Source: Rubripirellula sp. (lineage in GTDB: Bacteria > Planctomycetota > Planctomycetia > Pirellulales > Pirellulaceae). From it: a DNA stretch of 64,000 nucleotides. The notes under the pieces are model-generated. The model did no database searches and had not been told where the DNA came from. It worked only from the letters and a program-made list of their open reading frames with translations. Positions 1-64,000 of this stretch are shown piece by piece (positions within the stretch are counted from its first letter, which is position 1; each line of letters begins with the position of its first letter). The translations under genes were made by a program, and so were the position numbers. The stretch spans positions 1 through 64,000 of the forward strand of contig JAAXJB010000048.1 of assembly GCA_012270065.1 (NCBI GenBank), in the 5' to 3' direction.

Positions 1-30
1 CCTGTCTTCGGGTTTCCTGTCTTCGGGTTT
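1..30. repeat. 15-bp tandem direct repeat, two perfect copies
   Basis: Positions 1-15 and 16-30 are identical (cctgtcttcgggttt). The array may continue upstream of the window. It lies just past the stop codon of the multihaem cytochrome gene and belongs to the family of short intergenic tandem repeats seen throughout the window. Confidence 0.9.
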
Positions 31-71
31 CTGGGGGAGTGACAATCGGGAATGAGAATCGATCCCACGCA

Positions 72-1934
72 TCATTTCAGTTGTCTTGATCGCCACAGTT
101 GTTGCAGACGCTGTTGATGCTGCTGTGCGAGTTGCTGATGCTTGTTTGATTCGATGGTTTTTCCCTGTGAGCCGAGAATTGCAGCGAGCACGCGGTGTGC
201 TTCAATGTAGGTCGGGGCCAGTTCCACCGCCTTTTTCAAAGCTGTGATCGCTTGCTCGGTTTGGCCCGAGTTCTGTTCGGCGATGCCAAGTTGAAAATAA
301 TCGAAAGCTTCGGATTGGTACTGAGTCACCTGCCGATAGAGTTTCGCTGATTCTGCAAAATTGCGTCTTTGATACGCGATCTGCGCGAGCAGTCGCAGGG
401 CTTCTACTTTGGCGCGGGTCGGTTGCTGCTCGGATTGAGCTACCTCAGCAGCGAGGTCATTCGCAATCCCGGCCTGGCCCTGAGCACGAGCCAATAAGGC
501 GAGAATGGTGTTGGCATCGGCATCTGACTTGCCACTATTTTTCAGCTGAATCAACGATTTGGCAGCCTCGATGTCATAATCCTTGAAGTTGGGATTGTCT
601 GGCTCTTCCTGTGCCACCTGGAATTTTGCCAGCGCCTCGCAACGCTCGCGTTCCATCTCGGTCAATTCGCTGATGTCCAGTATGGGGCTCAGTCCCACCG
701 CAATTTCCGGCCCGGCTTTTTCCGTGCTATGGATCCCGATGCGATGATGATGAAAAGCGGTATGTGGGATCTCAGTATCCAGTTTAGGCATGTGGCACTT
801 TGCGCAATCGTTCTGGACCTTGGCCATTCTTTTTTGCAGTGGTTCGCCACACGCATCATCGTTGTGGCAATCAAGACAGATCGACCGATAATGTGCGGCC
901 ATCTCGTCCTTTGCGGGCGTGTCATGTGGGTTGTGGCATGTGATGCAGGTCAGAGTTTCCGTCTGCTGATAGCACTTGCTCTGATGCAACTGTTCGACAT
1001 GACCGACGATTTTCATTTTGTCATCGCCGAGACGGTACTGGTAGTCAAGGCGAACATCGGTCAGAGGAGTTCCGGGGCGAAAATCCCATTCGTCTTTCCC
1101 GGCACGAAGCGCCTTACCCGCTGCCTGCAGGTGGCACTGTTGGCAGATCGCTTCACTGAGTTCACGGTTCAACCTTGCCGGATTCACAATTGTCTGATCC
1201 GGAGTCGCCCGGTCGGAGCCGGCAAGATCAGGCGTAAGTGATGGCTTTGCCTTCTGGTCACGGTATTTTTTGGCATGTAATTCACCTGGGCCGTGGCATC
1301 GTTCGCAGCCCACAGTTTCTTCAAGGATGGTAAAGTCGTTGGGGTTTCCCTCTTTACGGTCGATGCTTCCCACATGACAGAAAAAACATTCCGAACTCAG
1401 CTTTCGGGAAAACCCGGGATGGTTCGGAAGATCATATCCCGGAGACATCGCCCACTTGTTTGATTCGACATACCAGGAGAGAGGCGACTGGCCGAAAAAA
1501 TCCCCCTTGCGATACACGTAGCTCTTGCCGTGGCTGCCAGATCCCATTGTGTAGAGGATTGGGTTTTCAGTGATCGCCAGTTCTTCATTGTTTGTGCCGC
1601 GGATAATTTCACGGTGGATCAACTGGTCGTCACGGAGGAAAACTTCATAGTCATTGCCGGATAACGCGTGACGGAAGGAACTCTTGGTCATTTCCTTGCT
1701 GGAATTGACCTTTTCCATCGTTTTACTGTGTGTCGTTTCCAGATAGCTCTTGTGTTGATTGGGGTGACAGCTGACGCAAGCCTGTGATCCGATGTACTTC
1801 ACTGATGGGTCTGCATTCAGGGGAGGCGATGCCTCGATTCGTCCCGAGTGGACAATCAAGAAGATGGCCATGCATGGAAAAAGTTGTGACCAGGCGATGA
1901 TCGAGCCGGATGGGTTGGCCGAAGATGAATTCAC
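72..1934 (-). CDS. Secreted multihaem cytochrome c with C-terminal TPR repeats
   Basis: Predicted periplasmic electron-transfer protein of 620 residues starting with GTG. A short basic stretch and a hydrophobic segment (about residues 18-30) act as export signal. Seven CxxCH haem-binding motifs are visible, with first Cys at residues 53, 183, 210, 264, 330, 353 and 377. A His-rich stretch at about 391-398 could supply distal ligands. The first part resembles cytochrome c554/NrfA-type multihaem proteins; residues about 470-615 form TPR helices. Multihaem-TPR fusions of this kind are common in planctomycetes and usually annotated only as cytochrome c family protein. The electron donor and acceptor are unknown. 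It is divergent from a TPR/FG-GAP/UnbV gene across a 431-bp gap, a pairing that suggests shared function but does not prove it. Confidence 0.93.
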   Translation of the reverse strand: MNSSSANPSGSIIAWSQLFPCMAIFLIVHSGRIEASPPLNADPSVKYIGSQACVSCHPNQHKSYLETTHSKTMEKVNSSKEMTKSSFRHALSGNDYEVFLRDDQLIHREIIRGTNNEELAITENPILYTMGSGSHGKSYVYRKGDFFGQSPLSWYVESNKWAMSPGYDLPNHPGFSRKLSSECFFCHVGSIDRKEGNPNDFTILEETVGCERCHGPGELHAKKYRDQKAKPSLTPDLAGSDRATPDQTIVNPARLNRELSEAICQQCHLQAAGKALRAGKDEWDFRPGTPLTDVRLDYQYRLGDDKMKIVGHVEQLHQSKCYQQTETLTCITCHNPHDTPAKDEMAAHYRSICLDCHNDDACGEPLQKRMAKVQNDCAKCHMPKLDTEIPHTAFHHHRIGIHSTEKAGPEIAVGLSPILDISELTEMERERCEALAKFQVAQEEPDNPNFKDYDIEAAKSLIQLKNSGKSDADANTILALLARAQGQAGIANDLAAEVAQSEQQPTRAKVEALRLLAQIAYQRRNFAESAKLYRQVTQYQSEAFDYFQLGIAEQNSGQTEQAITALKKAVELAPTYIEAHRVLAAILGSQGKTIESNKHQQLAQQHQQRLQQLWRSRQLK

Positions 1935-2365
1935 TGAACTGGCTGGTTGATGACTGCGGAAAGAAGCGGATGTTGAATCGTTTGACTACACCAGTTTACC
2001 GTCATGGGACAGGGATGACGTTGCAAAATCAGGGCGAAGTATTCGGTTTGCACAAGCTTTGAGTTTGTAATCATGTTGTCATCGCTCATGCTCAACGCCG
2101 GGTTGCCCGTTCGGGTTAGCCGTAAGCGCGGCGTGGGAGCAACTCAACGTTCACCAAAAACGCGTGATTCTCGCTTTTGGCAGCGGGAAATCCGGCTTCA
2201 CGGTAAAGTTGGCTAGAATAAAATGGAATGTTCAATGGTATTTGTGTGATCTTCAGCTCCTTTCAGCGGAACACGCCGCTGTCATGCGTTGTTGGTGGGG
2301 GGAGAGCAACCGTGTTGCCTGTCCCGCTTGCCTGTCCCTGTTGTCCGATGATTGGTGTGAATTGA
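1935..2365. other. Divergent intergenic region
   Basis: 431 bp between the divergent starts of the multihaem cytochrome and the FG-GAP/UnbV gene. It must hold both promoters. I see no convincing -35/-10 pair, strong hairpin or small gene. An open frame from 2164 overlaps the next gene in another frame and looks spurious. Confidence 0.5.
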
Positions 2366-5300
2366 GTGAACGGTTGTCGTACAGAATTAGCCTGCTTATT
2401 GCGATGGACGGCCTGTTTGCTGCTTTTGTGCGGCTGTCAAAAGGATGATGCTCCAGTCACCCCGGCCGCGGCTGGGCGGTCTGCTGACAAGGCTGAACCC
2501 ACTGTTTCAGAGAACCCGGCGGCAGCGGTGAAAGCCTTGATGCGGCGTGGACGGGTAGCGGCTGCGGCGGATCAGATGCAGGCTGCGTTGTTGAGAAACC
2601 CGCAGGACCCGGATCTGTTGCTGCTCGCCGGTGATGTTGCTGTTGCTCAGGGCGATGCGGCGCGGGCAGCCGAGTTGTATGAATCCGCCATCTCTGCATT
2701 CGGTGGTAGTCATGCAGAATCCATGCTCAAGCTTGGGCAGGAGTACATGAATCTGGGGCGTCCCTTCGATTCGATTCGGGTCATGGAAGAGGCGGTCAGT
2801 GCTTATCCTCAAGTGGCTGATTACCGACTCAAACTGGTTGGATTGCAGTTGGCCGTCGGGCTTGAGTTTGAGAGTCAGGAGCATTTGCGGTGGTTGGTGC
2901 AACGTGGGCATGGAGGAGTCAATCTGCTCATCGTCCTCTCGGATCTTTCGCGTCCGCAGACCGTAGAATCGACTTGCAAGTACGCCTTGAAAAACTATCC
3001 GAAAGATCTTCGGCCAAATTATTCACTGGCGAGGTTGCCGGCGTATCACTCGAATTGGAACAAGGTCGCGGATCTGCTCGCACCGGTGGTCGAACGTCAT
3101 CCTGACTTTGTGCCAGCACAGGCTCTGTATGGACGTGCTTTACTTGAATTGCAAAATGACTCACGACTCTCTCAATGGTACAGGTCACTGCCGTCTGGCA
3201 TCGAGGGTCAGCCCCAGTATTGGTTGACGATGGGAGGCATTGCGGAGCAAAGTGGAGACATACCGATGGCTGCGAGGGCTTACTGGAACGCAGTGAGCCT
3301 GGATGAAAATAGTGGTGAGGCATTGTTGAAACTGTCCGCCAGTATGTCGCAGCTCAAGGAAGCGGAAAATGCACGAAGTCTTGCTGATCGTGCGGCGAGG
3401 ATAACAGTGCTCCGTGATGGCGTGGATTCATTTTTATCATGGAAAAGCAACTCGCAATCGGATGCGGTCGTCATTGCACGTTCCCTGAACCAGTTGGGAC
3501 GCCGCTGGGAAGCAACCAGCTGGTTGCGGGCTGCCTATTTGATGAACCAGAATCCCCAGCAGGATCTTGACGGGATATACAAGTCGGTTCGGTCCACTTT
3601 GACAGCTCAAACACCGTGGCAAATGCCGGAGTTTGCCGTTGCAAAAAAGATTGATGTGGAAAAGTACCCCAAACCAGTTTGGTCGGATTCCGGTAGTGCC
3701 GCTCCGACCGTTGCTGACCCTGCGACGGAATCGGAAATCCGATTTGTCAATCAAGCCGCGGAACGACAGCTGTTGCATACCTGCCGTTTGAACAAGTCGG
3801 TGAGTGAAAAAGGCGGTTTGACGATTTACCAGTCCGGGGCGGGCGGTGCTGGTGTGATTGATTTTGACCTTGATGGGTGGCCTGATCTGTTGCTGACATC
3901 CGTCGATGGAAATCCCATGCGGAATGATTCGAGCCCCAATCACCTGTTTCGTAATCACGGCGGAAAATTTTCCGATGTCACCGGGGTTTCTGATTCCGGC
4001 GGAACCGGCTTCGCGCAGGGCATTGCTGTTGGAGACTACAATGCTGATGGATTTCCTGATCTGTTCGTTGCAAATATCGGTCGCAACCAGTTGTTGCGTA
4101 ACAATGGGGACGGAACGTTTCGTGATGTCACCCAACAGGAAGGTCTGACTGATGAAGTGTGGACCAGTTCTGCTGGCATCGCGGATCTTGATGGAGATGG
4201 GTTAGCGGACCTGTTTCAGCTTGGATATTGTCAAACAGAGAAAGCCCTGCAACAGCTTTGTGTTGACGCCGACTTGAAGGAACCACGATCCTGTGCGCCA
4301 CTGGCATTTTCTGCGCAGCGGGATCGCGTCTGGCAAAATGCTGCCAACGGTGGTTACGTTGATAGAACTGCCACCTGGTTGAGTCGCCATGAAGCAGGTC
4401 GAGGCTTGGGGCTGGTCATCGGATCGCTTGATCGACGTCCGGGAATTGATGTTTACGTTGCGAACGACATGACGGCCAACCATTACTGGTCATCAAATGA
4501 TGGCGAGATTGGCAGCGAAGACACGGATGACCAAAATGCCGGAACAGGCCAACTTGATCAGCCATTCAGGCTTTCCGAGCAGGCGAGTATCCGGGGACTC
4601 GCTGTCAACGGACGTTCTTTGTCTCAGGCGTCGATGGGCATCGCTGCAGGCGACGTGGACCAGGATGGAGACGTTGACTTTCTGCTGACTCATTTCTCCG
4701 GTGACTACAACACGTTTTACGAACAGGTAGCTGATGGAATGTGGGCTGATCGATCCAAGCGTGTAGGAATTGTCGAGCCATCACAGCAGATGCTGGGGTA
4801 CGGTACACAGTGGATCGATGCTGATAACGATGGGACGCTTGAGCTGGTCGTTGCCAATGGAGACATTGATGATTTCGCTCATCAGGATCGTCTTTTCCGG
4901 CAGCCTGCCCAGTTGTTCCGGCGGCAGAGCAACGGACTTTGGTCGCAGACCCAACGACAGTCCCTGGGAGATTATTTTCAGCGTGATCACCTGGGACGCG
5001 CGATGGTAAAACTGGATTTCAACCGGGATCAGAAACAGGATCTGTTGATCACACATTTGTTCGAACCAGTGGCCCTGTTGGAAAATGAAACCATCAGCAA
5101 CGGCTCGCAATGCCGGTTTTTCTTCGTGGGGACGACATCCGGTCGAGATGCGATTGGCACGCGAATCACCTTGAAACAGTCTGATCGCCAGCTTGTGGGG
5201 CACCTGCTTGCCGGAGATGGTTTTCAATGTTCCAACGAGCGATGTGTGAAATTCGGTTTTGGCAACGAACAGGGCAGTGGAGAGATTCTTGTGGACTGGC

Positions 5301-5398
5301 CCGATGGAACCAGGGAAGCATTCGGAAGACACGAATTGTCAGGAGATTACCTCATCGTTCAGGGTAGTGGTGAAGTTTATCCGCATCGCTCCCGCTGA
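2366..5398 (+). CDS. Lipoprotein with TPR repeats, FG-GAP/VCBS repeats and C-terminal ASPIC/UnbV domain
   Basis: 1010 residues, GTG start. A lipoprotein-type signal ends at about residue 24 (LLLLCGC), so the protein is probably lipid-anchored outside the inner membrane. Residues about 50-420 are TPR-like helices. From about 480 there are at least six FG-GAP/VCBS calcium-loop repeats of the D-x-D-x-D-G-x-x-D type (for example DFDLDGWPD, DYNADGFPD, DLDGDGLAD, DVDQDGDVD), predicting a beta-propeller. The last about 75 residues match the ASPIC/UnbV domain, including the W-P-D-G-T signature. This CRTAC1-like architecture is common in Planctomycetota and Acidobacteriota; substrate or partner is unknown. 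The divergent multihaem cytochrome is its only close neighbour. Confidence 0.92.
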   Translation: MNGCRTELACLLRWTACLLLLCGCQKDDAPVTPAAAGRSADKAEPTVSENPAAAVKALMRRGRVAAAADQMQAALLRNPQDPDLLLLAGDVAVAQGDAARAAELYESAISAFGGSHAESMLKLGQEYMNLGRPFDSIRVMEEAVSAYPQVADYRLKLVGLQLAVGLEFESQEHLRWLVQRGHGGVNLLIVLSDLSRPQTVESTCKYALKNYPKDLRPNYSLARLPAYHSNWNKVADLLAPVVERHPDFVPAQALYGRALLELQNDSRLSQWYRSLPSGIEGQPQYWLTMGGIAEQSGDIPMAARAYWNAVSLDENSGEALLKLSASMSQLKEAENARSLADRAARITVLRDGVDSFLSWKSNSQSDAVVIARSLNQLGRRWEATSWLRAAYLMNQNPQQDLDGIYKSVRSTLTAQTPWQMPEFAVAKKIDVEKYPKPVWSDSGSAAPTVADPATESEIRFVNQAAERQLLHTCRLNKSVSEKGGLTIYQSGAGGAGVIDFDLDGWPDLLLTSVDGNPMRNDSSPNHLFRNHGGKFSDVTGVSDSGGTGFAQGIAVGDYNADGFPDLFVANIGRNQLLRNNGDGTFRDVTQQEGLTDEVWTSSAGIADLDGDGLADLFQLGYCQTEKALQQLCVDADLKEPRSCAPLAFSAQRDRVWQNAANGGYVDRTATWLSRHEAGRGLGLVIGSLDRRPGIDVYVANDMTANHYWSSNDGEIGSEDTDDQNAGTGQLDQPFRLSEQASIRGLAVNGRSLSQASMGIAAGDVDQDGDVDFLLTHFSGDYNTFYEQVADGMWADRSKRVGIVEPSQQMLGYGTQWIDADNDGTLELVVANGDIDDFAHQDRLFRQPAQLFRRQSNGLWSQTQRQSLGDYFQRDHLGRAMVKLDFNRDQKQDLLITHLFEPVALLENETISNGSQCRFFFVGTTSGRDAIGTRITLKQSDRQLVGHLLAGDGFQCSNERCVKFGFGNEQGSGEILVDWPDGTREAFGRHELSGDYLIVQGSGEVYPHRSR

Positions 5399-5492
5399 TT
5401 GCTTGATGGTTGGGATTTCAATCTGTTTTTCGATTCGACCCGGGCCAGTGTGAATGGTTTACGATGATGGCCCCTAGCCATTGGAGTAGCCC

Positions 5493-6863
5493 ATGACAAA
5501 GTGTGATTATTTGAACCGTCGGCGTTTTTTCGGAACGCTCACCGCCGGTGCTTCGATTGCCATGCATCACAACTGGCAGCGATATTCACAGGCCGAGGAT
5601 GCGTTGCCCTCATCGATCGATTCGAAGGAACGCATTGCTGCTTTGACAACGCGTTTGAACCCCAAAATAAATGCGTCACGACAGGCTGCACTGGAACTCC
5701 TCAAACCCACTCCAGCACAGCTTGAGCGGGGATTGCGTTTGCACGCGGAATCCATTGTTTTCGATTCCTACGGATTCTCGCCGCGTGCAGCTGTCGATGG
5801 TGAATCTTTGGCCAGAATGATTCAGGACGGAGCCTCGGAGATCGAGTTGGATGATGCTCGTGAAGACATGATGATGACCCGTGTAGTGGCGGATGCGGTT
5901 CAGCAGCAGGAGTATCGGGATGCGTGGCGGGCATCCGGTGTGACCTGTGTTTTTCAGAATGCCGGACAGGAGGGGCAGGATCCGATGCGGTTGATCAAAC
6001 GTCTCGCCCGCTTCACCTATGTGACAGACATGATGCGTGGTTTTGTTGCCAAAGCCTCCACGCCGCAGGATGTGGTTTCTGCCAAGAAAGAGGGCAGGCA
6101 TTGCCTTTATATGACGGGCAATGGGGTGCCTTTGACACAGCAGTGGGTTTCTGTGCCTGATGAGTTGCGATACATGCGGATCTTCTTCCAGCTCGGCATT
6201 CGCATGATGCATTTGACCTACCAAAGGCGAAATATGATCGGTGACGGCTGTGGCGAAAAAACGGACGCCGGTTTGAGTGATTTTGGTGAGGCTGCGGTGC
6301 GAGAAATGAATCGAGTGGGTGTGATTCCGGATTGTGCGCACAGTGGTTGGAAAACCAGCCTTGAGGCGGCACGTGTTTCAACCAGGCCAGTCGTGGCAAG
6401 TCATTCTGTCTGTGGTGCAATCCATCCCCACATTCGCAGTAAGCCCGATGAGGTGATTCGAGCGATAGCAGATTCCGGAGGTTACATCGGGATCTGCTGC
6501 ATTCCGCGTTTTCTGCGTGGAAAGGGTGATATCACGTCCCTGCTGGATCATGTTGATCACGTGATTCGGAAATTTGGATCTGACCATGTCGCGATCGGAA
6601 CAGATGTCGCTTATCAATCGCAGGATTCAGGACGTGAAAGGGCCAAGGTACCTCGTCGAGGGAAAACCAGAACTGAGTTTCGTTCTTTGTGGCCTGCAGA
6701 CGATTATCAAACCACGAAACAGGCCACTGAGAGCATGGCCTGGACCAACTGGCCGCTGTTTACCGTGGGACTTGTGCAGCGTGGGCATGGCGACGATGTC
6801 ATCCGAAAAGTCATTGGTGGTAATGTCATGCGTGTTGCCAGGGAAACGATTGGGCAGGCGTGA
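5493..6863 (+). CDS. Peptidase M19 (membrane dipeptidase)-like protein, Tat-exported
   Basis: 456 residues. The N-terminus carries a twin-arginine motif (RRRFFGT, residues 9-15), so export folded through Tat is likely. The rest fits the renal-dipeptidase fold: H283 in DCAHSG, H304 in ASHS and the late GTD motif correspond to conserved metal or substrate residues. Two family ligands look absent: the N-terminal HxD pair falls on DSYGF (residues 91-95) and the bridging Glu of the IEG motif falls on MTG (about 207-209). It may therefore bind one metal or none and may not be a standard dipeptidase. It follows the FG-GAP/UnbV gene by 94 bp on the same strand. Family assignment is firm; activity is uncertain. 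Confidence 0.88.
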   Translation: MTKCDYLNRRRFFGTLTAGASIAMHHNWQRYSQAEDALPSSIDSKERIAALTTRLNPKINASRQAALELLKPTPAQLERGLRLHAESIVFDSYGFSPRAAVDGESLARMIQDGASEIELDDAREDMMMTRVVADAVQQQEYRDAWRASGVTCVFQNAGQEGQDPMRLIKRLARFTYVTDMMRGFVAKASTPQDVVSAKKEGRHCLYMTGNGVPLTQQWVSVPDELRYMRIFFQLGIRMMHLTYQRRNMIGDGCGEKTDAGLSDFGEAAVREMNRVGVIPDCAHSGWKTSLEAARVSTRPVVASHSVCGAIHPHIRSKPDEVIRAIADSGGYIGICCIPRFLRGKGDITSLLDHVDHVIRKFGSDHVAIGTDVAYQSQDSGRERAKVPRRGKTRTEFRSLWPADDYQTTKQATESMAWTNWPLFTVGLVQRGHGDDVIRKVIGGNVMRVARETIGQA

Positions 6864-6945
6864 GAGATATTTCCAATCAACGTGCCGGCTGCCACGATGA
6901 TTGTTCACCTGCGCGAAGTCCTGGGTTGCCTTGTGCCACCAGTGA

Positions 6946-9900
6946 TCAGGCAGCACGGAGTTCACGGTTGTACTGGGCAAAGTTAACCCAGTCTGTGACT
7001 TCTTCGAGGTCAGGCAGATTGCCGCCACGAAGGATCCGTTTCCCCTCGTTGCTTCGCGCTATGGGATCAATGATCTCGAACAGTTCGTCTGCATCACAGG
7101 CTGCAAGATCCGTTGGCGTGACAATGTCAGCTGCAACCAGCAGTTGGGCGTCATGACCGCGTAGCATCGGAATGCAGCAGACAAGTGTGGTCTGTTGTTG
7201 CCACTGCAAGACTGTGTCCGCATTCACACGCCGGTGATCCAGTTGTTCGGCGACATCTTCAGGGTCTGCATCAAGCAGGTCCTGAATCGTGTAGATTCCG
7301 ATTGCTTGCAGACGTTCCTCCATGCGTTCGCCAATTGATGGAGCGTCCACGACTGGGGCATCCTGTTGCAGATAGAATCGCAATTCACGTATTTCTGTTT
7401 CGTCTTCGTTGTGTGTATCCGGCACCTGTTTGTCGATGGATTGATTCCGTTCGAATTGGACAATCGTGTTCCGCTTCGTTTCAGTTTCGCGATTGCTTTT
7501 TGAGCGTTCGCGTTTTTTCTGAATTGAGTGCTTGGTCTGACGGTTCCGTTGCAGGTTGGGGGCAAATCCGAACTCGTTTCCAGATTCATGGCTCTGGTTG
7601 CTTTCTTCTTGCATGGTTTCCAGTGAGGCAGCCTTCGATTCTTGTGCTGTGCGGTTCAGACCTTTGCTGTTTGCCGTAGCAATCCATCCCGTGATTCGTG
7701 CCAGTTCGTGGCTGCTGCCACTTAGCAGAAGTTGCTGTCCGAGGTCTGTGGCAAGAAATGCTTCCACTTTGTGCAGCAGGTTGATCGGGGGAGTTGCTGC
7801 CAACGCTGCTGGTGTTGTGATACCGCAAGCAACGAGAATTCTTGCATCAAAGCCTCGTAAATTGGGTACCCGACAGACCAGTCGGCATTCAGCCTGCCAT
7901 CGACGAATGGTGTTGGCTTCAACATCCGCCAGGCCCAGTGCGTCTGCCAGTCGGCAGGGATCCTGCTGCATCAGGTGGACAACATGGCTGACTTGCAAGC
8001 CTCGCAAACGGGCAGCTGCAACGGCATCAATCGACGGTGCTTGATCGATCGGACTGTCTACCGAAAGGAAAAACGGGGACTCTGGTGTCATCATCGAGAC
8101 GTTCTGGTTATGAGACATGTGCAGATCTTCCTTTCGATTGGTTGGATGTTGTTCTTTGGCCGAAGGAGTTTTGCTGACATCAAATCCTGGAGAACCAGGT
8201 AATCCTGAAGGACCCGGTGCAGGAACCGTGCTGTACGAATTTGCGTAGTAATAGCCATCGCGGTAAACCGTTCCAACTTGGGTCTGGTCAGTGAGTTCAC
8301 TTGAACAGGATGAGTTGGGAAAGTTGCTGTGTTGGCTGGTAGCGGCAGAACGATTCTCTTCAGGTTCCTGCCACGCCATGTCGAAACGTTGATTTGCATC
8401 TGGCATGAAGTTGCTGCCTTTCATGGCAATGGAATCGTCCACGACGTCCTGAAAACCATGGGTGTGAGGATGGGGGCCAACGTACTTTTCGTTCGCATAG
8501 TTCGATTTCCACAGTGGTCGGTGAGGATGAACGATGCGTTCCGGGTGAATTCTCTCAATCCGCGATCCCACGGATTCAAGTTCATGAGTCAAATGGTCGT
8601 TGCTCGTCAGGATCAATAACTGATGACCATCGCTTGCGTAATCATGAAGAGCAGCCGTGAGTGGACTGGCGCGATGTTTTCGTTCATGTAGTGTCACGCT
8701 TTCAATGTTTGTGCTCTGCCCGGTCTTCGGCTTCTGGTCAAGTTCAGGAATGGTTTCGATGACCAGTGGTACATGTCTGCCGGAATGGGCAAGCACTTGC
8801 CCTGCGGCCATTCTCACCGCAAGGACGGCGCAGGCCCGGTCAAGAGTCGAACACGTCTTCTCGTCGTATCCATCGATCTTGACAGCACCGGCTTTCACGG
8901 CCGTGTCCGAGTTTGAAGGAATGTGGTCGGGGGACCATTCAATTCGCCTCAGTCGACTACCTGTCAGTCGAATCAGCCATCGGCTGGCAATTTGTGAGAG
9001 CGTCGATGAAGGAGCTTCTGCATCGTGTGAGTCGATTTGATTCAGTACCTGGGTACGGCGGTTCTTCAACCATTGAGCACGCGAAAGATGACTGAGCCGA
9101 TTGTCCAATTCATTCAATTCCTTCACCAGCAGGTCGCGATTGCTGCAGCGAATTTGTGAATCCCCGGTTTCTGGTTTTGTGGCCGTGTTCGCGTTGATGA
9201 AGCGGTTTCGTATCTTGCGGCGTAATTGTGCTGCTTCACTCAGGCATGCGTCCAGCTTCAATGTGATGCTGTCAAGCTCCGAGATGCGTTCCTCGTGTTC
9301 CCGATTTCTGATTTCCAGTTGACGGTACTTGGAAGTTGTTGACGCATCGTCGTTGACCAGACCCAATTTGTGGTTTTGTCGGAGAATCTGGTCGCGATGA
9401 CGCTTTAGTTGCTTGATCACTGAAAGCAACCACTGTTCGCAATGCCGGGCGAGTGAGATTTCGTGGGTTGGAGGATTCGGTGCGAGTCCGGCAGGTTGAT
9501 GGCTGTAGGCATGGATCTGTTGCAGGCTGTCCCGAATGGTACGCAATGTCGAACTGAGAGTTCGTGTTGTTCCTGGAACGCTGACGTCCTGTTCATACCA
9601 GTTTTTGGTGACGCGGTCTGAACCCGTGTATCTTTCAATGAGCCAGTCTACTTGCCTCTTTGCGAGAAGAAGATGGTGTTTGATTGAGTTGCGTTCTCTC
9701 GCCAAAGGATTGTTTTCTGCTTGGCGTTCGCGTCTGGTTGATTCGGGCTTGTCCAGCGTGTGCAGAAACCGGTTCAATCGCATTCGTCGTAAAGTTCGTT
9801 CGTCAACCTGCGATGGTTGGGGGTTCGCCTTGCTTTTGCCTTGCAGCAGACATTGCTGAATGGCAGCTGTTTCCAGCTGCGCTCTCTGCCAGTGAACAAC

Positions 9901-10887
9901 CTGGGCATCGATATCTTCCAATTGGCGTTGTAGTTGCCGCCGGTCGTGTTCAGATGTCGTTGCTGCGTAATCGCGTTGCGATGAGTGAAGTGGGGGACGA
10001 TTCAGGTCGTTGATTTGACTCCTCAGCCGCGTGCGCCTTGAACGGAGCGTCCTGGCGCGATCGTGCAAGTCCCGCAAACGCGTTTGCAGTGCCTGATGGG
10101 ACTCGTTGTCTTGAGGTTCATCGAGTTCATGACCATGAGATGCAGAGGTGTTTGATTTTGCATCGGGAAACTGTCTGTCCGTGACTTGTTGCTCGGTCTC
10201 GATCGACGATTCATCGTTCAAACACTGAGTCAACCATGCTCTCCGGGACAGCAGTGAATTTTGTTCTTTCTGATCCAGTGGCCCGGCAACTGCCTGCAAA
10301 TTTGCAAGTTCAGCTTCAATGTCTGCCAAGGTTGCACGGATCTGTTTGCTTGCGTCCGGGTGGGCTCCGCAGTTGACCTTTGCTGCTGGCAATCGAGGAG
10401 AATCAGATATGCTGTCCAAACCACTGCGCACACAGGCAGAAACGACCCGCGTCAGATCGGTAATCGCTGAATCGGTGATCACGGAATCAGCAATCGCTTC
10501 AGGGACATTCAATGACGCAAGTGCACGCTGTTGATCGTTGCTCGAGTTGATATCAAGGAGCCAATTTGCATGTTCAGTGTCAAAAGTTACCGATTCGGAG
10601 CCGCGGGGCTCGTATTGCAAGGTCTGTCTGCCTCGCGCAGTGCCGTCCTGTTCGCGATAGTAGTGAATCAGTCCGTAGTGATTTGCAAACACGACACGAC
10701 CAGTTGAAGAGCTCAGCATGCCCAGCGGGTATTCACGATCGACCAGCGCGTCCCGCAAAAACCGGGCAAGAGCGGTTTTGCCGCCTCCTTCGGGCGTGTT
10801 GACGACATTGATGGATTGAGAGAACGGCCCCAGCTCAACGCGTTGAAGCGGACCATGAGTGTCAATGTCGATGCGATCCAACAACAT
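6946..10887 (-). CDS. Giant SMC/YhaN-like coiled-coil ATPase-type protein with two C-terminal DUF4332 domains
   Basis: 1313 residues. The N-terminus (LLDRIDIDTHGPL..INVV) is like the first strand of SbcC/RecF/YhaN ATPases, followed by a P-loop-like TPEGGGKT at 31-38 whose first Gly is replaced by Thr. Long Gln/Arg/Glu-rich helical segments (about 180-620) predict coiled coils. A second ATPase half follows, with an ABC-signature-like LDRACAVLAVRMA and a Walker-B-like PLVIET strand. After a low-complexity linker come two related domains (roughly 950-1070 and 1170-1313) sharing an L-R-G-x-D/H-A-x-x-L-V-A core, matching DUF4332, a helix-hairpin-helix-like domain. DNA or chromosome maintenance is a reasonable guess; no function is established. 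It is transcribed alone. Confidence 0.9.
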   Translation of the reverse strand: MLLDRIDIDTHGPLQRVELGPFSQSINVVNTPEGGGKTALARFLRDALVDREYPLGMLSSSTGRVVFANHYGLIHYYREQDGTARGRQTLQYEPRGSESVTFDTEHANWLLDINSSNDQQRALASLNVPEAIADSVITDSAITDLTRVVSACVRSGLDSISDSPRLPAAKVNCGAHPDASKQIRATLADIEAELANLQAVAGPLDQKEQNSLLSRRAWLTQCLNDESSIETEQQVTDRQFPDAKSNTSASHGHELDEPQDNESHQALQTRLRDLHDRARTLRSRRTRLRSQINDLNRPPLHSSQRDYAATTSEHDRRQLQRQLEDIDAQVVHWQRAQLETAAIQQCLLQGKSKANPQPSQVDERTLRRMRLNRFLHTLDKPESTRRERQAENNPLARERNSIKHHLLLAKRQVDWLIERYTGSDRVTKNWYEQDVSVPGTTRTLSSTLRTIRDSLQQIHAYSHQPAGLAPNPPTHEISLARHCEQWLLSVIKQLKRHRDQILRQNHKLGLVNDDASTTSKYRQLEIRNREHEERISELDSITLKLDACLSEAAQLRRKIRNRFINANTATKPETGDSQIRCSNRDLLVKELNELDNRLSHLSRAQWLKNRRTQVLNQIDSHDAEAPSSTLSQIASRWLIRLTGSRLRRIEWSPDHIPSNSDTAVKAGAVKIDGYDEKTCSTLDRACAVLAVRMAAGQVLAHSGRHVPLVIETIPELDQKPKTGQSTNIESVTLHERKHRASPLTAALHDYASDGHQLLILTSNDHLTHELESVGSRIERIHPERIVHPHRPLWKSNYANEKYVGPHPHTHGFQDVVDDSIAMKGSNFMPDANQRFDMAWQEPEENRSAATSQHSNFPNSSCSSELTDQTQVGTVYRDGYYYANSYSTVPAPGPSGLPGSPGFDVSKTPSAKEQHPTNRKEDLHMSHNQNVSMMTPESPFFLSVDSPIDQAPSIDAVAAARLRGLQVSHVVHLMQQDPCRLADALGLADVEANTIRRWQAECRLVCRVPNLRGFDARILVACGITTPAALAATPPINLLHKVEAFLATDLGQQLLLSGSSHELARITGWIATANSKGLNRTAQESKAASLETMQEESNQSHESGNEFGFAPNLQRNRQTKHSIQKKRERSKSNRETETKRNTIVQFERNQSIDKQVPDTHNEDETEIRELRFYLQQDAPVVDAPSIGERMEERLQAIGIYTIQDLLDADPEDVAEQLDHRRVNADTVLQWQQQTTLVCCIPMLRGHDAQLLVAADIVTPTDLAACDADELFEIIDPIARSNEGKRILRGGNLPDLEEVTDWVNFAQYNRELRAA

Positions 10888-11396
10888 TCCTTGGCTCCTC
10901 CGTGGCCATGCAGGTAATTGGGAAAACTACCCGTTTCGACGACTTCCCGATCATGTGAATTCAGCGACTTCCGTGTCGATTTTGCCTGTCATGTTGGCCT
11001 CATCACGCAAAGGCGGCCTGAGGTTCGTGACAGAGGTGTCGCCGTCGAGGGACACCCATAATGGACTGTAGCGAATAGCGGTGTTTCACGGAAAGATCGA
11101 ATTTCGACTCGTTGCATGGTCAATTGTGCGATTCTGGGATTCGCTAGCAAAACCATGCGATACCAACTTCTTCCGAAATGGTCTTGGCGATGATGTGGGC
11201 CCTTTGTTACATCCAGCGGCGGGTGTCGGTGCTCCTTGCCCGGAGCAGGCACTCGATGAACGCCCGAGAAGATGATCGCCCGTGAAGATGACTGCCAAGC
11301 CTGCCGTAAAAATGCAGGGTTTGTGGATGTGTTTGCTTGATGGCGTGGTTTTGGGCCCAGACTGATTTGGATTACCAGACTGATTTGGATTACAGG
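10888..11396. other. Divergent intergenic region
   Basis: 509 bp between the ATPase-like gene (-) and the HEAT lipoprotein (+). It contains a weak 6-bp inverted repeat near 11230-11247, an imperfect direct repeat around 11266-11296 and a perfect 18-bp tandem repeat at 11358-11393. No gene or clear promoter is recognised. Confidence 0.5.
11358..11393. repeat. 18-bp tandem direct repeat, two perfect copies
   Basis: 11358-11375 and 11376-11393 are identical (cagactgatttggattac). The array ends 3 bp before the chosen ATG of the HEAT lipoprotein, so it occupies the place of the ribosome binding site. If translation began upstream at 11340 it would encode a repeated QTDLDY. Confidence 0.9.
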
Positions 11397-12134
11397 ATGT
11401 CGAATAGGACTCAGTTCGTTGTCGCTGCAAAGCTCTCCTCACCTTGTTCGGTGTTCATCTGCCTGATTGCAGCCAGTGGTTTGATCCTCGGTTGTCAGGA
11501 TGGTCCGATGTACGCCCTCAAGCTTGGCAATCCGTACTACCAATTCCATGAATGGAAAGCTGATGAGGCGTTTGGTATTACCGAACATGAGCGTCGGAAG
11601 CAGTTGGAACAATTGGCAGAAAACATCAGTGGATATGAGCGTTCGTCGCAACTGAAGTGGTTGAGTGCCTTGGGGCATGTGATGGATACCGATGCAAGTC
11701 CGGAAATGCGGCGACTGGCTGTGCTGACGGCTGGTAATGTGACTGATCCTTCTGCACTTCAGATCCTCGAGAAGGGAATGGATGACGACAGTGTAAAAGT
11801 ACGTATGCAGGCTTGTCGGGCTCTTGGCAATCAAGCGACGGATGAGCGAGTTCTTCTGCTTGCCAGTGCGGTCGGTTCCGAGACGAGCACGGATGTCAAA
11901 CATGCCGCGATGCGGGCGTTACAGAACCAGTCCAGTCCAACGGCTGTCGAAGCACTTCGGCTGGCGTTGTCGGATCGCGACCCTGCGACACAAAATCTTG
12001 CCATTGCATCTTTGCGGGGAGCCACTGGCAAAGATTACGGCGATGATCCTGAAACCTGGATTGCGGCGTTGGATGGGCAACCTGTCGAAGAAGCTCCGAC
12101 TCGATTTGCAGATCGGATTCGAGAGCTGTTCTAG
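11397..12134 (+). CDS. HEAT-repeat lipoprotein
   Basis: 245 residues from ATG 11397. The frame stays open upstream to 11337, but the extra residues come from a tandem repeat and add nothing to the signal peptide. A hydrophobic stretch ends in LILGC, a lipobox with Cys at about residue 33. The rest is about four HEAT-type helical pairs (motifs such as MRRLAVLTAGNVTDPSAL and VRMQACRALGNQATDERV), a protein-interaction solenoid. No catalytic motif is visible. The stop codon TAG lies inside the first, degenerate unit of a 17-bp tandem repeat. Confidence 0.85.
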   Translation: MSNRTQFVVAAKLSSPCSVFICLIAASGLILGCQDGPMYALKLGNPYYQFHEWKADEAFGITEHERRKQLEQLAENISGYERSSQLKWLSALGHVMDTDASPEMRRLAVLTAGNVTDPSALQILEKGMDDDSVKVRMQACRALGNQATDERVLLLASAVGSETSTDVKHAAMRALQNQSSPTAVEALRLALSDRDPATQNLAIASLRGATGKDYGDDPETWIAALDGQPVEEAPTRFADRIRELF

Positions 12135-12188
12135 GGTGAGTGCTGTTCTGGGGTTATTGCTGTTCTGGGGTTATTGCTGTTCTGGGGT
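12125..12188. repeat. 17-bp tandem repeat, about 3.8 copies, covering a stop codon
   Basis: Units 12142-12158 and 12159-12175 are identical (gctgttctggggttatt), 12176-12188 is a partial third, and 12125-12141 is a diverged first unit that contains the last codons and TAG stop of the HEAT lipoprotein gene. The array seems to have grown out of the gene's 3' end. Confidence 0.9.
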
Positions 12189-12467
12189 GGAAGCGGGGTT
12201 CTGTTTTCCCCGTTTGACGGGTCTTTGCCTTTGAATGCATGGTGATGCCCTTTTGCTGGTGGCCGCGTGGTTGCCAGGGTCAGCGGATTCAGGGTTAGTG
12301 ACCTTGTCTGTGCCCAGTCTGGCCTGCCCTGAAATTCCATGCTGTTTTCCGATTTGGGGCTGGATCAGCTCATGGATCGAAGCCACCCCCTTTCGTCCGC
12401 TCGCAACCTGATGGAAACTACCGTCTTTCCAGATCGGCAGGTAGAAGTACAAGGGCGTTGTCTCGCG

Positions 12468-13691
12468 ATGAAATATGTAATTGTGATTCCGGATGGTTGT
12501 GCCGATGAACCGATCGACGCACTTGAGGGAAAAACACCTCTGCAAGCCGCCCGCATGCCCGCATCGGATCGGTTGGCCAAGGCAGGAAGTTTGGCTTTGG
12601 CCAATAACACGCCGCTGCATCTTCCCGCCGGCAGCGAAGTGGCGAATTTGTGTCTGCTCGGGTATGACCCGGACGTCTATTTCACCGGACGTGCTCCACT
12701 GGAAGCCGCTGCTCAGGGCCTTGCACTCGGCCCGCATGATTGGGCGGTACGTTGCAATCTGGTCACTGTGGAAGATCAAGTCATGGTCGATTTTACCGCA
12801 GACCACATCACCACGGATGAAGCACAGCAACTGCTGGCATCTGCCCAGGACAGTCTGTTGGCGGACCTTCCTGATGGTGATTGCTTTGAATTTGTGACTG
12901 GGGTCAGCTATCGGAATCTGCTGATTTACCGGGGCAAGGAAGGTGTGTCTTCTCCATTTTCACGTGATACCCGAACGAGTGCACCGCATGACTTGACGGA
13001 TCTATCGGTGACAGATGATTTTCCGCGTGGTCCAGGCAGTGACTTGCTGGTTCGCTTAATGAGCCGTTCGGCTGATTTGTTCGCTGGTCATCCGGTCAAT
13101 CAGGATCGGATTGCTGCCGGCAAAAAACCTGCCACGAATTTGTGGCTTTGGGGTTTGGGAGGCGCCCCCAACCTGCCATCGTTCCATGAACGTTACGGAG
13201 TCAACGGTGTGATGATCACTGCGGTGGACCTTTTGAGGGGAATCGCAGCCTTGGCCGGTTGGCCACGAATCGAGGTCGAGGGGGCGACGGGGTATCTCGA
13301 TACCGATTATGTTGCCAAAGGTAGGGCAGCCGTGTCGGCTCTTGAGGATTATGATGTGGTCTGTGTTCATGTTGAAGCTCCGGACGAGGCATCACATGAG
13401 GGGCGTCATGATGCAAAAATCGAGGCGTTGGAACAGATTGATCAGCACATCATCGAACCGTTGGTAACCGCCCTTGAACAGCACGGCGACTATCGCATCC
13501 TGATCACACCGGATCATCCGACGCCATGCGGCACAAAAAAACACAGTCACGGAATGGTTCCTCTGGTCATGGCCGGCACTGGTGTGCAGGCTGATCAGCA
13601 GACCAGTTACGACGAGTTTGCGGCCGAGGCGAGCGGGCGGCGGTTCGACAAAGGCTGGGATCTGATGGATGAGTTCATTCAGATGAGTTGA
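12468..13691 (+). CDS. apgM: ApgM-type cofactor-independent phosphoglycerate mutase homologue (possible homoserine kinase analogue)
   Basis: 407 residues from ATG 12468, where the conserved MKYVIVIPDG N-terminus begins; the frame is open upstream to 12339 but that part has no family similarity. The alkaline-phosphatase-superfamily metal site is present: PDG at 8-10, the nucleophile region AGSEVANLCLLGYDP (Ser about 56), and C-terminal TPDHPTPC and HSHG. Archaeal-type iPGMs interconvert 2- and 3-phosphoglycerate. In many bacteria, members encoded beside aspartokinase have been proposed as functional analogues of homoserine kinase. Here lysC follows 194 bp downstream, so a role in threonine synthesis is plausible. 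The sequence alone cannot choose between the two. Confidence 0.92.
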   Translation: MKYVIVIPDGCADEPIDALEGKTPLQAARMPASDRLAKAGSLALANNTPLHLPAGSEVANLCLLGYDPDVYFTGRAPLEAAAQGLALGPHDWAVRCNLVTVEDQVMVDFTADHITTDEAQQLLASAQDSLLADLPDGDCFEFVTGVSYRNLLIYRGKEGVSSPFSRDTRTSAPHDLTDLSVTDDFPRGPGSDLLVRLMSRSADLFAGHPVNQDRIAAGKKPATNLWLWGLGGAPNLPSFHERYGVNGVMITAVDLLRGIAALAGWPRIEVEGATGYLDTDYVAKGRAAVSALEDYDVVCVHVEAPDEASHEGRHDAKIEALEQIDQHIIEPLVTALEQHGDYRILITPDHPTPCGTKKHSHGMVPLVMAGTGVQADQQTSYDEFAAEASGRRFDKGWDLMDEFIQMS

Positions 13692-13885
13692 TGTTGATGA
13701 ATTGCTGCGTCGGTCACACGAGTGGTCATCGGTGGCTTCAGCAGTTTGCAAACTCACGTGATTGCAGAGGCGAGTTTCGCTGAATCGTCGCCATTTGCAT
13801 GTTTGTTGCAGATGGCTCGTTGGTATGACACATTTGATTTTTGTTTGTTTCCGATTCACCACTGGATTGCAGTAGCTGGAATTTC

Positions 13886-15673
13886 ATGTCTTTGATCGTT
13901 CAAAAATTTGGTGGCACAAGTGTTGCGGATGTCGGGAAAATCCAGGCCGCGGCTCGTAAGGCAATTCGCGCCCAGCGGCAGGGGCATCGCGTTGTCATGG
14001 TGGTCAGCGCCATGGGAAAAAATACAGATGCGTTATTGGGACTGGCGGGCGAAATCTGTGAACAGCCGCCGGCCAGAGAGATGGACATGCTGCTCAGTAC
14101 TGGTGAGCAGGTCAGTGTGGCACTGGTCGCAATGGCCATTCATTCGCTGGGCGCCAAAGCCGTCAGTCTTACTGGTGGTCAGATCGGAATGAAGACCGAC
14201 AACAGTTTTAGCAAAGCACGAATCCAGTCGATTTCGACCGATCGGATCGAGGGTCTGTTGGATGCCGGTAATATTGTGGTTGCTGCCGGTTTTCAGGGGA
14301 TCGATGACGATTTGAACATCACGACACTTGGGCGCGGTGGCAGTGATACCACGGCGGTCGCACTGGCTGCTGTGCTGGGAGCTGATGCTTGCGAAATCTA
14401 TACTGATGTCGATGGCGTTTACACGACTGATCCACGCTTGTTACCGGAAGCAAGAAGGGTTGATGTGATCAGTTATGACGAGATGTTGGAGCTTGCCAGT
14501 CTGGGCGCGGGCGTCATGCACAGCCGATCAATCGAGTTTGCGAAAAAGTTCGGTGTACCAATTCATGTCCGAAGCAGCTTTTCTGATACCGAAGGTACAA
14601 TGATTGTTGCTGAAGCCGAGTCGCAGACCCAGCCGGTCAGTGGAGCTGCGATGACGCCGGATGAGGCAAGGGTGACTGTGCTGGGTGTGCCCGATGTTCC
14701 AGGAAAAAGTCAGTTGATCTTTTCGGCGATTGCGGAATGTAAAATCGCGGTTGATATGGTCGTGCAGAACATTGGCAAGAAAGGTCGTGCCAATGTCTCG
14801 TTCACCGTGCCTCGCGAGGAACTTGCCGTGACGTTGGCGGCTGTTGAGTCTGTCATGGACGCTGTCGGTGCAGAGTCGGTTGCTCACGATGATCAGGTTT
14901 CGAAGGTGTCAGTGGTAGGTGCCAACATGGCGACACAGACCAGTGTCGCGTCTCGCATGTTCAGGGCGCTCTCCGATGCTGACGTGAACATTTACATGAT
15001 CACAACCAGTGAAATCAAAATTTCGACGCTCGTTCCAAAATCGCAGGCATCGATTGCTCTTAGAGCTGTGCATGAGGAGTTTGGATTGCATCAACGTCCA
15101 GAGGATGCCCAGTCATGGAGCGAAATCAAGGAAGACCGAGATAATGCTGCTGATGTTGATGCACTTGTCAGTCGACTTCGGGATGATGCGCTGGAAGCGC
15201 TCACCTTGACCGGTATTTCAATCACTGAAAAACAGGCACGGGTTACCTTGCACGGGGTTCCGGATAAGCCCGGCATCGCAGCGGATATGTTCGAAACGAT
15301 TGGCGATGCAGGAATTTTTATCGATATGATTGTTCAGGGATGCGATGGTGAGGATGGATCGACAAGCGTCAGTTTTACCGTTGACGAGACCGCATTGCAG
15401 GCCAGTCTTGATGTGGCAAATGACATACTTGCAAAACATCAAATGCGAGATGTCCAGGGTGGCACGGATATCGCAAAGGTCACTGTCAGCGGTATCGGAT
15501 TGCGCAGCCACACGCATGTTGCAACTGTGTTGTTCCAGCAGCTTGCCGAGGATGGAATCAATGTTGAAATGATCAATACCAGTGAGTTGCAGGTCAATGC
15601 AGTGATTGATGCAAAACGTGCTTTGGATGCTGCGGAAGATTTGAAGCGTGCGTTCGCCGATTCGCTGCTGTAA
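13886..15673 (+). CDS. lysC: Aspartokinase with four ACT domains
   Basis: 595 residues from ATG 13886 (MSLIVQKFGGTSVADV, the classic aspartokinase N-terminus). It phosphorylates aspartate, the first step to lysine, threonine, methionine and diaminopimelate. The kinase domain spans residues 1 to about 245 (KFGGTS, FQGID, GRGGSDTTAVALAA). It is followed by two pairs of ACT domains, seen as repeated VSVVGANM/VTVSGIGL and DVPGKSQ/DKPGIAA motifs. Most LysC enzymes have one ACT pair; the doubled arrangement is known from cyanobacteria and planctomycetes and implies allosteric control by lysine and/or threonine. It shares direction with the ApgM-type gene upstream. Confidence 0.95.
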   Translation: MSLIVQKFGGTSVADVGKIQAAARKAIRAQRQGHRVVMVVSAMGKNTDALLGLAGEICEQPPAREMDMLLSTGEQVSVALVAMAIHSLGAKAVSLTGGQIGMKTDNSFSKARIQSISTDRIEGLLDAGNIVVAAGFQGIDDDLNITTLGRGGSDTTAVALAAVLGADACEIYTDVDGVYTTDPRLLPEARRVDVISYDEMLELASLGAGVMHSRSIEFAKKFGVPIHVRSSFSDTEGTMIVAEAESQTQPVSGAAMTPDEARVTVLGVPDVPGKSQLIFSAIAECKIAVDMVVQNIGKKGRANVSFTVPREELAVTLAAVESVMDAVGAESVAHDDQVSKVSVVGANMATQTSVASRMFRALSDADVNIYMITTSEIKISTLVPKSQASIALRAVHEEFGLHQRPEDAQSWSEIKEDRDNAADVDALVSRLRDDALEALTLTGISITEKQARVTLHGVPDKPGIAADMFETIGDAGIFIDMIVQGCDGEDGSTSVSFTVDETALQASLDVANDILAKHQMRDVQGGTDIAKVTVSGIGLRSHTHVATVLFQQLAEDGINVEMINTSELQVNAVIDAKRALDAAEDLKRAFADSLL

Positions 15674-15725
15674 AACTCTGGACCAAACGGCAGACAGCCG
15701 ACTCCGGGTATCAGTTATCGGGTAA

Positions 15726-15749
15726 AATGTAGATCGTCAATTCTACATT
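15726..15749. promoter_or_regulatory. 8-bp perfect dyad upstream of the sulfatase start
   Basis: AATGTAGA (15726-15733) and TCTACATT (15742-15749) are perfect inverted repeats with an 8-nt spacer, ending 5 nt before the GTG start at 15755. It could be a repressor operator or an RNA hairpin masking the start. No Shine-Dalgarno sequence is visible there. Confidence 0.5.
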
Positions 15750-15754
15750 CAATC

Positions 15755-17266
15755 GTGAGTAAACCGATGCCTGCCTTGATCCGCGTCTCAACCATCATTC
15801 TGTGCTTGTGGGGCTTGTCTGCACCCGTCAGCTTTGCTGATACCGATTCCCCTGCTCAGGAAGCGGTCGGAGATGAGGCAAAGAAGCCGTTCAACGTGCT
15901 GTTCATCATCTCGGATGATTTGACCGCGAACGCCTTGTCCTGTTACGGCAATGCGGTTTGCAAGACGCCCAATATCGACGCCCTGGCTGCACAGGGAACG
16001 CGTTTTACTCGAGCCTACTGTCAGGGTACGTATTGCGGACCAAGTCGGGCATCCTTCATGTCGGGCTACTATCCACACGCAACGGGTGTGCTCGGATACA
16101 CGAATCCTCGACCCAAAATCGGTGATCGCGCGATGTGGTCCGAGCATTTCAAAAACAACGGTTACTATGCTGCCAGAGTCAGCAAGATTTTTCACATGGG
16201 AGTGCCAGGTGGCGTGCTCAAGGGAGGTGATGGAAGGAACCATGATGGCGGCAATGGAGCTGACGATGCACGCTCATGGACCGAAAGGTACAACAGCCTG
16301 GGGCCAGAGTGGAAAGCACCCGGAGATGGCGAGACCCTGGAGGGAAATCCGGATGGCAAGCGGCCGGTAGTGGGCGGTAATACGTTTGTGGTTGTTGAGG
16401 CCGATGGAGATGATCAGGTTCATTCCGATGGGATGACTTCAGAAAAAGCCATGCAACTGCTGGAGCAACATGGTGACAAACCCTTCTGGCTGGGAGTCGG
16501 CTTCGTTCGTCCCCATGTGCCATTTGTCGCGCCGAGAAAATACTACGAGCCCTTTCTGCCTTACTCTTCGATGACACTGCCAGAGAAACGATCGGGCGAT
16601 TGGGACGATATTCCCAAGGCGGGTATCAACTACAAAACCAGTGTTAACATGAAAATGGATATTCGTCGACAAAAAAAGGCCGTGGGCGGCTATTATGCTT
16701 CGGTCGCTTTCATGGATGCGCAGGTCGGGAAGGTGCTTGGTAAACTTGATCAACTGGGGCTGAGAGAAAAGACCATTGTCATTTTTACCAGTGATCATGG
16801 ATATCATCTCGGAGAGCACGATTTTTGGGCCAAAGTGTCGCTGAGGGATGAATCTGCCGGCGTGCCTCTGATTATCTCCGTGCCCGGAAAAAAACCCGCG
16901 GTTTGTCATAGCCTTGTCGAGCTCCTGGATCTCTACCCGACCATTTCCAGGTTGTGTGGATTGCCGGTACAGAAGCGACTTCAGGGCATGGATATTTCAG
17001 GCATGTTTGATGACCCAGGGATTCAGGTTCGTGATGCCGCTTTCAGTGTTGCCCCCATGAGGAAAGGTTTCCTGTTACGGGAAGACCGCTGGGCTTTCAT
17101 TCAATACGGTGAGGATGCTTCGCGGGGAATGGAATTATTCGATACGGTCTCGGATCCGATGCAATTTGAAAACCTCGCCAAATCGAAAGAACATCAGGCG
17201 TTGGTCGACAGGATGCGGGCCAAGGTGACAGCGAAACTTGCTGAGGTCCGTGACAACGATCTATAA
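15755..17266 (+). CDS. Secreted sulfatase, iduronate-2-sulfatase type
   Basis: 503 residues, GTG start (ATG four codons later is possible). A Sec signal peptide ends at about residue 28. The sulfatase signature CGPSR is at 94-98; Cys94 would be converted to formylglycine. Metal residues D54-D55 (SDD) and the TSDHGYHLGEHDFWAK block are present, as in iduronate-2-sulfatases. It hydrolyses sulfate esters, probably of algal or other sulfated polysaccharides, outside the cytoplasm. Large sulfatase families are typical of planctomycetes. The nearest same-strand genes are lysC and fhcD; functional linkage to either is unlikely. Confidence 0.94.
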   Translation: MSKPMPALIRVSTIILCLWGLSAPVSFADTDSPAQEAVGDEAKKPFNVLFIISDDLTANALSCYGNAVCKTPNIDALAAQGTRFTRAYCQGTYCGPSRASFMSGYYPHATGVLGYTNPRPKIGDRAMWSEHFKNNGYYAARVSKIFHMGVPGGVLKGGDGRNHDGGNGADDARSWTERYNSLGPEWKAPGDGETLEGNPDGKRPVVGGNTFVVVEADGDDQVHSDGMTSEKAMQLLEQHGDKPFWLGVGFVRPHVPFVAPRKYYEPFLPYSSMTLPEKRSGDWDDIPKAGINYKTSVNMKMDIRRQKKAVGGYYASVAFMDAQVGKVLGKLDQLGLREKTIVIFTSDHGYHLGEHDFWAKVSLRDESAGVPLIISVPGKKPAVCHSLVELLDLYPTISRLCGLPVQKRLQGMDISGMFDDPGIQVRDAAFSVAPMRKGFLLREDRWAFIQYGEDASRGMELFDTVSDPMQFENLAKSKEHQALVDRMRAKVTAKLAEVRDNDL

Positions 17267-17492
17267 AAACACCTGCTTCCGGTGGGTGGGCTCGGCGCTT
17301 TTGACGCATGGATCGTATCTTCTTTTCTGTGTACGAATGGGCATGCTCATTCGCGATACGGTTGCATCGGTCTTTGGGCAGGTCGTTCCTGTGTGTTTTC
17401 GGCCACCGGGGGTCATTCTGCAACAGGGAGTTTGCTAGAGTGTTGTGTGACTAGGGTTTACCAGACCGTCCATTTTCTGAGCAGAGCATTTC

Positions 17493-18404
17493 ATGTCGGA
17501 AAGCGTTACGATTGATGATACTTTTGCCGAAGCATTTCCGATGCGCGGCACACGTCTTATCATCACTGCTGCGGATGCCGAACTGGCAGAGATCGCCGCT
17601 GGCGAGTTTTGCGGCAATGCGTCCAGCGTCATTGGATGTGATGCTGAAGCAGGAATTGAGCGGCGCTTAAACAGCGAAGAAACCGTTGACGGTCGCCCCG
17701 GGGTCGCTGTGCTGGCATTCGCTTTTGATCGTGATTCATTGGAAACCGCCGTTGCCGCGAGGGTTGGCCAGAATGTTCTGACCTGTCCCACGACTGCCTG
17801 TTACGCCGGTTTGCACGCCGACTTGAAGAAGGATCGAATCAAAGTTGGCGCGCAGTTGCGTTTCTTTGGGGACGGTTTTCAGTTTTCAAAGAAACTCGAG
17901 GATCGGCGGTTCTGGCGGGTGCCTGTCATGGACGGCGAGTTTTTATGCGAAGATGTGGTGGGAACAGTCAAGGGTATCGGCGGCGGGAATCTGCTGGTCT
18001 GCGGACGGTCACAGAGGGAGACGTTGGTCGCCGTACGGGCAGCAGTGGCAGCCATTGACAGGATTCCCGAAGTGATCATGCCGTTCCCCTCGGGGATCGT
18101 TCGTAGCGGGTCCAAAGTCGGGTCCAAATACAAACCACTGAAAGCCAGTACCAATGACAAGTGGTGTCCAACATTGCGAGGCCAGACCGAGACATCGCTG
18201 CGGGATGGAGAACACGCCGTTTATGAAATCGTCATTGATGGCCTTTCGGAACAGGCCGTGACCGATGCGATGTCGGCTGGGCTTCGTGCTGCCGCCGAAT
18301 CACCGGGAGTCATGCGAATCTCGGCAGGGAATTATGGCGGTAAACTGGGGCCACATCATTTTCATTTACGCGACTTGGAAAGCGGAACTTCCGCTTCCCA
18401 GTGA
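17493..18404 (+). CDS. fhcD: Formylmethanofuran:tetrahydromethanopterin formyltransferase (Ftr/FhcD)
   Basis: 303 residues, the family's usual size. It moves the formyl group between H4MPT and methanofuran (or its analogue). N-terminal DDTFAEAFPM and RLIITA, central GDGFQFSKK and VMDGEFLCE, and C-terminal GNYGGKLGPHHFHL match the cytoplasmic Ftr family. It opens the C1 locus: fwdD, fwdB and fwdC follow on the same strand, although a terminator-like hairpin lies between fhcD and fwdD. In methylotrophs FhcD sits inside an FhcABCD complex; here the gene keeps company with FwdD, a subunit found in true formylmethanofuran dehydrogenases. Confidence 0.95.
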   Translation: MSESVTIDDTFAEAFPMRGTRLIITAADAELAEIAAGEFCGNASSVIGCDAEAGIERRLNSEETVDGRPGVAVLAFAFDRDSLETAVAARVGQNVLTCPTTACYAGLHADLKKDRIKVGAQLRFFGDGFQFSKKLEDRRFWRVPVMDGEFLCEDVVGTVKGIGGGNLLVCGRSQRETLVAVRAAVAAIDRIPEVIMPFPSGIVRSGSKVGSKYKPLKASTNDKWCPTLRGQTETSLRDGEHAVYEIVIDGLSEQAVTDAMSAGLRAAAESPGVMRISAGNYGGKLGPHHFHLRDLESGTSASQ

Positions 18405-18774
18405 AAGGTTCTCTGGTTTCGCAGGACGGAGCAAAGAATCAGCCGTTGGGGAGCAACCATCACGGCATGTGCCGCGGAGTCACTGCCCAGAGTGTCTGGT
18501 CGCAGGCGGCAGGGGCATGAACCCCTCAGGGTTCATGTGCAAGATTCGTTTCTTTTTTGCAAGACAATCGGCAAATTCCGATCATGCTAAAGAGTAACAA
18601 GTCAGCATGGCGATGAACTCAGCATGACCTGCTCCTGAGTCGTCTGCTTTCGGGGAATTTACTCCTGAGTTGCTTGACTCGGGAGATCCGGCCCCGTGAT
18701 CAGCATTGCGGCAGGATCAACTCGTTCTCTAAAATCAGCTGTCCTGTTTTATCATCACCGTGAACGAGCCTGAC
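18405..18774. other. Intergenic region between fhcD and fwdD
   Basis: 370 bp with a hairpin plus T-rich tract at 18516-18558 and an imperfect repeat of ctcctgagt around 18636-18665. No gene is recognised. A promoter for fwdD is expected but not clear. Confidence 0.5.
18516..18558 (+). terminator. Probable terminator of fhcD
   Basis: CATGAACCC (18516-18524), loop ctca, GGGTTCATG (18529-18537) form a perfect 9-bp hairpin. A T-rich stretch (tttctttttt, ending about 18556) follows about 10 nt later, further than in a textbook intrinsic terminator. Confidence 0.5.
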
Positions 18775-19140
18775 ATGTCCGCAAAACGCTATCTCCTCAA
18801 CCCGATGCGAACAGCCAAGCAGGGTGTGCATGTGAATGTGGGGAAGGATGGGGATGAGTACATTGAAATCACGACGACATTGTCGATACACGTAGATGAT
18901 ATGGCCGAAATTGGGGTGTCTGATGGTGACCGCGCGTTGGTGAAAACCGAATTCGGTGAAGCCGAGTTCACGTGCCAGACGGCGAAAGTTCCACCGGGAA
19001 TGATCTTTGTTCCTTACGGTCCGCCAACGTGCCAGTTGATGGGAGGCGATACCGATGGCACAGGCATGCCAACAAGTAAAGGCTGGGAAGTTGAAATTAC
19101 GCCTTTGGGCGAAGCGAATTCACAAGTCATAACAGAGTGA
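18775..19140 (+). CDS. fwdD: Formylmethanofuran dehydrogenase subunit D (molybdopterin-dinucleotide-binding)
   Basis: 121 residues from ATG 18775 (GTG 18760 in frame is possible). It fits the FwdD/FmdD family, the small beta-barrel subunit that helps hold the W/Mo bis-molybdopterin guanine dinucleotide cofactor. Signature: GMIFVPYGPP (75-84) and DTDGTGMPTSKG (92-103). In archaeal enzymes the first motif reads close to PxGPWAN, so the PPTCQL sequence here is a variant. The non-redox FhcABCD complex of aerobic methylotrophs has no such subunit, so its presence argues for a cofactor-bearing enzyme. Its stop overlaps a GAGG ribosome binding site for the 50-codon ORF that follows, which suggests translational coupling. 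Confidence 0.88.
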   Translation: MSAKRYLLNPMRTAKQGVHVNVGKDGDEYIEITTTLSIHVDDMAEIGVSDGDRALVKTEFGEAEFTCQTAKVPPGMIFVPYGPPTCQLMGGDTDGTGMPTSKGWEVEITPLGEANSQVITE

Positions 19141-19150
19141 GGTTTTCATC

Positions 19151-19303
19151 ATGAGTCAGAAAAGTGATTTTGGCAGTGAGGATTCACCTCACTTTCAATT
19201 ACCACAGCAGGATGACGAAGTGGTTGCGTGGCAGGAGGTCGAGGAGGGGCGTTTCATGCCACAACGCGTCCGGGGCAGTTGTCAGGGACGCGCCCTTGGC
19301 TGA
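19151..19303 (+). CDS. Small ORF of 50 codons between fwdD and fwdB, function unknown
   Basis: ATG 19151 to TGA 19301-19303 encodes an acidic then basic 50-residue peptide ending in RGSCQGRALG. A good Shine-Dalgarno (GAGG, 19138-19141) overlaps the end of fwdD with about 9-nt spacing, which is why I list it. I do not recognise a family. It lies in the same frame as fwdB, separated by two TGA codons (19301, 19418), but fwdB has its own conserved start and ribosome binding site at 19475. It could be a real subunit-like peptide, a leader, or chance. Confidence 0.4.
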   Translation: MSQKSDFGSEDSPHFQLPQQDDEVVAWQEVEEGRFMPQRVRGSCQGRALG

Positions 19304-19474
19304 ACGTTTACTGTGAAGTCGTCCAGTTCGGATGACAAGGACCCAGTCGCCAGTAATGACGTCGAGAATAGCCGTTCGCAGGATTTGATCCGGGGCGAGC
19401 TGGATCGAACTGACAAGTGATGTCGTTCTGCCGGGTGTCAGTACCCAATCTTTGTTTACTCCCAGGAAAAGCTG

Positions 19475-20812
19475 ATGGATTTGAAAGTCATTGATAATGC
19501 GACTTGCACCTTTTGTGGGTGTGTGTGTGATGACATTCAGTTGCACGCTGATGAAAACCGTATTCATCAGGCGAAGAAAGCGTGTGTACTTGGCAAAGCC
19601 TGGTTTTTGAATCACACGGCAGAACGCAAATATCCTGATGCTTTGATCGATGGCCACGAAGCAACACTGGATGAGGCGATCGAGGCAGCAGCCGATCATC
19701 TCTACAAGGCTGACATGCCTCTGGTTTATGGGATGAGTAATACTACCTGTGAAGCCCAACGCGAATGTGTTGAGATGGCGGATCATCTGGGAGGCTTGCT
19801 GGATAGTCACACCTCTTTGTGACATGGCCCCACCGAAATCGCTGCCCAGTTGGGTGGCAAAGTGACATGCACGCTGGGGGAAGTGAAGAATCGTGCTGAC
19901 TTCATTGTTTATTGGGGCGGTAATCCGGCGGAATGCCATCCACGCCATTTCACCAAATACACCCTGATGCAGAAGAGCAGGTTTTTGCCACGGGGCCGGA
20001 AAGACCGCACCATGGTGCTGGTTGATATTCGGGAAACCAAAAGTGTGAAAGCAGCAGATGTCTTTTTGCAGGTTCGGCCCGGTAAAGACTTTGAATTGAT
20101 CACCATTCTAAGGGCAATGATCAAGGATCAGCCAATCAGCGATGCGCAGTTGGCCGAAACTGGCCTGACTCGGGAACAATTGCAGGACTTTGTGACTCGA
20201 ATGAAAGCTGCAAAATTCGGTGTGTTTTTCTTTGGCATGGGATTGTCCATGACACGCGGCAAACACATGAATTCTGCAGCTTTGTTGACTCTGGCTGCCG
20301 AGTTGAATGCCTTCACCAAATTCGTTGCCATGCCCATGAGGGGACATGGCAATGTCACGGGAGCTGATGTGATCATGCGTTGGCAAACAGGCTACCCTTT
20401 CGGCATTTCCTTCAATCGTGGGTACCCACGATACAACCCGGGTGAGTTCTCGACCGTTGATGTTCTGGTTCGAGGTGATACCGACTGCAATTTCATCATC
20501 GGTGCTGATCCGGGGGCGACGATGCCAAAGCCCGCGATCGAACACCTCGCGAGTGTCCCCACCATTGTGCTTGATCCGCATGTAACACATACCAGCAAGT
20601 TGGCCCGCGTGCACATCACAACGGCACCGGCAGGTATATCAGCACCGGGGACCGCTTATCGGATGGATGAGATACCGATGCCATTGCGCCCTGCACTTGA
20701 GTCGCCATATCCAAGTGACGAGGAAGTTGTGAGGAGAATCAAGGAGACGATTCTGAAAAAGCCGGACTGGATGGGTGAGCGACCCCAGATGTTGACATCT
20801 CAGGTTGGGTGA
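19475..20812 (+). CDS. fwdB: Formylmethanofuran dehydrogenase subunit B, predicted selenoprotein (UGA at codon 116)
   Basis: 445 residues if the in-frame TGA at 19820-19822 is read as selenocysteine. The start is ATG 19475 with AGGAAAA at 19464-19470. The N-terminus has the FwdB [4Fe-4S] motif CTFCGCVC (residues 11-18) followed by DD. Residue 116 is the expected W/Mo ligand; archaeal FwdB has Cys (Cys118 in Methanothermobacter) or Sec there. Here the codon is TGA followed by HGP, as in E. coli FdhF. The same frame continues for 329 more codons with family-like sequence (VYWGGNPAECHPRH, MPMRGHGNVTGAD), which argues against decay. A 7-bp hairpin beginning 18 nt after TGA fits a bacterial SECIS. 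Fwd reduces CO2 to formylmethanofuran or runs in reverse. The alternative is a Cys-to-stop mutation or sequencing error. Confidence 0.88.
19841..19858 (+). promoter_or_regulatory. Candidate bacterial SECIS element in fwdB
   Basis: GCUGCCC (19841-19847) pairs with GGGUGGC (19852-19858), with two G-U pairs, closing an AGUU loop (19848-19851). The hairpin starts 18 nt after the UGA and its loop lies 26-29 nt after it. Bacterial SECIS elements sit within about 16-37 nt and carry a conserved G (GU in E. coli fdhF) in the loop for SelB. The loop GU is present here. No energy calculation was possible. Confidence 0.6.
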
Positions 20813-21029
20813 CCAGGGCAGGATCAAGTCCGGCCTGTCGCGGAATCCGTTTCTTTGAAGTGGAATTCAGGAAGCGGGCGTGACTGTCCATGAGCTTGTA
20901 TCCGCGGGGTCGAAAGCCCGATAAGTTTCCAGACAGGCAAGTTCCAAGTGTAGAGTTTTAGGCAGTAGCAAGTATCCCGAGGCATACCACCCATCCCGTC
21001 GTCACGGCGTTTTTGAAAGTTGCGTTTGC

Positions 21030-21848
21030 ATGAACAAAATCAAACTCACCCTGAGAGAGGCTCCCAAGGTTGTTTTGGAGTCGGAAGTCATCACGCCCGA
21101 TCGATTCCTCGATCAATCCAATGAAGAAATCCGGGCCAGCGTCGTTTACCACGGTAAACGTCAGAAAAGACTGGATGATTTTTTCGATGTCGACGGGGAA
21201 CGCAGTGACCACATCGACATTCACGGTGACCTGACCCGTGTCCGGCACATCGGCAGGGGGATGACTCGTGGGTCAGTTACCATTCATGGTGATGTCGGGA
21301 TGCATCTGGGGGCCATGATGAGTGGTGGTGCCATCGAAGTTCACGGCAATGCCGGCGACTGGGTAGGTGGTGAGATGAAAAACGGCAAGATTCACATTCA
21401 CGGAGATGCCGGACAGCAAGTTGGAGCGGCGTATCGTGGAAGCGTGATCGGGATGCGGGGTGGAACGATTCTGGTTGATGGGGATGCCGGCATCGAAGTC
21501 GGGATGAGAATGCGACGGGGACTGATCGTGATTGGTGGCGCTGCACGCGACTTTGTGGGGCTGCAAATGAAGGGTGGCACCATCATCCTGTGTGGTGGCG
21601 CAGAGATCCGGACGGGCGCTTGGATGCAGCGAGGCACGATCGTCTCGCTCAAACAACTGGCATTGATGCCGACATTCGCTGAATGTGGCGCCTTCAATCC
21701 GACGTTCTTGAATGTTTATGCTCGCCATCTCGATCAACTTGGCATCAAACTTCCTTATGCCGAGGAACAAGGCAGGTATCTCCGTTACAGCGGTGACAGG
21801 GGAGTTCCTGGAAAAGGCGAGATTCTGATCTGGGAGCCAGTCGGCTGA
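21030..21848 (+). CDS. fwdC: Formylmethanofuran dehydrogenase subunit C
   Basis: 272 residues. The centre (about 75-205) is a run of short repeats of the G-x-x-G-x-x-x-G type (GDVGMHLGAMMSGG, GDAGQQVGAAYRGS, GDAGIEVGMRMRRG), the right-handed beta-helix of FwdC/FhcC and glutamate synthase domain 3. In archaeal Fwd this subunit scaffolds subunits A and B. It follows fwdB by 217 bp on the same strand. No fwdA (amidohydrolase-like subunit) is found in this window, so the complex needs a gene elsewhere. Confidence 0.93.
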   Translation: MNKIKLTLREAPKVVLESEVITPDRFLDQSNEEIRASVVYHGKRQKRLDDFFDVDGERSDHIDIHGDLTRVRHIGRGMTRGSVTIHGDVGMHLGAMMSGGAIEVHGNAGDWVGGEMKNGKIHIHGDAGQQVGAAYRGSVIGMRGGTILVDGDAGIEVGMRMRRGLIVIGGAARDFVGLQMKGGTIILCGGAEIRTGAWMQRGTIVSLKQLALMPTFAECGAFNPTFLNVYARHLDQLGIKLPYAEEQGRYLRYSGDRGVPGKGEILIWEPVG

Positions 21849-21880
21849 CCGAGTGATGGGTGATCAGGTCATCAAGTGAT

Positions 21881-21918
21881 TTCATTTGATGTCAGTGAGT
21901 TCATTTGATGTCATTGTA
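21881..21918. repeat. 19-bp tandem repeat, two imperfect copies
   Basis: 21881-21899 and 21900-21918 share their first 13 bases (ttcatttgatgtc) and most of the rest. The repeat lies 32 bp past the fwdC stop codon. Confidence 0.75.
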
Positions 21919-22038
21919 CGATTCATCATCTTGCATCGATCGCACTGAGCTTTGCTGATTGGACGGCTCCTGACAGCACAAGGCGTGCGTGTTTCCAGGG
22001 TTTGTCTTTCTTGCAAGTACCTCGATCAGCGAGTGTCC

Positions 22039-22491
22039 TCAGTCGAGAATGCGAAGCAGTTCGACTTTGAAGTGCAAGGTCGCGTTGGGAGGAATGGTGG
22101 GTGGATTGCCTTCTTTTCCATATCCCAATTGTGGTGGCACTTCCAATTCAATCATCCCACCTTCACCAAGCAACTGCAGTCCTTCGGTCCAGCCGGGTAC
22201 GACTTTGGAAAGAGCAAAGCTGGCAGGGGCACGCATGTTGTAACTTGTGTCAAAAGTGCTGCCGTTATCAAGCCAGCCGCGATAATCAACTTCGACCCTG
22301 CTGTTTGCTGTTGGTTTGCGTTTGGTCGATTTGCGCAGAATTCGATATTTTAAACCTGAGGCGGTGGTTGTGAACTCAGTAGGAGCATCTTCATCGATCA
22401 GCATGGGGCCCGTACGCGGCGAACATCCGGTCGTCATGCCCAAAAGCACAATGGTCAACATCATGCTGCAGAGGATAGTCGTTTGTTTCAT
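22039..22491 (-). CDS. FKBP-type peptidyl-prolyl cis-trans isomerase lipoprotein
   Basis: 150 residues. A lipoprotein signal ends in MTTGC (Cys about 23). The FKBP core follows: VEVDYRGWLDNGSTFDTSY, VPGWTEGLQLLGEGG and PQLGYG, including the conserved binding-pocket residues (Y, D, W). It catalyses proline isomerisation and probably assists folding of exported proteins. The upstream sulfatase gene ends 36 bp before it on the same strand, so the two may be cotranscribed, which would make sense for folding of a secreted enzyme. Confidence 0.94.
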   Translation of the reverse strand: MKQTTILCSMMLTIVLLGMTTGCSPRTGPMLIDEDAPTEFTTTASGLKYRILRKSTKRKPTANSRVEVDYRGWLDNGSTFDTSYNMRAPASFALSKVVPGWTEGLQLLGEGGMIELEVPPQLGYGKEGNPPTIPPNATLHFKVELLRILD

Positions 22492-22527
22492 TTCGATTCT
22501 TTGTCGAAGTAAAAAAGGGGATTTGAC

Positions 22528-24432
22528 TCAGGGAACCTGATGGTTCGTATTCTCGAGCTCGTTGATTGCCCGGTTGGCAACACGGACGATGTATTTATTG
22601 GGTTGATTTGCCAGGGCCTTCCTTAGTGCGGGCAATGCTGGGCGGGCTTGCTCATCCATCTCGTCGAGCACAATCGCCGCTGCAAGGCGTCCCCATTGAT
22701 GATCGCTCGCCAGTTCCTGTTCCAGCACACCAAGGGCTGCCTCTGTCTCGCCGAGCCTGGCAGCCGCACGGGCGGCTGCGATTCGTACGCTAGGCGATGC
22801 GTCCGAGAGTGCTTTCCTGATTGCCGGTTTTTCCTCCAACGCTGGCATGCCAATGTTGCCGATGCCTGTTGCTGCCCAGTAACGGACTGAGGGATCAGGA
22901 TCATTCAAGCCGGTCGAGAGGGCGGGCAAGGCGTTTGGGCCGTTGGATGCCTGAGTGGCCATGTCTACCAGGCGACTGAGTGCCTCACGACTTGATTTCC
23001 CGCGATGAAGGATCTCGTAGCGCGAACCCCGGGACTTTTCCTGGATTTCGATTTCAGCCTCTGGGATCAAACCGATATCACCGACTTCGTTTTGCCAGTC
23101 GGCGAGCGCTGCCCGCATTCTTGTGAGCCTTTTCTGCTGGTCGTCATCACCGGCCAGATTATGGATTTCCTGAGGGTCGTTCTGTAGATCATAGAGTTCC
23201 TCAACCGGTTTCCTGTCCGCAGAAAATAAAGCCATGGTGGGCGACAAATTTCCTGAAGATTCAGCTTTGCGGATCTCCTTCATCGTTGCACCCTTTTCAG
23301 GGGTATTCATGTACTGGTAGTACGGTTTCAACGGTTCAAAATTACGGATGTAGCGGTAGCGTTGGTCACGGACGCTGCGAATGATGTCATACCGCTCGTC
23401 CATGCGGTCACGGGCTCCGTAAATGTAGGACCGGGACTCTTTCAGGTTTTTTCCAAGAAATGCGCGACCCTGTGTGTTCTTCGGAACCGAGATGCCGGCG
23501 AGGTTCAAAACAGTGGGGCCAAAGTCAACCGAGCTGACCAATTCGTTTTCCACAAGACCAGGTTCACCCTGGCGACCGACACGCAATGCCTCAGGAATTC
23601 GCACGATCAACGGGATGTGTGTTCCTGAGTCGTAAAGCCAACGCTTGGCTCTCGGCAGACCAACACCGTGGTCGGACCAGAAAAAAATGATAGTGTCTTC
23701 GTAGAGACCCGAATCTTTGAGTTCTTTGATCAAGTCGGCTGCCCAAGCGTCCATTGCAGTGATCAATTCATAGTTGCGTTTCCAGTCTTCACGCGTTACC
23801 GGTGTGTCTGGGTAATATTCAGGGAGCGTTGTGAGTTGCTGGGGATTTTGACGCTGGTCCGGTGACAGTTTTGATGTCACTGACCTGTATTTGGAATCAC
23901 TGGCGATGCCGGATTCATGACACCCGGTGAAATTGAATACTGCGAAAAATGGCTGATCCTTGTTTGTGCGATTCTTCCAGTGGCCCTTCTTACCCGAAAC
24001 ATCCCAGATCTCTGACGCAGATGGGCTTTTGAACTGATAGTCAGTCTTGCTGTTGTTGGTGCAATAGTATCCTGCCTGTTTCAGCAAGATGGGGAACGGC
24101 GTCAACCACTTCGGCAGCTTGGCATTGCATCGCATGTGGTGAGTGCCGATGCTGTTCTGGTACATGCCCGTGATGATGGTTGAGCGGCAAGGGGCGCATA
24201 CTCCGGCAGCGGTGAAAGCATGAGTGTATCTCACTCCCTCACTTGCCAACCGGTCGAGATTCGGAGTAATCGCATGCGGATCACCATAGCACCCAAGATG
24301 TGCACTGATGTCTTCACAGGAAATCCACAGGATGTTCGGCCGTTTGGGCGTTGATTCAGCCGCCGTTGTGACGTGCCCGCAAGTCAGGGAAATCGCTGTC
24401 AGAGCCAGGAACTTTATTAATCGTGTCGACAC
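22528..24432 (-). CDS. Secreted sulfatase with C-terminal HEAT repeats
   Basis: 634 residues with a Sec signal (cleavage about residue 25). The sulfatase signature is C79-A-P-C82-R83, the less common form with Cys in place of Ser at the third position. RPNILWISCEDISAHLGCYG and FWSDHGVGLPRAKRWLYDSG supply metal and substrate residues and resemble heparan N-sulfatase (SGSH)-type enzymes. The last about 150 residues are HEAT-like repeats (VRYWAATGIGNIGMPAL, VRIAAARAAARLGETEA), a fusion seen in planctomycete sulfatases and likely used for binding. It is followed after 36 bp by the FKBP lipoprotein gene. Confidence 0.94.
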   Translation of the reverse strand: MSTRLIKFLALTAISLTCGHVTTAAESTPKRPNILWISCEDISAHLGCYGDPHAITPNLDRLASEGVRYTHAFTAAGVCAPCRSTIITGMYQNSIGTHHMRCNAKLPKWLTPFPILLKQAGYYCTNNSKTDYQFKSPSASEIWDVSGKKGHWKNRTNKDQPFFAVFNFTGCHESGIASDSKYRSVTSKLSPDQRQNPQQLTTLPEYYPDTPVTREDWKRNYELITAMDAWAADLIKELKDSGLYEDTIIFFWSDHGVGLPRAKRWLYDSGTHIPLIVRIPEALRVGRQGEPGLVENELVSSVDFGPTVLNLAGISVPKNTQGRAFLGKNLKESRSYIYGARDRMDERYDIIRSVRDQRYRYIRNFEPLKPYYQYMNTPEKGATMKEIRKAESSGNLSPTMALFSADRKPVEELYDLQNDPQEIHNLAGDDDQQKRLTRMRAALADWQNEVGDIGLIPEAEIEIQEKSRGSRYEILHRGKSSREALSRLVDMATQASNGPNALPALSTGLNDPDPSVRYWAATGIGNIGMPALEEKPAIRKALSDASPSVRIAAARAAARLGETEAALGVLEQELASDHQWGRLAAAIVLDEMDEQARPALPALRKALANQPNKYIVRVANRAINELENTNHQVP

Positions 24433-24962
24433 AGTGCTGCTGTTGTTGGGGTGAGATTGATTCGCAGATCGAATCGTGGGGGCTGATTCGAAGCACGGTA
24501 TTTTTATTGGCCGGTCACACTCAGCAACTGATTGGGTGGTTCAGCGATTGGCTTGAATCATCGTGAATGCCAGTGGTCAGCCAGCCGATCATTGCAAGTA
24601 ACCGTGGGCAACCACTTGTCTTCGCGCGGTTGAATTGCGGTCCGGCATGCGTCACGTGCTTGCATTCGCACTCATTATAGCAGCAGCTTGTGACTTTGTT
24701 CTTGTCCACCGTCATTTCCCTTTGCCAGGTGGATGTTTACCTTTCCTCACTGAGCAGCTTTTCGGCGTCAGTGATCGTGAAAACTCCGTGTTTGCGACCA
24801 ACCTGCTTGATGTTCCCATGAATTGTCAGGTGACCAGGTGTGCTGTATCGCGTATAAACTTGCTGAATCACTGCTGGCGGCATGGGGTTCAAGTTTGCAT
24901 CGTGAGTACGCAGTGTGCGTCGCTTGTTTTTCTGAGGACCACTGACAGATCGGTTTTATCCC
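24433..24962. other. Intergenic region
   Basis: 530 bp between divergent sulfatase (-) and glycerophosphodiesterase (+) starts. An open frame from 24635 to 25066 overlaps the next gene by 104 bp in another frame and looks spurious. No RNA gene, strong hairpin or promoter is recognised. Confidence 0.5.
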
Positions 24963-25772
24963 ATGTGTTTCCGTTTTTCAGGCCTGTTGTTTGGCTTTCT
25001 TTGGATCTCTGCCTGCGCCGGTCAACAAATTGTGGCTCACCGCGGAGCTTCCTTTGCAGCACCTGAAAATACGCTTGCTGCATTTGAACTTGCCTGGGAG
25101 CAGGGCAGTGATGGTGTTGAGGGAGACTTTTATTTGACACGGGATCGGGAAATCGTCTGCATCCACGATCGCACAACGGCACGGACTGCCGGTGTTGATC
25201 GACAAGTGGAGGGCTCGACTTTGGCTGAGCTTCGCCAATTGGAATATGGGGCGTGGAAAGACTTGAAATGGAAAGGCCAGAAAATTCCGACCTTTGAAGA
25301 CGTCTTCCGGTCTGTTCCAGAGGGTGGGCTTTTTGTGATCGAGTTGAAGAGTAAATCAAAAATTGTTCCTGTCCTTGCTGCCCAGCTGAAGCGTTTGAAT
25401 CAAGGTAAAAGAAGGTTGTTGATTATCAGTTTTGACGCGGATACCGTGGCCGCCTGCCGTAAACAGATTCCTCATGTCCGAACCCATTGGCTGACAAGCT
25501 TCAGCAGGAAAGCAAAGAATCAGGGCTTCCAGCCTTCGGCAGAATCCATTGCAAGGACAGTCAAAAACAGTGGGGCTGCCGGTGTGGGAATGAAGGGAAA
25601 TCGCAGCGTGATTGATGAGCAATTTATCAAAGACCTCAGGGCGGCAGGCTGCCCTGAGTTTCATGTCTGGACGATTGATAGCCCGAAGGATGCGGCTTAT
25701 TTCAAGGAACTCGGCGCATATGGGATCACCACGAATAAGCCGGCTCTCATCGGGGAAGCCCTTTCCCGATAG
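24963..25772 (+). CDS. Secreted glycerophosphodiester phosphodiesterase
   Basis: 269 residues. A hydrophobic signal covers residues about 5-20. Then comes the GDPD signature HRGASFAAPENT, the metal ligands GVEGD and the catalytic IHD. The TIM-barrel enzyme releases sn-glycerol 3-phosphate from glycerophosphodiesters. The signal indicates an extracytoplasmic location, as for GlpQ-type enzymes. Length is typical. It stands alone. Confidence 0.94.
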   Translation: MCFRFSGLLFGFLWISACAGQQIVAHRGASFAAPENTLAAFELAWEQGSDGVEGDFYLTRDREIVCIHDRTTARTAGVDRQVEGSTLAELRQLEYGAWKDLKWKGQKIPTFEDVFRSVPEGGLFVIELKSKSKIVPVLAAQLKRLNQGKRRLLIISFDADTVAACRKQIPHVRTHWLTSFSRKAKNQGFQPSAESIARTVKNSGAAGVGMKGNRSVIDEQFIKDLRAAGCPEFHVWTIDSPKDAAYFKELGAYGITTNKPALIGEALSR

Positions 25773-25841
25773 AACCTGTCCGCTGAACGGAATTCTGGAT
25801 GACTCGTGTTGACCGGTTTGTGATTCGCTGCAAGCAGAGAT

Positions 25842-27038
25842 CTACGGGTTTGCAGTTGCACCGATGATGGAGGCGATTTCACCGGCAAGCCGATTCACGC
25901 TGCCGTTGCCATCGGGGTGCAGGCGAGTGCTGAGGAAAATGAATACACGGTCTGTTTCAGGATCGATCCACATCACCGTCCCCGTAAAACCTCCATGTCC
26001 GAAAGCGCTGTCAGAAAGTTTGTCACCGCGATTGCTCGAGTAGGGTGAACGATGATCCCAGCCGTACGTTCGCGTGCCAATCACTTTGGATTCGCGTTCC
26101 ACTTCACGGGGGCGGATCATCATTTTGAGCGTTGGCTGTGGGAATGGGATTTCTGCTTTGCTCGAAGCGATGCGTAGCATCTGTTGCCCATATCGAGTGA
26201 GATCATCAGCCGTAGAAAACAGACCTGCATGTCCGGCGACACCGAGGAGCAGGTGAGCTCGAGGGTCATGGACATCACCCTTGATCCATTGGCCATCACG
26301 CTGTTCCGTTGCTGCTGCCCGCTTCTTCAGTGTTGCTGATGGATTGAAGGTCGTTTCCTGCATGCCCAGCGGGGCAAACACATGCTTTTGAGCATATTGG
26401 TCAAGTGGTTGATCGCTTATTTTTTCAACGAGTTTTCCAAGCACGATGTACCCGACATCGGTGTACATGAACTTTGTTCCGCGATCTGCCAGAGGTTTCA
26501 GGTTGCAGATGTTTTTCCAGGATGTATCGACTCCGTTCTGGTAGTCACGAAGTGAATTGTCGGGAATCAGGCCTCCTACATGCAAAAGAAGATCCTCGAC
26601 CGTAATCGATTCTTTGCCATTTTTTCCAAATTCGGGAAGAAACTGGGAAACTCTGGAGAGGGGTGATAACTGTCCCTCGCCAATCAGTTTCATGATTGAT
26701 GTTGCTGTCGCAACGGGTTTGGTCAGTGATGCAAGGTCGAAAACGGTATCAACAGTCATCGGCTCAGTGACCGGTTTGACTTGTCGTTGTCCGAAGGCAC
26801 GCCGATACAGAATGCGGTCACGGTCGGCAATCACGACGACGGCACCGGGCATTTTTCCCGCTTCAATGCCTTGTTGGACAATTGTTTCAATCACATCAAA
26901 TTCATGCTCTGATGAGGAGGTCTGCTCGTCCGGTTTTGGGGGAGCCGCAGTGGCTGTTCCCAGTATGAAAGAAAGGGCGAACAACGCACTGATGAGCGTG
27001 GGGATGAAGAACCTGTGATCTCGAAATTGGGTGGGCAT
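25842..27038 (-). CDS. Secreted serine hydrolase of the beta-lactamase (class C/PBP-like) family
   Basis: 398 residues with a Sec signal ending about residue 32. The active-site SxxK is S104-L-T-K107, the Tyr motif is in MYTDVGY (about 190-196), and GHGGFTG near the C-terminus stands for the KTG/HxG box. These are DD-carboxypeptidase/esterase-like proteins; the substrate (peptidoglycan peptide, ester or beta-lactam) cannot be read from sequence. truB is upstream on the same strand with a 127-bp gap. Confidence 0.93.
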   Translation of the reverse strand: MPTQFRDHRFFIPTLISALFALSFILGTATAAPPKPDEQTSSSEHEFDVIETIVQQGIEAGKMPGAVVVIADRDRILYRRAFGQRQVKPVTEPMTVDTVFDLASLTKPVATATSIMKLIGEGQLSPLSRVSQFLPEFGKNGKESITVEDLLLHVGGLIPDNSLRDYQNGVDTSWKNICNLKPLADRGTKFMYTDVGYIVLGKLVEKISDQPLDQYAQKHVFAPLGMQETTFNPSATLKKRAAATEQRDGQWIKGDVHDPRAHLLLGVAGHAGLFSTADDLTRYGQQMLRIASSKAEIPFPQPTLKMMIRPREVERESKVIGTRTYGWDHRSPYSSNRGDKLSDSAFGHGGFTGTVMWIDPETDRVFIFLSTRLHPDGNGSVNRLAGEIASIIGATANP

Positions 27039-27165
27039 GCTTTTGCTATTGATGGGAAGTGAGGCAGAGGAGGCTTCAGTTCTAATGCATGGTTCCGTTG
27101 TCGGGCAACTTGGCGTTCCTGGGAAGGATCATTTGAATCTCCCGTTTTGCCGTGTTGTCCTGTTT

Positions 27166-28095
27166 TCAACTTGATGCAGAGAAAGTCGGAAAAACACGAT
27201 GTGGGCACCATTGGCCACGTTTAAGACGCACGATAGCACGTAACTGGCCGTCTGGAGTGATTGCAGCCGCCTCCGAGACATCTTGATCAATCATCCTGTC
27301 TGAATCAATGAATTCGACTTCATTCAGACACAAACCGTGACCCAGTCTTTGTGCATCGTCTGCGGTGACTTCGATTTGGGGCAGGTGTTGTACCGCCAGA
27401 GAGGGCGATAGCAGATGCGCATCGAGTGTCTCTTCCCGAAGCACGTCCACTGACAGAGCATTTTCGATCACAAAGGGGCCGACGCCTGTTCGGCACAGAA
27501 ATGACATGACCGCTGTCGATCCGGCATTGACAGCCAGATCGATCCCAAGCGTGCGAATGTAAGTTCCAGATCCGCAAATGACGTCCAAATCAACTTCCGG
27601 AAATTCATATCTTGTGATGTTGAGAGCATGGATCTCAACCTTTCGTGATGGCATGTCAAAGGTCTCCCCCGCACGAATTCGCTGGTGAGCGCGCTTGCCG
27701 TTGATCCATATGGCTGAGTGAGCTGGTGGAACCTGCTCGATCTGACCGGTCAGGTCTCTTGCCGCCTGTTCCAGTTGTTCCCGGGTGGGAATCGGCAGAT
27801 CCGGGAATTCGCTGATATCACCCTCCAGGTCTCCTGAGACACTTGATGATCCGATGCGGAAGGTAGCCAGATAATGTTTGGGTTGTTGTTGCACATAGGG
27901 AACCAGGCGTACGGCTGGACCTACTCCCAGGACAAGTACACCTTCAGCCAACGGGTCAAGCGTTCCAGCATGCCCAACTTTGGTTTTGCGTGGAAGACGT
28001 CGCTGTACAACATTTACGACATCGCGTGAGGTCATGCCTGACGGCTTGTTGCAGCAAAGAAATCCAAAGGGTGTCACTGTGACCTCAGTACGCAA
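27166..28095 (-). CDS. truB: tRNA pseudouridine(55) synthase TruB
   Basis: 309 residues. It isomerises U55 in the T-loop of tRNAs. The catalytic block HAGTLDPLAEGVLVLGVG carries the essential Asp, and CCNKPSGMTSRDVV, PPAHSAIWINGKRAHQR and CGSGTYIRTLGID are TruB family motifs. The C-terminal region is PUA-like. It normally lies near rbfA/infB; here it is separated from that cluster. Confidence 0.96.
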   Translation of the reverse strand: MRTEVTVTPFGFLCCNKPSGMTSRDVVNVVQRRLPRKTKVGHAGTLDPLAEGVLVLGVGPAVRLVPYVQQQPKHYLATFRIGSSSVSGDLEGDISEFPDLPIPTREQLEQAARDLTGQIEQVPPAHSAIWINGKRAHQRIRAGETFDMPSRKVEIHALNITRYEFPEVDLDVICGSGTYIRTLGIDLAVNAGSTAVMSFLCRTGVGPFVIENALSVDVLREETLDAHLLSPSLAVQHLPQIEVTADDAQRLGHGLCLNEVEFIDSDRMIDQDVSEAAAITPDGQLRAIVRLKRGQWCPHRVFPTFSASS

Positions 28096-28335
28096 GGAGA
28101 TGGTAAAACGGGTTTCCTGGGGGTGCTATTGCCACGATGGCTTTTTCGATAGCTTTACATGGGACCTGGCGAGGCACAATCACCATGGTGTTCTGTAGAA
28201 CCAGCGGACGAGCCTGGCATGCTAGTTGGTGGGGAGCATGGGACGCAAATGGTGATCGGCACTCGATTACAGGTTTCCATACCATTCAGTGAGTCAAAGC
28301 TCGGAAGCAGGTGGAGTCGATGAAAGGTGGAATTG

Positions 28336-28863
28336 ATGAAAAGTGGTGAGAAACTTGTTCTGGAAGGTGAACGCTTCAACGTTTACCAGATGGAATTGAA
28401 TGGCAGTGATGGAAAAAAATACCACCGAGAAGTGATCCGTCATCCAGGTGCAGTCGTTCTGCTGCCGTTGGTTGATCATGATACGGTTGTCTTGATCCGG
28501 AATCATCGCCCAACGGTGGGTGAAACTTTGCTGGAACTGCCAGCGGGAACACGCGAGCCGGGTGAAGTACCTGAGAAGACTGCGGCACGTGAATTGATTG
28601 AAGAAACCGGCTATCGTGCTGGAAACTTGCGTGAAATTTGCGAGTTTTACTCGGCTCCTGGGATCTGTGACGAACTGATGACACTTTACGTGGCGACCGA
28701 TCTGACTGCCGGACAGCATGCTCGCGAGGCAGTGGAGGACATTGAGAATCAATTGGTCGACCGCGACGGGGTGCGAAAGTTGATTGCTGAGGGGGCAATT
28801 CGCGATGCAAAAACGTTGATTGGTTTGCATGTCTTTCTGTACTCGGATTACTCGAAAGAATAG
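28336..28863 (+). CDS. Nudix hydrolase, ADP-ribose pyrophosphatase type
   Basis: 175 residues from ATG 28336, preceded by AAAGGTGG (28323-28330); GTG 28327 is also in frame. The complete Nudix box runs from G71 to Y93 (G-x5-E77-x7-R85-E86-L-x-E89-E90-x-G92). The upstream N-terminal strand pattern and EFYSAPGICDELMTLY after the box fit the NudF/ADP-ribose pyrophosphatase group, which cleaves ADP-ribose or similar sugar nucleotides. A MIP channel gene follows 57 bp downstream on the same strand. Confidence 0.93.
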   Translation: MKSGEKLVLEGERFNVYQMELNGSDGKKYHREVIRHPGAVVLLPLVDHDTVVLIRNHRPTVGETLLELPAGTREPGEVPEKTAARELIEETGYRAGNLREICEFYSAPGICDELMTLYVATDLTAGQHAREAVEDIENQLVDRDGVRKLIAEGAIRDAKTLIGLHVFLYSDYSKE

Positions 28864-28920
28864 AACACATATCTCAAATCTGTTTCTGGTCTCCAGAAGT
28901 TCGTCGCAGGCTGAATTCCA

Positions 28921-29607
28921 ATGAACGAATCCATCACCCGTCGCTGCTTTGCTGAGTTCCTCGGCACTTTCTGCCTTGTGCTTCTGGGTTGTGGTGCAAT
29001 GGCCGTTGATGCAAGGACGCAGATGTTGACACATGTTGGCGTTGCGATTGCATGGGGCCTTGTCGTGATGGTGATGATTTATGCTGTCGGGAGCATCAGT
29101 GGCGCGCACATGAATCCTGCTGTGACGATCGGATTCTCCGCATTGGGCCGGTTGCCTGTCAGGGATGCGCTGTTCTATCTACCAGCGCAATGTCTGGGAG
29201 CACTCGCTGGAGCTGCGGCAATTCGTGCTGTGCTTGGAGTAGATGAGGCAATGCTGGGCAGTACCAATGTCCAGCTGGGGCTGACCCCGATGGCAGGTCT
29301 TGTAATCGAATTCGGCTTGACCTTCATACTGATGTTTGTTGTCGTCGGTGTTTCTACCGGCGCCAAAGAAGAAACCATCACTGCAGCGATTGCTGTGGGA
29401 TCGACCATTGCATTGGCTGCGATGGTTGCGGGCCCGTTGACAAAGGCATCGATGAATCCGGCCCGTAGTCTGGGACCGGCTGTGATTGCCGGTGATATGA
29501 GCGAGTTATGGATTTATTGCGTAGGTCCCATTTCCGGTGCGATTGCGGGCGCGTTCGCCGCACAGGCCTTGCACGCAGGTCGTGATCACACGGTTGACGA
29601 AGCTTGA
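28921..29607 (+). CDS. MIP-family channel (aquaporin/aquaglyceroporin)
   Basis: 228 residues, six transmembrane helices and the two half-helices with NPA at MNPAV (about 64-68) and MNPAR (178-182). Overall closest in pattern to AqpZ, but the selectivity-filter positions read W45, A167, A176 and R182 instead of F-H-T-R. Trp at the first site is as in GlpF, and the small residues predict a wider pore, so glycerol, urea, ammonia or other small solutes are as likely as water. It may be cotranscribed with the Nudix gene. Confidence 0.93.
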   Translation: MNESITRRCFAEFLGTFCLVLLGCGAMAVDARTQMLTHVGVAIAWGLVVMVMIYAVGSISGAHMNPAVTIGFSALGRLPVRDALFYLPAQCLGALAGAAAIRAVLGVDEAMLGSTNVQLGLTPMAGLVIEFGLTFILMFVVVGVSTGAKEETITAAIAVGSTIALAAMVAGPLTKASMNPARSLGPAVIAGDMSELWIYCVGPISGAIAGAFAAQALHAGRDHTVDEA

Positions 29608-29659
29608 TTCTGAATTCCGGTCATCTGTTCCGGTCACCCGTTGCCGCTCTTTCTGATTC

Positions 29660-31987
29660 CTATTTCACGAGACGCCAGCATCGGTGAATCCGCCGATTTC
29701 GGTAATCCTCGGGTACGGTTTGCTTCGAGATTTCGTGGATCTCCTGCAGTGACAGGGCTGATTCGTCAAATTTGAAACGACGGAAGTTGGTGGAAAAGTA
29801 AATCACCCCACCGGTTTTTACCATTGGAAGAAGTTCGGCAATCAGAGGGATGGCATCCTTCTGCACGTTCCAGTCAGTGTCAGTCCGTTTACTGTTTGAA
29901 AAAGTGGGTGGGTCCAGAACCACAAGATCGTAGGTTTCTGTTTTTGGCTGCTTTTGAATGAATTCGCTCACGTCGCTGGCGACGAAACGATGTTGATTTC
30001 CCTTGAAACCATTGAGACGCATATTCTCCCAGGCCCAATCGAGATAAGCCTTGGACAGGTCCACCGTTGTGGTTTGTTTGGCTCCACCTGCGGCTGCATA
30101 GACGCTGAATGATCCCGTGTATGCAAACAGATTTAAGAAGTTGGCACCATCAGCCACATCCTTGACCATCTGGCGGGTGACTCGGTGATCAAGGAAAAGA
30201 CCCGTGTCGACGTAGTCCTGCAGATTGACCAGGAACTTCAATCCGCCTTCATTGACTTCAGTCCTTTCGTTGGTCTGTGCGACTTTTTGATGTTGCGTCT
30301 TCCCTCTCTGTCGCAATCGGCTTTTGAAGTGAACGCGGGAAGCGGGGACATCAAGTGTGGTCCCTGCAGTTTGGACCATCAGATCCAACCAGTTGGCATG
30401 CTGGGCAGGATCACGGTCGTGGGGGCGTTCGTACTCCGTGATGTGCAGCTGGTCTTCATATCGATCAACAATCAGTGGAATCTCTGGAACATCGCGTTCA
30501 TAAATGCGAAAACAGGTAATGCCACGCTTCGTGGGCCATCGTCGAAGATGCTTGGCACGTTTCCTCAATCGAGTGGCAAACAATTCTGCTTGCTGCTGGG
30601 CTTTTTCGTCCAATTGGCCGAACGCGGCGTCACCAGAAGCATGCACGTAGGGTTTGTGCTTTTTCTGGTCGTCATTGGAAATCGGCGGAGCAACATTCTC
30701 GTCTGCTTTGCCTTCCGTTGGCTCATCGGAATCCGTAGGGGTGATACCCCTGTGTTCAGATGGCACGCTCCGGTCATCTTTGGACGACCGATGGATGGTT
30801 GAGTTCGTCTCTGGACTGCTTTCGGATTCTGGTGTGCTGGGGCCCTTTCCTGTAACAGGTTTCGGGCCGTGGTATTGAAAGTAGGTGCACTCGATGCGAC
30901 CGTTGTACAGTTTTCGACGTCGGTCAGCTTCACGGCCCATGGTTCGTTCAAAGGCGGGGAAAGCAGTCAGGAAGTAGTGTGACCAGGTGGGCAGTTTTCT
31001 CAGCACGTTGGGAATGTTCTGATAGAGATATTCCAGATCATAATCGCGCCCAACACGTTGTCCGTAAGGTGGGTTGGTGATCAGGCAGCCAAAGCGTTTT
31101 TTGCTGGTGACAGATTCCATGGCTGTGGCCTGGAAGTGGATGTCGGATGCGACGCCTGCGCGGTCTGCATTTTCCCGTGCAGCCCGGAGTACTCTGGGGT
31201 CAATGTCACTGCCCAGCAGTTTTTCTTCCAGTGGCCCAAGGATCACGGATTTTGCTTTCTCCCTGATGTCTTGCCAGGCTTCCATGGGAAAGTCGGTCCA
31301 GGTTTCACAAGCGAAGTCCCGGTCCAGTCCCGGGGCCATGTTGCGGCCGATGCGTGCAGCCTCGATCGGAATCGTTCCGCTGCCGCAAAACGGATCCAGC
31401 AGCGTTCGGCCTGCTCGCCAGTAGCTCAGCAGCACCATGGCAGCGGCCAGCGTTTCTTTCAGGGGAGCCCGCGAAATATGGGTCCGGTAACCACGTCGGT
31501 GCAGGCTGCGACCCGTTGTATCGAGAGTCAGGGTGGCAATGTCTTTTAAAATTGCAACGTCGATTTTGTATTCTGAACCTGCTTCTGAAAGCTCATTTCT
31601 GTTGTGGTCCCGCCGCAATGCGTCAACGACTGCGCGTTTCACAGAACGCTGAACCGCCGGCACGCTTGTGAGTGTTGATTTGATTGACCGGCCTGTGACA
31701 GGAAATGCAGCATCGCCGGGAAGTAGATCTCCCCACGTGATCTGTTTTGTGACTTCAAACAGGCTGTCAAAATCTGCAGCGGGAAACTCGGAAACGCGAA
31801 TCAGGATCCGGTCTGCGGTTCGAAGCCACAGGTTGGTCTGGCAAATGATGGTGGCATCACCTCGGAAATGGATGCGGCCGGATTCGCCGATGGTCGAATC
31901 GATGCCCAGTTCACGCAGTTCACGGCGTACCACTGCTTCCAGGCCAAAAGCGCAGGTGGCGATCAAATCAAATGTCTGGTTTTTCAA
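29660..31987 (-). CDS. rlmL: Bifunctional 23S rRNA methyltransferase RlmKL
   Basis: 775 residues from a TTG at 31987 with GAGAAG just upstream; the frame is open to 32161 but those 58 residues look non-coding. Order: THUMP-containing RNA-binding part, RlmL methyltransferase with DPFCGSGTIPIEAARIG and NPPYGQRVG (m2G2445), a hydrophilic linker of about 80 residues rich in Ser, Pro, Glu and Asp, then RlmK with NLFAYTGSFSVYAAAGGA and VLDPPTFSNSKR (m7G2069). E. coli RlmKL is 702 residues; the extra length is mainly the linker. It modifies 23S rRNA during ribosome assembly. Confidence 0.94.
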   Translation of the reverse strand: MKNQTFDLIATCAFGLEAVVRRELRELGIDSTIGESGRIHFRGDATIICQTNLWLRTADRILIRVSEFPAADFDSLFEVTKQITWGDLLPGDAAFPVTGRSIKSTLTSVPAVQRSVKRAVVDALRRDHNRNELSEAGSEYKIDVAILKDIATLTLDTTGRSLHRRGYRTHISRAPLKETLAAAMVLLSYWRAGRTLLDPFCGSGTIPIEAARIGRNMAPGLDRDFACETWTDFPMEAWQDIREKAKSVILGPLEEKLLGSDIDPRVLRAARENADRAGVASDIHFQATAMESVTSKKRFGCLITNPPYGQRVGRDYDLEYLYQNIPNVLRKLPTWSHYFLTAFPAFERTMGREADRRRKLYNGRIECTYFQYHGPKPVTGKGPSTPESESSPETNSTIHRSSKDDRSVPSEHRGITPTDSDEPTEGKADENVAPPISNDDQKKHKPYVHASGDAAFGQLDEKAQQQAELFATRLRKRAKHLRRWPTKRGITCFRIYERDVPEIPLIVDRYEDQLHITEYERPHDRDPAQHANWLDLMVQTAGTTLDVPASRVHFKSRLRQRGKTQHQKVAQTNERTEVNEGGLKFLVNLQDYVDTGLFLDHRVTRQMVKDVADGANFLNLFAYTGSFSVYAAAGGAKQTTTVDLSKAYLDWAWENMRLNGFKGNQHRFVASDVSEFIQKQPKTETYDLVVLDPPTFSNSKRTDTDWNVQKDAIPLIAELLPMVKTGGVIYFSTNFRRFKFDESALSLQEIHEISKQTVPEDYRNRRIHRCWRLVK

Positions 31988-32322
31988 CGCACTTCTCGAT
32001 CTGCAACTTGTGGAAAGGGTACAAAACAGTACTTGTGATTTTCGCTCATGGGATTGATCGGATGTTTTGGTTTTGCGTCCGACGCGTGTCGCACTGGCCA
32101 CGGGATGGTGGGGCGAATTCGTAAATTCTTTCCGGTAACCAGCTCTGACTGGGGGGGCCACGCCAAGCCTAGTCGATCTCTGCCACTTTCGAGAGGGGCT
32201 GCATGCCTTCCGGGCACCTTTTAATCTTCGAGAAAAAAAGAACGGTTGGTCCCGGGGATGTTTCTAGATGGTTCGAAAGTGTCCATTGTTGATGATCGGA
32301 AATCTGATCATCAGGATTCTGA
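31988..32322. other. Intergenic region upstream of rlmKL
   Basis: 335 bp between the rlmKL start and the stop of the next minus-strand gene. It contains a repeated ctgatca (about 32306-32326) and an A-rich run at 32232-32239. The open frame of rlmKL extends into it but lacks family similarity. Confidence 0.45.
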
Positions 32323-33624
32323 TCAGCCAAATTCCAACGCACGCTCCGTACTGCTATGCTCAATCACATCGGTTGTCATGGTGATTCCGAGCTCCGTTGC
32401 AAGTGTGCGTAAAGTCGCCTCGTTGTATCGCCTGCTGAAGGTAAGGTGTGTTTTGTGGTCACCATCGGAAATCTGGACTGAATGCATCAGCCAGCCGAGA
32501 TGCATGGCCAAGTTGCTGCCTGTTTCAAGAACAAACTCCCTCTGTGGCAACCACCACCGGGATTCCCGCAAAATCCAGCCATTCGATCCGTCCTCGCGGC
32601 GTCGCAGTCGAAGTCGACTTTTGGCGGGGAATTTACCGAGCTCACTGCGATTGAAAACAACCAATTCATTGTTTCGTGCTTTTGCATAGGGTGGCCATAC
32701 GCGCGCCAGAACGGGGTCAAGAATCATGGTTCGGTAAAACAGGGTTCGTCGATAGATCCAACGAAAAACAATCAGGGCAACGAGAAAGAATGCCAGATTG
32801 ATGACTGTGGCCAGAGTGGGGCTGAATGCATAAATTGCCATCAGGCCAATGCAGAGTGTCTTGTTGCACACTTCAAAAACTGCATCCATGAACGGAACAG
32901 GAGTCAACCATGCCAGAAATTCAAAGAAGAATTTGACACTGTTGATGACAAGGATGTTGACGATCATCGCAAGTGCAAGAAATGTCTCGAGTCCGATTTC
33001 AGGGACCCCCATCTTCAGCATGACAACGGGTTCATCGCCGGGGGCATCCACATTGGCAGCGATCTTGACGACAATCAGGATGATGATGACCGCATAGGCT
33101 TCCAGCCGGTCGACGGCCTGTGCAAAAGGTTTGCTGACTTTGGTGAATCGGGGAATGCTGCTAATCAGTGTCAGTACCAGGAAGGTGATGAAAATGGCTT
33201 CACTTCTCAGTGCACCGCTGGAGCCCAGCATCGGACTGTTGCTGGCCCATTCGGGGCCCCAAAGCGAGATAGCAGATAGGCAGGTCACACCGAAAAAGGG
33301 CGAAAGTGCCAGTGGAGTGAGTGGACCCAGCAATTCAGTCAATCCACTTGCTTGAACCATGGTCGTGGTTTCTGCGATGTTACCGCTGTCCAGCCCTTGC
33401 GAATCCAATGGGCCTATCAGATTTTCAACCACTCTTTGCGAATCGATGGTCGGGTGACCTGCTGCGGCGATCCACGGACTGGCTGTGTTGTGAACCTGAA
33501 GGTTGACTGTTTTTTTGACGGCCTGCAGGTCGGGTGTTTCAATATCCCGGGCAACGCTGGAGCCAAGTGAAGGCCACGGCAAAAGTATCACCAGAAAAAT
33601 CAGCAGGCACAGAGCACGGTTCAT
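32323..33624 (-). CDS. Membrane protein of unknown function with C-terminal soluble domain
   Basis: 433 residues. A Sec-type signal (about 1-22) is followed by a polar extracytoplasmic stretch, then about six hydrophobic helices between residues 95 and 305. The last about 125 residues are soluble, basic near the membrane (RLRLRRRED) and end in a mixed alpha/beta sequence. I recognise no family or catalytic motif. It lies 115 bp downstream of the GDSL gene on the same strand, so it may share a transcript. Confidence 0.85.
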   Translation of the reverse strand: MNRALCLLIFLVILLPWPSLGSSVARDIETPDLQAVKKTVNLQVHNTASPWIAAAGHPTIDSQRVVENLIGPLDSQGLDSGNIAETTTMVQASGLTELLGPLTPLALSPFFGVTCLSAISLWGPEWASNSPMLGSSGALRSEAIFITFLVLTLISSIPRFTKVSKPFAQAVDRLEAYAVIIILIVVKIAANVDAPGDEPVVMLKMGVPEIGLETFLALAMIVNILVINSVKFFFEFLAWLTPVPFMDAVFEVCNKTLCIGLMAIYAFSPTLATVINLAFFLVALIVFRWIYRRTLFYRTMILDPVLARVWPPYAKARNNELVVFNRSELGKFPAKSRLRLRRREDGSNGWILRESRWWLPQREFVLETGSNLAMHLGWLMHSVQISDGDHKTHLTFSRRYNEATLRTLATELGITMTTDVIEHSSTERALEFG

Positions 33625-33739
33625 TTTTTGTCCAGTGACAGGCGTTTGGGGAGAGCAATGGGAACAGGTGCCGGTGAGGTGTTCGGGATGGTCCCGGTGC
33701 AGCGGCTCGCGAAAATTTTAGGTCATTTGTGATGTGATG

Positions 33740-35320
33740 TCATTCCGCATCAGGGAGCATTGAGTTTCCTGCTCGACCGGCAGCCCAACGCCGCAGGCCC
33801 TCCAGTCGCTGTTTCCCGCGTGCGTAATACGCTTCGTTCAATCCCGTCAGATGTCTTTGTGCCAAAGCTTCAAAGCGTTGTTCCACGACTTCTGGATCTT
33901 GCGTGCCTGAATGACTGGAAAACAGTTCATTTTCAAACATGCTGTCAGCGATTGCCTTGCCAAGAATCTGGTGTCCTCTGATCGAAGGATGAACGTGATC
34001 AACAAATAGCTCAGGGTCTGCGATCTGGTCTGGCAGACGATTACCTCGATTGTCCCGTTGGTCAAAAAGACTTGAAGTCTGAATGATCGGAATCTTTTCC
34101 TGACCTGCAATCCGGACAACGGATTTTTCGATGGCAGTGGTTGCTCTTAAAGGGCAAACATCAAGGTCTCTGGCTGCAATCAAGTGCTCCCGTGCCTCCT
34201 CCATATTTCCCAGATCACAAAGAAGGCGACCAGCAACGTAATGGGCTGCGGCATCCAGTGGGTCGATGGAAAGGCAAGCGTTGCACGCTTCGAGACGTTG
34301 TGCGGGCGGCACTTGAGCATCGCTGGCAATCTTCCACCAACGCTGCCATTGAGCAGTTTCCTCGCTGGAAAGTCCCCCGGACAATTCGACTTTGAAAGGT
34401 GGTGTGTTGACCAGATCACAGGCAGGTGTGCATACCCAGATAGGAATTCCTGCCAATCTGACTTGATGGACCATTGCACGGAACGTGCTGTCAAAATGCC
34501 GTTCCACATGCTGCCGCCAGCGCGGATCCCGGTGGTACTTTTCAAGGCCACCGGCATGGTCCAGTCGTGCGTCAACTTCCTGCGACATCAGCGATCTGGG
34601 TAACGTCGCTGGCGTTGAGAATTCCTTCAGCCATGAGACGATCCGGATGTTCCCTGCCAAACCGTTGATCAGTGTTTGAAGAGGTCCGGAATTCAGTATT
34701 TCTCCGTATTCCCGGTCCTCCAGAAATTCATTGTGTCCGGTGTACAGGACAACGGCATCCGGACTGTGAGCCATCACTTCATTGAGTAGCCTGGATACAC
34801 GATAACTTGCGTACGATATCCCACCGACATTGACGACTTCAAAGTCGACTTGTGGAAATAATATTTGCAGACGCATTTCCATCCAGGTCGGAAAAGCAGT
34901 TTCTGTCGAAAATGGTCTTCCTTGCACTGTCGAACCACCAAGAACGAAGATCCGCTTTGTATCTTCTCGCTTGATCGCTGAAAACGATGCCGGGCGAAAG
35001 AAATTCATGCGATGTTCCGGGATACGCCATTCGTTCGCGTCGATGTCCAATTCGAAAAGAGCTTGTTGTTGCTGCAAATCGATGTACGGATCAACCGCGA
35101 CATCTCTGTTCTCTTGTGGCGCAATGACGCGCAACGCCAGTTCCAGAATCATGAATGGTGACAAAGCCATGCCAATTGCCGCCATTCGCATCCAGCATCC
35201 ACGATGCCAGAGTGATGCATTGTGTTGGTGACCAGCTGAATCAGACCCCGAATCATCGAGGACGGGGACAGCCCCGCTGTCTGTTGATGCTGGTGCGTCG
35301 GTGTTGAATTGTTCTGCCAA
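33740..35320 (-). CDS. Membrane-anchored SGNH/GDSL hydrolase-like protein
   Basis: 526 residues. One transmembrane segment (about 44-66) after a 40-residue cytoplasmic tail. SGNH blocks are visible: FVLGGSTVQG with nucleophile Ser130, the Gly block VGGISYAS, YTGHNEF for the GxND block, and VDHVHPS supplying Asp and His near residue 455. An insertion at about 300-390 has TPR-like character. SGNH enzymes are esterases, lipases or acetyl-hydrolases; planctomycete forms may act on cell-surface polysaccharide. The substrate is unknown. Confidence 0.9.
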   Translation of the reverse strand: MAEQFNTDAPASTDSGAVPVLDDSGSDSAGHQHNASLWHRGCWMRMAAIGMALSPFMILELALRVIAPQENRDVAVDPYIDLQQQQALFELDIDANEWRIPEHRMNFFRPASFSAIKREDTKRIFVLGGSTVQGRPFSTETAFPTWMEMRLQILFPQVDFEVVNVGGISYASYRVSRLLNEVMAHSPDAVVLYTGHNEFLEDREYGEILNSGPLQTLINGLAGNIRIVSWLKEFSTPATLPRSLMSQEVDARLDHAGGLEKYHRDPRWRQHVERHFDSTFRAMVHQVRLAGIPIWVCTPACDLVNTPPFKVELSGGLSSEETAQWQRWWKIASDAQVPPAQRLEACNACLSIDPLDAAAHYVAGRLLCDLGNMEEAREHLIAARDLDVCPLRATTAIEKSVVRIAGQEKIPIIQTSSLFDQRDNRGNRLPDQIADPELFVDHVHPSIRGHQILGKAIADSMFENELFSSHSGTQDPEVVEQRFEALAQRHLTGLNEAYYARGKQRLEGLRRWAAGRAGNSMLPDAE

Positions 35321-35777
35321 GGTCCCTGGTTTCCGGCGTCGCGAATTCGAATCTCATGGGGCAGTCAACGAAGCGGCCTCCAACAACCTCTGGACCAGGT
35401 TGCGGGGAGTCGTTGTGGGCTTCATTGGACAGGCTCCAGCATAGCCTTGTTTGCCTTGTCGTGTGTTGTCATGAATACTCATGACACCGGCAAATCATCA
35501 TCGAATTGAGCAGAACACAGCTTTGGTTTGTGATCGGTGTCGCTTCCTTTCTGCAGCCAACCCTGCAGTTTTTGCCTCATTTCTGAGTCTGTCATTCGGC
35601 TGGTCGGCTTGAAGGGCAGATCATTGATCGGAACAATGAAGTACGGAACTGTTCGTGTGGCTCACAGATCCACAGCAGAGCGTATTTGGTGCATTGGGAT
35701 TCGGCCTTTCATGCTTGCTTTCCGGGGTCGACTGGTTGGGCTTGCTGTTTTGCCTGACGTTGTAAGGAATGATGTTC
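35321..35777. other. Divergent intergenic region
   Basis: 457 bp between the GDSL gene (-) and shikimate kinase (+). Nothing beyond the AAGGA ribosome binding site at 35764-35768 is recognised. Confidence 0.5.
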
Positions 35778-36344
35778 ATGGTGGAAAAACGACATGTCTA
35801 TTTGACCGGTCTTCGTGGCACCGGAAAAACCACGGTGGGGCACGCGCTGGCAACAGCTGTGGGGCGAACAGTCATTGACTTGGACGGAGTTGTGTCGGCG
35901 AATGCCGGGAAGTCAATCCGCGAGATTTTTCAGGCTGGCGGTGAAAAATCGTTTCGGGAGCTTGAAAGCCAGGCTTTGGAATGTGTATCCCAAACCGAAC
36001 AGGCTGTGATTTCCCTGGGTGGGGGAGCGATTCTCCGCGAATCCAACCGTGCGGTGATCCGTGCCACCGGAATCTGCTTTTGGCTCGAATGCAGTCCCGA
36101 GATACTTGCTGAAAGACTGCGGCAGGATGCAGCCAGTGACGATCAGCGGCCTGCTTTGACTTCGTTGGATGAATTGCAGGAAATCCGGGAAACGCTCAAG
36201 TTACGCCATGCTCTCTATGAAGATGCCGCTGATTATCGAATCGATACTGCCGGGCAGACGATTGATGAGGTTGCAAGTCAGATCATCGAGCTTTTGAAAG
36301 CCGACACCGAGACTGAACATTGGTTTCAGAATGAAAAAAGCTGA
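35778..36344 (+). CDS. aroK: Shikimate kinase
   Basis: 188 residues from ATG 35778, 9 nt after AAGGA; ATG 35769 and 35772 are in frame but too close to it. It phosphorylates shikimate in aromatic amino-acid synthesis. Walker A GLRGTGKTT (11-19), DLDG of the shikimate-binding site, REIF, the GGGAI block of the family and the lid region RLRQD..DDQRPAL are present. Length is standard. The Walker A reads GLRGTGKTT where GPRGAGKST-like forms are usual. Confidence 0.94.
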   Translation: MVEKRHVYLTGLRGTGKTTVGHALATAVGRTVIDLDGVVSANAGKSIREIFQAGGEKSFRELESQALECVSQTEQAVISLGGGAILRESNRAVIRATGICFWLECSPEILAERLRQDAASDDQRPALTSLDELQEIRETLKLRHALYEDAADYRIDTAGQTIDEVASQIIELLKADTETEHWFQNEKS

Positions 36345-36607
36345 GATGCGGTGCAGAAAATTGGAAACAAGACGTGGCGTGGTCCCAAACCGGTCTGTTG
36401 CGACCGGGGGTGAAATCGGTAAGCTGTCACGAAAGAGCAGTTTAGCTCCTTTGGGCTAGATTGTTGCGGCCCGATCATGCCGCGGGCTGATCGTCAATGA
36501 TATCATTTAATCGTCCATATCATGAGAGGCAGTGCAGTTATCCGAGCGTCGGATCACTCGTATTGCCAGGGCCTGATGGATTCACGGTAGCTAGGAAGGA
36601 TTGCAAC

Positions 36608-37354
36608 GTGTTTGTAGCAGCGTCAACTGAGTGCTGGCCTGAGATGGAATTCGAAGAGGCCATCGAAGTTCTCACTGATCTTGAGTTTTCGGCCGTTGAA
36701 ATAGCGGTTCACGAATCTGGTACCCTCAAACCGAGTGAACTTCTGGCCGATACCGATCGAGCAATTCAAAAGTTGAGGCACACTCATCGTCTTGATATCT
36801 CAGGTTACAGCCTGGAATTGGGCAGCACGGGTGAGCAGCATTACGAGGATTTCAAGGAATTCTGTCGTATTGCCAAGACAACCAAAGTTGTCAACGTGAC
36901 TGTGCCATCCGGTGAACATGGGACGCCATTCAATGAAGAGGTCGAGCATCTTCAGCAACTGGTGACAATCGGTGAAAGCGAGGGAATTCGTGTTGCAGTA
37001 CGCAGCCACTTGGGGCGACTCAGTGAAGACCCGGATACCCTGATGGTCCTTTGCAACAACATTGATGGCCTCGGCTTGGCTCTGGATCCAAGTGTCTATA
37101 TCTGTGGAAGTGCAAGCGGCAAGAACCTCGATAACATTCTGAAGTTTGTCTGCAATGTGCACCTTCGGGATTCGCGGCCCGATGCATTTCAGGTCAGTGT
37201 TGGCCAGGGTGAGATTGATTACGGAAAATTGGTCACGCAGCTCGAACGCGAAAAATATGATCGTGGACTGGTTGTTCACATGACGCCGTGCGACGAAATG
37301 GATCAGCGTGTTGAGTTGCGAAAACTCAGACGCTTGCTTGAGACCTTGATGTAA
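36608..37354 (+). CDS. Xylose-isomerase-like TIM-barrel protein (sugar phosphate isomerase/epimerase)
   Basis: 248 residues from GTG 36608, which follows a strong Shine-Dalgarno (GGAAGGA, about 36594-36600); the frame is open to 36497 but has no support upstream. The sequence has the barrel pattern of AP-endonuclease-2/sugar isomerase proteins: FSAVEIAVHESG, VNVTVPSG, VAVRSHLGRLSEDP, GLALDPSVY, VHLRDSR and GQGEIDY, with Glu, His, Asp and Glu in metal-ligand positions. The exact substrate is unknown. A NudL-type gene follows after 53 bp on the same strand. Confidence 0.88.
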   Translation: MFVAASTECWPEMEFEEAIEVLTDLEFSAVEIAVHESGTLKPSELLADTDRAIQKLRHTHRLDISGYSLELGSTGEQHYEDFKEFCRIAKTTKVVNVTVPSGEHGTPFNEEVEHLQQLVTIGESEGIRVAVRSHLGRLSEDPDTLMVLCNNIDGLGLALDPSVYICGSASGKNLDNILKFVCNVHLRDSRPDAFQVSVGQGEIDYGKLVTQLEREKYDRGLVVHMTPCDEMDQRVELRKLRRLLETLM

Positions 37355-37407
37355 GGTTCACAGCAATCATGTGAACGTGAGATTAGGGCTCATCACGTGG
37401 CGGAATA

Positions 37408-38139
37408 ATGTCGGTCTCTTTGACGCTCATTGACAGGATCACCGCTCGTCTATCTGACGGTAAGGCTTTGCCGAGACCCCGTTTCGCGCCCGAACTTTCC
37501 TATGGGCGGCATCGGGGCCCCGCAAAGCCTCAGTCTCGAAGGGCTGCGGTTGCTGTCACGCTTTACCACTGTCCCGATCAGGGTTGGGTCATTCCCTTGA
37601 CACTACGCCCCCTGAGTCTGCAGCATCATGGAGGTCAGGTGTGTTTTCCCGGTGGGCGTGTTGAAGCCGACGAGACTGTATCTCAGGCTGCTTTACGAGA
37701 GTTTCGAGAGGAATTGGGAGTTGACGCGAAAGTTATCCGGTGTTGTGGTCAGCTGAGCCCGCAATATGTCTATGCCAGTGACAATCTGGTTCATCCGATC
37801 GTAGCGTTCATTGAATACCCGGAACCGTGGAATCCGGATCCGGTCGAGGTTGCTGAGGTGATTCCGTTGCCCTTGTCTCGACTTTTGCAATGGTTGCCCG
37901 CTGTCGTGCAGAATCACAGTGAGTCGTTAACGCAAGCGTCTGTCCGGTCTCATCCGGAGACTGGGCAGAGCATGCTAACTCATGATGTGATCAGCCACCG
38001 TGGTGTTATTTCTGGCGGTGTTGAGGTAGATCAGCTGAGATTCAGGACACCCGCGGTGACCTGGCTCGGGCATCGGATTTGGGGAGCTACCGTCATGATT
38101 CTGGATCAATTGGCCCAAGTCATGCATCAGGCGAAATGA
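37408..38139 (+). CDS. NudL-type CoA pyrophosphatase (Nudix hydrolase)
   Basis: 243 residues. The Nudix box runs G83 to V105 (G-x5-E89-x7-R97-E98-x-x-E101-E102-x-G104). The preceding LTLRPLSLQHHGGQVCFPGG matches the UPF0035/NudL extension LL-T-R-S-x-x-L-x-x-H-x-G-Q-V-x-F-P-G-G that marks coenzyme A pyrophosphatases, here with Pro in place of Ser. It would cleave CoA or oxidised CoA to phosphopantetheine and 3',5'-ADP. It may form a unit with the TIM-barrel gene. Confidence 0.92.
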   Translation: MSVSLTLIDRITARLSDGKALPRPRFAPELSYGRHRGPAKPQSRRAAVAVTLYHCPDQGWVIPLTLRPLSLQHHGGQVCFPGGRVEADETVSQAALREFREELGVDAKVIRCCGQLSPQYVYASDNLVHPIVAFIEYPEPWNPDPVEVAEVIPLPLSRLLQWLPAVVQNHSESLTQASVRSHPETGQSMLTHDVISHRGVISGGVEVDQLRFRTPAVTWLGHRIWGATVMILDQLAQVMHQAK

Positions 38140-38279
38140 GTCGTCGGACTGGTCCAACCGACGGAAACCTCGCCCGATTGCGTCATTGACTCGGCGTAAC
38201 GGCTTGGAATCCAGCCCTTTCGACGGCAAAAAAGCCACCAGCAGCCGGATTCATGTGGTTCAGGCGATTTTGCTGCAAA

Positions 38280-38307
38280 TTGACACCGACGCCTCGGTTC
38301 CTACAAT
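38280..38307 (+). promoter_or_regulatory. Sigma-70-type promoter of trxA
   Basis: A perfect -35 TTGACA (38280-38285), 16-nt spacer and near-perfect -10 TACAAT (38302-38307). Transcription would start near 38314, giving a leader of about 97 nt before trxA at 38411. Confidence 0.75.
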
Positions 38308-38410
38308 CTTGCAAACAGTCTGGGTGGTAGCTGTTGCTGTCACTTGAGACGCTGGTCGGTGTAACGATAGCCCGAGCAGCGATTTACCAGTAAACGAAGG
38401 AAAGCAGACG

Positions 38411-38740
38411 ATGGCTTCTGACGCCGTAAAAGAATTCACAGATGACAATTTCGACGCTGATGTGCTGCAGGCTGATGGGGCAGTCCTCGTTGACTTTTGG
38501 GCTCCCTGGTGCGGGCCTTGCCGTCAAATCGCTCCCATGATTGATGAACTTGCCAATGAAAATCCAACGGTCAGCATTGGCAAGGTAAACATTGACGATA
38601 ATCCGGGCGTTGCACAGCGTTTCGGCATCACCAGCATTCCGACCTTGCTTCTCTTCAAAGGCGGTGAGCCTGTTGAGAGTTTTGTTGGAGTACGACCGAA
38701 AACCGCACTTCAGGAAGCAATTGACTCGGCTTCGAGCTGA
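38411..38740 (+). CDS. trxA: Thioredoxin
   Basis: 109 residues, single domain, cytoplasmic. Active site W33-C34-G-P-C37 and the conserved cis-Pro loop FGITSIPTLLLFKGG. It keeps cytoplasmic thiols reduced with thioredoxin reductase. The start ATG 38411 follows AAGGAAAG. It has its own strong promoter (38280-38307) and a hairpin terminator candidate (38924-38947). Confidence 0.96.
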   Translation: MASDAVKEFTDDNFDADVLQADGAVLVDFWAPWCGPCRQIAPMIDELANENPTVSIGKVNIDDNPGVAQRFGITSIPTLLLFKGGEPVESFVGVRPKTALQEAIDSASS

Positions 38741-39076
38741 GCTTGTTTACCTCGACTGCTGGTTGGCTGGCAAAGGTGGCTGGCAAACAGGTTCGCCGCG
38801 GCACATTCAGACGCGGCTTTCCTGGGATGCATTACCGTGACGGGTTTGCTGCCGATTGCGGTTTTCAGGTTTGACCTGCCATTTGCTCCATTGGGCAACG
38901 GGCCGAATTTCGAACGTTTCATGACAGGCTGCCCGATGGCAGCCTGTTTCCATGTAGGCCTGAATCCCGGTTGCCTGAAGGGGACGTTTGAGTAGTGAGC
39001 GATTCCGTGTCTCCGTCGGTACCGTGATATCCCGGTGCTTCCGACATTTTGTTGATTTTTATCATGTGAGGCCAAG
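38741..39076. other. Intergenic region between trxA and hemL
   Basis: 336 bp with a 13-14-bp imperfect tandem repeat at 38761-38787 (ggttggctggcaaa, ggtggctggcaaa) and a 10-bp perfect hairpin at 38924-38947. No gene is seen. Confidence 0.6.
38924..38947. terminator. Strong hairpin, probable trxA terminator
   Basis: ACAGGCTGCC (38924-38933) and GGCAGCCTGT (38938-38947) pair perfectly over 10 bp around a CGAT tetraloop. Only TTCC follows, so a canonical U-run is missing. It lies 184 bp past the trxA stop. Confidence 0.5.
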
Positions 39077-40384
39077 TTGAGTACGACAACGATCCACAAT
39101 ATCGGTGATCGCAGTGCAGCTGCTTTTCAACGCGCACAAAAGCTGATGCCGGGTGGAGTGAACAGTCCAGCAAGGGCTTTCGGAGCAGTCGGTGGCACAC
39201 CTTTGTTCATCGACCATGCTGATGGACCCTATCTCTATGACATCGATGGTCGCCGGTATCTCGATTACATCGGTTCATGGGGACCCATGATTCTCGGCCA
39301 CGCACATCCGGAGGTAATCGAAGCGATCACCCGTGCGGCCCAACGGGGTACCAGTTACGGTGCCCCGACCGAAGCCGAGTCAGGCTTGGCAGAACAGATC
39401 ATCGAAGCTGTACCAAGTGTTGAAAAAGTCCGTCTGGTCAACAGCGGAACCGAAGCCACCATGAGTGCGATCCGTGTTGCACGTGGCGCAACCGGAAGAG
39501 ACAAAATCATCAAGTTTGCTGGAAATTACCACGGGCATGTCGATAGCCTGCTGGTTGCTGCTGGTAGCGCTGCAGCTACTTTGGGTGTGCCTGATTCGCC
39601 GGGTGTAACTGCGGGTGCAGGACAGGATACGATTGTCCTGTCCTACAATCAGTGCGAACAGGTGGTAGCCGCCTTTGCTGAATTCCCGGATCAGATTGCA
39701 GCTGTGATCCTTGAGCCTGTCGTTGGTAACATGGGATGTGTTCCGGCGACTGCGGAGTTCATGGCATGCTTGAGAAGCGAAACGGAGAAACATGGTGCGA
39801 TCCTGATCTTCGACGAGGTCATGACTGGCTTTCGGCTCGCTCTGGGAGGGGCTCAGGAACGGTATGACGTTTGTCCCGATATGACAACTCTCGGGAAAAT
39901 CGTCGGGGGTGGAATGCCGCTGGGGGCTTATGGTGGACGCGCCGACATCATGGATCAGGTTCTGCCGGCGGGAAAGGTTTTTCAAGCGGGGACCCTGAGT
40001 GGCAATCCGGTTGCTGTTGCTGCAGGAAGTGCCACTTTGCGTCTGTTGAAAGACGATCCTCCCTATGAACAATTGGAAGCACGCGGAAAGCAGTTGGCAG
40101 AAGGTCTCGATCGTGCTGCAACCGATGCCGGAATTCCTCATCAGGTGCAGCAGGTAGGAAGCATGATGACCCTCTTCTTCAATCCCGATCCGGTGCATGA
40201 TTGGGGAGGAGCTGACCGTTGTGACCGTGAAGCCTTTGGACGCTATTTCTGGGGGCTGATCAACGAAGGGGTATACATGCCTTGCAGTCAGTTTGAAGCT
40301 CTGTTTTTCAGCCGGTTGCACACCGAAGCGATGATTGAAGAGACAATCGACGCTGCTGCCAAAGTCTTGCAGGGTATCGCCTGA
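39077..40384 (+). CDS. hemL: Glutamate-1-semialdehyde 2,1-aminomutase
   Basis: 435 residues, TTG start with GAGG upstream. It converts glutamate-1-semialdehyde to 5-aminolevulinate in the C5 route of haem synthesis. Class III aminotransferase motifs: MPGGVNSPARAFGAVGG, SGTEATMSAIRVARG, FDEVMTGFR and the PLP Lys at 274 in LGKIVGGGMPLGAYGG. Length matches the family. Haem supply fits the multihaem cytochrome in this window, but the genes are not linked. Confidence 0.96.
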   Translation: MSTTTIHNIGDRSAAAFQRAQKLMPGGVNSPARAFGAVGGTPLFIDHADGPYLYDIDGRRYLDYIGSWGPMILGHAHPEVIEAITRAAQRGTSYGAPTEAESGLAEQIIEAVPSVEKVRLVNSGTEATMSAIRVARGATGRDKIIKFAGNYHGHVDSLLVAAGSAAATLGVPDSPGVTAGAGQDTIVLSYNQCEQVVAAFAEFPDQIAAVILEPVVGNMGCVPATAEFMACLRSETEKHGAILIFDEVMTGFRLALGGAQERYDVCPDMTTLGKIVGGGMPLGAYGGRADIMDQVLPAGKVFQAGTLSGNPVAVAAGSATLRLLKDDPPYEQLEARGKQLAEGLDRAATDAGIPHQVQQVGSMMTLFFNPDPVHDWGGADRCDREAFGRYFWGLINEGVYMPCSQFEALFFSRLHTEAMIEETIDAAAKVLQGIA

Positions 40385-40437
40385 TCCAGTTGACCTGACT
40401 CCCATGGCCCAGTTTTTTCTGGTGATCAGGTTCCGGT

Positions 40438-40479
40438 GATCAGGTGAGGCTGTGTTTGGATCAGGTGAGGCTGTGTTTG
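40438..40479. repeat. 21-bp tandem repeat, two perfect copies
   Basis: 40438-40458 and 40459-40479 are identical 21-mers beginning gatcaggtgaggctg. A partial copy (ggtgatcagg) precedes at 40421. The array sits 53 bp past the hemL stop codon. Confidence 0.92.
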
Positions 40480-40630
40480 ACGGTTCCGTTCATTCACGAA
40501 CCACTCACAAGCCTTCGTTCGCAACTTCCCGTTCTCGGTGTGGCTTGGGCGGGTTTTGATTACAAATCAGCGAGATCAGTTTTTCCAGCAATCTCTTTCA
40601 GATCCCAGACCGGTGATTTCCCTGATTGAT

Positions 40631-42067
40631 TCATGATTCCGGCGGTGTGCGAATGACCAGATTTCGGATCTCGGTCATGTCTTCCATGGCAAAGCGAATG
40701 CCCTCGCGGCCAATGCCGCTGTCTTTCACACCACCGTACGGCATGTTGTCGACTCGCCAGGAGGGAACATCTCCAATCACAACTCCTCCCACTTCCAGTT
40801 CATCCCAGGCCTTTTGCATCTTGTAAAGATCACGGGTAAAGATTCCAGCTTGCAGACCAAAATCACTGGCATTGACATCACGCAAAGCCTGATCAAATGA
40901 GCTGAACCGACTCAGAACCGCGACCGGACCGAAGGCTTCGCTTGCGCAGATTGGCTCCTCTGCCGGGACATCCTCCAGGAGCGTAGCTTCAAGCATGGCT
41001 CCGTTCCGCTTACCGCCACAGAGAAGTCGACCGCCTGAAGCAATTGCCGATTGAATCCACGCTTCAAGACGTTGCGCTTCGGACTCTGAAATCATGGGAC
41101 CGATAAAGGTGGTCTCAAGCTTGGGGTCGCCCATCACCAACTTCCTGGTGGCAGTTACCAGTTTGTCGCGGAGTGTCTCATAGATCTGTTCGTGCACAAG
41201 GATCCGCTGAACTCCGATGCAACTCTGCCCGGATTGATAAAAGGCACCAATGATCAGTCTGGTGACCGCATCGTCCAGATCGGTGTCGTGGTCAACGATA
41301 CAAGCGGCATTGCCGCCCAGTTCAAGCACCACTGGTTTTCTGCCTGCTCTGGATTTCAAGTTCCAACCGACCTCGGGTGACCCAGTGAAACTCAATAGTT
41401 TCAGCCGATCGTCCGTGGTGAACATGTCTGCTCCGTCACGACTGCATGGCAAAATGGAGAAAGCACCGCTGGGAATATCCGTTTCCGAAAGAATTTCTCC
41501 GATCATCAAAGCACCGATTGGGGTCCGGCTGGCAGGTTTTAGAACGAACGGACAACCCACGGCCAATGCCGGTGCAATCTTGTGCGCGGCAAGATTCAAG
41601 GGGAAATTGAACGGTGAAATGAATGAACAAGGACCGATCGGAACACGTTGATACATCCCGCGGTAGCCCTTGGCGCGGGGTGATATTTCAAGGTTCATGA
41701 CCTCGCCACTCACCCGGACCGATTCCTCTGCTGCAATCCGGAACGTATCGATCAGACGGGTCACCTCACCGCGCGCATCCTTGATCGGTTTGCCAGCTTC
41801 AATGCAAAGTGACATCGCCAGTTCATCAAAACGCTCTTCAAAACGATTCATGCAGTGCTGTAATATTGCCTGGCGAGCATAGGGTGGCATGCGCCGCATT
41901 TCCTCAAAAGAATCGACCGCCGCCTGAATACCTGCGTCAATTGCTGCCGCATCAGCAACTGCAACACGAGTGGCAACTTCACCCGTGTACTTGTCTGTCA
42001 CAATCAGATCCTGATTTGGGGCGCATGCCTGTCCGCCCAGATAATAGGGGTAGCTGGATTTGAGCAT
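40631..42067 (-). CDS. NAD(P)-dependent aldehyde dehydrogenase
   Basis: 478 residues from ATG 42067, preceded by GGAG at 8-nt spacing; the frame runs on to 42154 without family similarity. The catalytic Cys283 lies in SGQSCIG and the general base Glu249 in LELGGNAA. SPFNFPLNLAAHKIAPALA, KPAS and FTGSPEVG form the cofactor site. The sequence resembles the lactaldehyde/glyceraldehyde-3-phosphate (non-phosphorylating) and succinate-semialdehyde groups; the substrate is not defined. It stands alone. Confidence 0.94.
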   Translation of the reverse strand: MLKSSYPYYLGGQACAPNQDLIVTDKYTGEVATRVAVADAAAIDAGIQAAVDSFEEMRRMPPYARQAILQHCMNRFEERFDELAMSLCIEAGKPIKDARGEVTRLIDTFRIAAEESVRVSGEVMNLEISPRAKGYRGMYQRVPIGPCSFISPFNFPLNLAAHKIAPALAVGCPFVLKPASRTPIGALMIGEILSETDIPSGAFSILPCSRDGADMFTTDDRLKLLSFTGSPEVGWNLKSRAGRKPVVLELGGNAACIVDHDTDLDDAVTRLIIGAFYQSGQSCIGVQRILVHEQIYETLRDKLVTATRKLVMGDPKLETTFIGPMISESEAQRLEAWIQSAIASGGRLLCGGKRNGAMLEATLLEDVPAEEPICASEAFGPVAVLSRFSSFDQALRDVNASDFGLQAGIFTRDLYKMQKAWDELEVGGVVIGDVPSWRVDNMPYGGVKDSGIGREGIRFAMEDMTEIRNLVIRTPPES

Positions 42068-42504
42068 GGCAGTAACTCCAATGAGGCAAAGCTGCGAGTG
42101 CGGATTACGATTGACGGTATCAACCAGCAAGACGCCTGTGATCAGTGCATTCACGTCATCGTAAGCATCGTTGCCGTTTGTTCAAAGCTGCGTCCCTTTT
42201 GGTGTTGGGAAGTGCGACTGCTTGCCAGACCTCAAGTGAAATTGAAGTCGTCTGCTTGTGGCACGCGGATCGTACCCGCAGCATCCGCAGTGCGGTTGTC
42301 CGCAATGCGATGTGGCACTATCCGTGCCAATGAAAGCTCAGTCGGATGTAGCGGCCCGGGTTGCCTGTTCGTCTTTCCCAGGACTGCCACTTCAGGAACC
42401 AGAAGACAGCTTGCAGTGAGGCTGGTTCAATCACAACCAGGGGAACGGTAAGGAGATTTGGGCCGTGCTAATGCAAGCATATCGGGAAGTCAGATTTGAT
42501 CGGC
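42068..42504. other. Intergenic region upstream of the aldehyde dehydrogenase
   Basis: 437 bp. A 62-codon frame at 42145-42333 (+, GTG start) begins with a basic stretch, a hydrophobic segment and ATAC, like a small lipoprotein signal, but has no ribosome binding site or known homologue and overlaps the aldehyde dehydrogenase 5' region in its maximal form. Nothing else is recognised. Confidence 0.4.
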
Positions 42505-42768
42505 TCAAGACGATGGAGGCTCAAAGACTTCGCGAATACGGATACCGAACTTATCGCCGATTTTGATGGTTTCACCAGAAGCAATGGGAGAGCCACCCGC
42601 TTCGAGCGTCAGTGGGTCGTCGCAGTGCACGTCAAAAGTCAGCATGGCGCCGGGGACCAAATTCACGATTTCTTCCAGCGAGACGCTCTTGCGCGCCAAG
42701 GTGACGCAAACAGGCGTTTGGATCGCCAGCACGGCACGCGTGTAGTCGGGATTTGCTTCGACACTCAT
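42505..42768 (-). CDS. Stand-alone SpoA-domain protein (FliN/FliM C-terminal-like)
   Basis: 87 residues, almost entirely one SpoA (FliN/YscQ) domain: PVCVTLARKSVSLEEIVNLVPG, then ASGETIKIGDKFGIRIREV. SpoA domains build the flagellar C-ring switch and type III secretion sorting platforms. No other flagellar gene of the switch is nearby, although a FlgI-like lipoprotein gene lies about 6.5 kb away. It may be the motor FliN of a dispersed flagellar system or a member of another assembly. Confidence 0.85.
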   Translation of the reverse strand: MSVEANPDYTRAVLAIQTPVCVTLARKSVSLEEIVNLVPGAMLTFDVHCDDPLTLEAGGSPIASGETIKIGDKFGIRIREVFEPPSS

Positions 42769-43055
42769 AAGGGCGTCTTAATCTTCCTAAGAGGATTGGG
42801 TATCTGGGTTATTTGGGGTAACCCTCCAATCGCTATTATCGGCATACGGATGCTCAAAGCTTGCCCAGACTCCTCTAATCGGCACCAAAAACCCCGATAA
42901 AGCAAGCATTTAAAGACGATACCCCCCACTGGAGGGTATGGGGACGCCTGTCACGAAGATACATTATGCCCTGCCTGAAGTGCGGGTTTTATTTTTCACG
43001 CACCTCAGCATCGCATTTTGATTATCACTGTTCTTTTGAAATAGAAAGCTGCGAG

Positions 43056-43835
43056 ATGTGCCTACTGGCTGTTCAGTACCGCTTGGTCCCCGAAAGTCCC
43101 ATTCTCGTCGCAGCAAATCGCGAGGAGTACATCGATCGCCCGAGTCTCCCACCCTCCATTCAATCCGGCAAACCACGTGTCCTGTGCGGAATTGACCAGA
43201 AGGCTGGCGGTTCCTGGTTGGGCGTGAATCAGAATGGACTGTTTGTTGGTCTCTGCAACAGAGCAACCGCAACGCCGCTCTTCGGGCAACGCTCCCGAGG
43301 TTTGCTAGCTTTGGATTTGCTCCGATGTACGTCGGCTAGCCGAGCTCTTGAGAAGGCAGAAACCGAATTTGCGAAGACGAGATACGATGGCTGCAACATT
43401 CTGATTGCCGACGCCAAGAACGGATATGCGATCCATGCCGATGAACGCCAGGAAGTGGTGGAGTTGCAGGATGGCCTCAATATTATCGGTGCCCGTAACC
43501 TCAATGATCCCGAGGATCAACGAGTTCAGATGGCGAAGCGTCTCCTGACGCTGCAGACGTTGGACTCACCGGTCAAATTTCTTGCGGTCGCCAGTAAAGT
43601 GTTCGCCAGAGCCCCCGTGGGCCCGGGGCGTCCGAGCATGGTTGTCCGCAACGGTGACTATGGCACGGTTAGCAGCACTTTGATTGCTCTGGGAGTCAAG
43701 CCTCGGGATGCTATCTACCAGTTCAGCAACGGTGCTCCGGATGAGTCCAAGTACGAGGATTTTTCACCGATGCTGCGAGACATTCTGAGTCGTGGTCTTC
43801 GTGAGGCTCGTACCAAGGCGAAGGCGCAGGGTTAG
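43056..43835 (+). CDS. NRDE-family (TANGO2-like) protein
   Basis: 259 residues from ATG 43056, giving the family's MC start (the second-residue Cys is conserved); the frame is open to 42966 but lacks similarity there. Motifs: AANREEYIDRPS (the NRDE signature), GIDQKAGGSWLGVNQNGLFVGLCNR and YGTVSSTLIAL. TANGO2/NRDE proteins are NTN-hydrolase-like, with roles proposed in haem or acyl-CoA handling. The activity is unproven. It stands alone. Confidence 0.9.
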   Translation: MCLLAVQYRLVPESPILVAANREEYIDRPSLPPSIQSGKPRVLCGIDQKAGGSWLGVNQNGLFVGLCNRATATPLFGQRSRGLLALDLLRCTSASRALEKAETEFAKTRYDGCNILIADAKNGYAIHADERQEVVELQDGLNIIGARNLNDPEDQRVQMAKRLLTLQTLDSPVKFLAVASKVFARAPVGPGRPSMVVRNGDYGTVSSTLIALGVKPRDAIYQFSNGAPDESKYEDFSPMLRDILSRGLREARTKAKAQG

Positions 43836-43855
43836 TACGAAGCGTTGCTCCCCGG

Positions 43856-43903
43856 CGTGGCATGATCGTCACGTGGCATGATTGTCGCGTGGCATGATCG
43901 TCA
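43856..43903. repeat. 16-bp tandem repeat, three copies
   Basis: Units at 43856-43871, 43872-43887 and 43888-43903; the first and third are identical (cgtggcatgatcgtca), the second differs at two bases. The array starts 21 bp past the NRDE stop codon. Confidence 0.92.
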
Positions 43904-43959
43904 ATCGGTTGCGATTTGGCGGTTGTGTTCAAAGCAAAGCCTTCTGTTCGGGAAAAACG

Positions 43960-43983
43960 CTGTCTGCTCAGAAAAGCAGACAG
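43960..43983. other. 9-bp perfect hairpin
   Basis: CTGTCTGCT (43960-43968) and AGCAGACAG (43975-43983) enclose a 6-nt loop. Read on the minus strand it is followed by CGTTTTTC, terminator-like in that direction. On the plus strand no U-run follows. No flanking minus-strand gene explains it. Confidence 0.5.
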
Positions 43984-44555
43984 GAAAACAGCAGATCAGC
44001 AGGCTCGCTTTGAGTTTCTGCCGCCTTTTCGCTCACGCAAGAAAAATGCATGGGCTTCTGGCAGGAGTCTTCTTGAAGAAGCCTGACCTGGAGAAGTCCA
44101 TGATCGGTCGAAGCCTGCTATTTGATACGCGGGCGTCATCGTACGTTTGAGTCACCTGCCGAAGGTGATGCCATCAGCACTTGAATTCTTCTGATGCAGA
44201 TTGGCCAGTCGGCGACACTGGGTGTCAACTGTTTGTTCTTCTGAGTCCGCGAACCTGTGTCGGTCTCGATAACATTGCCCATTCATTTGATTCCAGAGAC
44301 AGCGGACAGCGTTGATCGGGTTTCTTCACAATCTTCAGAGGGTCGTTTCCACCCTTCCGTGGGCAAATCCTGCAGATGACTTGGCGTTCCTGGTCAGACC
44401 AGGCGGGCAATGGCTTAGAATGGATTCAACTGATTCAGCAGAATCTTTCTGGATCGATACTTGCATCTTGTGTGGTTTTAGCCATTGTTGACTCACAGGA
44501 TCACTCTGACCCCGCTTTGCAACGCTCATTCTTCTTCAACTCAATCTGGATTCTG

Positions 44556-45524
44556 ATGTCATCTGATGTTAACCCTGCCATCGAAGGTTCGCGTTGTTTG
44601 GTTACTGGGGGTGCCGGTTTCATTGGTTCCCATCTAGTCGAAGGCATTTTGGCTGCGGGCGGTAAGGTGCGCGTGCTCGACAACTTCAGTACCGGTTTCC
44701 GCCATAACCTCGACCAGTTTGAAGATGGGCAGGTGGAACTTCTGGAGGGCGACGCTTCCGATTTTGCGGTGGTGCAGCAGGCGGTCGTTGATGTTGATCT
44801 GGTTTTCCATGCGGCCGCGATGGCAAGCGTGCCACGCAGCATGCGGGAACCTGATTTATGCCATGCCTGGTGTACTACCAGTACTGTCAATTTATTGCAG
44901 GCGTCCGCGGCAGCGGGTGTGCGTCGTCTGGTGCTTTCTTCGACTAGCGCAGCTTATGGTGATTCCACATTTGTGTCCAAGCGTGAAACCGATCCATCGG
45001 CACCCTTGTCGCCTTATGCCGCTGCAAAGTTGGCAGCTGAGTCTTACTGTCATGCATTTCAGCGCAGCTTTGAAATCGAGACGGTAGTGCTGCGTTATTT
45101 CAATGTGTTTGGACCTCGCCAGGATCCAAAAAGTGAGTACAGCGCAGTCATTCCGAAATTTGTTTCCATGATTCTTTCGGGTGAACGCCCTGTGATTTTT
45201 GGTGACGGAAACCAGTCGAGGGATTTCGTTTTTGTCAAAGATGTAGTGCAGGCAAATCTGCTTGCTGCGACCGCGGTGGATGCGCCCGGCGGTACCTTCA
45301 ATATCGCCCGGGGAGAGCGAACAACTCTCTTGGAACTGCTGACCACGCTTCGCAAGATTCTTGATCAGCACATTGAGCCGATCCATGAACCACCAAGGGT
45401 GGGTGATGTTCGCGATTCGCTGGCGGACATTTCTGAAGCCCGGCGTCGATTGAATTTTGAACCCGCAACGACGATTGCCGAAGGTCTGCAACGCAGCGTT
45501 GAGTACTACCGCAGCCTCATCTGA
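44556..45524 (+). CDS. NAD-dependent sugar-nucleotide epimerase (extended SDR, GalE/WbpP-like)
   Basis: 322 residues from ATG 44556. Rossmann motif TGGAGFIGSH (17-26), the catalytic Ser in SSTSAAYGD and the YxxxK pair in SPYAAAKLAAE are present, as is ASVPRSMREP, close to the GSVPRSI of UDP-GlcNAc 4-epimerases such as WbpP. It probably makes UDP-galactose, UDP-GalNAc or a similar precursor for surface polysaccharide. No glycosyltransferase is adjacent, so the substrate remains open. Confidence 0.93.
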   Translation: MSSDVNPAIEGSRCLVTGGAGFIGSHLVEGILAAGGKVRVLDNFSTGFRHNLDQFEDGQVELLEGDASDFAVVQQAVVDVDLVFHAAAMASVPRSMREPDLCHAWCTTSTVNLLQASAAAGVRRLVLSSTSAAYGDSTFVSKRETDPSAPLSPYAAAKLAAESYCHAFQRSFEIETVVLRYFNVFGPRQDPKSEYSAVIPKFVSMILSGERPVIFGDGNQSRDFVFVKDVVQANLLAATAVDAPGGTFNIARGERTTLLELLTTLRKILDQHIEPIHEPPRVGDVRDSLADISEARRRLNFEPATTIAEGLQRSVEYYRSLI

Positions 45525-47492
45525 TCAGATGTTGGGTGGTGGAATGGGTTTCACCGATGGCGGCACAGTTTTGTAAGGCAGGTGGTAGTCTGCAAAAAGG
45601 TCTGCTCCGTAACCGCGTCGCATTTCCCATTTTGCGCGAGCCGCCCATGGTGAACCAGGGTGATTTTTGATTACCGCGTCGAACTGCTGGTTGGCACGTT
45701 CGACGTATGGCTTCGCGTCTTCCGTGCGGATTTTCTTGACCGTGCGAAGGTCCCAGTGAACGAGTTTTCTGTTTCCCTTCATGGGGGCCGCTTTTTTAGG
45801 GTTGGCAATGAAGGCATCCAGGGCAACTCCATATTCATAGATCCTTGCCTGATAGGCGATCAGCTGAGCCAGAATCAGATCATAATTCGCCTGCCAGCGT
45901 GGATCGGGTTCCTGCTCCCTGAGATGCTGCCCCGAAAGCAGTGCTCTTTCGGCTTCAGCCATGTATCTCAGGTGCAGTTTTGCTTTTTCCTGTTCCCGTC
46001 TCGCCTGTTTGATGAAGTCCTGTGGTTTCAGGGAAAATGCCAGCCGCATTTCAATCGCTTTTTTATTCGCCTCGGCGTACGGATTCAAATCCTGAATGAC
46101 TTTCCAGATCAACGATCTCAAGGGGAATTCGCTGCGATCAGCCAGTACCTCGATTTTTGCACGCAAGTCCGGGCGGTACGGCCGCAAGGCCTCCATGTCG
46201 TATTTTTCTTTGTAGCGGCCCACTAATTCGGCTTCTGCGCTTGGCAGCATGAAAAAGATTCCATTGGTTTCGCGGGCCAGGCGTGATTGTTCATAGGGTC
46301 CAAAGCCACTGCCGAAAGCATCACGCCTTCGATGAAATCCATTGGTTTGCAGCTGTTCAGGGAAAGCCGTTTCGGGTCCCCGGTCCATCTTCAAATAGTG
46401 GTGCCGGTTTGTCTGGGGGTGCTGCCAGTGCAGGTAGGCATAAGGTGAACCGAACACTGATTCGCGACCCAGTACATAGACTTTGCAATCAGCAGTCTTG
46501 GCGACGTTGATCGCCTGCTCGATATATCCGTCGTTGTTTTGCCGGTCGCCACTTTCGTCACTGACAAGAACGAGTGCCATTTTTCTGCCACGGCGGGCAA
46601 GATCCCGGTAGATTCCGATGGCGCGACCCACCGCCGAACTCATCAGCTCCCGCCCGCTGTTATCCACAGGTATCTCATCAATCGCTTTTCTGATCTCGTC
46701 ACGATCAGACGTGGGTTGGTGTTGTGTGTGATCAATGAACATTTCACCGTAACTGGTGACTGCCGTCATTAACGCTGTTTTCGTTGTCTTGCTTTCCGTG
46801 CGACCGACAATCCCCAGTTGCTCGTATACCGTTTCAATACGGTCTCTAATTTCCTGTTGGTCATCCTTCATGCTTTTGGATTGATCAAAGCACCACACCA
46901 CCAGTACGGGGCCCTCATCAAGCATCCAGACAAGTTCCTGTGACAAACGATCCAGAGCATTCTGATAGCTGTCGACAATGTCACGTGCCTCACCTTTGAC
47001 CTCACCGTCGGGCACTGCTTCAATCAGGGCAACCGGGTCCGGAATTCCAATCGTCGGTGCAGCGATGGTCAGTTGCGCAGTGTTGGCTTTTGCCATCAGT
47101 GATTGGTCAAGCGTCGGGAGGTTGGCTGCTGCAGCGGCTGCACTGACCGGGGCTGGAGCCGAGTTGAACAAAGCGACATTATCTAGAACCACGTCAATTT
47201 CCGGATCCAGTTCAACTTCAACGGGAGGGTCTTCCACGCGATCAGGAGCTGGGATAGCAACAAACCTTGCTTCCTCCTGTTCTATTTCCTCGTAAGTCAC
47301 AACCGCCAACAGCAATAGAATTGCGGTGTGGACGAGCAGCGAAATCGTGGGTGGCATGATCCCGACCAATCGTTCACGGAACGTCAGCGGCTCATCATCC
47401 CAGTCATGTGCGTTGAGCTGCAGAGCGTCAGCGTTCTGGCCAGTGTTCTGCGTCGAGGGGGTTTTGTTGCCGAGGTGGCCTTGAGAAGACAT
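45525..47492 (-). CDS. Membrane-anchored von Willebrand factor A-domain protein
   Basis: 655 residues. A single transmembrane segment (about 46-66) follows a short cytoplasmic N-terminus. After a Pro/Ala-rich linker, a vWA domain begins at about 195 with a complete MIDAS D203-Q-S205-K-S207, a Thr in ALMTAVTSYG and the Asp in LVSDESGD. The C-terminal 200 residues are helical and rich in Lys, Glu and Arg. Such proteins are numerous in planctomycetes and probably mediate envelope protein interactions. It converges with the epimerase gene, the two ORFs abutting at 45524/45525. Confidence 0.9.
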   Translation of the reverse strand: MSSQGHLGNKTPSTQNTGQNADALQLNAHDWDDEPLTFRERLVGIMPPTISLLVHTAILLLLAVVTYEEIEQEEARFVAIPAPDRVEDPPVEVELDPEIDVVLDNVALFNSAPAPVSAAAAAANLPTLDQSLMAKANTAQLTIAAPTIGIPDPVALIEAVPDGEVKGEARDIVDSYQNALDRLSQELVWMLDEGPVLVVWCFDQSKSMKDDQQEIRDRIETVYEQLGIVGRTESKTTKTALMTAVTSYGEMFIDHTQHQPTSDRDEIRKAIDEIPVDNSGRELMSSAVGRAIGIYRDLARRGRKMALVLVSDESGDRQNNDGYIEQAINVAKTADCKVYVLGRESVFGSPYAYLHWQHPQTNRHHYLKMDRGPETAFPEQLQTNGFHRRRDAFGSGFGPYEQSRLARETNGIFFMLPSAEAELVGRYKEKYDMEALRPYRPDLRAKIEVLADRSEFPLRSLIWKVIQDLNPYAEANKKAIEMRLAFSLKPQDFIKQARREQEKAKLHLRYMAEAERALLSGQHLREQEPDPRWQANYDLILAQLIAYQARIYEYGVALDAFIANPKKAAPMKGNRKLVHWDLRTVKKIRTEDAKPYVERANQQFDAVIKNHPGSPWAARAKWEMRRGYGADLFADYHLPYKTVPPSVKPIPPPNI

Positions 47493-47908
47493 CGAACATT
47501 CTCGAACTTTGGAATTGGCATTCGTCTCACGGTTTCTGCCCCCATTGTAGCGAAGACATGCCGCAGCGAGACCGTGTTTTTGTCGTATTTATTGTCGCCT
47601 CGTCCACGGATGATACGGCATCTTGATTCCTGCTTTCGTCAGTTCCGATCCTGTTGGAAAACCGGGCAACTGTATTTCTGTGCGATTTGAGCTGGCCTTC
47701 CGTGTCTGCCGGGAGAAATATTCATATGAGGTATGGCTGACCGATCGTGCGTCCAGCGATCACTGAACTGCGGATTTCCCAGAAAGATCAGAAGCCCCGG
47801 GAATGAGATCAGAAGCCCCAGGAACACTGAGCCTTGTGCGCACGAGGATGCTGAGCCTTGTGAGCACGAGGATGCTGACATCGATAAAGAGGGTGAGCAG
47901 CGTTCTCG
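47493..47908. other. Intergenic region with two adjacent tandem repeat arrays
   Basis: 416 bp between two minus-strand genes. It holds a 21-bp and a 24-bp tandem repeat back to back (47786-47875) and presumably the promoter of the vWA gene. No small gene is recognised. Confidence 0.6.
47786..47875. repeat. Compound tandem repeat: 21 bp x 2, then 24 bp x 2
   Basis: 47786-47806 and 47807-47827 are near-identical 21-mers beginning gatcagaagcccc. Directly after, 47828-47851 and 47852-47875 are 24-mers beginning tgagccttgtg that differ at one base. Confidence 0.92.
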
Positions 47909-49084
47909 TCATGTGGACGGCGAAGTGCGTTTCTGATATTCGCTCAAGCCGTGCAAGGCGTGGTAGAGCACACCGCATTCGAGATCAACATCAGCACATT
48001 GGTCCAGTACATCACACAGTCGTCGTACGCTACGTTCGACCCAGGGTTCAAACAGCGTCTGTGTTGGGGCTGCAAGAGCAAGGAATTCAAGGACATGCCC
48101 CGTGCTGCCCAAAGTCTCTCCCAGATCGCGAGTCCAGCCGGGGCGATGCAGATAGGCAACCGAGTAGGAACCGTCAGGATTCTGATTCAGCTTTGCCAAT
48201 TCAATGGCAGCCTTGATTACTGCATCAGCCTCTGCCCACACACCGGTGATGGGCAGTCCTTCACGTTTTCTCTGGTTCAAGGCCATCGCCATCCCAATCA
48301 AACGATGTGTTCCACCACAAACACTGTCTGTCAAACTCTGCTGCAATTCCGAGGCAAGCAGTGATTCGGTGGAGTATCGCGAACCATCGCGTGCCAGCCA
48401 GCGGTGGTCGGTGCTGCGGTAGGCGGTGAATGCGATCAACGTCCAGCTGAATTCACGTTCAAGATTACGAGGAACGTCATACTCTGCCTGGCGGATCCAG
48501 TCTTCCAATGTGAATGTGTGGTTTCTGCCTTGTATTTCGGTGTCCAGCGGTAGTTCAGCCTGGGCGATCACTGCCAGCCATTGATCTCGATGGCCTTGGC
48601 CGATTTTGGTCGATGGCTGCATTGCCATTCGCAAACCGGGACGTCCCGATGTTCCAAACTTGTCACCGCGTTCAGCTTCGAATCCGTTGACTTTGGAGCC
48701 CGACAGGAGATAAGGCAAGGCTGGTAAGGAACCGGACGCGGTTTGTATTTCGAATTCGGACCCGTATGCCAGAACACCGTGCAACACTTGCCATGCCCCG
48801 TGGGTGGAACTGGATAATTCCCGCCGTTGCAGATTCTGTTTCAGAGTTCGCGAGACCAGAGTACTCAATGGCTCATCGGCCATCTTGTGGGTCTCAGAAA
48901 CGGCTGTTCCCTTTTGCTCGTCGGGATGCTTTCCCGCTGGCTGATCCGATGCCACAGCTGATTTGCCGTCATCTGCTGTTTCGCCTGTCTGACCGGCCAC
49001 TGGTATTCTGCTCGAACCGCTCAAAGGGCAACCCGAGAGGATCAGTGCGGCGATGGCTGGAATGAGATACTGGAACTGAAGCAT
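47909..49084 (-). CDS. Lipoprotein of unknown function, possible alpha/alpha-toroid fold
   Basis: 391 residues from ATG 49084 (GTG or other starts up to 49123 are possible). A lipoprotein signal ends in LILSGC (Cys about 19). A Gly/Asp/Lys-rich linker follows to about residue 60, then a helical domain with repeated helix pairs, an NPDGSYS turn and TGHVLEFLALAAP, reminiscent of squalene-cyclase/prenyltransferase toroids but without a convincing catalytic motif. The FlgI-like lipoprotein gene lies 143 bp upstream on the same strand. Confidence 0.84.
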   Translation of the reverse strand: MLQFQYLIPAIAALILSGCPLSGSSRIPVAGQTGETADDGKSAVASDQPAGKHPDEQKGTAVSETHKMADEPLSTLVSRTLKQNLQRRELSSSTHGAWQVLHGVLAYGSEFEIQTASGSLPALPYLLSGSKVNGFEAERGDKFGTSGRPGLRMAMQPSTKIGQGHRDQWLAVIAQAELPLDTEIQGRNHTFTLEDWIRQAEYDVPRNLEREFSWTLIAFTAYRSTDHRWLARDGSRYSTESLLASELQQSLTDSVCGGTHRLIGMAMALNQRKREGLPITGVWAEADAVIKAAIELAKLNQNPDGSYSVAYLHRPGWTRDLGETLGSTGHVLEFLALAAPTQTLFEPWVERSVRRLCDVLDQCADVDLECGVLYHALHGLSEYQKRTSPST

Positions 49085-49227
49085 AACGGACTTCAGCCTG
49101 CGTCGAACGCATCGCGTTGTCAACTTGAGGATTCAGTTTCCCTGCGATTTATGCATTCTTTGACTGTTTTTTTCCGTCTAGGAAGGTCATGCCCATTTTG
49201 CCTGACTGGGAGCAGAGTTCGGATACG

Positions 49228-51021
49228 TCAATTGTCTTCCGCGGAATTTTCATCTGAAGAACTGGAAGTGCTTTCAGTTGCGTTTTCATTCGTGGTTTGA
49301 TTGGTTGCATCGTCAGCGTTTGCCTCGTCTGCTTCGTCACGATGGTATACGCGAACCGCTGCTGGTAACGGGTCCACTGCCAATTGGCTTGTCAGGTAGC
49401 CCTTTGCCTTGGCAAGTCGCAGGATGGAAATTGCGTCGCCGTAGCCACCTCCCACCGATACGATTCCGTTGATAACCGAGGCGACAGAATCAGAAACGGT
49501 TGCCCGTTTGTCGTCAGAATTAATCTGGAAGCGACTGATTTTCAATTTGCCCGGTGCATTGAGATCCGGTTTTAAAATCAGACCATTCGGCCCTCGGAGG
49601 AATTGTGGGATTGCCAACTTGCCGGGATCGCCGAAGAGGACTATTTCGGGAGACTCACGTAGCGAGACGACCACGGCCGGCTCTGCGTTGGAGGATATCT
49701 GGTAGAGATAAAATGACTTGAGCGCTTTGCCACCCAGGATGCTCTTGCCTTCAACCCCTTGGCGACGGATCGCGCAGAAGGAGCCGTATCGTGTTTCGAG
49801 GCTGGCTTCATTCATCAGCCGCTTCAGTGAATCAATCGCAAGCTGGTGGTTCATGCCCTGCAGGGCAAGTAGGGAGGGATGCCGAAATGCTGCTGTTTCA
49901 CGAATCGCGGTTTCCAATGCATCAACCGCTTCGGTGCGGTCAAGATAAGCAAGTGATTCAGCGGCATAGAAACGCAGTTCGGGATTGGTCGAGTTCAGGG
50001 CATCGATCAGTATCGGCACGGCGCTCTCACCCATGGCTTCGAGTTGCAAAGCGGCATCGGCGGCAGTGGCTGGATTGGTGAGCATGCTCGCGAGCTCCGC
50101 GAGTCTCGTTTGAGTCGCCGATGATTCCGGGGCTGTGCTGATCGCCTGGATGACGGCCATCATGCGGTGGATGTTGTGGCGGTATCGGGGGTGCGTCTCC
50201 ATTTCCACGAAATCATCTTCCTTGGCTTTGGCAATTCCCCGGCGGGTTGTGCCATCAAAGAAAAAGAATCGCCGATTGATCGCGGTGGCCAACGCGGCCG
50301 ATGTTTTGGCGTGCTGGTATTCGGGACTGAGGACAAGCCCCAGCTTGCGTGTGATTTGAATTCTGCCACCCGACAGAATCGTGCCCTCTGTTTTGAGAGT
50401 GCTGTCTTCGCCAGGAGTGTAACTGCTGCGCGTCAGGACTGGCCCTGTGCCAATCGCCATCACTTCACTCTTGCGGACCTTGTTCTGCAGAAAACGCTGT
50501 TGTCGAAGTCTCGTATCCAGCAACCATCCATCATTCAGATTGGAGACCACACTTTCGTTCGGAGCGCGGACGATGATGTCAACGGGATCGTTGCGACGAG
50601 CTCCGGGAGGAATGGTTGCCTGGATTCTTACCAACGCTGTGTTGTCGAGTTCCAAAAAGTGATTTGGATCTTTGATGTCACGCCTTTTCATTTCCTCCAG
50701 CAGTTCATCCCTGAATTGAGATGGATTGGCTGGGCCGCCTGTCCCCGGGAGTCCGTTGACCACGCCGACCCCAATCACCTGAATGGGACGCAATCCCTGA
50801 ATCACCGTCGCATCGCGAATCAAATCCGGCAACTCGGGGACCTTCATCAGTTCCTGTAACTTGGTTGTGCTGTCTCTGTCGCCTTTGCCTGTGATCAGGT
50901 TGCAGCCTGACGGCAAACCAATCAGAAGTATCAGAGCAGTGCTCAGGAAAACTTTTGCAGGGGAGATTTTCGTGACGGTATTCTTCGCGGAATAAAACCG
51001 AATGGGAATGAACTTGGGCAT
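49228..51021 (-). CDS. Lipoprotein with FlgI (flagellar P-ring)-like domain and HEAT repeats
   Basis: 597 residues from ATG 51021; the frame is open to ATG 51081 with 20 further basic residues. The signal ends in GLPSGC (Cys about 40), so it is a lipoprotein, unlike canonical FlgI with its Sec signal. The part after about residue 60 has FlgI motifs: PIQVIGVGVVNGLPGTGGP, PPGARRNDPVDIIVRAP, SNLNDGWLLDTRL and later RRFF..GIAKAKEDDFVEMETHPRYRHN. From about 310 HEAT-like repeats follow (AVPILIDALNSTNPELRFYAAESLAYL). The C-terminus is a Ser/Glu/Asn-rich tail. It may be a P-ring variant or a repurposed envelope ring protein. Confidence 0.87.
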   Translation of the reverse strand: MPKFIPIRFYSAKNTVTKISPAKVFLSTALILLIGLPSGCNLITGKGDRDSTTKLQELMKVPELPDLIRDATVIQGLRPIQVIGVGVVNGLPGTGGPANPSQFRDELLEEMKRRDIKDPNHFLELDNTALVRIQATIPPGARRNDPVDIIVRAPNESVVSNLNDGWLLDTRLRQQRFLQNKVRKSEVMAIGTGPVLTRSSYTPGEDSTLKTEGTILSGGRIQITRKLGLVLSPEYQHAKTSAALATAINRRFFFFDGTTRRGIAKAKEDDFVEMETHPRYRHNIHRMMAVIQAISTAPESSATQTRLAELASMLTNPATAADAALQLEAMGESAVPILIDALNSTNPELRFYAAESLAYLDRTEAVDALETAIRETAAFRHPSLLALQGMNHQLAIDSLKRLMNEASLETRYGSFCAIRRQGVEGKSILGGKALKSFYLYQISSNAEPAVVVSLRESPEIVLFGDPGKLAIPQFLRGPNGLILKPDLNAPGKLKISRFQINSDDKRATVSDSVASVINGIVSVGGGYGDAISILRLAKAKGYLTSQLAVDPLPAAVRVYHRDEADEANADDATNQTTNENATESTSSSSDENSAEDN

Positions 51022-51072
51022 CCTGCCACTCATCCGTTTGTGATTTGGCTTCGAATTCAAGAGAGCTTTCTT

Positions 51073-51088
51073 GTGCACCATGGTGCAC
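51073..51088. promoter_or_regulatory. 16-bp perfect palindrome upstream of the FlgI-like gene
   Basis: GTGCACCATGGTGCAC equals its own reverse complement. It lies 52 bp upstream of the chosen start (51021) and would overlap the alternative start ATG at 51081. It could be a repressor operator; chance cannot be excluded. Confidence 0.4.
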
Positions 51089-51435
51089 GGTGTTCTGTTT
51101 CATAGCCTGCCAGGACAGAGCGGGGCAAGATCAGCAGGGGGGTGGTCGGGCAATCAAGCCGCCTGCCAGAGGTCTCGAGGGACAAGGTCTCGAACGATCG
51201 GAGGCATTGGAATGGGGCTGCTGCAGAGCAAAACGCCGCCCGGGATATCCAGATTTGGCCAGAATAGCTCGGCAGGGGGGGGCGTGATGGGATTTCATCC
51301 CCGTGCAGCTGGGAGAGGAAGCGAAAATGGGAAAAACCCCCCGGCTAGTCGCTGGATTGGGGTGATTGGGTAAAAAGGTGGTGTTTTGGACGATCTTTCC
51401 TCAAAAAGACCTCGAAAACCACTAGGCGTGAGCTC
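51082..51435. other. Intergenic region upstream of rpsL
   Basis: This stretch has G-runs (eight G at 51275-51282) and no recognisable gene. The rpsL promoter follows at 51436. Confidence 0.45.
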
Positions 51436-51463
51436 TTGACAGAAAATCGAGGCTTGAGATACT
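51436..51463 (+). promoter_or_regulatory. Sigma-70-type promoter of rpsL-rpsG
   Basis: Perfect -35 TTGACA (51436-51441), 16-nt spacer and GATACT (51458-51463, 4 of 6 consensus). Transcription would start near 51470, leaving a leader of about 200 nt. Confidence 0.65.
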
Positions 51464-51487
51464 TTTCCGCTTGCTCGCGACATGCGC

Positions 51488-51509
51488 GTGGGAATGCACT
51501 CATTCCCGC
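51488..51509 (+). promoter_or_regulatory. Leader hairpin upstream of rpsL
   Basis: GTGGGAATG (51488-51496) pairs with CATTCCCGC (51501-51509) over 9 bp with one G-U pair and a CACT loop, about 18 nt after the predicted transcription start. It may stabilise the 5' end or serve feedback control by a ribosomal protein. Confidence 0.45.
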
Positions 51510-51667
51510 AACTCCTCCTGTTCGACACTGTTTTAGCACTGCTTGGGCGTGCTTGGGCACCGTTGGGCAGTAGTAACGGGTAGGTTACGGGCACATCCTC
51601 CGCTGGTCTGCGAGAGGTTCAGTTCAACCCTTCACATGTGTGGTTTGTCCACAGTACACGATTTTCA

Positions 51668-52033
51668 ATGCCAACAATCAATCAACTCGTCCGCAAGCGA
51701 CGCAAACTGAAGAAGAGCCAGAGCAAGTCGCCTGTGCTTGAGAAATGCCCTCAAAAACAGGGTGTCTGTTTGCAAGTCAGGACGATGACACCGAAGAAAC
51801 CGAACTCCGCTCTGAGAAAGATTTCGCGTGTTCGCTTGAGCAATGGCAAAGAGGTCACGGTTTACATCCCAGGCGAAGGGCACAACCTTCAGGAGCACTC
51901 GATTGTTCTTGTTCGGGGCGGACGTGTTCGCGATTTGCCCGGTGTCCGCTATCAGGTCGTTCGCGGTTCACGGGATGCACTCGGGGTTGAAGGGCGAAAG
52001 CAATCGCGTAGTCGATACGGTGCAAAGAAGTAG
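51668..52033 (+). CDS. rpsL: Ribosomal protein uS12
   Basis: 121 residues from ATG 51668 ([10 protein letters not shown]). It is part of the decoding centre of the 30S subunit. [21 protein letters not shown] and DLPGVRY are intact. Position 88 is Arg (RVRDLPG, E. coli numbering coincides) where most bacteria have Lys; K88R is a known streptomycin-resistance substitution. K43 is unchanged. It forms a unit with rpsG after 136 bp, driven by a strong promoter at 51436. Confidence 0.97.
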
Positions 52034-52169
52034 TCCTGATACCGGTCGGTTGATCGGGTATGCACTGCCACCGGTGATGTGACCGGATCGTTTTCCGCCG
52101 AACTCGAATTCCGAATCGCCGACAACACAGAAATAACAGCAATCAAGCCATCACAGTCAAAGTAAAAGT

Positions 52170-52646
52170 ATGGGACGTATCACAGCCAGCCGCACACAAC
52201 TCAAAGGTGATCCGCGGCACAACTCGTTGCTTGCCGGGAAATTCATCAATTGTTTGATGCTCGATGGCAAGAAGACCACCGCACAGCGTGTTTTCTACGA
52301 TGCATTGGACGAGATTGGTCGACGCAATGAGGTCGCTGATCAAACACCGATCGAGGTTTTCGAGACTGCGGTTGAAAATGTAAAGCCGTACATCGAAGTT
52401 CGCAGCAAGAGAGTCGGTGGTGCGAGTTATCAGGTTCCAATGCAAGTCAACCGGGCACGTCAGCAGAGTTTGGCGTTGCGTTGGCTGCTTGGTGCAGTAC
52501 GCGAGAAAAAAGGTCGCCCGATGCATATGAAGCTCGCTGATGAGCTTTTGTCGGCATACAAGAAAGAGGGTGTTGCCTACACCAAGCGTGAAAACACTCA
52601 CCGCATGGCTGATGCCAACAAGGCATTTGCACACTTCGCCTGGTAG
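52170..52646 (+). CDS. rpsG: Ribosomal protein uS7
   Basis: 158 residues, usual length. It binds the 3' domain of 16S rRNA and starts 30S head assembly. [28 protein letters not shown] and the C-terminal [28 protein letters not shown] are typical. A strong intrinsic terminator lies 25 bp after the stop, so transcription of rpsL-rpsG probably ends before fusA. Confidence 0.97.
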
Positions 52647-52671
52647 GTCGAACCGAATCCGATCACAAATG

Positions 52672-52707
52672 ACCGCGATACGGCCCATGTCCGTGTCGCG
52701 GTTTTTT
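52672..52707 (+). terminator. Intrinsic terminator after rpsG
   Basis: ACCGCGATACGG (52672-52683) pairs with CCGTGTCGCGGT (52691-52702) over 12 bp with one G-U pair and a 7-nt loop, followed by six T (52702-52707). This is a textbook rho-independent terminator. Confidence 0.9.
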
Positions 52708-52716
52708 ATGCGCTGC

Positions 52717-52752
52717 GTTACGCTAGAGTCCAGGGTTACGCTAAAGTCCCCG
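52717..52752. repeat. 18-bp tandem repeat, two copies
   Basis: 52717-52734 (gttacgctagagtccagg) and 52735-52752 differ at three positions. The array lies 10 bp past the rpsG terminator. Confidence 0.85.
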
Positions 52753-52839
52753 GTGGATCACGTTGTTGCCTTTTTTTACTGTGGTAAATCCATTCGCGTT
52801 TGTCCGTCCTTCGAATTGTCCCATCCGTGAATCGTTTTC

Positions 52840-54933
52840 ATGACCTTTGATATCTCCAAGCTTCGCAATATCGGCATCATCGCGCACATCGATGCCGGGA
52901 AAACGACTGTCACCGAACGGATGCTCTTCCTCAGTGGTGCCAAACATCGGGTGGGCCGTGTGGACCATGGAACGACTGATACGGATGATGATCCGGAGGA
53001 GCAGGAGCGTGGAATCACCATCTTCAGTGCTTGCGTGAAGTACGGATGGAAAGATTTCAATATCAATCTTCTTGATACGCCAGGTCACGTCGACTTCACT
53101 GCCGAAGTGGAGCGTTGTTTGCGTGTGCTCGATGGTGCTGTTGTTGTCTTTTCTGCTCGCGAGGGCGTTGAGGCTCAGAGTGAAACGGTTTGGCGGCAGG
53201 CTGACCGTTACAACGTTCCCCGGATTGTGTTCATCAACAAAATGGATCGCGAGGGTGCGGACTTTGAAACAGTTTTCAACGACATCGAACCGCGATTAGG
53301 TGGGTGCCCACTCGCTGTGGAATTACCTGTGGGGCAGGGACCGGCTCACGTTGCCGATCCGTTTCGGGGTGTGATCGATCTTGTCGATATGAAAATGCTT
53401 GAATTTGATCCCGAGACCGAAGGCAAGGAGATAACGGAAACGGATATTCCCGAATCGCATATGGATGAGGCTCTGTTCTGGCGTGAACAAATGCTGGAAA
53501 AAGTGTATGACCTCAGCGAAGAAGCAGCCAATCTGGCGATGGAAGAAAAAGAAATTCCAAGGGAGCTGATTCTGCAGGCTTTGAGGCAGGGCTGCATTGA
53601 TCGGACGATCCAGCCAGTGTTGTGTGGATCAGCTCTGCACGGAATCGGGGTCCAGCCACTGATGACAGCGGTCGGAAATTTTCTGCCAAGTCCATTGGAG
53701 CGGCCGCCGGTGGAAGGGGTTGATCCCAAGAAAAACGACAAGGTGTTGATTCGCAAGCCTGATTCCAAAGAACCTTTCTGCGGTCTGGTATTCAAAATTC
53801 TTCCCGCAAAAACCGGTGATAACTACTGGATTCGTGTGTACAGCGGCCAGTTGAAGCAGAATTCCCGTGTGCAGTGTCCCAATCGGGACAAGAAAGAAAA
53901 CATCGCCCAATTGTGGCAGATCCATGCCACCAAAAAGGATCGGGACGGGCAGATCGATTCGGTGGAGGCGGGTGATATCTGCTGTGTGATCGGGCCACGC
54001 TTCGCAATCACCGGTGATACCGTTTGCGACACGCGGGAGATGATCGAACTGCCCAGCATCAAATTCGCTGATACCGTTCTGTCGATGGCGATTGAGTCAG
54101 AAAGCACATCGGACAAAAAGAAACTTGAAGACACGCTTGATATGCTGCGACGTCAGGATCCAACCTTTCGCGCCGTTGAAAATGAAGAAACCGGGCAGAC
54201 ACTGATCAGTGGCATGGGTGAATTGCACCTGGAAGTCATCCAGCACCGGCTGACTCGAGACTTTGGCCTCAACGTCAAGTTCTACAAACCGCGTGTGAAT
54301 TATCGCGAAACGGTGGCTGACAAGGCTGATGTCGTCGGGCAGTGCAATCGACAGATCGGTTCGACACAGATGTTTGCTCGCCTGAATGTCAGCGTGTCAC
54401 CACTGGATGATGTCTCGGCGCCGGTGTTGGTCTTTGATCGGCTGCCCCCGGAGGTTGGGTTACCCAACGCTGTCAGGCAGGCGGCGATGGACGAAATAAG
54501 AGAACGGGCGGCCGGGGGAGGTTTGCTGGCAGGCTTTCCGCTCTCGGGTGTGCGCATTGATGTCACTGATGCCGAGATGCACGAGGAGGGCAGTGATGAA
54601 GTCGCGTTCCGGATTGCCGCCGGAGATGCCTTTGATCGGGGAATGGAAAAGGCAACGCCTGTTCTGCTGGAGCCTGTCATGAAAGTGGAGGTAACAACTC
54701 CTGAGGATTACATGGGTGAGTTGGTGGGTGACTTGCAACAACGGCGAGCCATCATTTCGGCCACCGAGACTCGTGGCGCCATGACCGTGATCATTGCCGA
54801 TGCCCCGCTCAAGGAACTCTTTGGCTATTCGGGAGCTGTGCGCAGTCTGAGTCAGGGACGCGCCGCCGGCAGCATGGAGCCGCTTGGCTACCAGCCCGCT
54901 CCCAAAGAAGATGCAGAAAGTTTCATGTTCTGA
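52840..54933 (+). CDS. fusA: Elongation factor G (divergent form)
   Basis: 697 residues. A translational GTPase that drives translocation and/or ribosome recycling. G1 AHIDAGKTT (15-23), G2 ERGIT, G3 DTPGHVDF, G4 NKMD, and domain IV with [15 protein letters not shown] are present. Switch I and its surroundings ([25 protein letters not shown]) differ from the standard [25 protein letters not shown] type. Planctomycetes carry more than one EF-G (the spdEFG pair known from spirochaetes and planctomycetes), so this could be one of the specialised copies despite its place next to rpsG. The terminator between rpsG and fusA implies its own promoter. Confidence 0.95.
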   Translation: [697 protein letters not shown]

Positions 54934-55560
54934 GTGGACAGGTTGTTCACTGATGATTACCCGAACCAAGAGTTTTCAGGCAGGAAATTCCTGCTTGTCA
55001 CCGATTGTATCTTTCAGGGCGGGGCCTCCCGATTGGATAACGGGGCCACTGGATAGGATCGCTGGGCCTCCGGATTGGATCGCTGGGCCTCCGGACTGGA
55101 TAACTGTGCAACGGGCCGCGATTCTGCTGCAGAACGCCGGGTACGCCATCTTACACTTCATTTAGGGAAGGAATCCGGGAAGAACCCATCCACGAAATAT
55201 ATCCTTTCCAAATATCGTTTGAGGGGATCAATCACTTTGGGGATGCCTCGAGAGTTTCTTTGCGGCAGGGTTTCGAATTTCCCGGTTTTTTGGAAGGCCT
55301 GAGCTGACAGATTTCCGCAGGTTCGTCTCACCTGCGGACTGAGGCATTGATTGACGCGAATCCCTTTGTCTGCCACTTTCGGGACTCTCGGCTTGGTAGA
55401 CTATGATGGAAACGCCGTTGCCGGATTTTTGCCGCTTTCCTACCATTGGATGATGGTGAAGGAGCGGGCAGGCACGATGAGCGGGCAGGCACACGGCGAC
55501 ACCCCGTTTTCGCCCACCATCATTCAAGCTTCATCGAATTACTAATATTGGGACTCCCTC
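54934..55560. other. Intergenic region between fusA and the tail-specific protease gene
   Basis: 627 bp. It holds a 21-bp tandem repeat array at 55015-55106. An open frame 54884-55165 (+) reads the array as a GPPDWIA-like heptapeptide but overlaps fusA and has no ribosome binding site or homologue. Nothing else is recognised. Confidence 0.5.
55015..55106. repeat. 21-bp degenerate tandem repeat, about 4.4 copies
   Basis: Units at 55015-55035, 55036-55056, 55057-55077 and 55078-55098, then a partial at 55099-55106. The third and fourth (starting gatcgctgggcctccgga) differ at one base; the first two are more diverged. Confidence 0.9.
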
Positions 55561-57705
55561 ATGGCCAGCCGCTTGCAGCAGTATACAAAAACCGAAGATA
55601 TGGCCGCCCGGCACTCGATGCTCGGCAATCGCTGGCTCGCCACCATCGCTCACGGCGTTCTGCTCACAGTGATCGCAGGTTTGTTTCTTGTTGGCAGCTC
55701 GGCTGCGTCGGTAGCGCAGGGTGGTGCAGATCAGGCACCCGCAAAGGTTCTTAAGCCGGCGGCAAACGACCGTATCGTTGCTCGCCTGATCGCCCAGCTG
55801 ATGCCGAAGAATCATATTTCAGCCAAAGGCCTTGATGACACCATCAGTCAGCGTGCACTCGCTTTGTTCACCAAGTCGCTTGATCCTCTCAAACTGTATT
55901 TCTACCAGAGTGACATTGACGAATTCAATCGAAACGCCAGCCAGATCGATGACATGGTCCAGAAGGGAGATCTGTCATTGGCCTACAAGATTTTCGGCCG
56001 TTTCATCCAACGTGTCGATGAAAGAGTGGCTGTCGCTCAGGAGTTGCTTGATGGTGATTTCGATTTCTCGAAAGATGAGACCATTGTGGTCGACCCGGAA
56101 GCAGCCAAGTACGCCAAGACGCCTGCTGACGCCAAGGACCGTTGGCGACGGCAGATCAAATACGCCCTGCTCGACTTGAAAGATGAAGGAAAGGTCGGCG
56201 ATGAGGCTGTCGACACGTTACGCCGCCGTTATGGTCGATACGCAAGACGCTGGAAGCAGACAGACAGTGATGACCTTCTGGAAATGTTCTTGACATCCGT
56301 CACCAACGGCTACGATCCACATTCAACTTACATGTCGCCGTCCACTTTGGAAGATTTCCAGATTCAGATGAGTCTGAACCTTGATGGCATTGGAGCCCAG
56401 CTTCGAGAAAAGGATGGCAATACGGTTGTGTCACGGGTCATTCCTGGTGGTGCCGCAGCCAAGCATGGCAAACTGAAATCTGACGACGTCATTGTGACCG
56501 TTGGGCAGGGCAAGTCGGGTGAATCCGTTGATATCGTTGAAATGCCACTTTCGGATGTTGTTGATCTGATTCGGGGTAAAGCTGGCACCACGGTTCGTCT
56601 GGGAGTGAAACCTGGCGGCGTTGGGAACGTCGAAGAATATCAAATCGTGCGTGCGACGATCGCTCTGGAGGAGTCAGCAGCACGTGGTGAGATTATCGAA
56701 CACAAGAATCCGGATGGCGGGAAGGATCTGAAGATCGGTTACATCAATTTGCCCAGTTTCTATCTGGACATGGATGCTGCACGAAGGGATGAAAGGGACT
56801 ACCGGAGTAGCACGCGTGATGTTCGCCGTATCATCAATGATTTCAAAGCCAAGGGCGTCGATGGGATCGTGCTTGACCTCAGTAAAAATGGTGGTGGTAG
56901 TCTGACAGAAGCGATCAACTTGACCGGTTTGTTCATCGATTCAGGCCCCGTTGTTCAGGTCAAGAATTCGGATGGATCTGTCCAGGCCTATTCGGATGAG
57001 AACAGCGGCACGGCATGGAACGGCCCGTTGGGCGTACTGACGAGTAAATTCAGCGCGAGTGCCAGCGAAATCTTCGCAGGTGCGATTCAGGACTACAAAA
57101 GAGGAATTGTGATTGGCGACCCTGCCACTCATGGGAAAGGCACTGTCCAGACTCTGATGAATCTTGGGCAGAGGCTTTTCGGGAATAACCGGCAGAATTA
57201 CGGTGCACTGAAAGTCACGCTGCAGCAGTTCTATTTGCCCGATGGTGAAAGCACCCAGTTGAAAGGCGTTTTGTCGGATATCATCCTTCCTAGTTTGACG
57301 TCCAAAATGGATGTTGGTGAAGGTGACCTGAAATACGCTCTGGAACATGACACCGTTCCTGTGGCTCGGCATAACCTGTACAGCATGGTGCCCAACAATC
57401 TGTTGGACCAGTTGCGGAAAAAATCAGCAGCAAGGGTAGAGCAGGATGAAGAGTTCACTGATCTTTTGAGACGAGTGGAACTGTATGTGACGCAGAAGGA
57501 TCAGGAAGCTGTTTCATTGGAGGAAGAGGCTTTTCTCGCTCGACGCAAAGAGTTGGATTCCCAGAAAGAGGAAGAGGAAGAACTGGAACAGCAAATCGAG
57601 GATGCTGTGATCTTCCGCGACAACTATTACAACACGGAAGTGATGAACATCATGGCTGATTACATTGATGGGCTTCGCAAGGAAAATCTTGCAGTCGCGA
57701 ACTGA
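55561..57705 (+). CDS. prc: Carboxy-terminal (tail-specific) processing protease
   Basis: 714 residues, close to E. coli Prc (682). It starts with a transmembrane or signal segment (about 27-50), so it acts in the periplasm. An N-terminal helical part is followed by a PDZ domain (about 260-355, starting DGIGAQLREKDGNTVVSRVIPGG) and the S41 protease core. The catalytic Ser is at about 502 in SASASEIF and the Lys at about 526 in HGKGTVQ. A C-terminal Glu-rich domain (DUF3340-like) ends the protein. It degrades tagged or misfolded envelope proteins and processes lipoproteins. A strong terminator follows. Confidence 0.95.
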   Translation: MASRLQQYTKTEDMAARHSMLGNRWLATIAHGVLLTVIAGLFLVGSSAASVAQGGADQAPAKVLKPAANDRIVARLIAQLMPKNHISAKGLDDTISQRALALFTKSLDPLKLYFYQSDIDEFNRNASQIDDMVQKGDLSLAYKIFGRFIQRVDERVAVAQELLDGDFDFSKDETIVVDPEAAKYAKTPADAKDRWRRQIKYALLDLKDEGKVGDEAVDTLRRRYGRYARRWKQTDSDDLLEMFLTSVTNGYDPHSTYMSPSTLEDFQIQMSLNLDGIGAQLREKDGNTVVSRVIPGGAAAKHGKLKSDDVIVTVGQGKSGESVDIVEMPLSDVVDLIRGKAGTTVRLGVKPGGVGNVEEYQIVRATIALEESAARGEIIEHKNPDGGKDLKIGYINLPSFYLDMDAARRDERDYRSSTRDVRRIINDFKAKGVDGIVLDLSKNGGGSLTEAINLTGLFIDSGPVVQVKNSDGSVQAYSDENSGTAWNGPLGVLTSKFSASASEIFAGAIQDYKRGIVIGDPATHGKGTVQTLMNLGQRLFGNNRQNYGALKVTLQQFYLPDGESTQLKGVLSDIILPSLTSKMDVGEGDLKYALEHDTVPVARHNLYSMVPNNLLDQLRKKSAARVEQDEEFTDLLRRVELYVTQKDQEAVSLEEEAFLARRKELDSQKEEEEELEQQIEDAVIFRDNYYNTEVMNIMADYIDGLRKENLAVAN

Positions 57706-57737
57706 AGGCAGTCGACTTCAGATTGATGAACGCTCTG

Positions 57738-57773
57738 GCGGCAGTCGCAAGGTTTGCGATTGCCGCTTTTTTT
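57738..57773 (+). terminator. Intrinsic terminator after prc
   Basis: A 13-bp stem (57738-57750 with 57754-57766, one G-U pair) closes a GGT loop and is followed by seven T (57767-57773). This is a textbook rho-independent terminator, 32 bp past the prc stop. Confidence 0.9.
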
Positions 57774-57921
57774 ATCCAACGGCCGTGATGTCCAGGATGG
57801 CTGGTTGAGCCGCTTCACCAATGCGGGTTGCGATAGGTCCTTGCCTGTGTTCGCAGAATGTCGGGAAAGTCCGTTGAACCTGTCACATTCATTGTGTTGA
57901 GGGATGCCTGAATCAGAGTGC

Positions 57922-58626
57922 TCACTTACCAACTGCGTCTTGCGTCACATACCAGCGTGGTGCCTGAATCATCTGTGCTGGATAGAGGGAGTGATTTTCC
58001 GGACCGGATAGAACTGTTTTGAGAGCTTTTTGTTTTCCTTCGCCAGAAACCAGAAACCATATTTGGTGTGCAGAGTTGATCGCTGGCGCTGAGAGCGTGT
58101 AACGGTAGGAATCCAGTTTTTCTACCCAGTTCTCGACAAACCAGCGTTCATTTTCCAGAACAGCTTTCGTTTCGGGGAATAGCGATGCCGTGTGCGCATC
58201 GTCGCCCATGCCCTGGAGAGCCAGATCCCAGACTGGAAACGTATGGTCACTGAAATGCTCACGGAGGATCTGTTCATATTCAACAGCGGCTTCGGCTGGC
58301 CTTTCGATGTTCACAGGAACTTCATGCACGTTTGCCGATGGAATAGCAATCCGGTCAAAAAGTGCTTCGCGTACCATCCTGGCGTTGCTTTCCGGATGCG
58401 TGAGTGGAACGTTTCTTTCATCGCCCCAAAACCAGTGGATTCTGGACCAGTCCAGTTCATGTTGGGAAATCAGCTCGTAGATGCGTCTGGGGGTGGAGCC
58501 GCCCGAAAGTGCGACACGGAATATGCCGTTTGATTCGATACTTGATTTCGCCAGTTGGCAGAACGCGTCAGTAACCGCCTCGTGCAGTTGGGGCAGTTCG
58601 TCAAAGATTTCCATTTCAGGGGCCAT
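57922..58626 (-). CDS. pgl: 6-phosphogluconolactonase
   Basis: 234 residues from ATG 58626; the frame runs on to 58758 but overlaps panB there. It hydrolyses 6-phosphogluconolactone in the oxidative pentose phosphate pathway. FRVALSGGSTPRRIYELI, WFWGDERNVPLTHPESNARM and LQGMGDDAHTASLFP are NagB/Pgl-family motifs. It begins 22 bp after the panB stop on the same strand, so the two are probably one transcript, though their pathways are unrelated. Confidence 0.93.
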   Translation of the reverse strand: MAPEMEIFDELPQLHEAVTDAFCQLAKSSIESNGIFRVALSGGSTPRRIYELISQHELDWSRIHWFWGDERNVPLTHPESNARMVREALFDRIAIPSANVHEVPVNIERPAEAAVEYEQILREHFSDHTFPVWDLALQGMGDDAHTASLFPETKAVLENERWFVENWVEKLDSYRYTLSAPAINSAHQIWFLVSGEGKQKALKTVLSGPENHSLYPAQMIQAPRWYVTQDAVGK

Positions 58627-58648
58627 GCAGATTCTGGGGTGTCTGAAG

Positions 58649-59464
58649 TTACTGGAAGGATTCCTTTTCGCCGGGGAAATCACCCGTTTGGATTGACGTC
58701 CGGTAAGCAGCAGCAGCTTCGTGAATTGTTTTTCTGACGTCGGAATATTGACGAACAAAGCCTGGCAGGTAGCCTGAGTTGAATCCGATCATGTCGTGAG
58801 TGACCAGGACTTGTCCGGTCGTGTGTGGACCTGCGCCGATTCCAATTGTCGGAACTTTCACAGCTTCGGTAATGGCTTGCCCGACATCACTGGGGACGCA
58901 TTCAACGAGGACGGCAAATGCTCCCGCCTGTTCAGCAGCAATCGCGTCATCGATCAGCCTCGGCATATCGCGTTGAACACGGTAGCTGCCCTCCACGTGG
59001 ATGTTTTGTGGTCGCAGTCCGACATGGGCCATGACGGGAATGCCGGCTGTGACAATGGTTTCGATCCGCTTCCCCTGCTCTGCTCCACCCTCAAGCTTGA
59101 CGGCATGACAGGTCGATTCTTTCAGAACCCGCGTGCCGGCTTCGACGCTTCGCATGATTTCAAGCTGCCCTTCGGGGAACGGAAGGTCGACAACCACCAT
59201 GGCCCTCTTTGCAGCACGCCCTACCATTTTGGCATGGTAAATCATCTCGTCCATGGTCACTGGGAGAGTGGTCTTGTGTCCTTGAACGACCATCGCCAGT
59301 GAGTCACCTACCAGCAGGATATCGATCCCCGCTTCGTCCAAAACCTCTGCGGTCGGAAAGTCATACGCGGTCAACATCGAGATTTTGCCACCGTCATCAC
59401 GGATTTTCTGCAAACTGCGTGTTGTGACACGTGCGAGTGGTTTCTTTGGTTTCGAAGTGGCCAT
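58649..59464 (-). CDS. panB: 3-methyl-2-oxobutanoate hydroxymethyltransferase
   Basis: 271 residues from ATG 59464 (further start at 59485). It makes ketopantoate from ketoisovalerate and methylene-tetrahydrofolate, the first committed step of pantothenate and CoA synthesis. ISMLTAYDFPTAEVLDEAGID, LLVGDSLAMVVQGHKTTLPVT and ECVP..GIGAGPHTTGQVLV are the PanB signatures, with Mg-binding Asp residues intact. Length is standard. pgl follows after 22 bp. Confidence 0.96.
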   Translation of the reverse strand: MATSKPKKPLARVTTRSLQKIRDDGGKISMLTAYDFPTAEVLDEAGIDILLVGDSLAMVVQGHKTTLPVTMDEMIYHAKMVGRAAKRAMVVVDLPFPEGQLEIMRSVEAGTRVLKESTCHAVKLEGGAEQGKRIETIVTAGIPVMAHVGLRPQNIHVEGSYRVQRDMPRLIDDAIAAEQAGAFAVLVECVPSDVGQAITEAVKVPTIGIGAGPHTTGQVLVTHDMIGFNSGYLPGFVRQYSDVRKTIHEAAAAYRTSIQTGDFPGEKESFQ

Positions 59465-59606
59465 GGTCTGGTCCGGCGACCTCAAAGAGGCATTTGTTTT
59501 GTCATTTTGGAGTTTACGGGACTCCAGCTACAATGGAACAACCTAACCGTCCACCAACGGGCGTCTACCCGCCTGCCCGCTGATGAACCCAATTGTGAGC
59601 AAGTAA

Positions 59607-60401
59607 ATGATCAAACGAACAGGATTATTCTCCCATTCAAGGCAGCATTTTGCCATCTGGCCTCATTTGGTGTGCTGGGTCGCGATGTTCTGTGGAGTTG
59701 TTCTGGTTGATGTCCGAGTCCATGCAGATGACCCGCCTGGGTTTGTGTTCAAGGGAGCCAACCAGAACATGAACATTGAATTGGAGGGGAAGCTTGCCGG
59801 GTACAAACAGGGCATGTTGCTGGTTACACGCGATGATGGTGTTGAGGTTTCTGTTAAGCCACCAGCAGACGCTTTGGGGTACGATTTCCAAGCGCCCATC
59901 GAAGTCGGGTTTCTGCAGAGAGGCATGATGGTCCGGTTCAATGGAAATTTCAGCAAGGCTGGTGTTCCCGCCGATCCAATTGAGGAACTTACTGTTTTCA
60001 TGCCAGTCAGTGAGAAACTCGCCAAAAAACAGGCTGCTGACTTTGTCCCCGGTATTTATCCCGGTGACAAAAAAAGCAATCTCCCCGATGGAGTTTCCAA
60101 TTACAAAGTTGTTGGCAAGTTGATGGGTTGGGATGCAACGGGACAAATCGCGGTACAGGCGGGCAGACGCCCCTTGAGGGTTCAATTGGGCGAGGAAGCC
60201 ACAATGAATCTTCGGCTCAATCAACTCAGTCTTGCGCAGCCAGGAGACACGGTTACCATCACCGGCAGCTATCGCCTTCCTGACGATACCAAGGTGATTG
60301 CCAAAATGGTCTCAGTCACCACGGATCGTGTGCAAACCGGTTCGAATTCGGGTTCCAAGGCAGCGGATCCCAAGGCAGCGGAACGGGGTAAACCTGATTG
60401 A
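59607..60401 (+). CDS. Secreted protein of unknown function
   Basis: 264 residues. A long signal or anchor segment covers about 16-40 and ends near HADDPP. The mature part has short beta-rich stretches (LEGKLAGYKQGMLLVTRDDG, VVGKLMGWDATGQIAVQAG) that look like two related beta-barrel (OB-like) repeats, then a Lys/Ala tail with a small repeat (KAADPKAAER). I recognise no family or active site. It stands alone, divergent from panB. Confidence 0.8.
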   Translation: MIKRTGLFSHSRQHFAIWPHLVCWVAMFCGVVLVDVRVHADDPPGFVFKGANQNMNIELEGKLAGYKQGMLLVTRDDGVEVSVKPPADALGYDFQAPIEVGFLQRGMMVRFNGNFSKAGVPADPIEELTVFMPVSEKLAKKQAADFVPGIYPGDKKSNLPDGVSNYKVVGKLMGWDATGQIAVQAGRRPLRVQLGEEATMNLRLNQLSLAQPGDTVTITGSYRLPDDTKVIAKMVSVTTDRVQTGSNSGSKAADPKAAERGKPD

Positions 60402-60966
60402 CTGGTGTCTGGCAGAAAGTTGACGCAATGAAGCAGTGACCATGGATGGGAGCTGTTCTGGTGCCTGGGAAGAGGTTTCAGGCGTGCGATGCCAGTTTGG
60501 TCGCACGTGTTTTTTCCACAGCCACAAACAGAATCGGAATTTCGATCCGCGGTGGAAGCTGATGGCAGCCTTTTTTTCCCCGAAAGTGACGGGATGAACG
60601 GTGATGCGACTGGGCGAATAGTGGCGTTGCTGCGTAGCATGTAGGGTAGTCATTGCAGAACCCACCATGTGTAGGCTGTGCGATCTGCCGTGTTGGCCTC
60701 ATGCAGCCACCTGCGAGCGACGAAGGGTTGTGTTTGAATGTATCCCGGGAGGCTGGATGCTAGTGAGGCTGGATACTCGTGAGGCAGGATGCTGGAGAGG
60801 CTGCATTCCAGGACGAAACCAGATTGGCTTCGTGGGAGGTGGCAGCGGTGCCAAAATCTTCCGGATGAGAATCTGCAGTTCCGTCACTTCATTCAGGTAA
60901 TGGTACCGTGAGTCTCATTTGCCTGTGATCTCCTTAATTTTCTAACTACCGAATGAACTCAAGAAT
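60402..60966. other. Intergenic region
   Basis: 565 bp between the secreted protein and the TlpA-like gene. It contains a 16-bp tandem repeat (60749-60804). No gene, promoter or terminator of good quality is seen. Confidence 0.55.
60749..60804. repeat. 16-bp tandem repeat, about 3.5 copies
   Basis: Units 60749-60764 (gaggctggatgctagt), 60765-60780 and 60781-60796 share their 10-base core with a few changes, followed by a partial copy from 60797. Confidence 0.88.
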
Positions 60967-62118
60967 ATGAAAACGACACACGCGAAATTTCGATTGATGT
61001 TGACTGGCCTGATGTGCTGCGCTGTTGGGGGTTGGGCATTGATACCGGAAAAGGTAGCTGCTCAGGAACTGGGAATTGGTTCCAAGGCACCCGCATTGAA
61101 TATTGAGCATTGGGTTCAGGATGGGAACGGATTTTTCAAGCCGGTGACCAAGTTTGAAAACGACAAAGTCTATGTGGTCGAGTTTTGGGCAACCTGGTGT
61201 GGTCCCTGTATTGCAAGCATGCCGCATCTGGCGGAGTTGCAAAACAAGTATCGTGGCAATGGGGTTCAGGTCATCAGCGTGTCTGATGAGTCTCTCGATG
61301 AAGTCAAGGATCTTCTGGGTAAGAAGAATGAAGATGTTGGAAAGACATTCGCAGAGATCACAGCTCCTTACTGTTTGACGACTGACCCGGACCGGTCGGT
61401 TTATACCGACTATATGACGGCTGCCAAGCAACAGGGGATTCCAACCGCATTCCTCGTTGGAAAAACAGGAATCGTCGAGTGGATTGGGCATCCAATGGAG
61501 ATGGACGGACCGCTGGAAGCTGTTGTTGATGGAAAGTGGGACAGGGAAGCATTCAAGCAGGAGATGGCAGCCCAGCAGAAAATGCAGGAAATGATGCAGC
61601 GTTTGTCCATGCTGGCATCAACAGGGAAGTTTGCCGAAGCGATTGAGTTGGCTGAGACGCAGGCCAAAGCAGCGGGTTCTGATGCAAGTCGGCAGCAGTG
61701 GATAGAAATCAAACACAGCATGAAATTGTCAGGTGGCCTGCTTGATGAAGATTCGCTTGTCTTTTTCCGTAAGCGAATCAAGTCGATGCAAGCAGATCCC
61801 TACGGTCTCGTGCGGTTCGGTTATTCGCTTTACGGACAGGCTCAGCAGGGTGTCGATGTCAAACCACTGCTCAGCGATGTAATGGCAGCGATTGACACCG
61901 CTATCAAAACTGCGGAACCACAGCTGAAACCTCTGATGTTCAACACACTGGCAATGTTGGCAAGTGAGTCGGGGGACCTGAAGAAAGCCATTGCCGCACA
62001 GCAAGCTGCGGTTGATGCGACTGACAATGAACGTCAGAAGAAACGCTTGACGGTCATGCTCGATGAACTCAAGCAGAAGCTTGAGAATCAGGGAACTGGC
62101 GACTCAGCCAAGCCGTGA
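60967..62118 (+). CDS. TlpA-like secreted thioredoxin-fold protein
   Basis: 383 residues with a Sec signal ending about residue 33. The AhpC-TSA/TlpA-type domain (about 36-190) has the active site W77-C78-G-P-C81 and the cis-Pro loop QQGIPTAFLVGKTG. Residues about 200-380 are helical repeats, TPR-like at the end (LFNTLAMLASESGDLKKAIAAQ). It is an extracytoplasmic thiol-disulfide reductase; a link to cytochrome c maturation is possible but unsupported by neighbours. Confidence 0.92.
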   Translation: MKTTHAKFRLMLTGLMCCAVGGWALIPEKVAAQELGIGSKAPALNIEHWVQDGNGFFKPVTKFENDKVYVVEFWATWCGPCIASMPHLAELQNKYRGNGVQVISVSDESLDEVKDLLGKKNEDVGKTFAEITAPYCLTTDPDRSVYTDYMTAAKQQGIPTAFLVGKTGIVEWIGHPMEMDGPLEAVVDGKWDREAFKQEMAAQQKMQEMMQRLSMLASTGKFAEAIELAETQAKAAGSDASRQQWIEIKHSMKLSGGLLDEDSLVFFRKRIKSMQADPYGLVRFGYSLYGQAQQGVDVKPLLSDVMAAIDTAIKTAEPQLKPLMFNTLAMLASESGDLKKAIAAQQAAVDATDNERQKKRLTVMLDELKQKLENQGTGDSAKP

Positions 62119-62193
62119 TTCTTCACGTTTTATCTGGGTTGGATTTTTTCGGTCTGCTGTCAGCGTCGGACGCACATGCCACTTCACACCGGG

Positions 62194-63975
62194 TCACTCC
62201 GGTGGGATGTCGATGGTGATGTCAAAACGCCGCCAGCAGAGTGTCGCGGCTGCCAAGCCGAGAGCGGCCGCGCCCCACGTCGCAGCGATTGATCCGAGCA
62301 CGTAAAGAACTGAAGAGTACGGGTCTGGCAGCAAGCCGCGACAGAGTGTTGCCCAAAGAACAAGCAGGCAAACTGCGATCACAAGGGCGGTTCCTTTGCC
62401 GAGGAACGTGAGCTTTGTCCGGAGCATCATTGCGACTCCCTCGTGCCGCTGGTGATGCGGGTACGCAAGGAATAATGCGTTTTCAGTTGCAAAGGTGACG
62501 ATTGCCAGCGCAAACAGCATCCCGGCCCAGAGAATCAATTGCTCCCAGCCGGGGTGCAGTACAAGAGCAGCAATGCCAAGAATGATTGATTGAAACGCCC
62601 ATGTGATCATGATCGGCAGAGCCAGTTGGCCAAGAACCATGGAAAGTGGCTTCACTGGAAGGGAACGGAGTAACAGCATGCGTTTCAGATCCCGGCGAAA
62701 GTCGATCCTCAACGCCGGGGGCGCAAGCAGGACCGTGCACAGGGCGGTCCCGGCCACCACGTAAAACCATTGTTCCTCCATTCGACCCATGAACAGTGGA
62801 GCGAGACAGAGTACGGCTGGTAACAGCATGCTGATGGTGATGTTGAATCGATGGTCTCGAATGCCGATGGCTTGCCTGCAGGCAAGAGTCAGTACTTCAC
62901 GCGTCATGCCTGAAGCACAGTACTCAATCAGGTTGTGCAGTCGATTTTGCTCCTTGCCCTTGTAGGTCTGCAGATGTTCTTCCCGGGTTTGGTACTGACC
63001 GAGTGAAAGTCTTGATACTTCCCGCATGTGTTCCTGATGGTTGCTCCAACGATCCACCTTGACGAGCAATATCAGTGACAGGGGAAATACTCCCAGGGCA
63101 GCAAGCATCTGCAGGTAGGTAAGGGGCTGTATGCTTTCGGTTACCGCCAAATGGGCAGCTGCGATCCAGGGAGTCGACAGCAATTGGACTGCTGGTGTTG
63201 ATGCGACTTCACCGAGACCTCGGAAACTGTTGATTAAATAAAGCCATGGTGGCGAACCCGGGGGTGTCGTGTAATGAACCCAGACAAGCAGTTGTACGGT
63301 CAACAGGATCGCTGTCAGGGTTGTGGCCAATCGCAACCAGTTGCGTTGTTGATTGCTCATGCCACTGACCAGTCGCCACGATATCAGACGGGTCATCTCG
63401 AGAAGCAACAGTGACGTAAATGTTCCGATGATCAAAAGGACTGGGAAATGTACATCACGCGTCAGAAGAATCGACAGCATCAAGGTCTTCAATGCTGCAG
63501 GAAGCAGCAGGTTTCCGACATGATAGAGAATCAGTGAGGAACGGAAGATTGGCGAAGTACCAAGCCATAGCTTTTCAGCGTCCGACAGTTCCAGGTCCTC
63601 CCGGGTATGAGACCATGCACACTTGACCAGATGATAGAGCATGTAAAGTGCCATTCCGCCGGACAGCCACAGACGCAAATGACCCGGATCAGTTGCAGCA
63701 CGGGCAGACAGGATGAAGATTCCGTTGGTGACGTAAAAGGAGAAAAACAGAATGACAAGCGAAGTGGCTGCGAGTCTGCGCGGAGAGCGGATCCGCTGCA
63801 AGAAACGCGTGATGCGAAATTTGATGCGGTTGAAAGTAAGCCATGCCAGATGACGATGAACCGAATGTGAATCCCATCGCGAGTCACGCCATGGTGATGG
63901 TGCATCGTTCTGGTTCGGTGTGTTTTGTGGTGCACTGGCGGCGGGACCACGGAACCACTTACCCAGCGGAATCAC
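62194..63975 (-). CDS. Putative ABC-exporter-type membrane protein (ABC-2-like permease)
   Basis: 593 residues, GTG start at 63975. About 12 hydrophobic helices in two groups (residues about 70-320 and 390-585) separated by a hydrophilic loop with a QTREEHLQTYKGKEQNRL stretch. The pattern fits the putative ABC exporter family of permeases. A TGA stop on the same strand at 63985-63987, just upstream, suggests a cotranscribed gene (probably the ATP-binding subunit) that continues beyond the window, but only five codons are visible. Confidence 0.85.
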   Translation of the reverse strand: MIPLGKWFRGPAASAPQNTPNQNDAPSPWRDSRWDSHSVHRHLAWLTFNRIKFRITRFLQRIRSPRRLAATSLVILFFSFYVTNGIFILSARAATDPGHLRLWLSGGMALYMLYHLVKCAWSHTREDLELSDAEKLWLGTSPIFRSSLILYHVGNLLLPAALKTLMLSILLTRDVHFPVLLIIGTFTSLLLLEMTRLISWRLVSGMSNQQRNWLRLATTLTAILLTVQLLVWVHYTTPPGSPPWLYLINSFRGLGEVASTPAVQLLSTPWIAAAHLAVTESIQPLTYLQMLAALGVFPLSLILLVKVDRWSNHQEHMREVSRLSLGQYQTREEHLQTYKGKEQNRLHNLIEYCASGMTREVLTLACRQAIGIRDHRFNITISMLLPAVLCLAPLFMGRMEEQWFYVVAGTALCTVLLAPPALRIDFRRDLKRMLLLRSLPVKPLSMVLGQLALPIMITWAFQSIILGIAALVLHPGWEQLILWAGMLFALAIVTFATENALFLAYPHHQRHEGVAMMLRTKLTFLGKGTALVIAVCLLVLWATLCRGLLPDPYSSVLYVLGSIAATWGAAALGLAAATLCWRRFDITIDIPPE

Positions 63976-64000
63976 GACACCGCCTCACTGTTGTGGTGGG

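Follow-up and report, generated by a model that had tools for sequence, protein, structure and literature searches.

The fwd operon of a planctomycete, Rubripirellula sp., very probably makes two selenoproteins: a selenocysteine (Sec) form of FwdB, the catalytic subunit of a true formylmethanofuran dehydrogenase, and a small protein that would be its dedicated partner. This reading was reached through sequence comparison, starting from a stretch of 64,000 nt (here called the window; contig JAAXJB010000048.1 of assembly GCA_012270065.1, positions 1 to 64,000, forward strand). All the genes concerned lie on the + strand. They comprise ftr/fhcD (17493..18404), encoding the formylmethanofuran:H4MPT formyltransferase (TIGR03119, 417.7 bits with a cut-off of 292.6); fwdD (18760..19140), encoding the molybdopterin-dinucleotide-binding subunit (PF01568, 41.1 bits with a cut-off of 26.8; 75.5 bits to NF042908 FwdD, under that model's cut-off of 175); the predicted small selenoprotein gene (19151..19420); fwdB, also named fmdB (19475..20812); and fwdC (21030..21848; TIGR03122, 263.7 bits with a cut-off of 130.65). 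Between the last two is a gap (20813..21029) without fwdA, a gene that sits downstream of fwdB in 65 of 80 named loci, as counted within the stretch available for each locus.

The operon copy of fwdA appears to be decaying among the close relatives of the window: it is absent from the window and from locus L156, internally shortened in L154 (5457-6766) and present as remnants in L155, with L149 (1498-3132) as a further locus bearing on its decay or replacement. A full-length fwdA is found elsewhere in the same genome (contig C71), beside a gene resembling a ZigA-type zinc-chaperone GTPase that scores 599.4 bits, narrowly under the model cut-off of 600. The operon gene may thus have been replaced by a zinc-limitation paralogue.

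Sec-containing FwdB is already known from bacteria, including a planctomycete. The original prediction held it to be undescribed there, a claim that has to be withdrawn: the available text of PMC4807772 (2016) reports fmdB as a selenoprotein in planctomycete P2 (Rhodopirellula) and in two unclassified bacteria, and that of PMC13188914 (2026) marks the FwdB selenoprotein family as both bacterial and archaeal. As far as PMC4807772 describes it, the P2 case resembles the present one in being a bacterial Sec-FwdB in a planctomycete with an fmdD-fmdB operon and full Sec machinery. However, its gene order is fmdD-fmdB-fmdA-fmdC, whereas the operon in the window has no fwdA and carries a putative second selenoprotein gene between fwdD and fwdB. 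Archaeal Sec-FwdB, such as that of Methanopyrus kandleri, shares with the window protein the TIGR03129 family, the UHxP motif and Sec at the W/Mo ligand position, judging from the available parts of PMC13188914 and PMC4807772. What was not found in the literature searched is the conservation of Sec-fwdB, accompanied by a bacterial SECIS element, in a large number of planctomycete genomes, its link to FwdD and the Sec machinery, or the small Sec-linked gene.

The in-frame TGA of fwdB

The fwdB frame (19475-20812) comprises 445 codons and closes with a TGA at 20810-20812. Its sole internal TGA is codon 116 (19820-19822), and His-Gly-Pro comes next. When this codon is read through, the product scores 494.9 bits against TIGR03129, where the cut-off is 327.8, and spans positions 1-420 of the 421 in the profile. 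It also aligns with a solved FwdB chain, 5t5i_B, over residues 5-426 of 446, and codon 116 falls on Cys118, the metal ligand. Three parts of the original prediction are thereby borne out, namely a single in-frame TGA at codon 116 followed by HGP, a family-like frame beyond it, and its placement at the metal-ligand position. A second solved chain of the family, 9sfi_Q, has an X at the Sec position and is possibly the structure of a Sec-containing FwdB. Elsewhere in the genome, two further molybdopterin enzymes match PF00384, neither with an internal stop.

Orthologues were collected from 147 genomes, the window's own included, 92 of which have a match to TIGR03129 over the cut-off. In 37 genomes such a copy carries exactly one TGA, always at codon 116 and in the context DSHTSL-TGA-HGP (DSHSSL in one row); the other 36 copies are 73-95% identical to the FwdB of the window. 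An alignment at codon 116 had been proposed as a check on the prediction, and it gives TGA in 37/37 copies as well as in 80/80 named loci, the latter being the best 80 of 418 stretches encoding relatives and overlapping with the first set, as they come partly from the same contigs. The remaining matches over the cut-off were also fetched, together with 16 weaker or partial ones under it. Rows with Cys at the ligand site mostly read DTTTSVCHGP (about 52-57% identity) or DTTASxCH (about 39-45%), and some rows of the family have neither Cys nor Sec there. Cys homologues (SVCHGP) thus align at the Sec position of fwdB, as the usual selenoprotein test asks. A tree built quickly from 125 rows (64 with Cys, 37 with Sec and 24 other) places the 37 Sec rows and one row without Sec (L103) in a single group with an SH-aLRT of 100, the tool having warned of long branches outside this group. 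Two partial copies near the Sec group, L147 and L148, end short of codon 116.

We give almost no credence to the TGA being a Cys codon changed by mutation or sequencing error, or the mark of a pseudogene. One base separates TGA from TGC and TGT, and Cys paralogue clades of FwdB do exist; yet every one of the TGA copies and named loci has the same codon, no Cys codon stands at the site in rows of the Sec clade, and the sequence beyond it is under purifying selection. In 10 of the 14 other copies from the same genus, dN is 0.018-0.099 before the TGA vs 0.036-0.090 after it, with dS >1 or saturated. Scattered stops in close relatives, which would have spoken for a decaying gene, do not occur: apart from the gene ends, the 37 aligned Sec rows have no further in-frame stop. 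The TGA of fwdB is therefore best read as Sec, a reading supported by comparative sequence data, and the proposal of a Sec-containing Fwd in this planctomycete gains support from the Sec machinery described below, from the TGA of the orthologues and from these uninterrupted frames.

The trait extends beyond the close relatives. In a phylum-wide sample of genomes at least 85% complete, 11 of 391 have an over-cut-off match carrying one TGA, of which seven belong to different families within the class and two fall outside it; for the 9 of these 11 that are not among the 147 genomes, a TGA was counted at any codon position. Records titled Acidobacteria gp6 (L227), Candidatus Kuenenia (L200) and Phycisphaeraceae (L197) also carry Sec-fwdB, and these may reflect transfer or else mis-named or mis-binned genomes. 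Among weaker matches of the phylum sample (about 60-75 bits), several longer frames resembling molybdopterin oxidoreductases also have one internal TGA and are probably Sec formate dehydrogenases.

SECIS-type hairpin and probable decoding machinery of fwdB

Bacterial SECIS elements can be recognized by four rules given in the available part of PMC13188914: a loop of 3-9 nt with G in one of the first two places, a stem of 4-16 bp, a spacing of 16-37 nt and an MFE <= -7.5. The hairpin downstream of the fwdB TGA (19841..19858, + strand) satisfies all of them, with an AGUU loop, a stem of 7 bp, a spacing of 25 nt and an MFE within the limit. Loop and MFE hold in 37/37 Sec rows and 80/80 named loci, and one of the 7 stem pairs is broken in 6/37 and 8/80, respectively. 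The hairpin lies within the coding frame, in contrast to archaeal SECIS elements, which the available text of PMC1088965 places in 3' untranslated regions.

Synonymous conservation gives further insight into this region. Scored over 267 columns in the 37 rows with Sec, the six strongest windows all begin between codons +4 and +9, counted from the TGA. In the stretch from -8 to +25, single codons with z >3 are -1, +8, +9, +10 and +20, and of these, -1 and +20 are conserved equally strongly though they lie outside the hairpin. In 39 Cys rows (SVCHGP), all scorable codons from +7 to +12 have z <1. Codons +6 to +13 of the Sec rows fold with a mean MFE of -12.65 kcal/mol vs -8.17 under synonymous resampling (mean z -1.32, with z below -1 in 23 of the 37), and the same region of the Cys rows gives -3.23 vs -4.07 kcal/mol. 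When 105 windows were scored on every second Sec row, the one starting at +5 was the most over-stable. Folding of single sequences over the hairpin region gave nothing unusual (z 0.48, -0.65 and -0.31) and was set aside as evidence for a SECIS, and the fwdB hairpin offers no compensatory support because the changes in its stem sit on one side only. The Leu codon before the TGA was considered as a functional element and rejected: it is TTG in 37/37 Sec rows, but CTT, CTC and TTA also occur in the 80 named loci. Codon 136 (19880-19882), which is the +20 codon, encodes Glu as GAA in 37/37 Sec rows, a case of strong synonymous constraint outside the hairpin.

The genome of the window (122 contigs) contains selA, selB, selD and a tRNA-Sec, the genes whose presence the original prediction had asked to be looked for. 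SelB scores 296.7 bits (cut-off 242.25), SelA, whose gene adjoins selB, 515.6 bits (cut-off 267.9), SelD 259.9 bits (cut-off 125) and the tRNA-Sec 70.8 bits, with the anticodon tca according to ARAGORN; the same program found no tRNA in the 64-kb window. For counts across genomes, tRNA-Sec was accepted at >=62 bits, a threshold of our own, instead of Rfam's 47, which 107 of the 147 genomes pass. The listed scores form two groups, >=62 and <=59, and the lower group was taken as other tRNAs. SelA over its cut-off and a tRNA-Sec of at least 62 bits occur together in 31 of the 37 TGA genomes; 2 have SelA only, 3 have tRNA-Sec only and 1 has neither, although this last genome (81% complete) does have SelB. 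The four TGA genomes in which SelA is under the cut-off or absent are all 81-86% complete. In genomes at least 90% complete, SelA is present in 28/28 with the TGA vs 41/93 others, a comparison among related genomes in which Fisher values are not to be taken literally. SelA is also over the cut-off in 46 of the 50 named TGA genomes examined (50 of the 80), and SelB is found in 8/8 TGA genomes examined vs 0/6 without the TGA. Five genomes of the same genus that are 99-100% complete and have no FwdB over the cut-off (G001, G003, G012, G018 and G021) show no tRNA-Sec at 62 bits, and neither SelA nor SelB reaches its cut-off in them. These same five retain a full-length FwdA.

Decoding of the UGA as Trp or Cys by near-cognate read-through, and not as Sec, would as such account for open frames. 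We consider this very improbable, given that two SECIS-type hairpins lie at SECIS distance (the second is described below), that the TGA co-occurs with SelA, tRNA-Sec and SelB, and that Table 1 of PMC13188914, in its available form, lists the family as an experimentally verified selenoprotein.

The small gene between fwdD and fwdB

A second conserved in-frame TGA (19301..19303, + strand), absent from the original prediction, lies in a small ORF just upstream of fwdB. When TGA is translated as Sec, the predicted gene (19151..19420, + strand) encodes a protein of 89 residues, the 51st being Sec, and stops at a TGA at 19418-19420; its start codon is our choice. The ORF was found by tblastn in 77 of the 80 named loci. 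It is coding, judging from its variation, because heterozygosity before the UGA is 0.159, 0.153 and 0.592 at codon positions 1, 2 and 3 in the 63/80 loci fitting a strict motif. A profile built from 64 motif-bearing rows (these 63 loci and the window; threshold E < 1e-3) matches the small ORF in 78 of 81 (the 80 named loci and the window), a count that is partly by construction. The profile also finds it in 36/36 rows with Sec-fwdB, which overlap with the named loci, in 0/36 rows with Cys-fwdB and in 0/40 other loci, and the motif search alone gives 32/36, 0/36 and 0/40. Among the named loci, L188 in the complete genome (CP036526.1) of the planctomycete isolate K23_9 has both Sec-fwdB and the small gene.

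Could the ORF be an ordinary protein of 50 residues ending at the TGA? This candidate was overturned by the uniformity of the codon, which is TGA in 78/78 profile-matched loci and 36/36 Sec rows; among the complete stops of neighbouring genes in those loci, TGA accounts for 34/73 in fwdD, 39/63 in fwdA, 33/52 in fwdC and 31/79 in fwdB. Alternatively, the ORF may truly stop at the UGA as a leader peptide, with the UGA and its SECIS acting as a selenium sensor that tunes translation of fwdB downstream. We regard this as unlikely, if worth keeping in view. The small ORF does lie just upstream of Sec-fwdB and is found only with it, and little open frame follows the UGA (the next stop is 11-54 codons on), part of it dictated by the hairpin. 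However, a protein motif is conserved before the UGA, codon +2 after it is Phe in 78/78 loci with silent changes (TTC 43, TTT 35), codon +5 is Pro in 68/78, the extended frame ends in mixed stop codons (TGA 35, TAA 29, TAG 14), and the distance from the small gene to fwdB varies between loci.

The favored reading, in which the UGA encodes Sec, is consistent with the RNA that follows it. In the window, the hairpin (19318..19336, + strand) satisfies the four bSECIS rules, with an AGUUC loop, a stem of 7 bp and a spacing of 21 nt, and the stretch from nt 11 to nt 46 past the TGA has a folding energy of -11.2 kcal/mol. The MFE is <= -7.5 in 76/78 loci and misses the energy rule in the other 2. A best-stem search puts the start of the loop 18-22 nt after the UGA in 76/78, and at least 4 of the 5 inner pairs form in 78/78 when each row is given whichever of two registers pairs best. 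Pairing reaches 94.7% of cells, compared with a shuffle mean of 87.3% (0/500 shuffles as high) and 26-55% for slid partners, and 57 cells have compensatory double changes, compared with a shuffle mean of 19.5 and a maximum of 30. Two of four covariation measures failed against shuffles, namely double-change pairs (5, matched by 72/500) and extra pair types (11, matched by 83/500). The apical signature is mostly (A/G)GU(U/C) on a CC-GG type of stem and resembles the fwdB hairpin. A scan of the 64-kb window, on both strands and with no shuffle control, for a TGA with such a hairpin returned these two sites only.

Alignment of 26 translated copies, out of 74 that are complete, reveals an invariant W, G-R, P, R, G-S, G and L-G-Sec-x-F, and the predicted peptide over the Sec reads GRALG-Sec-TF. 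The protein has no match in Pfam, NCBIfam (E <= 10), PHROGs, PDB or plasmids. An AlphaFold model (pLDDT 62.7, pTM 0.25) is mostly of low confidence with one short strand pair, so the protein is predicted to be mostly without confident structure, with its Sec in the C-terminal half. No Cys homologue was seen among the loci compared (best E 0.26 in the 36 Cys rows and 1.7 in the 40 others), which counts against a small selenoprotein because a Cys homologue is the usual selenoprotein test. Table 1 of PMC13188914, stated to hold 119 families or subfamilies, also includes several small, uncharacterized ones, and none of those in the available version matched when compared by name or motif only. The literature found does not name the gene; coverage near the subject is thin, and the S9 Table in the supplement of PMC4807772 may list it. 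Taken at the level of sequence, the small gene is read as a second selenoprotein tied to Sec-FwdB. It probably represents a selenoprotein family not described before, whose members are small, at about 60-100 residues, share the motif G-R-[FY]-x-P-x-R-x-[RK]-G-S-x-x-G-x-x-L-G-Sec-x-F, and are encoded between fwdD and fwdB as a strict partner of the Sec-type formylmethanofuran dehydrogenase in Planctomycetota.

Probable type of enzyme, and one lineage without Sec

In the FhcABCD complex of methylotrophs, homologues of FwdB, FwdA, FwdC and Ftr act in H4MPT-linked C1 metabolism. Subunit B of formylmethanofuran dehydrogenase can be told by the Cys or Sec ligand, the His next to it, the iron-sulfur cysteines and the Arg and His of the MRGH motif. 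All of these are found in the FwdB of the window, along with a partner FwdD (PF01568). All 37 Sec rows, without exception, keep Sec, His117, five N-terminal cysteines and both the Arg and the His of MRGHGNV. The roles of these residues are drawn in part from the available text of PMC11656701. FwdD is encoded adjacently in 35/36 Sec rows, 28/36 Cys rows and 0/20 rows with neither ligand, and among 20 additional rows (16 Cys and 4 ligand-less) it is adjacent in just one, a Cys row; the flanks compared differ in length between these sets. The lone Sec row without an adjacent FwdD, L047, begins near a contig end. A homologue of fwdD is stated in the available part of PMC5020050 not to be present in Planctomycetes, whereas it is present in this one. 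A second planctomycete clade of Cys-type FwdB (L255-L269, mostly DTTASxCH) has the Cys ligand, and FwdD is not adjacent in these 15 loci.

These features bear on whether the complex could be an Fhc-like formyltransferase/hydrolase scaffold without redox chemistry, which we think improbable. In its favor, 24 of the 125 rows in the FwdB-family tree have neither Cys nor Sec at the ligand site, and the FhcB of methylotrophic bacteria has no metal cofactor according to the available text of PMC10100899, which counts 149 bacterial FwdB representatives. Yet the window protein and its Sec relatives keep the ligand, the FeS-type cysteines and the MRGH residues as well as FwdD. Sec-type FwdB would thus be a redox enzyme, and the ligand-less forms would be Fhc-like.

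One genome (G073, 99% complete) may illustrate a change from the one type to the other. Its fwdB (L103/L234) sits inside the Sec group of the tree without Sec: there is a three-residue gap at Ser-Leu-Sec, HDL stands for HGP and MPGHGNV for MRGHGNV, and the cysteines of the FeS motif are retained. The region of the hairpin is weakened (-5.6 kcal/mol), and the fetched flanks contain fwdA and fwdC and neither FwdD nor the small ORF. SelB is not found over the cut-off, the best tRNA-Sec match (E 4.5e-7) is below the listed scores, and a SelA-like match of 259.9 is slightly under the cut-off of 267.9. On these comparisons, this would be the only lineage found in the Sec clade without Sec decoding; it has a degraded SECIS and lacks the small gene, the Sec ligand, the Arg of MRGH and an adjacent FwdD.

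In the proposed mechanism, the mRNA after the UGAs at 19820-19822 and 19301-19303 can form SECIS-type hairpins with apical loops 25 and 21 nt downstream, and SelB with Sec-tRNA would decode both UGAs as Sec. On the protein side, the Sec of FwdB would ligate a bis-pterin centre of W or Mo that is held together with FwdD, and for that reason the complex would be a true redox formylmethanofuran dehydrogenase, as opposed to the cofactor-less formyltransferase/hydrolase of methylotrophs. Formyl groups would most likely be oxidized to CO2 in the H4MPT/methanofuran C1 pathway, a direction we infer. The small selenoprotein would most likely serve Sec-FwdB as a dedicated partner, with possible roles in maturation, in Se/S handling at the metal site or in redox protection.

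Sec-FwdB can thus be viewed as a conserved trait under selection that many planctomycete genomes share, with a bacterial SECIS inside the reading frame. Gene-calling programs for which TGA is always a stop would therefore cut the catalytic subunit short. The putative small selenoprotein, seen with the Sec form only, offers a handle on what a Sec-ligated W/Mo site needs compared with a Cys-ligated one, and the lineage without Sec decoding is a natural experiment in how a redox dehydrogenase may turn into an Fhc-like scaffold.
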